A stretch of 35,572 nt of DNA, taken from positions 1 through 35,572 of the IMG/VR virus record IMGVR_UViG_3300033153_004166. The stretch is one strand, 5' to 3'. A program made the translations under genes and the position numbers. The stretch is from a virus. Shown here piece by piece: positions 1 to 35,572 of this stretch; position 1 is the first letter of the stretch; the number at the start of each line of letters is the position of its first letter. The notes under the pieces were generated by a model that saw only the letters and a program-made list of their open reading frames with translations, made no database searches and had not been told where the DNA came from.

Positions 1-114
1 TGGTTAAGAGTTGCTGAGAGTAGAAAAGCAAGTTTAGTATATGAGCATGATATTAAGGAAATTTACTCACTAAGTAATGAAAACCATATTATGATAAGTC
101 ACGGTGTAGTGATG
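1..114. repeat. Terminal direct repeat, left copy
   Basis: These 114 bases are identical to the last 114 bases of the window. The repeat lies wholly inside a protein-coding gene and the frame is continuous across the join. It is most simply an assembly overlap of a circular or circularly permuted genome. A true packaged terminal repeat is less likely inside a coding frame, but cannot be excluded. Confidence 0.95.
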
Positions 115-207
115 AGTGACTATGCTGAAGTTGATAATGATCAAGGACTAACTGATAATCAGTGTATGAAAGTCTTGAACCACCCTAGTAATTTACAATT
201 ACAATAA
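1..207 (+). CDS. C-terminal end of Hint-domain virion protein (continues from 33620-35572)
   Basis: This is an open frame from the first base to TAA at 205-207, with no start codon of its own. It continues the gene that begins at 33620 and runs off the right end; position 1 equals 35459 in the same codon phase. Joined across the circle the protein is about 681 aa. This part carries the last third of the Hint (hedgehog/intein) fold, including the segment ISHGVVMSDYAEV near the end. I see no terminal His-Asn pair as in splicing inteins, and no extein of any length follows. A small acidic gene starts 18 bases downstream. Confidence 0.9.
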   Translation, partial: WLRVAESRKASLVYEHDIKEIYSLSNENHIMISHGVVMSDYAEVDNDQGLTDNQCMKVLNHPSNLQLQ

Positions 208-225
208 TTAAGTGAGGAGTTTTAA

Positions 226-345
226 ATGAATCCACAAAATACAGCACCGCTAAATGTCCCAATGGACCCTCAAGCACTCCCAGAGGGAGAAGGTCACGAT
301 GAACCTTGGGAAGCACAAAACATGATCTATCCTCCAGAAGAGTAG
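226..345 (+). CDS. Small proline-rich protein, N-terminal part of a frame-disrupted gene
   Basis: A 39-codon frame starts at ATG 226 behind the ribosome site GAGGAG (about 8-base spacing) and stops at TAG 343-345. The peptide is rich in Pro, Gln and Glu and ends PPEE. The sequence after the stop continues as coding-looking DNA in the +1 frame to 562 with no usable start codon. I therefore read the two as one roughly 110-aa protein broken by a +1 shift between about 326 and 345. It lies between two virion-protein genes in a tightly packed late operon, so a minor structural role is plausible. I do not recognise the family. Confidence 0.6.
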   Translation: MNPQNTAPLNVPMDPQALPEGEGHDEPWEAQNMIYPPEE

Positions 346-562
346 AGATGAAGAGGATGATGACGATCTTGATGATATTTTAGATGATCAAGAAATAGTT
401 GATGCCTATAACAAAGTAAAAGAGGGAGCACCTGATATTACCCCTCAACAACTAGCAGGATTAATTCCAAAGATGTTTGAGTTTATGGAAGAAAAGCAAG
501 GTAATGTTGAGCAAGGTGCAGAAAAAGTAAACGCTTTAAACAGTATTCAAGACATGGAGTAA
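344..562 (+). pseudogene. Acidic C-terminal part of the frame-disrupted small protein
   Basis: This is an open +1 frame relative to the 226 gene. It begins with an acidic run (DEEDDDDLDDILDD) and continues into a helical segment with a second acidic, Gln-rich end before TAA 560-562. The only ATG in the front half is at 473 and has no good ribosome site. The frame opens just after TGA 323-325, so the shift must fall in a window of about 20 bases. Skipping the T of the TAG stop joins the two halves cleanly. This could be an indel in the assembly, a real mutation or a programmed +1 shift. The stop is followed directly by the 566 gene, as expected for a genuine coding end. Confidence 0.5.
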
Positions 563-565
563 GAT

Positions 566-1795
566 ATGTTTTTTCAGTCACTGACCGACGGACTCGGTAT
601 TACAGACTTCGGTGGAGCCGAAGCAGAAGGTCGTTTAGGTGCCGCTCAGTTTGCTGGGATGACCATACCTGAACTTTCACCAATAGAATTACAACGTTTA
701 GTAAGTGCAGGGGAAATTACTCCTGAATTTGCAGAAATAATAAAGTATCAGGGCGGGAACGCCTTTGAAGATATTTATGTAGATCCGAGATTAAAGGCAC
801 AGCAAGAAGAAACTTTGTTTGATATGCGTGACATTTCTAAAACAGGAATGACAGCTATGGACGAAGCTGACTTAGCTAGGATTGCTTCTCAAGAATCTCA
901 AGCAGAGCGTGGACAACGTGAAGCTCTTATACAGCAAGCACAACAACGAGGACTTCGTGGTTCAGGAATGGACTTTGCTTCTCAACTAGCTAACCAACAA
1001 GGAGGAGCAACTCGAAGAAGTGCTAGAGACACTGAAGTTGCTGGACAAGCTAGTCAGAGAAGAATGGCAGCTTTACAAGAAGCTGGAGCAATGGCTGGGC
1101 AGTTAAGATCTCAAGAATATGGTGAGCAAGCAGACGTTGCGAAAGCTCAACAAATGATAGATCAGTTTAATACACAAAATAAACAAGCACAGTTAGCAGA
1201 AAGATCTAGACAACAAAATATTGCTAACCAAGCTAACTTAAGTAACGCTCAAAGAATTATGGATCAAAACGTAGACTTAGCGAACCAAGAAGAGAGATAC
1301 AGACAAAGTATTGCTCAACAAAACTTCCAAAATCAACTTGCACTTTCGTCAGAAAAAGCTGGAGCACATTATCAGATGGCTGACATGTTAGGACAAAGCT
1401 CTAGTGCTGGCTTACAAGCTACTGCAGGATTAGTTGGATCACTAGCAATGGCTGGAGCTTATAGTGGGGCAGGAGGAGCTAAACCAATTCCTCCAACAAC
1501 AGGTTCTGATCCTGAGTTAAAAGAGAACATCTCAATGGACTCAAACGCTATAGATGATTTTTTATCAGACATTACAGGTTACTCATTTAATTACAAAGAC
1601 GAAGAGATCGGAAAAGGATACGGAAGTGAAGGTAATAAAGTAGGAGTGATGGCTGACGAGATGAAAGAGATCTCACCACGAATGGTGAGTGAAGATGAAA
1701 ACAAAATGAAAATGTTAAACAATGCGGAAATATTACCTGCGGTACTCGCTAGTGTAGGTAGATTAAATGACCGCCTAAAAAAGGTGGAGGGTTAA
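566..1795 (+). CDS. Virion protein with C-terminal S74 intramolecular chaperone domain
   Basis: The 409-aa product starts at ATG 566 behind GGAG with a 6-base gap. Residues about 85-280 are a Gln/Ala/Arg-rich helical region predicted to be coiled coil, followed by a Gly/Ala-rich stretch (about 280-305). The C-terminus has the S74 signature: SDPELKENI with Ser314 and Lys319 in the Ser-x4-Lys spacing of the self-cleaving dyad, then YSFNYKDE and KVGVMADEMKE. S74 domains trimerise fibre-like proteins and release themselves by autoproteolysis. The gene is two bases from the next virion gene and belongs to the late tail/internal-protein block. It is probably a short tail appendage or ejection-associated protein; the exact role is inference. 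Confidence 0.75.
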   Translation: MFFQSLTDGLGITDFGGAEAEGRLGAAQFAGMTIPELSPIELQRLVSAGEITPEFAEIIKYQGGNAFEDIYVDPRLKAQQEETLFDMRDISKTGMTAMDEADLARIASQESQAERGQREALIQQAQQRGLRGSGMDFASQLANQQGGATRRSARDTEVAGQASQRRMAALQEAGAMAGQLRSQEYGEQADVAKAQQMIDQFNTQNKQAQLAERSRQQNIANQANLSNAQRIMDQNVDLANQEERYRQSIAQQNFQNQLALSSEKAGAHYQMADMLGQSSSAGLQATAGLVGSLAMAGAYSGAGGAKPIPPTTGSDPELKENISMDSNAIDDFLSDITGYSFNYKDEEIGKGYGSEGNKVGVMADEMKEISPRMVSEDENKMKMLNNAEILPAVLASVGRLNDRLKKVEG

Positions 1796-1797
1796 TC

Positions 1798-3198
1798 ATG
1801 GCTTTAGTAGAAAACAAAATTAATATGTTTGAAGAGGAAGATGTTCTTGAAAAAATAAAAAGGATGCAGGATGCAGTAGGCTTAGGACCTAAGAAGGAAC
1901 CCGAAACTTTATCTAATTTGGAAGATATAGATCAAGCTACTATGATGAGTAATTATAATGATATGATTCGTAGAAAAATAAAAGGTGCTGAAGGAAGATT
2001 AACTAAAGCAGAAGATGCTTATGGAACTTCTCAGAAAGCTGGAGAAGGTTGGGGAGGATTCGCTGCAAAAGCTGGAGGAGTATTTGCGGATACATTATCA
2101 GGACTAGCAGGTAAGAAAGGCGGTTATACCAAAGGAGTCTTAGGACAGTTTGATAAAACTAAAGCTAGAGGAGCTAAAGCTTATGAAACAGCTTTAGGTA
2201 AAGAGAAAGGTTATGTAGAGGAGATGTCTAAGCTAGAGAAGCAACAATCTTCTGACGCTAACTCAGATGAATCTAAATCAGCTAGAATGTTTGCAAAAGA
2301 AATTTATGGAATAGATCTTCCAGAAAATACTAATGCTATTCAAGCTAAAGTATACATGGATATGTATGCTAAGAAAAATCAAATGAAGAATGTTGAAGAT
2401 TGGAAGAAAGCAAACTTCGAGCAAAGAGAAAGAGCTATCTCAGGAAAAGCATTAGCAGCAAAAGAAAAACCTTCTGAGTTTGAAAAAGTAACTGAGAAGA
2501 AACAAGCTGAAAGATATGCTACTACTCAAGAGGCTATACCTACAATTGCAAAAAATATTGCAAAAGTAGATGCTGCTCTAGATGCACAATTAAAGTATAG
2601 TAGTGAGTCGTGGGGAGGAACTGGACCAATAGCTACTTTAGGCGGTCTTACTAAATATGCTTCATCAGAAACTCAAAACTTAGAAGCAATTTATAGAGAT
2701 ATTAACTTAAAGAATATGGTTTCTACTTTCAGTGGAATGAGTAAAGCAGTTGATAGTGATGCAGAAAGAAGAGCATGGGAAGCTACTCAAGCTAGTCTAT
2801 CTAATGATGATGAAGTAAACTTAAATATCATTATGGGTATGAAGTCTACACTACTTAAAGATCAAGCGGTAGCAAAAGCTCAAACAGAGTGGGTGAGAGA
2901 ACATGGAGACTTAACAGGTTTTGAACAAGCAAACCCAATTCTTAGAGGAGAAATAACTACTATAGTCGATCCTAATGGAGAGATGCAGTTAGTAGATAAA
3001 CAAGAAGCGGCTCAACTAGAGAAGCAAGGTTACAGAAGTCTTGATTCTTATGTGGAGGCTATGGTAGAAAATAAATATAAAAAACCAGAACCACAAAGAC
3101 AAAGCATCCCTCAAGGAAAACCTGAAATTGGTAAGATAGTGATTAAGAATGGTAAGAGATATAAAAAGGTTGAGGGCGGCTATATAGAGGTAAGATAA
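1798..3198 (+). CDS. Putative internal virion / ejection protein
   Basis: The 466-aa protein starts behind GGAGG (7-base spacing) and ends in TAATG, overlapping the next start. It is strongly charged and mostly helical, with long Lys/Glu/Ala stretches and no signal peptide. A Gly/Ala patch around residues 78-110 could be membrane-active. The last 20 residues form a Lys/Gly-rich tail. No enzyme motif is visible. Its place between an S74 virion protein and a large glycine-rich protein, in the order seen for podovirus internal core proteins, suggests a capsid-internal protein ejected with the DNA. That role rests on context alone; I do not recognise the family from sequence. Confidence 0.6.
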   Translation: MALVENKINMFEEEDVLEKIKRMQDAVGLGPKKEPETLSNLEDIDQATMMSNYNDMIRRKIKGAEGRLTKAEDAYGTSQKAGEGWGGFAAKAGGVFADTLSGLAGKKGGYTKGVLGQFDKTKARGAKAYETALGKEKGYVEEMSKLEKQQSSDANSDESKSARMFAKEIYGIDLPENTNAIQAKVYMDMYAKKNQMKNVEDWKKANFEQRERAISGKALAAKEKPSEFEKVTEKKQAERYATTQEAIPTIAKNIAKVDAALDAQLKYSSESWGGTGPIATLGGLTKYASSETQNLEAIYRDINLKNMVSTFSGMSKAVDSDAERRAWEATQASLSNDDEVNLNIIMGMKSTLLKDQAVAKAQTEWVREHGDLTGFEQANPILRGEITTIVDPNGEMQLVDKQEAAQLEKQGYRSLDSYVEAMVENKYKKPEPQRQSIPQGKPEIGKIVIKNGKRYKKVEGGYIEVR

Positions 3199-5024
3199 TG
3201 GAAAATTTTATATCAGATGAAGAATTTGAATCAATGCCTGAAGAGGAAACTTTTATCTCTGACGCAGACTTTGAGTCAATACCAGAAGAACAACCAACTA
3301 AAACTTCTCCAATAGAAGCGGGACTTGCTGGCGTAAGTTCTGGTGCTACTATGGGACTTGATGATGAACTTTATGGGGGAATAAAAGCAATTGGATCTAC
3401 TCTAGGTTTAGCTGATGATCAATCTTCTATTATGGATGACAAGTCTAGTTTTGTTCAAAACTATCTAGCAGGAAGAGAGGAGCGTAGGTCTTATAAAGAT
3501 ATAACTAAAAAGGAACATCCTAAAACTTACACTGGTTCTGAGATAGGAGGAGCTATTGCTTCTACTGTTGTAGCTCCAGCAAAATCACTTTTTAAAAGAG
3601 CAGCAGGGGAAGGAGCTTTGTATGGCTTTGGAGAGTCAGAAGCAGAGATGTCGGGTATTATGGAACTTGATATGGATGAGATGGAAATTAAAGATGCTTT
3701 AATCGATACAGGTATTGGTGTAGGACTTGGTGTAGGAACTGCAGGACTAGTAAAAGGTGGGGGAGCTTTAGCAAAAAAAGGTTATCAAAAAGCATTTGGT
3801 AAATCTACTAAAGACATAGCTGTAGACGCAGCAGGAGATATTCTCGAACTCACTCCTAAACAACGTGCAGACGCAGCTAAAGACATTGTAAAAATGGGAC
3901 CAGGAAAAACTTCCACGGTAGCTGAAGAGTTACCCGCCTATTTAAAAGATCCAAAGACAGGTGGTGGTTTTACTCAAAACATTGGGCAAATAAAAAAACA
4001 ATCAGGAAAAGCTCTTGATGATGCAGGTAAAAAAATTGAAAAGGTTTTAACTGAATATGAAGATATGATAAACCCAGCAAAGCAAACAGATGAAATAAAA
4101 AAAGTGTATAGTGAGTTTTTAGGAGAGTCTAATAAGTTAGATTTTAGTAAAGTAGCTCAGGAAGTCTTTGATGATTTAAAACTAGCAGAAAAAGCTGGTG
4201 TTGAGGGGTATCAAGCTCAAGTGAATAAGGCTTTGAAGTATCTAGAGCAATTAGAAGGTAAAGGTACAATGAGGTCTATTAAAGACGTACATAGTTACCG
4301 TAAGAATGTAGACAAACTAATAAAATCTTTTCAGGGAATTGGAAAAACTTCTGCAGGAGATGCTCTTTATCAAGACGCTCTCTTAAAAACACGTAGAAAA
4401 TTGGCAAACCACCTGCAAGACACGATGTTAAGTGGTAAGAAACAATTAGATGTTTTAGCTCAAAGAAAGATGTTACCCACATCAGAGATAAATAAATTAA
4501 GAAGATTGCAGCATGAGATTTATAATGCAAATAGAAATTACAAGTTAGCTAATTTTGTTGAAAGTCAAATTGACCAATCAATAGGTAGAAGAGATGCTCG
4601 TAAATTATTTGGGTTAACAGATTGGATACTGGGTGCTCAAGCTATACACTCACCTTGGGTAGCTCCAGCATTAGCTGCTAAGAAAGCAGGGGAGTTTGTT
4701 AGACCTCGTGCTCAACTCTACGCTGAGAAACTAGGTGAAGGAACAATGGGTAAAGTTTTAGGAGCAGGAGATACATTAGCTAAAGGAGTTGGTAAAGCTA
4801 CAGAAGCTGTAGCAGGTGTGGGAAGACCAGCGATAATCCAACAAGCAGCTAAAAGTAAAGTTACTCAAAAAGAAGAAGGCACTACTTGGGGTGAGAATGT
4901 AAAAGGCACTAAGTACCAAAGCTTATTTTTAGGAGAAGATCCACAGAAAGATGCTGTAAACCATAAAGTGTTAATGGGAACTGATGAAGAGTATAGAAAG
5001 TTACATCTAAATAAGGAGGACTAA
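3198..5024 (+). CDS. Putative internal virion protein with duplicated N-terminal FISD motif
   Basis: The 608-aa protein shares one base with the preceding stop codon (TAATG). Its N-terminus contains a tandem motif, FISDEEFESMPEE at about residues 4-16 followed by FISDADFESIPEE at about 19-31. Similar short acidic F-x-S-D-x-x-F motifs occur in other podovirus virion proteins. Glycine-rich hydrophobic segments lie around residues 115-145 and 165-200, and a long helical part follows at about 255-450. No lysozyme or transglycosylase motif is visible. It is probably a DNA-ejection or core protein that can insert in membranes; this is inferred from composition and position. It ends at TAA 5022-5024, overlapping the start of the holin-like gene. 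Confidence 0.6.
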   Translation: MENFISDEEFESMPEEETFISDADFESIPEEQPTKTSPIEAGLAGVSSGATMGLDDELYGGIKAIGSTLGLADDQSSIMDDKSSFVQNYLAGREERRSYKDITKKEHPKTYTGSEIGGAIASTVVAPAKSLFKRAAGEGALYGFGESEAEMSGIMELDMDEMEIKDALIDTGIGVGLGVGTAGLVKGGGALAKKGYQKAFGKSTKDIAVDAAGDILELTPKQRADAAKDIVKMGPGKTSTVAEELPAYLKDPKTGGGFTQNIGQIKKQSGKALDDAGKKIEKVLTEYEDMINPAKQTDEIKKVYSEFLGESNKLDFSKVAQEVFDDLKLAEKAGVEGYQAQVNKALKYLEQLEGKGTMRSIKDVHSYRKNVDKLIKSFQGIGKTSAGDALYQDALLKTRRKLANHLQDTMLSGKKQLDVLAQRKMLPTSEINKLRRLQHEIYNANRNYKLANFVESQIDQSIGRRDARKLFGLTDWILGAQAIHSPWVAPALAAKKAGEFVRPRAQLYAEKLGEGTMGKVLGAGDTLAKGVGKATEAVAGVGRPAIIQQAAKSKVTQKEEGTTWGENVKGTKYQSLFLGEDPQKDAVNHKVLMGTDEEYRKLHLNKED

Positions 5025-5182
5025 TGTCAGATCACGATAAGATACATGAAATGATAATCACAGAACTCCGAGAAGTTAAGAAGGATGTGAAATCACTACT
5101 CGCATTAAAATTTCAATTAATAGGAATAGTAACAGGTGTGAGTTTTATTGTATCCATAGGATGGCAATTTATTCTTAAGTAG
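5024..5182 (+). CDS. Small holin-like (XhlA-like) membrane protein
   Basis: The 52-aa protein is coupled to the preceding gene by TAATG, with AAGGAGG upstream. About 27 residues of charged amphipathic helix (IHEMIITELREVKKDVKSLL) are followed by one hydrophobic span of about 20 residues (FQLIGIVTGVSFIVSIGW) and a short Lys-ended tail. This N-in helix plus single C-terminal membrane span resembles XhlA-type haemolysin/holin proteins. A lysis role is plausible because it is the last late gene, but no endolysin is adjacent. Its 3' end overlaps the convergent minus-strand gene by eight bases. Confidence 0.65.
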   Translation: MSDHDKIHEMIITELREVKKDVKSLLALKFQLIGIVTGVSFIVSIGWQFILK

Positions 5183-5381
5183 AATACTTCGCACTAATAC
5201 TCTTTGCTAACTCAATAAATGTTTCAATCTCATTTTTATCCTCTGCATTCTTAGGAATGGGAGGAAGTTTAAATGTTACTCCTGCTTGATATTTAATAAG
5301 TTGATCAAAAGCCTCGGACTTATTGATAAGTCCCATCTGTACACCATAAATTAATTGTTCTATTAAATAACTTAATTTCAT
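5175..5381 (-). CDS. Hypothetical 68-aa protein, coupled to HNH gene
   Basis: The start ATG overlaps the stop of the upstream HNH gene (ATGA), and the GAGAGA just before it may serve as a weak ribosome site. The product is 68 aa, helical, with one Pro-rich turn (KLPPIPKN). I do not recognise a family. The gene converges on the holin-like gene and overlaps its last eight bases, so the two transcription units meet with no spacer and no visible terminator. Confidence 0.55.
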   Translation of the reverse strand: MKLSYLIEQLIYGVQMGLINKSEAFDQLIKYQAGVTFKLPPIPKNAEDKNEIETFIELAKSISAKYST

Positions 5382-5911
5382 TTCTCTCTCGCTTTTTTAG
5401 ATAATTTCCATACAGTAGTTGGACAAATGCTAAACCTCTTAGCTAAATCTTTAGCCGTCATTTCTTTAGAGTTAAACATTTTAGTTATAAAATCTCTCTC
5501 TACATTTTTAAGTTTAGCAGAAGGGTTATCTTCTCCATAACGTTTCATAAGACCAGTATCTCTTGCATGAATAGAGTTACCTTTATGAGTAGTCCATTCC
5601 ATGTTTACTATTCTGTTATCTGTTTTGATACCATTTAGATGATTTATACAAGGTAGGAAATGTGGGTTAGGTATGAAAGCCATCGCTATCACTCGGTGAG
5701 AATACATATATTTATTCTTGCCTTTTTTATCATAGAGTGTTACAACTTTATAACCTCTAATCTTTACTGGTTGAGCTAGTTCGATTAAAGATGTGGGATC
5801 TATGTCGAATGTTTTCTTGTTTGTTTTAGTGGTTAATACTCGGTGAGAGTAGATTTTCTCGTCATCACTTACTGAGTATAAATCCTCAAACCCTACAACG
5901 GGCTTAATCAT
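5378..5911 (-). CDS. HNH homing endonuclease with NUMOD4 domain
   Basis: I place the start at ATG 5911, six bases after a GGAGG site; a TTG two codons upstream is open but unnecessary. The product is 177 aa. The first 25 residues fit NUMOD4 (VVGFEDLYSVSDD). The HNH core follows, with SHRVIAMAFI, the N-H-x-N-G-x-K-x-D-N segment and NMEWTTHKGN. The last 45 residues form a helix-turn-helix (MTAKDLAKRFSICPTTVWKL). This order is typical of free-standing phage homing endonucleases, which nick or cut DNA in intron-less or intron-containing alleles. It sits in a minus-strand block and is coupled to the 68-aa gene downstream. Confidence 0.88.
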   Translation of the reverse strand: MIKPVVGFEDLYSVSDDEKIYSHRVLTTKTNKKTFDIDPTSLIELAQPVKIRGYKVVTLYDKKGKNKYMYSHRVIAMAFIPNPHFLPCINHLNGIKTDNRIVNMEWTTHKGNSIHARDTGLMKRYGEDNPSAKLKNVERDFITKMFNSKEMTAKDLAKRFSICPTTVWKLSKKAREK

Positions 5912-5928
5912 GTACAACCTCCGTGTTG

Positions 5929-6222
5929 TTAATTTATCTTCTTATTCTTTTTGTGTTTTTGACAGTGATACCAAGCACCTTGATAAGTGAGATTATACTT
6001 TTGAGATAGTTGGGAAGCCGTGAGTTCTGCTATATCAGATCTAAAAGCAGCATAGTCTCTAGTCTTCCACGTAGCTTTACCTTGTTTTTCTTTCTCGATA
6101 AACTCTTGTAGATAATCTTTAAGAGACTCTACAATTACTTCATCTGAATAAAATCCAGTCTCGTCATTAGTATATAAAATTTTGGAAATGTCTTTTAAGG
6201 CTTGTTTGTAATCGGCTATCAT
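5929..6222 (-). CDS. Small protein with C-terminal helix-turn-helix
   Basis: The 97-aa protein starts at ATG 6222, six bases after an AAGGAG site. Residues about 1-50 are an acidic helical region. Residues about 65-90 (ELTASQLSQKYNLTYQGAWY) have the spacing of a helix-turn-helix and resemble the C-terminal HTH of the neighbouring HNH protein, ending in a Lys-rich tail. A DNA-binding role is inferred. It is first in its operon, 17 bases before the HNH gene, behind a promoter with a palindrome and a leader hairpin. Confidence 0.6.
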   Translation of the reverse strand: MIADYKQALKDISKILYTNDETGFYSDEVIVESLKDYLQEFIEKEKQGKATWKTRDYAAFRSDIAELTASQLSQKYNLTYQGAWYHCQKHKKNKKIN

Positions 6223-6279
6223 GAGTAACTCCTTGTTACCTATGATACTGTTGAATTTGTAGATTATTAAAAAGAAAGT

Positions 6280-6317
6280 AAAAAAAGGGAGAGCATCGGC
6301 TAAGAAATACTCTCCCT
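6280..6317 (-). terminator. Rho-independent terminator or attenuator upstream of the HTH gene
   Basis: Arms AGGGAGAG (6286-6293) and CTCTCCCT (6310-6317) form an 8-bp stem. Read on the minus strand the stem is followed by seven T residues (plus-strand A at 6280-6286). It lies between the minus-strand promoter near 6357-6383 and the first gene at 6222, so it would end most transcripts after roughly 70 bases unless bypassed. Confidence 0.8.
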
Positions 6318-6346
6318 AAAATAGACTGTACAAATAAGGAGTATGT

Positions 6347-6383
6347 ACCTATATAGGTTATACAGATTCTATAGGTCTGTCAA
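6347..6383 (-). promoter_or_regulatory. Minus-strand promoter with 12-bp palindrome
   Basis: On the minus strand, TTGACA (6383-6378) is followed 15 bases later by TATAAC (6362-6357); the spacing is short for sigma70. A perfect 12-bp palindrome ACCTATATAGGT occupies 6347-6358 and touches the -10 element, so it could be an operator. The unit would drive the HTH, HNH and 68-aa genes. Confidence 0.5.
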
Positions 6384-6426
6384 ATTTAGAGGAGCTAATT
6401 AATAATGTAGTTATATATAGTATAAT

Positions 6427-6458
6427 AAAAAAAAGAGGGCAGACATCTGCCTACCCTC
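6427..6458 (-). terminator. Rho-independent terminator of the lipoprotein operon
   Basis: On the minus strand a stem built from GGCAG/CTGCC, extended by GAG/CTC across a small bulge, is followed by eight T residues (plus-strand A at 6427-6434). It lies seven bases after the stop of the 29-aa membrane peptide and closes that operon. Confidence 0.82.
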
Positions 6459-6464
6459 GAAAAA

Positions 6465-6554
6465 TTACTTTTTGAACATAAAATAAATCTGTGTCAGCAA
6501 CACAAAAAACTTTATAGCCCAATAAGCTATTTTTATGGCTATTACGCATTCCAT
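6465..6554 (-). CDS. 29-aa single-span membrane peptide
   Basis: The short frame ATG 6554 to TAA 6465 is preceded by AAAGGAG with a 7-base gap, and followed directly by a strong terminator. The peptide is almost entirely one hydrophobic span with aromatic residues (WAIKFFVLLTQIYFMF) and a Lys-Lys end, after a short MECVIAIKIAY start. This suits an inner-membrane micro-protein. Roles such as lysis timing or interference with a host membrane protein are speculation. The ribosome site and operon position are the main reasons to accept it as a gene. Confidence 0.55.
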   Translation of the reverse strand: MECVIAIKIAYWAIKFFVLLTQIYFMFKK

Positions 6555-6636
6555 AACAGCACTCCTTTGCTCGCTCAGGCACTAATGCCATCTCTGTCGA
6601 TTTTAATCGCTAGTCACAAGCAAAGCATTCAGAGTT

Positions 6637-6912
6637 TTATTTAGGTTTGTTCTTGAGATAGTCTAACTTTGCCCCACACTCTCTGATGATAGAGATTCCA
6701 ACAACAGTCTCTTGTCTTTTAAGACGTGCAGCGTTGTCAACTAAAGTTAATCTTAACCAAGACTTGCCTTCTACTGGCTCAATCTCGATTGAGTGTGTAA
6801 GCTCACCTTCTTCCTCAAACACCTTTGCAATAGCTTCGTGGTACTTAGCATAAGCGTTTTCTGCAGTTACCTTTAATTCTTGAATCCGTAAAATTTGTCT
6901 GTCTGTTGCCAT
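6637..6912 (-). CDS. Hypothetical 91-aa protein
   Basis: It starts at ATG 6912 behind AAGGAGGAAGAC. The 91-aa product has a basic N-terminal helix, a short acidic stretch (FEEEGELTHSIEIEPVEG) and a mixed C-terminal half with one Cys. I recognise no family. It is the third gene of the operon that starts with the ribbon-helix-helix regulator, ten bases after the lipoprotein gene. Confidence 0.65.
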   Translation of the reverse strand: MATDRQILRIQELKVTAENAYAKYHEAIAKVFEEEGELTHSIEIEPVEGKSWLRLTLVDNAARLKRQETVVGISIIRECGAKLDYLKNKPK

Positions 6913-6922
6913 GTCTTCCTCC

Positions 6923-7228
6923 TTATAAAAAGTTTATATATTCTTGTCTAAAACTGTCATAGTCTGTTACTTCGCCATCGACAAAAGTAACAGAGCAATA
7001 GACGGATTGACATTGTATCTTTCTGTAGTAGGTAAACTTGATAGTGTAGTTACCTTGCACAACATGATCCGCAGATCCGAACATATCCATAACTTCTCTA
7101 GGTGTCATACCTTTAGAAATTTTCTGATCATGAGTGTAACGACTATAGTTAGGCTTATCTACCTTTGTGTAAGTAGAAGCACAACCTGTAAATAAAATCA
7201 AAATAAATGTAATTAGTAGTGTTCTCAT
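6923..7228 (-). CDS. Lipoprotein with BamE/SmpA-like domain
   Basis: The 101-aa product has an N-terminal signal (TLLITFILILFTGC) whose lipobox ends at Cys16, so it should be lipidated and exported. The mature part contains KISKGMTPREVMDMFGSADH, the helical signature of BamE/SmpA/OmlA proteins, followed by beta-strand sequence with two Cys. BamE is a lipoprotein of the outer-membrane beta-barrel assembly complex. A phage copy might modify the envelope, exclude other phages or contribute to lysis; this is inference. The ATG overlaps the TGA of the regulator gene upstream (ATGA), so the two are translationally coupled. Confidence 0.78.
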   Translation of the reverse strand: MRTLLITFILILFTGCASTYTKVDKPNYSRYTHDQKISKGMTPREVMDMFGSADHVVQGNYTIKFTYYRKIQCQSVYCSVTFVDGEVTDYDSFRQEYINFL

Positions 7229-7377
7229 TCTTCCTCCTTATTGTTCATGTCATCTAAAAATATGTTATAAGAGTAGTGAATCATTTGAAGCACTAACTCC
7301 TGTAGAGAAACACCTTGCTTAGCAGCCATTACTTTTAACTTCTGGTGTAGTTCTTCGTCTATTCTAACTATTTTCAT
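7225..7377 (-). CDS. Ribbon-helix-helix (CopG/Arc-type) regulator
   Basis: The 50-aa protein starts at ATG 7377 after AAAGGAGG with a 5-base gap. It has the RHH pattern: a short beta strand MKIVRIDEEL, helix one HQKLKVMAAKQ, the turn GVS and helix two LQELVLQMIHYSY, then an acidic tail. Such proteins dimerise and bind short palindromic operators. It is first in its operon. Just upstream lies a promoter overlapped by an 8+8 bp palindrome, so autoregulation is likely. It could also act on the similar control regions near 6350 or 8450. Confidence 0.78.
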   Translation of the reverse strand: MKIVRIDEELHQKLKVMAAKQGVSLQELVLQMIHYSYNIFLDDMNNKEEE

Positions 7378-7395
7378 AGTTGCCTCCTTTGCTCA

Positions 7396-7424
7396 AGTAT
7401 AGCACATTGTAACATTTGTTACAA
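7396..7424 (-). promoter_or_regulatory. Promoter and palindromic operator of the RHH/lipoprotein operon
   Basis: On the minus strand, TTGTAA (7424-7419) and TATACT (7401-7396) are separated by 17 bases. The -35 and spacer are covered by the inverted repeat TTGTAACA / TGTTACAA at 7407-7424 with a 2-base centre. Protein bound there would block RNA polymerase, as expected for autoregulation by the adjacent RHH protein. Confidence 0.65.
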
Positions 7425-7453
7425 GTGCCTATGCTCTATAAGGTAAGCAAAAC

Positions 7454-7466
7454 GGAAAATGTTTCC
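7454..7466 (-). terminator. Weak hairpin after the divergent speD-like gene
   Basis: GGAAA and TTTCC form a 5-bp stem with a 3-base loop. On the minus strand it is followed by G and four T residues. It lies about 40 bases beyond the stop of the 7506-7859 gene and could be a weak terminator of that operon. Confidence 0.35.
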
Positions 7467-7505
7467 AACTATTTTAAATAAAATGAAAAATTAGAATGAT
7501 TACAA

Positions 7506-7859
7506 TTAGATGCGAGGCAATCTTTTCAAGGTATATGATTCGGCTTCAAAGAAATCTTTCGTGAATACAGCGGCTTGCACAGAGTCATAATCTTTACAAG
7601 AAAAGATGTCTAAATAAATACTGTTTGTGTCTTCAGCAAAATGTGCGGTGATGCATGAGGTCTCTATTAATTGTACTAAACTAAATCCCTTTACTCTTGG
7701 GTCTTTTCCGAATCGAACAATGGTAGGCTCACCATAGGCTTGCATCTCCAAAAGCTCTACAAGGGCAATTGTGAACTCCTCTATTTTAAGTGCGGATCGA
7801 ATAAACGAAGGGTTACAATTTTTAAGATCAATAGATGTACTCCAACCCCAAGCTACCAT
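7506..7859 (-). CDS. Divergent SpeD-family pyruvoyl decarboxylase (candidate ornithine/arginine decarboxylase)
   Basis: The 117-aa product belongs to the AdoMetDC/SpeD fold. It has the N-terminal STSIDLKNCNPS strand and the processing region LIETSCITAHFAED, where Ser68 is the expected pyruvoyl precursor. His73 and Cys88 (in LDIFSCKDYD) match the family's processing and catalytic residues. Unlike the canonical copy at 11500, the cleavage motif is E-T-S-C rather than E-S-H, and G-x-D-x-R-V-x-G-F-S precedes it. I recall that phage and bacterial SpeD homologues of this subtype have been found to decarboxylate ornithine or arginine instead of SAM; assigning that activity here is inference. It is last of three coupled minus-strand genes and overlaps the upstream stop by seven bases. 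Confidence 0.8.
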   Translation of the reverse strand: MVAWGWSTSIDLKNCNPSFIRSALKIEEFTIALVELLEMQAYGEPTIVRFGKDPRVKGFSLVQLIETSCITAHFAEDTNSIYLDIFSCKDYDSVQAAVFTKDFFEAESYTLKRLPRI

Positions 7860-8128
7860 AACGTGCCTTGATCAATTTCCTCAACAGGAGGTTCTACAGT
7901 TTCCATAATAAATTGCACGGACTGCAATTGTTTATTTGCTAAAATTCTCAACACGTCAACAGCTCGGTAATAGTGCAAGTTGATGTTGGGTTCTTCTTCA
8001 GTTAGAATATCACGGAAAATATCTACACTATAATCACTGAAGCTTACAGGAAATACACCCATCTTAGTAAGACTTTGCTTAACGCCTGGGCTATGGATAT
8101 AAACTAAATCTGTAGATAGGAGTTGCAT
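7853..8128 (-). CDS. Hypothetical 91-aa protein coupled to the divergent SpeD
   Basis: It starts at ATG 8128, overlapping the preceding stop (TAATG), and its own stop overlaps the SpeD start. The product has a mixed N-terminal half (DLVYIHSPGVKQSL), a helical middle and an acidic C-terminus ending DQGTLW. No motif is recognised. The tight coupling on both sides suggests it is made in step with the decarboxylase, possibly as a partner, but nothing in the sequence proves that. Confidence 0.62.
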   Translation of the reverse strand: MQLLSTDLVYIHSPGVKQSLTKMGVFPVSFSDYSVDIFRDILTEEEPNINLHYYRAVDVLRILANKQLQSVQFIMETVEPPVEEIDQGTLW

Positions 8129-8385
8129 TAGTCGGGCAACTCTACTTTAAGAGCAACCTTTAAAAGGTAATGATACTTAGTAATCATTTGTACCCTTTTA
8201 GTTTCATAATGCTCTTTTAGTTCTTTCTCTATTTCTAAGATAAATTCTTTGAACTCTGCGTCAGTGAGGTTATCCTTATTAATAACTATTAAAGATAACT
8301 TCATACCGTGAAGTTGATCCTTGGCAATCTGTAGTCTATAGTCTAACATCTTAAATTGAATCTTACGAATCATGTAGTCATTCAT
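8128..8385 (-). CDS. Hypothetical 85-aa helical protein, first gene of the divergent SpeD operon
   Basis: I choose ATG 8385, nine bases after GGGAG; an in-frame GTG at 8418 is further upstream and lacks a good ribosome site. The protein is highly charged and helical (LTDAEFKEFILEIEKELKEH) and ends in a hydrophobic segment with VALKVELPD. No family is recognised. It is read from the divergent control region toward the SpeD gene. Confidence 0.6.
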   Translation of the reverse strand: MNDYMIRKIQFKMLDYRLQIAKDQLHGMKLSLIVINKDNLTDAEFKEFILEIEKELKEHYETKRVQMITKYHYLLKVALKVELPD

Positions 8386-8418
8386 TATATTATACTCCCA
8401 ATTATCTTGCTGGCACAC

Positions 8419-8449
8419 ACTATATCAAATTTGAAAAGGGTCTGTCCAA
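8419..8449 (-). promoter_or_regulatory. Minus-strand promoter of the divergent SpeD operon
   Basis: On the minus strand, TTGGACA (8449-8443) precedes TATAGT (8424-8419) by about 18 bases. The -35 abuts the left arm of the large inverted repeat, so a protein on that repeat could control this promoter. Confidence 0.4.
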
Positions 8450-8493
8450 TATAATAATTAGATAGATCTCGCTCCATCTATCTAATTATTATA
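8450..8493. repeat. Perfect inverted repeat, 18-bp arms
   Basis: The left arm 8450-8467 (TATAATAATTAGATAGAT) and right arm 8476-8493 are exact reverse complements around the 8-base centre CTCGCTCC. Each arm contains one copy of the 10-mer that recurs to the right. There is no T-tract typical of a terminator. It is better explained as a dimeric protein-binding site or cruciform element at an origin. Confidence 0.9.
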
Positions 8494-8570
8494 CTTGACT
8501 TTTTAACTCAGGTATGTTAAGGGAGCTATCTAATTTTGAGATAGGTACTATCTAATTATTGTATTTGACA
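8456..8570 (+). repeat. Iteron-like 10-mer array (CTATCTAATT)
   Basis: CTATCTAATT occurs in direct orientation at 8478-8487, 8526-8535 and 8548-8557, and inverted at 8456-8465. The last two direct copies start 22 bases apart, about two helical turns. The first and third are extended by similar tails, ATTATTATACTTGAC and ATTATTGTATTTGAC, each supplying a TTGAC that can serve as a -35 box. This fits iterons or operators for the Rep-like protein encoded just to the right. Confidence 0.7.
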
Positions 8571-8594
8571 TGACACAGTGCTCCTTCGTAAGAT
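8565..8594 (+). promoter_or_regulatory. Plus-strand promoter in the control region
   Basis: TTGACA at 8565-8570 and TAAGAT at 8589-8594 are separated by 18 bases. The -35 is the end of the third iteron-like repeat, so binding there would repress it. It points toward the Rep-like gene. Confidence 0.5.
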
Positions 8595-8729
8595 AGATAG
8601 TAAAAGGAAAAATTCTAAATAAGATTTGTGAAAATAAAACTTGACAAACTGTTTTTATTTAGATTAGACTTTTTGTACGAGTCTATACAGGTTTGTACAG
8701 GTATCTTGTAGCAAGGATGCACTTTTAAT

Positions 8730-8779
8730 TTGACATAATAATTAATCTATATTATTATTAGTTGTTATTATTATGTCAA
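8730..8779 (+). promoter_or_regulatory. Strong promoter with 13-bp-arm inverted repeat
   Basis: TTGACA 8730-8735 and TATTAT 8753-8758 have the ideal 17-base spacing. The 13-base arm starting at the -35 (TTGACATAATAAT, 8730-8742) recurs inverted at 8767-8779, so the palindrome brackets the promoter and expected start near 8765. This is a likely operator for the Rep-like protein or another repressor. Confidence 0.65.
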
Positions 8780-8805
8780 TATACTAACACATTCTTGCTA
8801 AGAAG

Positions 8806-8835
8806 AAGGATACCTATTAGGTGTCCTTTTTTTTT
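8806..8835 (+). terminator. Rho-independent terminator / attenuator just before the Rep-like gene
   Basis: AGGATACC (8807-8814) pairs with GGTGTCCT (8820-8827), including one G-U pair, around a 5-base loop, and is followed by nine T residues to 8835. From the promoter at 8730 it would make an RNA of about 70 bases. The left arm can also pair with GGTATCTT near 8700-8707 in transcripts started further upstream, a possible antiterminator. Confidence 0.8.
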
Positions 8836-8847
8836 GTGGAGAAACTA

Positions 8848-9594
8848 GTGTGGAGTGCAGAGACATTTTATAAACAGAACAAGTTAAAGGTACACATGAA
8901 TAAGGTGTTAGCTTTTGGCTTTGCTGAAGGTTCGCCCACTCTTAGGGTAAACACAGTTAATCATGTTTCATGTTATGCTGATAACCTAACTAATTTTGTT
9001 ATTCAAAATAAAGCTAACTACTCTTTTCACCAAAGTAAATCTATTGACACTTACTTGAATGATACTCTCCAAGATTTTATACATGACATAAATAAACACC
9101 GAACAACTTTTTTATTAAAAGATAAATTTCCAATAAAGGAACTTAAATATAATGTTAAGTATGTTATCAAGTCTAACTTTTTTGCCAACATAAAAAAGAT
9201 AGTGAAGGGGATACCTAGAGAACAAATTTGGGTTGAAGCTGCTGACGGAAAGAGTCTTACTAATTATCATTTAGAGAACATGCTTAATGTTAACCTTAAG
9301 TACGTACCTATGGACATGGTAAGAAATTTACCCAATAATTCAACGAGATTGATTCTTTACCTTTTAGCTAGAATAAAGATGGGTGAAGCCAAAGAGATTT
9401 ATTGGAAAGAGCTTTATGAATTTTATGGCTCTTCTCATAGAAACGGAAGAAGAGAAGTAATCAAAGACCTAGATGAACTTGCTCATGCAAAGTTGATCTA
9501 TTACTCTTATGAACAATATTCAAAGTTTTTCCAATTTAGATTGATCTATAAAAAACAGTCAATCTACAAAAAAGAAGAGGTAATAGTTGAGTAA
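8848..9594 (+). CDS. Putative replication initiator (Rep-like winged-helix protein)
   Basis: The frame is open from 8821, but that first GTG lies inside a terminator hairpin. I choose GTG 8848 with GGAG six bases upstream; ATG 8896, behind AAAGG, is a good alternative. The product is about 248 aa and Lys/Asn-rich. The C-terminal part (MVRNLPNNSTRLILYLLARI, then a basic NGRREVIKDLDELAHAKLI segment) resembles the winged-helix fold of plasmid-type Rep proteins. Support from context is better than from motifs: an iteron-like array lies upstream and a DnaB-like helicase downstream, and no DNA polymerase gene was recognised. A plain transcription regulator is the main alternative. Confidence 0.55.
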   Translation: MWSAETFYKQNKLKVHMNKVLAFGFAEGSPTLRVNTVNHVSCYADNLTNFVIQNKANYSFHQSKSIDTYLNDTLQDFIHDINKHRTTFLLKDKFPIKELKYNVKYVIKSNFFANIKKIVKGIPREQIWVEAADGKSLTNYHLENMLNVNLKYVPMDMVRNLPNNSTRLILYLLARIKMGEAKEIYWKELYEFYGSSHRNGRREVIKDLDELAHAKLIYYSYEQYSKFFQFRLIYKKQSIYKKEEVIVE

Positions 9595-9766
9595 ATTACT
9601 CGGGTTATGCATCAACTTTGAAAATAGTGCATCAGTATTGACGAGGACACCTCTGAGAACCCTTTGTAGTAAAGGATTCCAAGTGCCCTCTATAAATAGT
9701 TAAAGACTATAAGGGTTTGGTCGTTAACACTCCCAATCCCTAATAAAAAAAGAAGAGGAAAGAACC
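9595..9766 (+). other. Structured leader between the Rep-like and helicase genes
   Basis: No gene fits in these 172 bases. The heptamer TGCATCA occurs twice 24 bases apart near 9607 and 9631. Potential hairpins include GAGG-ACA-CCTC, CCTTTGTAGTAAAGG and ATAGT-TAAAG-ACTAT. AACCCTT (about 9656-9662) can pair with AAGGGTT (about 9711-9717) to enclose the others. The last bases give AGAGGAAAGAACC before the helicase ATG. It may be a structured 5' leader; I recognise no known riboswitch. Confidence 0.4.
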
Positions 9767-11359
9767 ATGAACCAGATTGATCGAGTAAGACATGTAATTT
9801 TAAGTTGTGTTTCTATTAGAGACTCAATAGAGGATCAAGCTTTATTAGCTAACTTCTTAAATATTAATAGTTCTACTATCTCATTTGCTTCAGATGAGCA
9901 TAGGAAAATATTTAGGTACATTCATAAATATTTTATGAAGCATGAAAGTCTACCTGCTACTCACTTGTTATTTGAAAATTACACTGAGGACCCAGACACC
10001 TTAGCAGAACTTTATAAGATATTTAAAATAACAGATCACAACAAACCTTATAATGTTCCAGTCTTCTTTTTTGGAACAGATTTAAAAGAAGTGATTGATG
10101 ATATTATTGAGGAGCAGTGTGAGAAAGATGTTTTAAAAGCTCAAAAAGAAACGAATCAGATTATTGAACAGGGAATGAAGGTTAGTTACAACAAGAATCT
10201 TAAGGGTATTCATGATGGCGTTGACTATTTATTTGAGAATGTTAGAAAAGCGATACGCCCTTTAGAAGAACCTGTATCTTATTCTAAGAAATCTTTATTC
10301 TCTGATATACAAGATAGGAAGTCAGAGTTATCTGAAGACGGTATCCCTATTCTCCAAACTGGTTTTGAACCCTTTGATGATAAGTATGATGGGTTATATT
10401 TATCAGAGTTCTTATTATTCATAGCTCACACTGGAGAGTTAAAATCAACTCTCACTATGAATGCAATTTATAACATGTGGTTAGTCCAAGATGCCAACAT
10501 TGAATATATAAGTTTAGAAATGACGGTTAGAGATTGTTGGGCTTATTTTATTAGTTTACATTCTGCCAACAATCGTTATTGGGTAGATGGACAAACTCCT
10601 CTCCCAAAGAAACAACTTAAGAGGTACTTCTCTGAGAAAGCTCGTAATGGAGACTCATGTGCTTTAAACGATGAACAGTTATTAAGACTTGAGGAAGTAA
10701 TTAAAGATATAGAGAGTAGAGAAGCTCACTTAGAGTTCCGAGCTAATCATGGTAGGTGGACAGTACAGGAAATTGAAAACCATTGTTTAAATGTTGAGCT
10801 TACAGAAAAAATTAGAATTGATGTAATTGTTATAGATCATGGAGAGTTGATAGTTGGTACTGAAAGAGACAGACTTGCTTCTACTGATAAAAATTTAAAG
10901 GAGTTAAGGGAGCTTACTCTTAGATATCAGAAGAATAGGGGAGTAAGAATCATAGTTCCTTATCAAACAAATAAAAATGGAAAAGCTGATGCAAAGAGAG
11001 AGAACTATAAGTATACAACATCTTCTCTATCTTGGAGTACCGAAGCTCCAAGATCTGCAACAATGATTATAGCTTCTTACTATGATGGGATTCCAAAAGA
11101 AAATGGATACGCTGCCATCTCAGTAGTTAAAACAAGAGATGATGGTTCAGGAGATCAATTCTCTTTAAACGTAGATAAACTTGACTATTACAAATTATAC
11201 CACGATCCTAAGATGAGAACTGATTTTGTAAATGTACCAAGTAGAACTGGTGGGATAACAAAAAAGGAGACTAGAGATTTAGATGCTCTTCTTGATGCTC
11301 CTGATAATTCTTACGGAGCAGAGCAAATAGCTAATGACAGCTATAACTTAGACAAATAG
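9767..11359 (+). CDS. DnaB-like replicative helicase with atypical Walker A
   Basis: The 530-aa protein has a DnaB-like N-terminal helical domain (residues about 15-100) and a RecA-fold C-terminal half. Visible motifs in DnaB order are IAHTGELKST (219-228; Lys226 is the phosphate-binding Lys, but the Gly before it is Leu), YISLEMT (247-253), VIVIDHGELI with Asp357, and VPYQTNK followed by a region ending TEAPRSATMII. DnaB proteins unwind the fork as hexamers. With no phage polymerase or primase recognised, this helicase probably recruits host replication proteins, guided by the Rep-like protein encoded upstream. It heads an operon continuing into the polyamine genes. Confidence 0.8.
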   Translation: MNQIDRVRHVILSCVSIRDSIEDQALLANFLNINSSTISFASDEHRKIFRYIHKYFMKHESLPATHLLFENYTEDPDTLAELYKIFKITDHNKPYNVPVFFFGTDLKEVIDDIIEEQCEKDVLKAQKETNQIIEQGMKVSYNKNLKGIHDGVDYLFENVRKAIRPLEEPVSYSKKSLFSDIQDRKSELSEDGIPILQTGFEPFDDKYDGLYLSEFLLFIAHTGELKSTLTMNAIYNMWLVQDANIEYISLEMTVRDCWAYFISLHSANNRYWVDGQTPLPKKQLKRYFSEKARNGDSCALNDEQLLRLEEVIKDIESREAHLEFRANHGRWTVQEIENHCLNVELTEKIRIDVIVIDHGELIVGTERDRLASTDKNLKELRELTLRYQKNRGVRIIVPYQTNKNGKADAKRENYKYTTSSLSWSTEAPRSATMIIASYYDGIPKENGYAAISVVKTRDDGSGDQFSLNVDKLDYYKLYHDPKMRTDFVNVPSRTGGITKKETRDLDALLDAPDNSYGAEQIANDSYNLDK

Positions 11360-11371
11360 GAGGAACTAATC

Positions 11372-11503
11372 ATGGAAGACATATTGGCTCTAAGGTTGGA
11401 GTACATCAAAGTAATGACAGACAGTAGTATAGATCCAGAGCTTAAAGAAGAGTTCAGAGAATATTACGAAGCAGAAGTACAATCATTCAAGGAGGAACAA
11501 TGA
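11372..11503 (+). CDS. 43-aa acidic helical protein before speD
   Basis: ATG 11372 follows TAGGAGGAACTAATC at the helicase stop, a strong ribosome site. The product is 43 aa, acidic and helical (LRLEYIKVMTDSS, then PELKEEFREYYEAEVQSF). Its stop TGA overlaps the ATG of the next gene (ATGA), and its last codons contain the ribosome site of that gene, so it couples helicase and SpeD translation. No family is recognised. Confidence 0.68.
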   Translation: MEDILALRLEYIKVMTDSSIDPELKEEFREYYEAEVQSFKEEQ

Positions 11504-11826
11504 GACATGTATTTTGCCGTTTCAATAACGGAACCAAGAACAACCAAACAATAGTAGGAGCATTATTATCAAGTGCTCAAGATTTCAATTTAGATGTAAG
11601 AGAAATATCAACTCACTTCTTTCATGAACCTGAAGGTGTCACATCAATACTTTTACTCGGTGAGTCACACTACTCAGTACATACTTTCCATGAAACTAAC
11701 TCATACCAAGTAGATCTTTTCAGTTGTAACCCTGAGACGAACATAAAGGGCATTATTAGAGACTTTGCAAAAAAGACAGGTGCAACTATAGATGACATCG
11801 TAGAAATTGACAGGGGACTGAAATGA
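11500..11826 (+). CDS. speD: S-adenosylmethionine decarboxylase proenzyme (SpeD)
   Basis: The 108-aa proenzyme is short but matches class-1B bacterial AdoMetDC. The canonical processing motif GESHYSVHTFHE is present, with cleavage expected between Glu55 and Ser56 so that Ser56 becomes the pyruvoyl group; His61 and Cys76 (VDLFSC) are the conserved processing and catalytic residues. The enzyme decarboxylates SAM to give the aminopropyl donor for spermidine synthesis. It starts behind GGAGG, overlaps the upstream stop, and its own TGA overlaps the ATG of the SpeE-like gene. That direct coupling to the enzyme using its product supports SAM as substrate. A distant paralogue lies at 7506-7859 on the other strand. 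Confidence 0.9.
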   Translation: MRHVFCRFNNGTKNNQTIVGALLSSAQDFNLDVREISTHFFHEPEGVTSILLLGESHYSVHTFHETNSYQVDLFSCNPETNIKGIIRDFAKKTGATIDDIVEIDRGLK

Positions 11827-12503
11827 GTTCACTGTTTGCCAAGATAATAGATGGTCCTCATGAATACTTTTTAAAAGTAAGAAAGGTACTTGAACAAAAA
11901 ACAACTAAATACCAAGAAGTATTAATAGCAGAGATTGATGATCACGGTAAAACTCTTATACTAGATAACGAATTACAAACATGCTATGTGGATGTAGTAC
12001 CTTATCATGAAGCTATGGTACACTTCTATACTCCTAAACCTGAAGAAAGAGTATTAGTGCTCGGATCTGGAGAGGGGCTTAGTGTTGATATACTGATCCG
12101 TAGAGGGTGGGAAAATATAGACGCTGTAGAAATAGATGAAGAAGCCTGTGAAATGTATGATAAACATTTATCAGATTGGAACCACAACATCTATAAAAGA
12201 CAGGATGAGTTTAACATGATCTTTGATGATGGACTAGAAGTTTTAAAAGCTACTCCTGATCAATACTATTCTTATGTGATATTTGATTTAGATAGTAAGT
12301 CTATTCTAGAGAACCAAAAGGAATGGATCACTGAGATACATAGAGTGTTACACCACAACGGCTTACTTACATGCCAAGATGGGGAGAACACAGGTCTATC
12401 CTATTTTGATAAAACGGTAAGAGAAGTGTTCGGTACAATACCTGAGAGGAAAGGTCTACTTGATTGGTCATGGCTTCACACTCCTAAGAAACCTATTTTA
12501 TAA
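11823..12503 (+). CDS. speE: Spermidine synthase-like aminopropyltransferase (SpeE)
   Basis: The 226-aa product has the small N-terminal beta domain of SpeE (TTKYQEVLIAEI, then LILDNELQT and YHEAMVHFY, residues about 27-69) and a Rossmann core with VLVLGSGEG (77-85) and AVEIDEE (101-107). DDG at 135-137 fits the adenine-binding acidic residue, and VIFDLDSK (152-159) stands where classical enzymes have D-S-T/S-D-P. The loss of that exact motif means the acceptor amine is uncertain: putrescine, agmatine or another diamine. It is about 60 residues shorter than many bacterial SpeE proteins. It is coupled to SpeD by ATGA and ends the replication/polyamine operon. Confidence 0.82.
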   Translation: MSSLFAKIIDGPHEYFLKVRKVLEQKTTKYQEVLIAEIDDHGKTLILDNELQTCYVDVVPYHEAMVHFYTPKPEERVLVLGSGEGLSVDILIRRGWENIDAVEIDEEACEMYDKHLSDWNHNIYKRQDEFNMIFDDGLEVLKATPDQYYSYVIFDLDSKSILENQKEWITEIHRVLHHNGLLTCQDGENTGLSYFDKTVREVFGTIPERKGLLDWSWLHTPKKPIL

Positions 12504-12530
12504 TATTCCATTAATTTGTAGAGTAAATAA

Positions 12531-12558
12531 GAGGTGATTGACTCTCATTGGTCACCTC
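12531..12558 (+). terminator. Hairpin after speE
   Basis: GAGGTGA and TCACCTC form a 7-bp stem around a 14-base loop, 28 bases beyond the SpeE stop. The downstream T content is modest, so it is a possible weak terminator or RNA-stabilising hairpin. Confidence 0.5.
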
Positions 12559-12607
12559 CTTACTTGTTCTTAGTTACCCTAAATAACTTAGTTCATGTTT
12601 AACCTCC

Positions 12608-12667
12608 AGGGTGAGCTTAAAGGTTTTATTGCCATTTAACTTTGAGTTCACCCTATTTTATTTTAAC
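12608..12667 (+). terminator. Terminator between the polyamine operon and late genes
   Basis: AGGGTGA (12608-12614) pairs with TCACCCT (12648-12654), with a second short helix AAAG/CTTT inside, and is followed by ATTTTATTTTAAC. It closes the replication/polyamine operon just before the late promoter. Confidence 0.6.
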
Positions 12668-12697
12668 TATTCTTTAATATCCTAGTATTATAAATTA
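12663..12697 (+). promoter_or_regulatory. Promoter at the head of the late region
   Basis: TTAACT (12663-12668), a 17-base spacer and TATTAT (12686-12691) form a sigma70-type promoter. The expected start falls at or next to the ATG at 12697, so the first message may be leaderless. It is the only good promoter seen before the terminase block. Confidence 0.5.
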
Positions 12698-12939
12698 TGG
12701 GTGAATTTGCTGAAAGAAATAATCATATTCCTATTACTTCTCCTGCAATTGCGAGATTGATGAGACATTTTAAGTGGTACGTAATAGAGCAAATCTCTAA
12801 TTCTGATCCTATAATGACATTAGATGAGTTCTATAGGATGATGGTCAGATTAAAAGAGATGAACAAGTCTAGGATATATGAGAAATACTTAGTAGCTCTA
12901 CAATTAAAGGAAGTAAATGGCAGCGAGGACAAGCACTAA
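12697..12939 (+). CDS. Hypothetical 80-aa protein, possibly leaderless
   Basis: The product is 80 aa, helical and basic (ARLMRHFKWYVIEQI, then a Met/Arg-rich helix). No ribosome site precedes ATG 12697; instead a -10 box ends five bases before it, which suggests translation from a leaderless transcript. A later Met codon (about residue 22) has only a weak GAG before it. No family is recognised. It overlaps the next gene by 23 bases. As first gene of the late region it could be regulatory, but that is speculation. Confidence 0.55.
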   Translation: MGEFAERNNHIPITSPAIARLMRHFKWYVIEQISNSDPIMTLDEFYRMMVRLKEMNKSRIYEKYLVALQLKEVNGSEDKH

Positions 12940-13285
12940 ATATTATGTAGAAAACAAGATGTTCGATAAACTTCTCGTCATAGAACTAGAGAAGCAAAGA
13001 CTCTTTCCTAATAGAGTGTACGCCACACATATTGGGGTGTTCTGCTGTTTATATGATCTAATGCCACTACATACCTTCGGAACAATCCTCATCACCAAAA
13101 AAGAACTCAAGAAATACTTTGTAAAATATATGCATGAACAAGAGAATGTAGACAACAAAGCCTTCGACAAAGAACACGGGACAGTGCGACTAGCACATAA
13201 TTATTTAGAAGTAATCTATGCTAATCCTGAAACCTGCTATCTGATAAATGATAAACATAAACTGGAGCTATTAGATGACAACTAA
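12917..13285 (+). CDS. Hypothetical 122-aa protein
   Basis: It starts at ATG 12917 behind AAAGGAAGTAA. The product is 122 aa with mixed alpha/beta content, three Cys, and a basic helix (KKELKKYFVKYMHEQ). No catalytic motif or family is recognised. It overlaps the membrane-protein gene that follows by 11 bases, in keeping with a tightly packed operon of small genes ahead of terminase. Confidence 0.65.
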   Translation: MAARTSTKYYVENKMFDKLLVIELEKQRLFPNRVYATHIGVFCCLYDLMPLHTFGTILITKKELKKYFVKYMHEQENVDNKAFDKEHGTVRLAHNYLEVIYANPETCYLINDKHKLELLDDN

Positions 13286-13664
13286 CCTATTACTAGTAAT
13301 CATTCTCACACTCAACATTGCTTGGGTACTCATCTGGTATTACAGAAAGACTCTATCAGTCACTCATAGAGCTAAAAGCTTTATAAGAAAACAAAAAGTA
13401 AAGCCATATATGCACACAAGTAAGCACACCACTCTAGTAAGTGAGGATACTCTACTCCAATTATTCTTAGCAAATGGTAATGAAGCATACCGTGAAGAAC
13501 TAAGAAGAGACTACATGAGACACTTAGTTTTAGAAGTATTCAATGAACTACTTAAGAAAGATAAGGACAACAAGTATAGTATAAATAGTAAAGCGAAGTT
13601 CATGGCAGAGAAATCTCCTCCACTTCCTCCTATGCCAGAAGATAAGAGAACACAGATAATCTAG
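13275..13664 (+). CDS. N-terminally membrane-anchored protein
   Basis: The 129-aa protein begins with one membrane span (LLLVIILTLNIAWVLIWYY, residues about 5-23) and a basic region, as for an N-out anchor with most of the protein in the cytoplasm or an N-in i-spanin-like topology. The helical middle is charged and the C-terminus is Pro-rich (SPPLPPMPEDKR). It could be an inner-membrane spanin subunit, but no outer-membrane partner lies inside or next to it, so this is weak. No family is recognised. Confidence 0.6.
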   Translation: MTTNLLLVIILTLNIAWVLIWYYRKTLSVTHRAKSFIRKQKVKPYMHTSKHTTLVSEDTLLQLFLANGNEAYREELRRDYMRHLVLEVFNELLKKDKDNKYSINSKAKFMAEKSPPLPPMPEDKRTQII

Positions 13665-13732
13665 TATTATTTAGTGTAAAAGGTACTACCCAGTTGGATG
13701 TACTCATAATAACCTACCCAAGGATGGTAATA

Positions 13733-13972
13733 ATGAAACTAGACTTCACAGATGTGTCTAAACAAGACCTCACCAATTATCAAGAAACACTCATTACAAC
13801 AATCTCAAGACTAAAGCACGGCTTATTCAATGCTGAAGCTGCTCTGGGTCTTAAAGCAAGCATAGATCTTCTCAGTGATCTTCACATTCAAACTTCTACT
13901 CAAGTAAGAATGATTAAAGAGGAACTAGATACTTATGATGTGAAAGTGGATCTTATTAATGAAACTGAATAA
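13733..13972 (+). CDS. Hypothetical 79-aa helical protein
   Basis: I choose ATG 13733, eight bases after AAGGA; an in-frame TTG at 13694 gives a longer but poorly supported start. The product is helical (SKQDLTNYQETLITTISRL, then MIKEELDTYDVKVDLIN) and acidic overall. No family is recognised. Its end overlaps the next gene by 14 bases. Confidence 0.58.
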   Translation: MKLDFTDVSKQDLTNYQETLITTISRLKHGLFNAEAALGLKASIDLLSDLHIQTSTQVRMIKEELDTYDVKVDLINETE

Positions 13973-14282
13973 AACAGACATATACAATCTAGGATGCCTA
14001 CAGTTGGCTAGAGAGGGAGCATACTCAGATGATGAGTGTCTCCAAGCTATGAACTGGGGGAATAAGACTAGAGCCAGAACCCAGTCAAGATATCTTAAGA
14101 AGCTAGTAAATGTACTGGCTAATATTAATACTCAACATAACATATCAGAACAATTTAATGATCAAGTAGATAACTTAGAGGAGAAATATCATGAACAAGC
14201 AGTTAAGCCCACAAGAGAAAGCGGCGATCACAAGGAAGAAGAACAAGGAACTGAAGGAACAAGCGGAATCAAATGGGACTGA
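13959..14282 (+). CDS. Hypothetical 107-aa protein with charged tail
   Basis: ATG 13959 lies within the end of the preceding gene, so coupled translation is likely. The first 60 residues (NLGCLQLAREGAYSDDECL, then a basic NKTRARTQSRYLKKL helix) look like a small DNA- or protein-binding fold. The last 35 are hydrophilic and overlap the next gene by 92 bases, so part of this tail may be incidental. No family is recognised. Confidence 0.55.
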   Translation: MKLNKTDIYNLGCLQLAREGAYSDDECLQAMNWGNKTRARTQSRYLKKLVNVLANINTQHNISEQFNDQVDNLEEKYHEQAVKPTRESGDHKEEEQGTEGTSGIKWD

Positions 14283-14484
14283 TGTAACACCAGAAGAGCC
14301 TATTAGAGAATCTACTCAATCCTTCTCAGTATCTAGAGAGAAAGATGGTTGGTATTTTATTACAACTTATCTTAATGAGGACAAAGTAGTCCATCAGGAT
14401 AAAGTGGGACCAACAATGAGAGCTATAGTTTTAGATGAATTTAAGATGACAGCTCAACGATACTTTGAGACAATGGAGATGTAA
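14191..14484 (+). CDS. Hypothetical 97-aa protein
   Basis: ATG 14191 has GAGGAG upstream with a suitable gap. The first 40 residues are Lys/Glu-rich and disordered-looking. The rest is a compact alpha/beta segment (DGWYFITTYLNEDKVVHQDK, then a helix ending YFETMEM). No family is recognised. It is coupled to the next gene by TAATG. Confidence 0.6.
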   Translation: MNKQLSPQEKAAITRKKNKELKEQAESNGTDVTPEEPIRESTQSFSVSREKDGWYFITTYLNEDKVVHQDKVGPTMRAIVLDEFKMTAQRYFETMEM

Positions 14485-14819
14485 TGACACCAACGATAAT
14501 TATATGTGGTACTATTTTTATTCTCTTCTCATTACTTCTGTATATAACCAATGGATTGGTGATGACTTATCTAAACATGAAAATAGATAATCATAAGGAC
14601 ATGGAAGTCCTTTATTCAGACTTCAGTAAGTTATCAGAAGAGTTAGTAGCAATACAGAACAACCTTAATTCTATTCAGGATAATGTAAAAGTTAATGTAG
14701 AGCTACTCTCACAACTACCAGACTTAACTACTATTCAAAAAGACATGGATGATATTAAGGGTAAGGTAGCTAGTAATCAGATAGGACAGGTATTCTCTCC
14801 AAGAAGAAAGGGTAAGTAA
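14484..14819 (+). CDS. Membrane-anchored coiled-coil protein
   Basis: The 111-aa protein begins with one membrane span (IIICGTIFILFSLLLYITNG, residues about 5-24). A coiled coil follows from about 35 to 90 (heptad-like SEELVAIQNNLNSIQDNV), with a basic end RRKGK. This layout is seen in i-spanins and in phage membrane scaffold proteins; which applies here is unknown. It starts on TAATG overlap with the preceding gene and stops one base before the next. Confidence 0.6.
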   Translation: MTPTIIICGTIFILFSLLLYITNGLVMTYLNMKIDNHKDMEVLYSDFSKLSEELVAIQNNLNSIQDNVKVNVELLSQLPDLTTIQKDMDDIKGKVASNQIGQVFSPRRKGK

Positions 14820-15074
14820 ATGGATATATCTAAACTAGACACTAAAACATTAATTGATCTTTTACTGAGAATAGCTTCTTTTACAATAACTCAGAATAGT
14901 TTTGTCCAAGTACCTAAAGATTGTTCAGAAGTAATGATGAAGGTTATAGAAGATAGAGAGAGTAAGATGCATGAATTGTGTCTCATTATCAGAGCAGAGA
15001 TGGATACAAGAGATCTCAAGGAACACTTAGTTACTCTAGATAATGGATTACAACATCTGGTTGTGGAGAAGTAA
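14820..15074 (+). CDS. Hypothetical 84-aa protein
   Basis: ATG 14820 directly follows the preceding TAA, with AAAGGGTAA as ribosome site. The product is helical, with SKLDTKTLIDLLLRIASF at the start and an acidic Met-rich centre. No family is recognised. The next gene starts immediately after its stop. Confidence 0.6.
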   Translation: MDISKLDTKTLIDLLLRIASFTITQNSFVQVPKDCSEVMMKVIEDRESKMHELCLIIRAEMDTRDLKEHLVTLDNGLQHLVVEK

Positions 15075-15389
15075 ATGGGTGGAAGTAACTCTACTCTAAA
15101 TATCATTAACATAGAGATTCAGGAACTTAAAGCCAAACAGCTTAAGGGTCCACTGGGTATTATTGAGATCAAGAAGCTGCAAAGCTTAGTGACTATGAGA
15201 AAAGATCTCAGTAATACTCAGACTTTTGATGAGTATGAACAAGTAGATGAGGATGTCTTCTCTGATGATGAAGTCCTTGAGTTCTTAGAAGTTAGGAAGA
15301 AGAATGAAGAAAGTAAGCAAAACAGGAAGCTTACTACGCAAAAGAAGAAAACCCCTAAAAAGAGAAAGAAGAAAGTATCTAAAGGATAA
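15075..15389 (+). CDS. Candidate terminase small subunit
   Basis: The 104-aa product lies directly before the terminase large subunit gene and overlaps its likely start. The first 60 residues are helical (INIEIQELKAKQLKGPLG), the next 25 acidic (DEDVFSDDEVLEF), and the last 25 almost entirely Lys/Arg. Position and size suit a small terminase, and the basic tail could bind DNA, but no clear helix-turn-helix is visible. The assignment is by context only. Confidence 0.45.
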   Translation: MGGSNSTLNIINIEIQELKAKQLKGPLGIIEIKKLQSLVTMRKDLSNTQTFDEYEQVDEDVFSDDEVLEFLEVRKKNEESKQNRKLTTQKKKTPKKRKKKVSKG

Positions 15390-16833
15390 TCCTAATTTTG
15401 CTTTGAGACTAGCATGGAAGAGGGGACTTCTTAAATATAAGTTAAGAGAACATCAACATGACCTATTCAAGATCTTTGATGAAGCTTTTAATAGAATAAC
15501 CGTAGTAAATGCAAGTAGAAGGTGGGGAAAGTCCACTGTTGCAATTTTATATGCCATAGTCTTTGGGCTACAGAACCCTAACTCTCAAATAAAGATAGCT
15601 ACCAAGTCTCAAAAGAGTTTAAAGAAAACCTTCAATCCGATCTTGAGGATCTTATTAAAGGATATGCCTAAAGACCTAGTAAAATGGTCAAGTAAAGAAG
15701 ACTGCTATGTCTTCACTAATGGTTCGCAGATTCACATGCACGGCACCGACATGAATAGGCATGAGGGTTTGAGAGGTCAGCGTTGTGATTTAGGCATCAT
15801 AGACGAGGCAGCATTTTGCTCAGATTTACGTTATATTGTGATGTCAATCCTACTCCCCCAAACACTTGAGTGTAATGGTCGGATAATATTACTCTCCACA
15901 CCAGAGCAAAAAGCTACACAATCTGGTGAAGAGTACAAAGCGTTCTGCTTACAGGCTCAATTAAAAGGAGCTTACTTTACTAAGGACATTCACACTAACA
16001 CCTCACTCTCCCAAGAGACTATTGATGAATATATGGAAGAATGTGGGGGTGAAGAGTCAATTGAATGGCAAGTAGAGTATTTGTGTAGGTTCAAGATAGA
16101 TCCTGAGAAGGCTATTATTAGGGAGTGGAGATCTGAGAAGTTTATCCTGGATGATGACTTTGACCCTGAAGATGATGATCTCTTTCAGTTCTACCATAAA
16201 CACACAGTATTAGATTTAGGTGTGAAAAGAGATTATACTTTTGGATTAAACTTTTACTATGACTTCAAGGAAGCTAGGTGCATCGTACTCAACGAGTTTT
16301 ATGTGAGGAACACAACTACTCCACAAATTGCTCAGATGTTAAGGGAAAGTGAAGTGGAAGCATTTGGTAAACATACCATTATGAGAAGGATCTGTGATTC
16401 AGACAATCCTCAACTAGTAAATGACTTTGTACACCTACATAAGATTGGTATCTCAGCAGTGGAGAAAACAACACTCGAAGCGATGGTGAACACATTAAGA
16501 GTAATGGTTGGAGATGGTCAGGTGCTGATACATCCAAGGTGTGTCATGCTCATTAAGACGCTTGAACACGCTACTTGGGCTAATAGTGAAGCTGGTCGAC
16601 TACATAAAGACTTTGCAAGGACCAAGGAGCTAGGACATATGGATGCACTGGCAGCATTAATTTATGGGGTAAGAAGTATTGCTAGGAATACAAACCCTGT
16701 ACCTAGCACTCATGGTATCAACCTCGCTAATACACTAATTCAAAATCAATATAGTGAGTCCCATAATAAAAAAGAATTTAAAAAGGCTTTCGTTACTCCT
16801 GCTAGGAGAAACAGATCTAATAGGAGAAAATAA
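15304..16833 (+). CDS. terL: Terminase large subunit
   Basis: The 509-aa packaging motor has ATPase and nuclease domains. Walker A is ASRRWGKST (70-78), Walker B is DLGIIDEA (162-169), and the coupling motif LLSTP is at 196-200. The RNase H-like nuclease contributes acidic residues Asp304 (VLDLG), Asp365 (CDSDN) and Asp447 (HMDALAALIYG). The ATG at 15304 overlaps the preceding gene by 86 bases; conserved-looking sequence begins only near residue 28, so the true start may be later, at a non-ATG codon. The C-terminus is basic. Terminase cuts and translocates concatemeric DNA through the portal, encoded next. Confidence 0.93.
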   Translation: MKKVSKTGSLLRKRRKPLKRERRKYLKDNPNFALRLAWKRGLLKYKLREHQHDLFKIFDEAFNRITVVNASRRWGKSTVAILYAIVFGLQNPNSQIKIATKSQKSLKKTFNPILRILLKDMPKDLVKWSSKEDCYVFTNGSQIHMHGTDMNRHEGLRGQRCDLGIIDEAAFCSDLRYIVMSILLPQTLECNGRIILLSTPEQKATQSGEEYKAFCLQAQLKGAYFTKDIHTNTSLSQETIDEYMEECGGEESIEWQVEYLCRFKIDPEKAIIREWRSEKFILDDDFDPEDDDLFQFYHKHTVLDLGVKRDYTFGLNFYYDFKEARCIVLNEFYVRNTTTPQIAQMLRESEVEAFGKHTIMRRICDSDNPQLVNDFVHLHKIGISAVEKTTLEAMVNTLRVMVGDGQVLIHPRCVMLIKTLEHATWANSEAGRLHKDFARTKELGHMDALAALIYGVRSIARNTNPVPSTHGINLANTLIQNQYSESHNKKEFKKAFVTPARRNRSNRRK

Positions 16834-16835
16834 TC

Positions 16836-18861
16836 ATGGATGACAATATTTACTTTGCAACCAACTGACCTAATCGAGAAGATAGAAGGTTATTATGACT
16901 ACATCAATTCAAGTGGGATGGCTTCTCTATGGAGAAACTCACACGATCAATTTTATGAAGCTAAACTTTCTAATGGAGAGTTATATAGGACTGGAGATCA
17001 TGGGGAATTCCTCAACATGCCAGCCAACCACTACAAGAACTTACTGAACCACACTAAAGTATTAACCACTAACCAAAGACCAGCACTAAAACCTAGAGCA
17101 GTCAACACCGACACTAAGTCCACAGCAGCATGTAAACTAGCAGGCTCACTGTTGGATTATTATATGAGAGAACAAAAGGTCGAGGAAGCACTTAAACAAG
17201 CCGTTGATTATGGTTTAAAGTATGGTGAATCATTTACTGCAGTCTCTTGGGATATGAGTCTAGGTGATGACTACGGAGTAAATCCAGAGACAAATGCCGT
17301 AATGCGACACGGAGATCTAAAGGTTAAGACCTATCTTCCACATTATGTGTGTCGAGATTACTATAACACTGAAGCATCAGATAACCTTTGGTACATCTTA
17401 GTTGACTTTGTAAATAAGTATGAACTAGCAGCTAAGTATCCTGACATGGCAGATGAGATAGTGGAAATGAGCATGGATGAGTCTATGTTCTCAACACTTA
17501 ATACCTTCCAAGGATTTTATGGGTTCAACGAGAGTGAGATCATTCCACAATATACATTTATACACAAAAGATCAGCAGCAATGCCTGATGGTAGAGAGAC
17601 AATATTCTTAGACGATCACTTAGTCTTAAGTGATGGACCTCTCCCATATAAACACCTCAATGTGTACAGACTAGCACCAGAAGAGCAAGACTTCTCACAG
17701 TTTGGTTACACACCAGCATTTGATATACTAGCAATACAGGAAGCTGTAACTGCTCTTTACTCATGTGTCACTACTAACCAGTCTACCTTTGCAGTTCAGT
17801 CTATCTTAATACCTAGAGGATTCAACATCTCAGTTGATCAGCTAAGTGGAGGACTAAACCTAATTGAGTATGATAGTGGTATGGCTAAACCTGAACCAAT
17901 CAATCTTACAATGACTGCTCCAGAAGTATTCAACTTCATCAAGCAATTAGAAGCATTGATGCAGATATTAATAGGAATCTCAGACGTGAACAGAGGTCAA
18001 GTACCTCCTAACATTAAATCAGGTAATGCTTTAGCATTACTAGCATCACAAGCTATTGAATTTAACAGTGGACTACAACAGTCTTATGCTTCTCTATTAG
18101 AAGATGTGGGATCTGCAATTGTTTACACTCTTAAAGATTTTGCTAAGACACCAAGAATAGCTACTATCTCAGGTAAGTATAACCAATCTTATCTTGAAGA
18201 GTTCATCGGAGATGACTTAGACCTTGTGAACAGAGTACAGGTAGATATAGCAAATCCACTATCTAAAACATTAGCTGGACGTGTGCAATTAGCAGATTCA
18301 ATGGTTGAACGTGGATGGATTAAGAACCCAGCACAATACGAGATGGTCATGGAAACTGGAAACTTAGATTACGCTGATGAAGCAGATATTAAAGAGCTAT
18401 ATCAGATGAGATCTGAGAACGAGACAATGGTGAAAGGTGAGAAACCTATTGCTATTATCACAGACTCTCATTCTCTACATTTATTAGAGCATAAAGCTGT
18501 ACTTGCGAGTCCAGAGTCAAGGAAAGATCCACAAGTTGTACAGGTAGTAACAGATCACATGATGGAACACTTAAACTTACTACGTACAGCAGATCCAGGA
18601 TTGTTACAAGCATTAGGTCAAGAACCAGTGGGTCCTGCTGCACCAATGGGTCAGCCTACACCACCGAGTCCTAAAGGACTACAAGCTCCTGGCAAACCAC
18701 CTCAACAACCACAAAGAGGTGGACCTATCCCTCCTCCACAAGCAGCTAACATTGCTCCAGCAGGAATGGAGACAGATATGGCAGCTAAAACTAATATGCC
18801 AACTATGCCTAACAATCCATTATCTGGTAAAACATTTAATAATCAGGACGGTGGGTTATAG
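16836..18861 (+). CDS. Portal protein, frame-disrupted near the N-terminus
   Basis: The main frame from 16840 gives 673 aa of podovirus portal type. Key segments are LNMPANHYKNLLNHTKVLTT, NTDTKS, a long middle ending ISDVNRGQVPPNIKSGNALA, and a Pro/Gln-rich tail. The ribosome site AGGAG sits nine bases before ATG 16836, not 16840. From 16836 one reads MDDNIYFATN, the kind of start (x-x-x-Y-F-A) common in this family, then TGA at 16866-16868. Removing one A near 16863-16866 joins it to TDLIEKIEG. I therefore read a single portal gene with a +1 frame change at codon 9-10. The dodecameric portal is the DNA gateway and connects to the T7-gp11-like tail protein. Confidence 0.88.
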
Positions 18862-18862
18862 A

Positions 18863-19042
18863 ATGAAAACGAGAGAAGATTATATTAAAGATGCTAGAGA
18901 TAAAAAGGATATAGTCTTAAGATCAAGAGCTGAAGCAGCAGTGTCTCGTAACGAGCATATGCCAATAGCTAAATTTACTAAAGAACACCTAGAGAAGGTG
19001 GAAGCTTTATATAAACAATTAAAAGATAGAAAGGGGAATTAA
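18863..19042 (+). CDS. Small basic protein downstream of portal
   Basis: ATG 18863 immediately follows the portal stop; the frame is open further upstream, but only as overlap with the portal's Pro-rich end. The 59-aa product is highly charged and helical (TREDYIKDARDKKDIVLRSR, then FTKEHLEKVEALYKQLKDR). It is one base from the next gene. It is possibly a head-assembly accessory; I recognise no family. Confidence 0.6.
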   Translation: MKTREDYIKDARDKKDIVLRSRAEAAVSRNEHMPIAKFTKEHLEKVEALYKQLKDRKGN

Positions 19043-19043
19043 T

Positions 19044-19304
19044 ATGTCAGCAGTAATGGGATCCGATGCACTAAGCATGAGTTTCGATGAAACACTAAAA
19101 CTAATCAGGACAGGAAGTGTTCCTGATCTATTTGCCACTATGTTAAGTAACGTAGATCCAGCAACGTATGATGAGATTGCTTTCTCTTCTACAGCTACAA
19201 CAGATGTTTATGTAACTAAGTTAGCGACTGTAACCGTCTTGACCTACACAGTCACTTACACTGATGCAACAAAACAAGTTGTGAGTGGAATAGTAGCAGC
19301 TTAA
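19044..19304 (+). CDS. Hypothetical 86-aa small virion protein
   Basis: ATG 19044 lies six bases after GGGGAATTA. The first 45 residues are mixed and acidic, the rest Thr/Val-rich beta strand (VYVTKLATVTVLTYTVTY). The composition is typical of small capsid- or tail-associated proteins. Its place between portal and scaffold supports a head role. No family is recognised. Confidence 0.58.
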   Translation: MSAVMGSDALSMSFDETLKLIRTGSVPDLFATMLSNVDPATYDEIAFSSTATTDVYVTKLATVTVLTYTVTYTDATKQVVSGIVAA

Positions 19305-19367
19305 TAAATTTATTAATTCCCCTACCATTAAGATGGGGATAACACTCGATACATCACGGAGGATATT

Positions 19368-20288
19368 ATGGGTGAAGAAGGAAACGCAGCACCAGAAGCT
19401 GCAGAAGGAACATTAGATGTTGGGGAAGCTGAAGGAAATACACTTGAAGTTAGCGAGGGTGGAGAAGCTCCTAAATCAGCTACTGAAGAGGTCATTGAAA
19501 AGCTCAACCGCAAGTTCAAGGTACGTATTGATGGGGTCGATTCCGATGTTGACGAAGCAGAACTCATCAGAAGTTATCAACTTAGAAAGGTGTCAGATAA
19601 AAGACTAGATGAGGGAATGAAGGCTAGGAAACAAGCTGAATCATTTCTCCACATGTTAAAGACTGACCCACAAAGAGTTTTATCTGATCCAAGGATAGGA
19701 CTAGATGTTAAGAAGTTTGCTGAAGATATTATTTATAAGCAGCTTCAAGATGAAATGCTTACACCAGAGCAGAGAGAGTTATCAAACTATAAAGCTAAAG
19801 TGAAACAGTATGAGGCTCATCAGCAAAAACTGCAGGATGAAGCTCGTCAAAAAGAAGCTTCTACTCTCCATGAGCAACAACGTGATGCTTATGTAACTGA
19901 CATTTCAGATGCACTATCTAATGCTGGACTTCCTAAGAACAGCTATACAGTTCAAAGAGTTGTACATGAGATGACTCGTGCTATTAAGGCAGGCTTCTCG
20001 AATGTAACAGCACAAGATGTTGTTGACATGGTACACACTCAGTTTGTAAAAGATACCAAAGAGCTATATGGGAATAGTAGTGAAGAAACACTTATGAAGT
20101 TATTAGGTGATGAGGTTTCTAGTAAGATTAGAAACTATGATTTAGAGGCATATCGTCAGAAGAACTCTATCCCTAAGACTAATAGTGTAAAGGGAACTAG
20201 CGGAAAACCAGTTAGATCTAAGAGAGGAAAAGTCCTATCTCCTGCAGAGTTAAGAGATAAGATAGAAAAAGAGTATGGCTTAGGCTAA
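19368..20288 (+). CDS. Capsid scaffolding protein
   Basis: The 306-aa protein has an acidic N-terminus (Glu/Gly/Ala-rich, residues 1-45), a long charged helical centre (about 45-240) with coiled-coil potential, and a basic C-terminal segment (SGKPVRSKRGKVLSPAELRD). This charge layout and the place between portal and major capsid protein are characteristic of podovirus scaffolds. Scaffolds guide capsid assembly through a basic C-terminal contact with the coat protein. It starts behind GGAGG. An AP2/HNH endonuclease gene on the other strand overlaps its last four bases. Confidence 0.82.
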   Translation: MGEEGNAAPEAAEGTLDVGEAEGNTLEVSEGGEAPKSATEEVIEKLNRKFKVRIDGVDSDVDEAELIRSYQLRKVSDKRLDEGMKARKQAESFLHMLKTDPQRVLSDPRIGLDVKKFAEDIIYKQLQDEMLTPEQRELSNYKAKVKQYEAHQQKLQDEARQKEASTLHEQQRDAYVTDISDALSNAGLPKNSYTVQRVVHEMTRAIKAGFSNVTAQDVVDMVHTQFVKDTKELYGNSSEETLMKLLGDEVSSKIRNYDLEAYRQKNSIPKTNSVKGTSGKPVRSKRGKVLSPAELRDKIEKEYGLG

Positions 20289-20773
20289 TCAGGAAAATTT
20301 AGATAACCACAATACTCCCCGAAGAGTTCTATTGCTTTCTTGTCACGAACTAAAGCAGCCTCTTTGGGGCATTTGAAGTTACCTAGATGGTAAGCTTTAC
20401 CTTCACATCTTACCTGTGCCCTCCAACAATTACCAGCTTTGTACCAGTAGACTCCTATATAACCTGACTTGTTATTTGAACTTATATTTTGTTTGTTCTT
20501 ATTATTCTGACCAATAGTAACCTTTCTAAGATTGGTCTTCTGATTATTTAAACCGTTCCCATCTTCATGATCTATTTTAATACTAGAATCTTTAATACCT
20601 AGTATAAGCCTATGCATTCTAATAGATTTTCTAGGCTTATAAGAATAATCATAAGCCTTAGCATAATGTGTACGGTGTTCTTTTACCAAGTACCAGTGAA
20701 AGTCTTTAACTTTATCCCAATCTTCTTCATCAATAAGAGCAATCTTGCCGTGTGTTAATTCTATATTTCTCAT
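20285..20773 (-). CDS. HNH homing endonuclease with AP2 DNA-binding domain
   Basis: The 162-aa protein has an HNH core (residues about 15-95: IRMHRLILG, IDHEDGNGLNN, NLRKVTIGQNN) and a C-terminal AP2 domain (about 100-160: SGYIGVYWYKAGNCWRAQV, YHLGNF, EAALVRDKKAIELFGEY). AP2-HNH proteins are free-standing phage homing endonucleases. It is inserted opposite to the late genes, between scaffold and capsid, with its own minus-strand promoter. No ribosome site precedes the ATG, and the -10 box ends six bases away, so its message may be leaderless and poorly translated. Confidence 0.9.
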   Translation of the reverse strand: MRNIELTHGKIALIDEEDWDKVKDFHWYLVKEHRTHYAKAYDYSYKPRKSIRMHRLILGIKDSSIKIDHEDGNGLNNQKTNLRKVTIGQNNKNKQNISSNNKSGYIGVYWYKAGNCWRAQVRCEGKAYHLGNFKCPKEAALVRDKKAIELFGEYCGYLNFPD

Positions 20774-20779
20774 AATATA

Positions 20780-20807
20780 TTAATACATAGGATGTATAGA
20801 TTGTAAA
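20780..20807 (-). promoter_or_regulatory. Promoter of the AP2/HNH gene
   Basis: On the minus strand, TTTACA (20807-20802) and TATTAA (20785-20780) are 16 bases apart. The expected start coincides with the ATG at 20773. Confidence 0.5.
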
Positions 20808-20822
20808 GGTCTGTGTGGAGGA

Positions 20823-20898
20823 CGGTACGCCTACCCGAAATATGAGCATTTGCTATCTTAATTCAAAATTAAATTCACAAAGAGGCGGTACGCCTACC
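20823..20898 (+). repeat. Two copies of a GC-rich 13-mer before the capsid gene
   Basis: CGGTACGCCTACC occurs at 20823-20835 and 20886-20898. Both copies follow GAGG, and each can form a small hairpin around GTA (AGGCG-GTA-CGCCT in the second). They stand out in AT-rich intergenic DNA between the homing endonuclease and the capsid gene. They could be RNA hairpins, protein sites or a duplication linked to endonuclease insertion. Confidence 0.6.
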
Positions 20899-20925
20899 TC
20901 TCCTGAATAAGATTATTGAATAGAA

Positions 20926-20941
20926 TGTCACATAAGTGGCA
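20926..20941 (+). promoter_or_regulatory. Hairpin in the capsid gene leader
   Basis: TGTCAC and GTGGCA form a 6-bp stem (one G-U pair) with an ATAA loop. A T-rich run ending TTTTTAAAGGAG, the capsid ribosome site, follows. It may stabilise or attenuate the capsid message. Confidence 0.4.
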
Positions 20942-20972
20942 CTAATTTTATTAATTTTTAAAGGAGACAATT

Positions 20973-21320
20973 ATGTCAAACCTCGCATCGCAAACCCTTA
21001 CAGGCTTCTATAAAGACATGTATGGTGAGCAAGTAAAGGTAATTCCTGAGGTATCAAAACTTCAGAAGGCAATCAAGTTTATCGAAGCCAGCAAACAGCC
21101 AGGTGGAGATTTTATTAACAACGTAGTATTAACACATGAACACGGTGTTTCTTATCTAGCCAGTAATAGTGGTCTAGAAGGATTAAATGATCGTGTCCCT
21201 ATGATTACAGGTAAAGCATCAGTTCTTGGTTCTAACCTAGTAATTAGATCAGGTTCTCTCAAGAAGATGCTGACAGAGCAAGTTCTGACAAGAAAGCATT
21301 TGCATCTATCGTTCCAATGA
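20973..21320 (+). CDS. Major capsid protein, N-terminal part (frame-disrupted gene)
   Basis: This frame starts at ATG 20973 behind AAAGGAG and encodes the N-terminal arm and first part of a HK97/P22-type coat protein (TGFYKDMYGEQVKVIPEVSK, FIEASKQPGGDF, LVIRSGS). After about residue 96 the frame leaves the family pattern and ends in TGA 21318-21320. The proper continuation lies in the -1 frame, open from 21248: QEDADRASSDKKAFASIVPM runs directly into the second part. The shift therefore lies in about 21248-21272, where the sequence is GGTTCTCTCAAGAAG. A lost base in the assembly is the simplest explanation; no classical slippery heptamer is present. Confidence 0.75.
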   Translation: MSNLASQTLTGFYKDMYGEQVKVIPEVSKLQKAIKFIEASKQPGGDFINNVVLTHEHGVSYLASNSGLEGLNDRVPMITGKASVLGSNLVIRSGSLKKMLTEQVLTRKHLHLSFQ

Positions 21321-22243
21321 TCATCGAAGTAATGAGTGAGTCTATTTCTAAGAGATTAGAGATTAGTTTACTTTACGGACAAAGTGATCTTGGAGTAGCT
21401 GCTGCTGCTGCAAAGTCTGGAACAACTTCTGTTCTTACATTTGCTGCTGCTGAATGGTCAGGAATCTGGGCTGGAGCTGAGCAAGCAAGAGTAGCTGTTA
21501 AAGTTGGAGCTACTGTTTATGGTCCTTTTAAGATTACTGCTGTAGATTTTACTAACAGAACTCTTACATTAGATGAAACTTCTGATGTTAATGGAGCTGA
21601 TGGTTCTAGTACAGGAGATATCGATGATATTGATGACGAAGCAACAGTTTCTCTTTTCTTCTATGGATCAATTGTTAAGTCTGATGGTTCTTTCAGAGAT
21701 ATGATCGGTCTTGATAAGATTCTTACAACTGATGGTTCTTTATTTGGAATCAATAACAGCACTTACGCTCTTTGGAAAGGTAACAGAGTTTCTGTTTCTG
21801 GAAGATTAACTTTTGCTAAACTTATTGCTGCTCTTAATGTGCCAGTAATCAAAGGATTACAAGAGAAGATTGAAGTGTATGTACCAGTAGAAACTTGGCA
21901 GAACCTTAATGCCGATCAAGCTGCTCTTAGACGTTATGACGGAAGTTATAGCAAAGAGAAAGCTGACATGGGTGTGAAGAGTATCAAGTTTTATGGTCAG
22001 TCTGGAGAAGTTGAAATAATTTCTCACCCCTATCTTAAAGCATCAGAAGCTTTTGCAATTCCTGTGGACAAGTTCCGTAGAGTTGGAGCGACTGACATTA
22101 CCTTTAAGAATGCTAAGGATGACAGAGTATTCTTTGACCTTGAAAACCATTACGGAATGGAGCTGAGAGCACATTGTAATCAAGCACTATTTCCTAGATT
22201 GGTATCAACGTCTGTTAAGATCTACGGATTCACAAACGAATAA
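21317..22243 (+). CDS. Major capsid protein, C-terminal part
   Basis: The first ATG in this frame is at 21317, but coding sequence clearly extends back to about 21260 as the continuation of the 20973 frame. The whole coat protein would be about 423 aa. Family segments are SESISKRLEISLLYGQSDLG near its start and an inserted Ala/Gly/Thr beta-rich part (GTTSVLTFAAAEWSGIW). The core continues through KGLQEKIEVYVPVETW and VEIISHPYLKASEAFAIP to a C-terminus ending KIYGFTNE. This is the shell protein assembled around the scaffold. No ribosome site serves ATG 21317, which argues against a separate gene. Confidence 0.85.
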   Translation: MIIEVMSESISKRLEISLLYGQSDLGVAAAAAKSGTTSVLTFAAAEWSGIWAGAEQARVAVKVGATVYGPFKITAVDFTNRTLTLDETSDVNGADGSSTGDIDDIDDEATVSLFFYGSIVKSDGSFRDMIGLDKILTTDGSLFGINNSTYALWKGNRVSVSGRLTFAKLIAALNVPVIKGLQEKIEVYVPVETWQNLNADQAALRRYDGSYSKEKADMGVKSIKFYGQSGEVEIISHPYLKASEAFAIPVDKFRRVGATDITFKNAKDDRVFFDLENHYGMELRAHCNQALFPRLVSTSVKIYGFTNE

Positions 22244-22255
22244 TATTAACTGATG

Positions 22256-22275
22256 GGGAGCTTCGGCTCCCTTTC
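22256..22275 (+). terminator. UUCG-tetraloop hairpin after the capsid gene
   Basis: GGGAGC-TTCG-GCTCCC is a perfect 6-bp stem with an extra-stable UUCG loop, followed by TTTCT, 13 bases after the capsid stop. It may terminate part of the transcription or protect the capsid mRNA 3' end. Confidence 0.65.
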
Positions 22276-22291
22276 TCAATGGAGACAAGTC

Positions 22292-22810
22292 ATGACTTTA
22301 TATAGAATTGATATTGATACAGCTATAGGTGTCTCTCAATTAGATCGTTTGGAAGCTGCAAAATCTGGAATAACTGATGTTATAAACCTATGTTCAGGAA
22401 TACAAGGTGGAGCAATTGATGCTGACTTTGATGTTTTAGACACTCCTATTCAGGCAACATCTACTTTAACACTAGATGCTACTGGACAAGTAGCCGATGA
22501 AACTTTTGTAATATGTGGAGTAACTTTCACAGCTAAAGATTCAGGAGCAACTGGTCCACAATTTGATATCAGCACAACTGACGTTGCAGTAACTGCAGCT
22601 AACATTGCTGTTGCTGTTGAAGCTTCTGTGGAAGCTGCATTAGTTGGGGTAGTAACAACTACTTCTGCATTAGGTGTAGTAACTTTCACATGTGATGTGC
22701 CAGGTTTAGTAGGGAATGGTTTAGCACTAAGTGAATCATTAACTCAGGCAACTGCAGTAGATTTTACAGGTGGAACAAACGGTACTAGTAAGACACTAGC
22801 TAGTAAGTAA
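22292..22810 (+). CDS. Putative head decoration / Ig-like virion protein
   Basis: I choose ATG 22292, seven bases after GGAG; an ATG at 22253 lies inside a hairpin. The 172-aa product is Thr/Val/Ala-rich beta sequence. Its middle (ATGQVADETFVICGVTFTAK, then NIAVAVEASVEAAL and FTCDVPGLVGNGLALSES) fits a beta-sandwich unit common in phage structural proteins. A related unit seems to be inserted in the gp12-like tail protein. The place right after the capsid gene, before a strong terminator, suits a capsid decoration or fibre protein. Function is inferred. Confidence 0.6.
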   Translation: MTLYRIDIDTAIGVSQLDRLEAAKSGITDVINLCSGIQGGAIDADFDVLDTPIQATSTLTLDATGQVADETFVICGVTFTAKDSGATGPQFDISTTDVAVTAANIAVAVEASVEAALVGVVTTTSALGVVTFTCDVPGLVGNGLALSESLTQATAVDFTGGTNGTSKTLASK

Positions 22811-22834
22811 ATTTTTTTAAATACACAAGAGATT

Positions 22835-22868
22835 GGGGGAGGGATATTTATATGCTTCCCCCTTTTTT
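22835..22868 (+). terminator. Strong terminator between head and fibre genes, with a -10 box just after
   Basis: GGGGGAG pairs with CTTCCCCC (one bulge) and six T residues follow. Directly after it, TATAAT at 22870-22875 with TTTATA 17 bases upstream (22847-22852, within the hairpin) could start a separate fibre transcript. Confidence 0.75.
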
Positions 22869-22924
22869 GTATAATCTAATAATTCCTATCTATAGCTGGA
22901 TGCATTTATCTTTGGAGATCGTAC

Positions 22925-25357
22925 ATGAGTGTAATTTTAACAGTAAATGGAAAGACTTTCAACTATCCTTCAGTACATGACACCGAATGGGGTCCAGAAG
23001 CTACTGAATGGGCACAAGAAGTCTCTCTAGCTATAACAGAATTAGAACAATTAAATTATACAGGACTTACTACTGTTGGACCAACTGGTCCTCAAGGAGT
23101 TACTGGTGTATTAGGTAATGAAGGTCCAAGAGGTTCTCAAGGAATCACAGGACTAGTAGCTACTGGAATACCAGGAGTAACTGGTATTAAAGGACTAGAT
23201 GGTATCCGAGGAGCAGATGGCTCTACAGGATTAATTGGTCCAACTGGAATATTAGGTGCTCAAGGAAATACAGGGGCACAAGGTAACACTGGACCATACA
23301 TCCAAGGTGTCACAGGAATAGATGGATCCACAGGTATTATAGGTCCAGAAGGACAGACTGGAGTTGAAGGGCAAACTGGTCCATATGGACATACTGGACT
23401 TCAAGGAGGAGCTGGCGAGACTGGAGTACAAGGTATCCAAGGTAATACGGGATTAGCTCCTGATAACCAAGGTACAACAGGAATCCAAGGAGTCACAGGA
23501 CAAGATGGATTTTTAGGAGGTACTGGTCCACAAGGTGAAACTGGAGTAAGAGGAAATACAGGAGCTTTAGGAAATACAGGTATCCAAGGATACACAGGTG
23601 CTCAACCACCTAACCAAGGAGAGACTGGAGTACAGGGAATCCAAGGTGACACTGGAGTCCAAGGTATACAAGGGGACACTGGTGTCAGAGGAATGACTGG
23701 AGCATTAGGAAACACTGGTGTACAAGGTATTCAAGGTGACACAGGAATCCAAGGGATCCAAGGAGATACTGGCATACAAGGTCAAACTGGTATTCAGGGA
23801 CAAACTGGAGTAAGAGGAAATACAGGAGCACTTGGAAACACTGGTGCTCAAGGAAATACAGGAGTAAGAGGACATACTGGGGCACAAGGAACAACGGGAG
23901 TGCAAGGTATAAGAGGTATGACAGGGATCCAAGGTATTCAAGGGGATACTGGAATACAGGGAGATACTGGCATAAGAGGAATGACTGGGGCACTTGGTAA
24001 TACGGGAGCACTTGGAAACACTGGTATTATAGGAAACACTGGAATACAAGGAGTCACTGGTTTGATTGGTCAAACTGGGGCACAAGGAAATACAGGTGTC
24101 AGAGGACACACTGGTATTATAGGGAACACTGGATTACAGGGAGCAGTCGGACAGACAGGTGCCCAAGGTTATACGGGTGCTGGAATCCAAGGAGCAACTG
24201 GTTTAGAAGGGGATATTGGTCCTCAAGGAGCTGCAGGAGTCACGGGATCTGAAGGTGCAGGATACACAGGAGTCCAAGGACAAACTGGAATATTAGGACC
24301 TGCTGGGGAAACTGGAGTACAGGGACAGACGGGCTTAGATTTAAGCTTCATAAATGAGGATACCCAAGAACCAACTGGTTTCATTTTATCAGACACAGCC
24401 ACAAAGGGAGTCATTGAATTCTCAGATGATGGTACAAATATAAAAGCAATTGACGAAACAGATGTGGGATCTGACAACGCTACAGGTTTGTTTCACGATG
24501 GAACATCAGCTAGTGCTAGAGAGTTTTCAATCTCTCCAGAACCAACATCATTTTCATTTTATGCAGACTCAATAAAAACAACATTCTCTATAGCAAAACG
24601 TGTAACTATACCAGATGTTACGAGTATGTATATTATACATTTTGATAGTGCTGGAACACTTGCTTACTCAACAGCTTTTTCAGGGTCAATTGTACTGACT
24701 AAAGCAATAGTAGCTCTAATTTATTGGAATGCTACAACTAACGAATCAATCATATTTGGAAACGAGAGACACGGTATAAGCATGTCGGGTGCCAGCCATA
24801 TGTACAACCATTTAAGAAATGGAAGTTTTTGGCAGGACGGAATGGCGATTGCAGGATTAAGTTCAGGAGTGGATACTCACGGAACATTATCTACAGGTCA
24901 TATGTGGGATGAAGATATACTTCACTCTCCACCAGCTCAATCTACAATTCCATTTGTTTATAAGATAGGCAGTACATGGACTTCAGGCACTGCTGATAAC
25001 AAACTAGGTTATTGGGATGGTGCAGACACTTATGTATCTTTTAACGAGGACACTGGTGGTGGAGTATTTGCTCTAACTGAAATTACTGGCGTAGACTTCA
25101 TGATTATGTTCATGGTCGCTACTAATGACCATGTAGATAGTTATGTGAAGGTTCTCGGAGAGAATGAATATGCAACAGTGGGACAAGCTAGAGATGCTAT
25201 CTTTACTGAAAAGGATGTATTATCCTTAGCAGGAATGCCAGGAGCAGAGTTCATTTTCATAAATGCTTATATTATTAATAGAGATGGGGAGTTACAACTA
25301 TTAGATGATGGTTCAACTCACTTAGATCTAAGAAGTTCATCTAAGAAGTTCAAGTGA
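22925..25357 (+). CDS. Collagen-like tail fibre, N-terminal part
   Basis: It starts behind GGAG with a 7-base gap. Residues 1-50 form a short helical attachment domain. About 52-470 are Gly-x-y collagen repeats with Thr or Gln very frequent in the y position (GPTGPQGVTG, GNTGIQGYTG and similar), predicted to form a trimeric triple helix. Residues about 475-805 form a globular domain with NERHGISMSGASHMYNHL and FIFINAYIINRDGELQLL. The frame stops at TGA 25355-25357, but the next frame continues at once with more fibre sequence and has no start codon. I read one fibre of about 1,500 aa with a +1 frame change between 25332 and 25357. Confidence 0.85.
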   Translation: MSVILTVNGKTFNYPSVHDTEWGPEATEWAQEVSLAITELEQLNYTGLTTVGPTGPQGVTGVLGNEGPRGSQGITGLVATGIPGVTGIKGLDGIRGADGSTGLIGPTGILGAQGNTGAQGNTGPYIQGVTGIDGSTGIIGPEGQTGVEGQTGPYGHTGLQGGAGETGVQGIQGNTGLAPDNQGTTGIQGVTGQDGFLGGTGPQGETGVRGNTGALGNTGIQGYTGAQPPNQGETGVQGIQGDTGVQGIQGDTGVRGMTGALGNTGVQGIQGDTGIQGIQGDTGIQGQTGIQGQTGVRGNTGALGNTGAQGNTGVRGHTGAQGTTGVQGIRGMTGIQGIQGDTGIQGDTGIRGMTGALGNTGALGNTGIIGNTGIQGVTGLIGQTGAQGNTGVRGHTGIIGNTGLQGAVGQTGAQGYTGAGIQGATGLEGDIGPQGAAGVTGSEGAGYTGVQGQTGILGPAGETGVQGQTGLDLSFINEDTQEPTGFILSDTATKGVIEFSDDGTNIKAIDETDVGSDNATGLFHDGTSASAREFSISPEPTSFSFYADSIKTTFSIAKRVTIPDVTSMYIIHFDSAGTLAYSTAFSGSIVLTKAIVALIYWNATTNESIIFGNERHGISMSGASHMYNHLRNGSFWQDGMAIAGLSSGVDTHGTLSTGHMWDEDILHSPPAQSTIPFVYKIGSTWTSGTADNKLGYWDGADTYVSFNEDTGGGVFALTEITGVDFMIMFMVATNDHVDSYVKVLGENEYATVGQARDAIFTEKDVLSLAGMPGAEFIFINAYIINRDGELQLLDDGSTHLDLRSSSKKFK

Positions 25358-27443
25358 CGCTGGTGGATCAGGCGGTGAAGTAGTTAGTTCTTTTACTAGT
25401 CTAACAGACACTCCTGCATCTTATGCTTCTCAAGGAGATAAATTAGTATCCGTTAAATCAGACGAATCAGGATTAGAATTCATATCCAATGTTACTGGAG
25501 AAACTGGTATCCAAGGAGTCACTGGCTCTCAAGGACAGACGGGAATCCAAGGAGTAACGGGTACTGGAGTCCAAGGAGAAACTGGAGTCCAAGGGATTCA
25601 AGGAATCCAAGGAGTCACTGGACTTATTGGAGTCACTGGACTATTAGGACAAACTGGAGCACAAGCTGCAACTGGTACACAAGGACTTCAAGGTCCACAA
25701 GGAGTCACAGGTCCATTAGGAGTTACTGGTCTTATAGGTCATACTGGCTTTCAAGGAATCACGGGATTACAGGGCGAGACGGGTTTAGGAGTCACTGGAC
25801 TAATTGGAGCGACTGGAGCAACACCTCCTAATCAGGGCGAGACTGGTATCCAAGGGATTACAGGATCCGCTGGTGGAGCGACTGGCGTACAAGGAATCCA
25901 AGGAGAAACTGGTTTAGGACCAACTGGTCCTCAAGGATGGCAAGGTAATCAAGGATCACAAGGTCAAACTGGATTAATTGGTCAGACTGGAATAACTGGA
26001 TCTGATTATTGGTCTAGAAATGGAACTGATCTTTACCCAACTACAGCTAGTGACGGAATCACAGGAATTGATGCTATTCATCTTGATAATGGTACCTCTT
26101 TCACAGCAGCCATTACTCAGATTAAATCAACTTCTGATGGTACTTTCACTATCGATAAAATTGGTGGAAATGCTTGGAACTATGTCCAAATGAAAGATGA
26201 TGGATCAGGTACTTGGGCATGGGGTGTTGATTCTACCTCAAATTTTATGTTCGGAAATTATAACGGAGGTTATACAACTGCAATGCATATTGGTTGGACA
26301 GATGATAATATTTACATAGCAAATGATCTAGTAGTTGACACAGACACTCTATATGTTGACGCTACTGAGGATCGAGTTGGTATTAATACTGATTCACCAA
26401 CACATGACTTAGATGTGGCAGGAGAATCTATAATTCTTAGAACTCCAGCATCAACTAATGGGTCTATTTTTATCTCTGAAACAGGTGACAGTTCTTACTG
26501 GTCTATTGTTAAAGTAGGAACCGATTCTGATCAACTAGACTTCAGATATAACAACTCAGCTAAGTGGAGAATGTTTACTAATGGGGATATGTCTGTAGAC
26601 ACTGACACTTTTTATGTAGATGCAGCTAATGGACGAGTAGGTATAGGAACTGATTCACCAGGAGCACTGTTTTCAATCTATGGACCCACCCATGGAACAA
26701 CAGAGTTTGATGGTCACTCTTTTACTGTAAATCAAGATAACCGAGGTGTTTACTCCTATGTAGACTTTGTATGCGATGATACTTACACAGACTATGGTTT
26801 GAGATTTCGTAGAAATACAGGAGCTAATGGAGAGTCTCACGTATTACACAAAGGTACTGGAGCTTTTAGATTATATGGTTATGAAGCTGGATCTTTCGAT
26901 ATTGCTACTAATAATACTAAAAGGCTTGAGATTAGTTCTGCAGGCATGTTAACTGTTGCTGATATTTATTCAAGAACAATTTCAACTAGAGCAGTCTATG
27001 TTAACGCTGCAGGAGATTTAGGAACAACTTCTTCTTCTCTAAGGTATAAAGAAAACATTGAGGATATGCCTTGGACTGGATGGATTTATGAACTACGTCC
27101 TGTAATATTTGATTTTAGACCTGACTATGATGAATACAATGAGAATAGTAAAACTTATGGACTTATCGCTGAAGAAGTAGAACTTGTGAATAAAAACATA
27201 GTTGACTATGATGAAGAGGAAAGAGTTGATTATGTTGCCTATGACAAACTGATCCCCGTGCTATTAAAAGAGATTCAAAATTTAAATGCTAGAATCACAG
27301 CATTAGAAGCACATAATGGTGTTAGCAATCCTGTTGAACTTCCTGATAAAGACAAAGTGGTCGAAGATAAGAAACCTAAGAAGATTAAGGTTATTAAATC
27401 TGAACCTCTGATAGAGGTACCTACACCCAAGGATAAAGCTTAA
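25353..27443 (+). CDS. Collagen-like tail fibre, C-terminal part with S74 chaperone
   Basis: This frame is open from 25332. It begins SDAGGSGGEVVSS, a linker typical inside phage fibres, followed by a second collagen block (about 25494-25990). A beta-rich shaft with two VDTDTxYVD repeats comes next, then an S74 intramolecular chaperone. The S74 dyad is in SSLRYKENIED, with the Ser-x4-Lys spacing (codons 27033 and 27048), followed by GLIAEEVELVNK and a coiled-coil tail (LLKEIQNLNARITALEA). The first ATG is at 26190, well inside coding sequence, so the true gene starts at 22925. S74 domains fold fibre trimers and cleave themselves off. The end abuts the first small tail protein. Confidence 0.8.
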   Translation, partial: SDAGGSGGEVVSSFTSLTDTPASYASQGDKLVSVKSDESGLEFISNVTGETGIQGVTGSQGQTGIQGVTGTGVQGETGVQGIQGIQGVTGLIGVTGLLGQTGAQAATGTQGLQGPQGVTGPLGVTGLIGHTGFQGITGLQGETGLGVTGLIGATGATPPNQGETGIQGITGSAGGATGVQGIQGETGLGPTGPQGWQGNQGSQGQTGLIGQTGITGSDYWSRNGTDLYPTTASDGITGIDAIHLDNGTSFTAAITQIKSTSDGTFTIDKIGGNAWNYVQMKDDGSGTWAWGVDSTSNFMFGNYNGGYTTAMHIGWTDDNIYIANDLVVDTDTLYVDATEDRVGINTDSPTHDLDVAGESIILRTPASTNGSIFISETGDSSYWSIVKVGTDSDQLDFRYNNSAKWRMFTNGDMSVDTDTFYVDAANGRVGIGTDSPGALFSIYGPTHGTTEFDGHSFTVNQDNRGVYSYVDFVCDDTYTDYGLRFRRNTGANGESHVLHKGTGAFRLYGYEAGSFDIATNNTKRLEISSAGMLTVADIYSRTISTRAVYVNAAGDLGTTSSSLRYKENIEDMPWTGWIYELRPVIFDFRPDYDEYNENSKTYGLIAEEVELVNKNIVDYDEEERVDYVAYDKLIPVLLKEIQNLNARITALEAHNGVSNPVELPDKDKVVEDKKPKKIKVIKSEPLIEVPTPKDKA

Positions 27444-28048
27444 TGGATTTCTACATAAGAACATTCAACATAGAAGCGTTAGGAGAGGGGGCAGGATCCT
27501 CTCTGCCTGTAGAGAGATGTCTTGACCTAAAAAGACAGAGTGAGATTAGTGAACACGGGTGGGTTGAATTAATGATGTTTAATTACGACCCTTATCCTGA
27601 GCCTCTACCCGACTCGAAATACTGGTCATTAAGTGACTCTGCTAGTCTGGCTTACTATACCGACTACCCTGTTGTAGTCGACTATCATGCAGTAGATAGT
27701 TCAGATTATATAAGCGAGTATCATAAGGGTGTCCTTTGGTATCCTATCGACATTACTTATTTTAAAGCTGGAAGTGTAACAGGGTATAATAGAACTGTTT
27801 GGACTAATGCTGGGTGGACTGCAGGAACTCAAGCTACTTTTGAAGAGGAGTTGTGTGATTTCTTTTATTCTATCACTCAGCAACAACCTTCTAATAAAGG
27901 AACTTTGGGAGTAAACCCAGAAACGATGTGTTTATACTTATACCGACTATACTTAACTGATTCTGATACCTATCAAGACATTCCAGTCTTTATGAGAGGA
28001 AATGATCCTCAAAAAGATAGAATCTACACAGCAAGTATTATTACTTAA
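27443..28048 (+). CDS. Small tail protein 1 with C-terminal GNDP motif
   Basis: The ATG overlaps the fibre stop (TAATG). The 201-aa product starts MDFYIRTFNIEALGEG, is aromatic and beta-rich with many Tyr, Asp and Ser, and near its end has IPVFMRGNDPQ. The same G-N-D-P motif ends the next two proteins, so the three look like diverged duplicates. Their position behind the fibre gene suggests fibre-tip, receptor-binding or fibre-chaperone roles. No family is recognised. Confidence 0.65.
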   Translation: MDFYIRTFNIEALGEGAGSSLPVERCLDLKRQSEISEHGWVELMMFNYDPYPEPLPDSKYWSLSDSASLAYYTDYPVVVDYHAVDSSDYISEYHKGVLWYPIDITYFKAGSVTGYNRTVWTNAGWTAGTQATFEEELCDFFYSITQQQPSNKGTLGVNPETMCLYLYRLYLTDSDTYQDIPVFMRGNDPQKDRIYTASIIT

Positions 28049-28056
28049 GGAGAAGT

Positions 28057-28743
28057 ATGGCTACTAGAGACTATTACATTAGATATTCTCCTTGGAACAC
28101 TACTCCTTTTGGAGATCAGTTTATTGGAGCATATTTGTTAACCGTTCCAGTAAGGATAGTTTACCAAAGAACAACACCTTCATCTATTAATAATGATAAG
28201 AAGAATACTTACTCTGCTCCAGTACAAGTTGATATTGATAGTAACAATGAGTGGGGTGGAGCCTTACTTCCAGATGAAGCACCAGCCCCAGAAGATTTCT
28301 TGACTCCTAGAGGAGTAATGCCTCCTTGTACTTATAGAACACTGTCTGGAAATTCAGAAGGTGCAGGGTCATTAACTGATACTGGAAACTTAGATTATAG
28401 TCTAGGAGGATATAGCTGGTATGTTGATGGGGGTAACTTCTGCTCAATGATCGCAGCAACATCTAAACAAGATTATGTTGATGCTGGTTGGGCAAATGAT
28501 ATTAATAGTATTGATAGCCTCAGGGACAATCTAATCACATGGTGTACTAATAATATCCAGTACACATTCTGGAATGCTTCTTTCGAGAATGCTTTATGGG
28601 AATCAGTGAACATAGTTATTGACCCAACTACTTGGGAACATCTTATTTATATAGGAAACGATCCTATATCTACTTACTCAACAAGCGTTGCTGATACAGG
28701 AAATAGTGCAGTAACTATAGCTTCACTAGATGATTGGAGTTAA
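28057..28743 (+). CDS. Small tail protein 2 with C-terminal GNDP motif
   Basis: It starts behind AAGGAGAAGT. The 228-aa product begins MATRDYYIRYSPWN and is rich in Tyr, Trp and Asn. It contains the shared motif in HLIYIGNDPIS, about 20 residues from the end, followed by a Ser/Thr/Ala tail. It is probably a paralogue of the proteins on both sides. Its role is likely at the fibre tip; the evidence is positional. Confidence 0.63.
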   Translation: MATRDYYIRYSPWNTTPFGDQFIGAYLLTVPVRIVYQRTTPSSINNDKKNTYSAPVQVDIDSNNEWGGALLPDEAPAPEDFLTPRGVMPPCTYRTLSGNSEGAGSLTDTGNLDYSLGGYSWYVDGGNFCSMIAATSKQDYVDAGWANDINSIDSLRDNLITWCTNNIQYTFWNASFENALWESVNIVIDPTTWEHLIYIGNDPISTYSTSVADTGNSAVTIASLDDWS

Positions 28744-28746
28744 TAT

Positions 28747-29283
28747 ATGGCTTATGAATTTTTCCACAAACAATGGATATGCGACTTTGAGGATTTAACC
28801 TCAAACAAAGAGTCACGTAATGGAATGCTTGAAGTAACTGCAGAAGATACTAACTATATGCAGATTTCCTTCAAGTCAGCTTACTTCCAAGACAAAGGTG
28901 GGAACTATCTATTCTCCCCATGTGAGTTAGGCTCACAAACGTATGATACAGACTATTTTTATGAGCAAACTACTTACAATGCAGGTCAAATGTACAGATG
29001 GTACATGAATGATCCTAAGTTCATAGCATTTGATACAGATAACGCTAACTATTACCAAGCTTTTACAGGAAGTCAGTGGTCATTTAGTGGTTGGGTTAAT
29101 CCAGATACTGATTACAACGGTTGGGTAAACAACATCACCTCGACCTATGAAGCGGGTGGAGCGTTACCAGAGTCAGTAAACCTATATGTATTTAAGATTA
29201 TAAATCTTAAGATGGATGAGAGTTTCTCAGCAAATGCTAGATATATCCCACTTATGTACTGGGGTAATGACCCAAATGTATAA
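28747..29283 (+). CDS. Small tail protein 3 with C-terminal GNDP motif
   Basis: The 178-aa product starts MAYEFFHKQWICDF, is aromatic-rich and ends IPLMYWGNDPNV, carrying the motif at its very end. The run QAFTGSQWSFSGWVNP resembles sugar- or protein-binding surfaces in its Trp/Ser content, but no fold is recognised. It is third of the probable paralogues after the fibre gene. Confidence 0.63.
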   Translation: MAYEFFHKQWICDFEDLTSNKESRNGMLEVTAEDTNYMQISFKSAYFQDKGGNYLFSPCELGSQTYDTDYFYEQTTYNAGQMYRWYMNDPKFIAFDTDNANYYQAFTGSQWSFSGWVNPDTDYNGWVNNITSTYEAGGALPESVNLYVFKIINLKMDESFSANARYIPLMYWGNDPNV

Positions 29284-29315
29284 TTTAATAATGTGAAACC
29301 CTTAATGGAGGACTT

Positions 29316-29675
29316 ATGAAAGGATTGGATAAGATAAAACTATTAAAAGAGATACTAGAAGATAAAGAGCTAGTCTCGAAGAAGATTTTAAAGGAAGAGC
29401 CAGAGGACATGGAAGCAGAAGGGACATTAGTTGTTTCAGCAGAAGGTGCCTCTCCAGAAGATGCCAAAGAGGACATCTTAGCTCAGCTTGAAGGGCTTGA
29501 ACTTCCAGACGAAGAAGAAATGGAAGAGATAATGCCTGAGATGGAAGAAATGGAAGAAGAAGAAGAAGAAGATTTCGAGATGTCTCAAGAAGATTCTGAG
29601 ATAATGGATATGATTCCAGCATCTCAAAGAGAAGCTTTTAAGAAGAGATTACTAGAGAAGATTAAATCATTATAA
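29316..29675 (+). CDS. Highly acidic 119-aa protein
   Basis: It starts behind GGAGG with a 6-base gap. The first 25 residues are basic and helical (KGLDKIKLLKEILEDKELVS). The centre is extremely acidic (runs of Glu around residues 65-90), and the end is a basic helix (QREAFKKRLLEKIKSL). It could be an assembly chaperone or a DNA-mimic-like acidic protein carried in the virion; neither is shown. It lies just before the tail tubular genes. Confidence 0.62.
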   Translation: MKGLDKIKLLKEILEDKELVSKKILKEEPEDMEAEGTLVVSAEGASPEDAKEDILAQLEGLELPDEEEMEEIMPEMEEMEEEEEEDFEMSQEDSEIMDMIPASQREAFKKRLLEKIKSL

Positions 29676-29690
29676 TATAGGAGGGGATAA

Positions 29691-30620
29691 ATGGATCTCA
29701 CTACAGCAGGCTTAATTGCCGATATTGAGCTATCAGCTTTATTGCCTGATGGGATGTATGAAAATTCAGATTTAATATCCTTTCTTAATGATGGATACTT
29801 TTCAGATATACTACCTTTCATAATGAGACACAGGGAAGACTTCTTTATTACTTATGAAGATTTCTCTCCTGCAGCTACTCTTGAAATACCAGTAGATGCA
29901 ATTGCTCAGAAGTTAAAGGACGTACAGTTAATAAGAGATAATAGATTCTATAACCTCCCGAGATTATCAATGGGAGAGGTCACAGCTAACGCTAATTGGA
30001 ATAAACCTAATGGGTTTTATATTCAAGATAACACTATAGTTTTTTATCCTGAAGCACCAACTAATGACATTAGACTATTATATTTTAAAAGACCACATTA
30101 CATGGAAGATTCTACAATTGATACTGATGAAGATAATGTAGATTCAAGCACAGTATATGAAGTTACTGGAGTATCGGGAACAACTGTAATGGTTAGTCCA
30201 AACCCAGTAGCTCAATTAGGTACAGGGATCACAGTTGATTTCACACATTCTAAATCTTATCAGCCATTTAATGTAGTTGATGACATAGCACTAGTTACTG
30301 GACCTTCAGGTAGTCAGTTCACAGCAGCTTCTGCTGAACTAGCGGCTACTTTTACAATTGGAGATTACCTTTGTAATCCTAGCTATACAGCATTTCCTAA
30401 ACTTCCTTTAGAAGTTAGAGAAATGTTAGTGCAAGCAGCAGTTGTAAAGTCAATGATAAGTATGAAGGATAGAGAAGGTTACAAACTAGCTAAAGATGCT
30501 TTAAACGAAGCTAAGCAAGCAGTGAGTGGTCTCATTAGTCCTAGAGTCGATAACGAAGTAAAAAAGATTGTGAACACTAATGGAATGTGGGGACGTACTA
30601 ACAGAGGTTGGAGGAGATAA
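29691..30620 (+). CDS. Tail tubular protein A (T7 gp11-like)
   Basis: It starts at ATG 29691 behind TAGGAGGGGATAA. The 309-aa product has the gp11-type pattern: an N-terminal helix and LISFLNDGYFSDILPF, a beta segment NGFYIQDNTIVFYPEAPTND, LLYFKRPHYM, and a C-terminal helical part (LPLEVREMLVQAAVVKSMIS). A Thr/Val/Ser beta insertion sits around residues 150-220. Gp11-like proteins form the ring between portal and nozzle. It overlaps the gp12-like gene by one base. Confidence 0.8.
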   Translation: MDLTTAGLIADIELSALLPDGMYENSDLISFLNDGYFSDILPFIMRHREDFFITYEDFSPAATLEIPVDAIAQKLKDVQLIRDNRFYNLPRLSMGEVTANANWNKPNGFYIQDNTIVFYPEAPTNDIRLLYFKRPHYMEDSTIDTDEDNVDSSTVYEVTGVSGTTVMVSPNPVAQLGTGITVDFTHSKSYQPFNVVDDIALVTGPSGSQFTAASAELAATFTIGDYLCNPSYTAFPKLPLEVREMLVQAAVVKSMISMKDREGYKLAKDALNEAKQAVSGLISPRVDNEVKKIVNTNGMWGRTNRGWRR

Positions 30621-33184
30621 TGGCTCAGTCAATTAATCTGAAAATAAAGGGACTCATTACCAATCCTAATAATCTTAATGAAGAGGTTATGGATGGTGCT
30701 TTGTCTTACGCTGATAATTTGGTTATCACAAAAGATAATGTTGCAGAGTCACGTAGAGGTTTTGGAAAGTATAATGAATACTTAGACCTTGGTGATTCAG
30801 ACGGAACAATTGGAAATCTATATTCTTATCAAGGAACTTTAATAGCACATCATGGTTCTGAACTTTCAAGAGATGACGAAGCTGGAGCTTGGACACAATA
30901 CTCAGGAACATTTGATTCATCTTCTAATTTTAAGATGAGATCAATCGAAGAAAATCAAAACCTATACCTAGCAACAAGCGAGGGTGTACAAAAACTAGAT
31001 AAAATTGATGGAGAGTTTTATCAGTCAGGTGTTATTCCTTCATTAGATGGATTTGCTTCGGTTACTGGATCAACAGGTTGGTTTGAAGACGACTCAGCAG
31101 TAGCTTATAGAATGGTATGGGTTAGAGAAGATGAAAACGAGAACTTAATTATCGGGGCACCTTCTTCAAGAACTATTGTTATAAATACAGCAGGAGCTAC
31201 TAGAAATACTGAGTTAACTTTTTTGATTCCTGGCGGAATCACTACTGACTATAGATTTCAAATATACAGATCACCACAAACTGAACTAGCTACTATAGAA
31301 CCAACAGACGAGTTACAACTTGTTTTAGATGGGGAAGTTGATGCAGGAGAAATAGCTGCAGGAGAATTTACTGTACTTGATAATGTTTCAGATACATTAA
31401 AGGGATCTTTCCTTTACACTAGCCCTTCACAAGAAGGAATTACAGCTAGTAATTATGAGCCACCAGTTTGCCAAGACATGACTTCATTTAAGGATCATGT
31501 ATTTTATGCAAACACGGCTACTAAATATACTTACTTTCTAACATTGCTTGGTACTGGAGCTGACGGACTTGCATTAGATGACACTATTACTATTAATGGG
31601 GCAGTTTATACAGCAAAGTCTGCAGAAGATGTAGGAAACGGTTATTTTGAATTGTTTAATACTGCTAGTCCTGCAAGTGATATTGAGAACACAGCACTCT
31701 CACTTACTAAAATTGTTAATACGTATACAAGTAATACCACTACATATTGTTATTACATCTCAGGATATGATGATCTCCCAGGAAAAATGATGATCACAGC
31801 TAGATCTTTAGGAGGAAGTGCTTTCGCAGTTACTTCAGATAAAGGAGATGCTTGGACACCAGTTTTACCTAGTTCGGGAACAAGTGAGTCAGCAACAAAT
31901 GACGCTGCAGTAAACAGAGTATACATTTCAAAGAATGGATTACCCGAAGCGGTACCACTCTTAAATTATTTAAATGTTGGTTCTGCCAACAAAGCAATTA
32001 AAAGAATCATCGCACTTCGAGAATCTATATTTGTATTCAAAGAAGATGCTATTTATAAAATTACAGGTGAGTCTCTAAGTAACTTTAGAGTTACTCTCCA
32101 TGATAACACTACAGCTATCATAGCTCCAGACTCTGCTGTGCCATTTAATAACACAGTCTTTTGTATGTCACTTCAAGGAGTGATCTCAGTTTCTGAAGCG
32201 GGTGTACAAGTAGTATCGAGAAATATTGAACAAGAACTATTAGAATTAATTCAGATGCCGAATTTTGAAACAACTACATTTGGTATCTCATATGAATCAG
32301 AAAGATCATATATATTATTTTGTATTAACAGTCAGTCACATGAACATCCTCATCAAGCTTATGTCTACAACTCCTTCACTAACTCATGGGTAGTTTGGAC
32401 ATACGAAGCGACTAGTGGGTTTGTGTGTCCTGATTGCGACAAGTTATTTTTAGGTGGAAAAGAATCAGGGTTTGAACAGTTTTGGGTATTCAGAGAGAGA
32501 AAGACTTTCACTGTTGCTGACTTTGTAGATACTGATTATGGAGTGACTGTTGTAACAGTGTTAGGACCTTCTGGTAGTTACATAATTGTTGAGGTGAACT
32601 CTACAGAGAATGCAGTAGAAGGTTATTTTATGGTGCAGACCGATGCAGGAGATGGAGAACAATCCGTTGGTAAAATAATTGAAGTAGATACAGTTACTAA
32701 AAGAGTAACATTAGATGTCACATCTAGTAGAGCCTTTGATAACAATCCATCTAATGAAACAGTTATTTATAAGCCTATTACCTGTAGATTAAAATATGTT
32801 TTAAATACAGCAGGGAATCCAGCAGTAATAAAACAATTTAGAGAAGCTACTTTCTTTTTTAGAAATGATACAGCAGCAGAAATAAAGATAGGTTATGAAA
32901 CAACTCTTCGTCCTGGATATTCCTCAACTTCTACTAATGTTTATAACATTGGGCTTTGGGGTTCTGGAAACTGGGGAGATCAATCTTGGGGTGGAGTAGC
33001 TGATACTTACTTTCAACCAGTAAGAGTTGGAATACCTAGAAATAAACAGAGATGTATAGCAATTAGTTTTTCAGTTGAATCAACTAATGCTTTCTCTCCA
33101 TTCGCACTAGCAGGGGTAGGATCTACCTTTGAAGTTGTGAGTGAAAGAATTCCTTATAGAGGAAGAAAAGCGGGGAATGGTTAA
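30620..33184 (+). CDS. Tail tubular protein B (T7 gp12-like nozzle)
   Basis: I choose ATG 30620 (TAATG with the previous stop, behind GGAGGAGA); an in-frame TTG 12 bases upstream lies within that ribosome site. The 854-aa product has nozzle features: an N-terminal segment with NLVITKDNVAESRRGFGKYN, NLYLATSEGVQKLD, FRFQIYRSP-like sequence, the central ALRESIFVFKEDAIYKITGE, and AYVYNSFTNSWVVWTYEA. Residues about 310-420 look like an inserted beta domain related to the protein at 22292. The C-terminus carries GNWGDQSWGG. Such proteins form the hexameric tail tip. It overlaps the next gene by one base. Confidence 0.85.
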   Translation: MAQSINLKIKGLITNPNNLNEEVMDGALSYADNLVITKDNVAESRRGFGKYNEYLDLGDSDGTIGNLYSYQGTLIAHHGSELSRDDEAGAWTQYSGTFDSSSNFKMRSIEENQNLYLATSEGVQKLDKIDGEFYQSGVIPSLDGFASVTGSTGWFEDDSAVAYRMVWVREDENENLIIGAPSSRTIVINTAGATRNTELTFLIPGGITTDYRFQIYRSPQTELATIEPTDELQLVLDGEVDAGEIAAGEFTVLDNVSDTLKGSFLYTSPSQEGITASNYEPPVCQDMTSFKDHVFYANTATKYTYFLTLLGTGADGLALDDTITINGAVYTAKSAEDVGNGYFELFNTASPASDIENTALSLTKIVNTYTSNTTTYCYYISGYDDLPGKMMITARSLGGSAFAVTSDKGDAWTPVLPSSGTSESATNDAAVNRVYISKNGLPEAVPLLNYLNVGSANKAIKRIIALRESIFVFKEDAIYKITGESLSNFRVTLHDNTTAIIAPDSAVPFNNTVFCMSLQGVISVSEAGVQVVSRNIEQELLELIQMPNFETTTFGISYESERSYILFCINSQSHEHPHQAYVYNSFTNSWVVWTYEATSGFVCPDCDKLFLGGKESGFEQFWVFRERKTFTVADFVDTDYGVTVVTVLGPSGSYIIVEVNSTENAVEGYFMVQTDAGDGEQSVGKIIEVDTVTKRVTLDVTSSRAFDNNPSNETVIYKPITCRLKYVLNTAGNPAVIKQFREATFFFRNDTAAEIKIGYETTLRPGYSSTSTNVYNIGLWGSGNWGDQSWGGVADTYFQPVRVGIPRNKQRCIAISFSVESTNAFSPFALAGVGSTFEVVSERIPYRGRKAGNG

Positions 33185-33609
33185 TGGCAAAATTACCATC
33201 GATTAATTCATTAAGAAAAGAGGACATGCCTAACTCACCAGATTGGATTGATCCATTGCTTACACAACTGAACAGTTTTATGGGTTCTGTGTATCGTGCC
33301 CTAGATAATGACATTACGGTGAATGATAATATTGCAGCTTCATTGAAGCAGATCTCTTTCACTACTAGATCAGATTATACATCTGCTTCTCCAGTAGAGA
33401 ATGGGTTTGAAGTACAGAAAATAGCTAACCCACTAAGAAAAAAACCAGTGGGAGTAATGTTAGTGAAAACTGTTGATTTAACACATTACAAAACCATCAC
33501 GAACCCAGTAAATATTTATTGGGATTTTTTAGATGGATATATAAACGTAAAGTATGTGACGGGTTTGATTGACTCGAATAAATACGAATTAAACTTACTC
33601 ATTATATAG
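33184..33609 (+). CDS. Hypothetical tail-associated protein, 141 aa
   Basis: The ATG overlaps the gp12-like stop (TAATG). The product has a helical N-terminal half (IDPLLTQLNSFMGSVYRALD) and a beta-rich C-terminal half with PVGVMLVKTVDL and INVKYVTGLID. Proteins of this size and pattern commonly follow the nozzle gene in podoviruses, where they are minor tail or fibre-adaptor proteins. I infer that role from position. Confidence 0.65.
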   Translation: MAKLPSINSLRKEDMPNSPDWIDPLLTQLNSFMGSVYRALDNDITVNDNIAASLKQISFTTRSDYTSASPVENGFEVQKIANPLRKKPVGVMLVKTVDLTHYKTITNPVNIYWDFLDGYINVKYVTGLIDSNKYELNLLII

Positions 33610-33619
33610 GAGAGTAGAT

Positions 33620-35572
33620 ATGGCTTATGTAAAGACACCTTTAGAAGAGGAAGAAAAAAAAGAAGAGGAAGGTACTGTTCTAGGTGGAGGTACAACTACT
33701 CTTGAAGGAACAACTGGTGGAGAAGATGTCTCAACCGATATTGGTGCAGGACAAGCTTTAGAAGCTCCCATTGGTGGTCAGAATGTTTCTGAACAACAAG
33801 CTTACTTAGAAGCTAACCGTGAAAAAGCTATGGCATTAGCAGGTAAAGCAGGTGGAGTAATCCGAGGGGATATCACAACTGCTGCTGAAGGAATGACTGA
33901 AGCTGAACGACAATATAAAGAATCTGTTGCTGCAGGAACTGTGGGAATGGATCAAGGTATTTATGGAGAAGCATCTAATTGGTTAGTTGATCAAAACTAT
34001 CAACCTGTAGAAGCGGAAGCTCCAATGGGATATGATGTTTGGGCAGAACAACAAGGTTATGGAGCTGCTCCAGTAGCTGTTCCAACTAGTGGACCTGCTA
34101 TACCGCCTATGACAGCAGGAGACATGCAAGCTCCTCTACCTGAAGGTGCAATACCTGCAGAAGAATTAGCAACAGCAGGAGACATGCAAGCTCCACAATA
34201 TCAAACTGAGTATGATGAATACTTAGCAGGAATTCCTCAATCATATGGATCTCTAGAAGAGTGGATGGCTGATCCTGCAAACCAAGAAGCATTTAAAACA
34301 CAATATGGTGCTAAGTACGGTGGTCCTCAAAATATTTACGGTGAAGAATACTGGGGTCAGACACAACGTGATTATGATAAAGCTCAACAAACTAGAGAGC
34401 TAATGAACACTCTTGAAGGTAGACAAAGTTTGGTCGCTAGAACTTACGGCGATGGATCAGGTAGATACTCAAGAGGAACAACAGCACTCGATGAAGCTTT
34501 GTTAAGTGGATATGATGAAACTATGCAAGAGCTTGCACTAGCAGGAGATGAAGGTCTAGGACTTGAAAACCAGATGTCAGCAATGGCTGGGATGAGTGAA
34601 GAAGAATATTTAGCTGCAGTAGAAAAAACTGGTAAAACACGTCAAGCATATCAAGATCAGTTTTCATTGACTGGTGAAGAAGAAGAAATTCGTGAAAGAA
34701 CTGCTGCAATAAAAGGTCAAGCTAAAAGTGATTATGAAGATTACATGAAATATGTACAAGAAACATATGGTGCTCCAGAAGGTGTACTAGCTAGTCAATT
34801 TTTTGATGCTCCTCAAGATTATCTAAATGTACAAGCTCAAAATGTTATGAGTGGGGAAGATGTAGCTAGAATGAAAGCACTTGAATCTTTAACTGATTCA
34901 GTTGGAACACTAACTCCTTTTGAAGCACAAGCTGGACAGTACACAGAGTATATAGATCCAGAAGCAGATTTTAGAAAACAAGACTTTGAATCTACTGTAG
35001 CTTCAGTAGGAGCAGAAAATCAAGCTAGAAGAGATGCTGAGAAAGCAAGACAACAAGCTGTGATAGATGCTCAAAACCAAGCTAAAGCAGCAGCAGAAGA
35101 GTCTGATAAAAAAGCTCAAGCGACAGCGATTGGTGCTGCGGTTGGAGCAACAGCAGGAGCTATTGTTGGTAGTTATGTTCCAGTAATCGGAACTGCTGCA
35201 GGAGCAATGGTTGGTGGAGCAATTGGTGGTTTAATCGGTGGGTTATTCTGCTTTGATGGTTCTAGTGAGTTCTTGATGGCAGATGGTAAATATAAAAAAG
35301 TTAAGGATATTGAGTTAGGAGATATTATGATGGAGGGTGGAAAAGTCTACTCAATTAGTAAGCATACTCTTAATACTCTACTTTACTCTTATCCAACTGA
35401 CGATAATAATTCTTACATTTGGGTAACTGGAAGTCATGCTGTTAAAGAGGATGGGAAGTGGTTAAGAGTTGCTGAGAGTAGAAAAGCAAGTTTAGTATAT
35501 GAGCATGATATTAAGGAAATTTACTCACTAAGTAATGAAAACCATATTATGATAAGTCACGGTGTAGTGATG
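33620..35572 (+). CDS. Glycine-zipper virion protein with C-terminal Hint domain (continues at 1-207)
   Basis: It starts behind AGGAGAGTAGAT and is open to the window end; with 115-207 it is about 681 aa. Residues 1-60 are acidic and Gly-rich. The centre is long and Gln/Ala/Tyr-rich with a duplicated TAGDMQAP. About 470-503 are charged helix, and about 504-543 are a glycine zipper (repeated G-x3-G, ending GGAIGGLIGGLF). At Cys544 a Hint domain begins: CFDGSSEFLMADGKYKKVKD, LGDIMMEGG, then VTGSHAV with the block-B His. Hint domains activate the peptide bond before their first Cys. With no extein after it, cleavage would leave a virion protein ending in a membrane-active glycine zipper. The role is inferred. 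Confidence 0.8.
   Translation, partial: MAYVKTPLEEEEKKEEEGTVLGGGTTTLEGTTGGEDVSTDIGAGQALEAPIGGQNVSEQQAYLEANREKAMALAGKAGGVIRGDITTAAEGMTEAERQYKESVAAGTVGMDQGIYGEASNWLVDQNYQPVEAEAPMGYDVWAEQQGYGAAPVAVPTSGPAIPPMTAGDMQAPLPEGAIPAEELATAGDMQAPQYQTEYDEYLAGIPQSYGSLEEWMADPANQEAFKTQYGAKYGGPQNIYGEEYWGQTQRDYDKAQQTRELMNTLEGRQSLVARTYGDGSGRYSRGTTALDEALLSGYDETMQELALAGDEGLGLENQMSAMAGMSEEEYLAAVEKTGKTRQAYQDQFSLTGEEEEIRERTAAIKGQAKSDYEDYMKYVQETYGAPEGVLASQFFDAPQDYLNVQAQNVMSGEDVARMKALESLTDSVGTLTPFEAQAGQYTEYIDPEADFRKQDFESTVASVGAENQARRDAEKARQQAVIDAQNQAKAAAEESDKKAQATAIGAAVGATAGAIVGSYVPVIGTAAGAMVGGAIGGLIGGLFCFDGSSEFLMADGKYKKVKDIELGDIMMEGGKVYSISKHTLNTLLYSYPTDDNNSYIWVTGSHAVKEDGKWLRVAESRKASLVYEHDIKEIYSLSNENHIMISHGVVM
34112..34194 (+). 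repeat. 23-bp direct repeat within the Hint-protein gene
   Basis: A 23-base sequence beginning ACAGCAGGAGACATGCAAG occurs at 34112-34134 and 34172-34194, in the same frame, encoding TAGDMQAP twice. It is a local duplication in the low-complexity centre of the protein. Confidence 0.85.
35459..35572. repeat. Terminal direct repeat, right copy
   Basis: Identical to bases 1-114. It marks closure of the genome into a 35,458-bp unit, with the reading frame of the Hint-protein gene preserved across the join. Confidence 0.95.

Follow-up and report, generated by a model that had tools for sequence, protein, structure and literature searches.

A phage-borne SpeD homologue predicted to decarboxylate ornithine, accompanied by SpeD and SpeE in a small tailed phage

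The window, by which we mean the whole stretch of DNA analysed, is the 35.6 kb (35,572 nucleotides) IMG/VR record IMGVR_UViG_3300033153_004166. Terminase, portal, tail and helicase genes identify it as a tailed phage; a megablast search with positions 12500–35572 gave no match to named phages. Its last 114 bases are identical to the first 114. Because the end overlap of a related record (G035, described below) has the same length, the repeat probably reflects the assembler overlapping the ends of a circular contig, and the phage genome is probably complete whichever way the terminal repeat is read. ORFs of the HNH homing endonuclease type are located at 5378–5917 and 20285–20773 (both minus strand), the latter containing an AP2 domain. 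Two plus-strand ORFs, 20973–21320 and 21317–22243, overlap by 4 bases and match a single uninterrupted ORF of 424–431 residues in two related phages (G035 and G085); judged by this match, the pair may be a split gene or a frameshift, either real or from sequencing. The features of the polyamine locus are:

6435–6458, minus strand: terminator-like hairpin that closes the minus-strand operon (consensus match)
7506–7859, minus strand: SpeDC, predicted pyruvoyl-dependent L-ornithine decarboxylase of 117 residues with predicted self-processing at Ser68 (ORF, Pfam, trees, AlphaFold model)
7656–7658, minus strand: codon of Ser68, the predicted cleavage and pyruvoyl-forming residue, with His73 and Cys88 downstream (alignment)
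7853–8418, minus strand: two small ORFs (8128–8418 and 7853–8128) preceding SpeDC in its operon (ORF calls; no significant family match)
8419–8820, no strand: intergenic control region between the divergent operons, with two facing sigma-70-like sites
8821–11359, plus strand: genes ahead of SpeD, one without a named function (8821–9594) and one for a DnaB-like helicase (9767–11359)
11500–11826, plus strand: SpeD, AdoMetDC-type class 1b protein of 108 residues (PF02675, trees, alignment)
11823–12503, plus strand: SpeE, short aminopropyltransferase of 226 residues, its start overlapping the SpeD stop by 4 bases (PF01564)
12531–12558, plus strand: terminator-like hairpin directly after SpeE (consensus match)

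SpeDC belongs to a minus-strand operon, where ORF 7853–8128 overlaps its start by 7 bases; in the divergent operon on the plus strand, the helicase gene is followed by SpeD and SpeE. Each of the facing sigma-70-like sites, 8730–8758 (plus strand) and 8779–8751 (minus strand), matches the consensus at 11 of 12 positions, which is suggestive of divergent promoters; in the whole 8-kb region 46 promoter-like sites were found, with 33 expected by chance. Directly downstream of SpeDC, at 7225–7377 (minus strand), is an ORF for a 50-residue ribbon-helix-helix protein (HicB/ParD-like), to which the joined N-terminus of the G085 lipoprotein ORF is weakly similar (E 0.004).

The SpeDC ORF is intact, running from ATG to TAA over 117 codons (7859–7506, minus strand), and encodes a class 1b SpeD homologue (PF02675, AdoMet_dc; E 1.7e-19, 70.6 bits at a cut-off of 25 bits). 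The residues named in the original prediction, the pyruvoyl Ser68 together with His73 and Cys88, were all found at the positions claimed, and the motifs ETSCITAH (66–73), STSIDL (7–12) and FSCKDYD (86–92) were confirmed. In the alignment, S68, H73 and C88 are equivalent to S63, H68 and C83 of the T. maritima AdoMetDC, which are essential for processing (Li et al., 2023, PMC10407285). The AlphaFold model of SpeDC has a pLDDT of 94.4, and the best solved structures in a fold search were those of the same T. maritima enzyme (TM 0.85–0.86).

The SpeD and SpeE genes that had been proposed at 11500–12503 are real, with matches to PF02675 (9e-17) and PF01564 (2e-14), respectively. SpeD keeps the equivalents of T. 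maritima F49, E62, S63, H64, H68, T69 and E72; Phe replaces W70, and His is found at the position of Pro71, which is Phe in the SpeD of G085 and Pro in that of G035. The histidine is compatible with AdoMetDC activity, since the proline is also missing from the assayed AdoMetDCs of phiYS40 and phiN3. In the trees, SpeD falls into the clade of assayed AdoMetDCs, on a long branch. On the NCBIfam model TIGR03330 (AdoMetDC) it scores 54 bits, below the cut-off of 75.65, which the SpeD of G035 passes with 79.6. SpeE scores 54 bits on PF01564, above the cut-off of 22.9, 75 bits on the speE equivalog model, below the cut-off of 249.55, and also 89 against a cut-off of 260. The C-terminal part of cellular SpeE is missing, the YHE motif is kept and the DxxD motif is altered; the model of its structure was poor (pLDDT 65) and was left out of the analysis. 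Single-sequence searches of IMG/VR found no kin of the two proteins. From these sequence features, the partner SpeD and the short SpeE may lack the activities for which they are named, and this is the weakest link in reading the three genes as a pathway. The description of SpeDC as a paralogue of SpeD should not be taken to mean a recent duplication: the two are only 25% identical over 61 residues (blastp E 0.001) and belong to different clades.

A Gln, a Thr, a Phe and a Tyr are diagnostic of SpeDC (the ODC group), and a proline is conserved in true AdoMetDCs (Li et al., 2023, PMC10407285). The SpeDC of the window has all four diagnostic residues (Q63, T67, F74 and Y82), their positions being inferred from the text of that study and our alignment. 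Among the viral relatives, counts of these residues involve some circularity, as the search patterns include them. By alignment, SpeDC has no equivalents of T. maritima F49, E62, H64, T69, W70 and E72, several of which presumably line the SAM site, or of P71, at which position, three residues after the catalytic His, it has Glu. On TIGR03330 it reaches only 27 bits (cut-off 75.65), which is weak evidence against an AdoMetDC because the assayed AdoMetDC of phiN3 scores only 28.9.

Among cellular proteins, the closest ones are about 50–60% identical to the SpeDC of the window; they are from Methanocalculus (60%), M. hungatei (58%), A. thermophila (55%) and Atribacteria (53%), and also from Methanoculleus. 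Any AdoMetDC reference scores below 54 bits against it. Placed in a tree of the SpeD family, as had been suggested at the outset, the protein clusters with SpeDCs and apart from AdoMetDCs; the assayed A. thermophila, M. hungatei and Atribacteria enzymes were represented by close relatives under other accessions. Support for its grouping with the cellular SpeDCs is 100/93 with all references, 100/92 without long branches and 98/91 with SpeDCs only, in trees that comprise about 124 columns and leave out HTVC201P, an assayed ADC that did not come up in the searches of phages. An alternative root of the SpeDC clade was not rejected (AU p 0.60). For the protein itself, placements within the nearest clade and immediately next to it were not separated by the test (p 0.35); under both placements the nearest kin by score are cellular SpeDCs. 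All 22 clade-invariant residues are kept, and the one change in a column invariant in the other clade members, I to L at 37, is conservative. The genes speD, speDC and speE are side by side in 7 of the 16 near cellular loci. A single alphaproteobacterial ORF of 410 residues (L150:5998–7230, plus strand) encodes a fusion of SpeDC-like and spermidine-synthase-like domains.

From its clade, the Gln/Thr/Phe/Tyr set, the lost AdoMetDC-type residues and the cellular speD-speDC-speE clusters, the SpeDC of the window is very likely an ornithine decarboxylase, which we favour over an ADC or an AdoMetDC. The earlier idea of a SpeD that no longer is an AdoMetDC and acts on ornithine or arginine is thereby supported, with ornithine as the favoured substrate; the protein very probably evolved from a SAM-cutting enzyme. 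Clade membership by itself leaves the substrate unfixed, because Li et al. (2023, PMC10407285) assigned the pelagiphage HTVC201P enzyme, an assayed ADC, to the SpeDC clade and the phiN3 SpeD, an assayed AdoMetDC, is close to it (PMC9992855). An arginine decarboxylase (SpeDA) would make agmatine, which the host would convert to putrescine as proposed for HTVC201P; the four-residue test may fail to separate an ADC of that type from an ODC, and the phage enzyme UCP01 accepts both ornithine and arginine (PMC9992855). However, the nearest relatives come from lineages whose assayed members use ornithine only, the enzymes of A. thermophila, M. hungatei and Atribacteria being ODCs without arginine or lysine activity (PMC10407285), and no agmatinase, agmatine deiminase or other agmatine-using gene was seen among the ORFs scanned in the window. 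We regard arginine as an improbable substrate.

A true AdoMetDC, kept as a spare or alternative SpeD copy as in Sinorhizobium phage phiN3, is very improbable. The phiN3 SpeD is among the best named-phage matches (32%) and has the Q, F and Y residues in common with the SpeDC of the window, but it has Asp at the Thr67 position and sits on another branch; besides the seven missing AdoMetDC-type residues and, weakly, the TIGR03330 score, the AdoMetDC-type SpeD already present in the phage genome argues against a second one. The occurrence of two SpeD homologues in one genome would also agree with a non-catalytic protein that acts as the trypanosome prozyme does, by binding the other SpeD and modulating it, and the T. 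brucei AdoMetDC/prozyme chain 5tvm appeared in the fold search, though as a weak match only (E 3e-3). Such a role is hardly to be expected of a protein that keeps the processing and catalytic residues along with every clade-invariant one, and whose presumed partner is only 25% alike and encoded in a separate operon.

Two related phages were found. The first, G035 (IMGVR_UViG_3300033153_004080, 32.6 kb), has terminase, portal and tail proteins about 50% identical to those of the window, and its genes for SpeDC (53%), SpeD (31%) and SpeE (55%) are arranged divergently as they are in the window. The second, G085 (IMGVR_UViG_3300035698_020136, 33.4 kb), is closer to the window (terminase 68%, portal 75%) and has SpeD (51%) and SpeE (55%); SpeDC was not found in it. 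In the window and in G035, SpeDC precedes the same lipoprotein gene, and the corresponding place is empty in G085. The simplest reading is a loss of SpeDC in G085. The alternative would be separate gains in the window and G035, whose SpeDCs do not come out as sisters, although a tree that pairs them was also not rejected (p 0.41).

Of 84 further viral records that carry a SpeDC-like or SpeD gene, G035 is the only one in which Pfam detected SpeE. As the G085 SpeE was found by blastp but not by the PF01564 search, the absence of SpeE was rechecked with phage SpeE queries; these agreed with the Pfam result over 113 loci with flanks and 50 whole records, many of the viral records being fragments. 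A second SpeD adjoins SpeDC in five viral records (G036, G039, G061, G071 and G084). Four others (G055, G056, G057 and G059; loci L062, L063, L066 and L068) have a second, weak AdoMet_dc match (24–37 bits) inside a 323-residue ORF about 1 kb from SpeDC. The record of Microcystis phage MaAM05 (MW495066.1; L038, L183), with two speD genes, speE and speB together, was considered as a phage precedent and rejected: it carries rplK, rplA, secE, nusG, trpS and rpsA and is thus very probably a mislabelled bacterial contig. Its speH_1 is a presumed SpeDA only, and its speD-speD-speE-speB cluster resembles one reported for Vampirovibrio.

The SpeDC of the window is like the cellular SpeDCs of A. thermophila, Ca. 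Atribacteria and M. hungatei (PMC10407285) in clade and diagnostic residues. While speDC adjoins speD and speE in several bacteria, here it is phage-borne, and its operon and that of speD-speE diverge. Phage SpeD-derived ODCs (LBP, UCP01–04) and an ADC (HTVC201P) have been described (Li et al., 2023, PMC10407285; PMC9992855); these SpeD homologues have given up SAM as a substrate, as is predicted for the SpeDC of the window, but they were reported as lone enzymes, whereas this one is accompanied by SpeD and SpeE. It also resembles cellular SpeDCs more than it does the viral group that is common in this analysis (about 40–47%), which may include kin of LBP, UCP01–04 and HTVC201P. One uncultured Caudovirales phage has SpeD and SpeE (PMC9992855), the same putrescine-to-spermidine pair, with no ODC reported; in the window, a step that would make putrescine is added. 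Algavirales have ODC, AdoMetDC and SpdSyn (PMC9992855), a full ornithine-to-spermidine route in large eukaryotic viruses, in contrast to the small phage studied here with its two predicted pyruvoyl enzymes and no PLP. In the open-access literature (subscription papers and preprints lying outside this scope) no report of a phage with SpeDC, SpeD and SpeE was found. What is new is this combination in a phage; SpeDC itself is a member of a known family.

Phages need spermidine, and studied phages mostly carry one polyamine gene. In the predicted route, SpeDC would cleave itself at Ser68 to form the pyruvoyl cofactor, which, with His73 and Cys88, would decarboxylate L-ornithine to putrescine; SpeD would remove the carboxyl group of SAM, and SpeE would form spermidine by transferring the aminopropyl group to putrescine. 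A single divergent control region near replication genes would start both operons, which makes a supply of spermidine during phage replication the likely role, with timing and benefit suggested by this arrangement. Of the proposal that a whole path is split over two divergent operons, the presence of the genes stands, and the layout is kept in G035. As the partner SpeD is without the proline reported as invariant in AdoMetDCs and scores below the NCBI cut-off, the complete path stays a prediction, though a well-supported one; taken together, the sequences incline us to think that the ornithine-to-spermidine pathway works. A further scenario is doubtful: that this is a lineage of small tailed phages with a complete PLP-free pathway in which SpeDC is gained or lost in a fixed slot, while the partner SpeD possibly shifts its substrate (the proline is lost, on a long branch, in the window and G085) and the product possibly is not spermidine.

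The two pyruvoyl enzymes of the predicted route, which involves no PLP, fit the idea put forward by Li et al. (2023, PMC10407285) that decarboxylases are favoured when they are small and free of PLP. That a 35-kb phage spends three genes on an ornithine route would suggest that putrescine can become limiting during infection, and the three related phages, two with all three genes and one with SpeD and SpeE only, make this idea testable.
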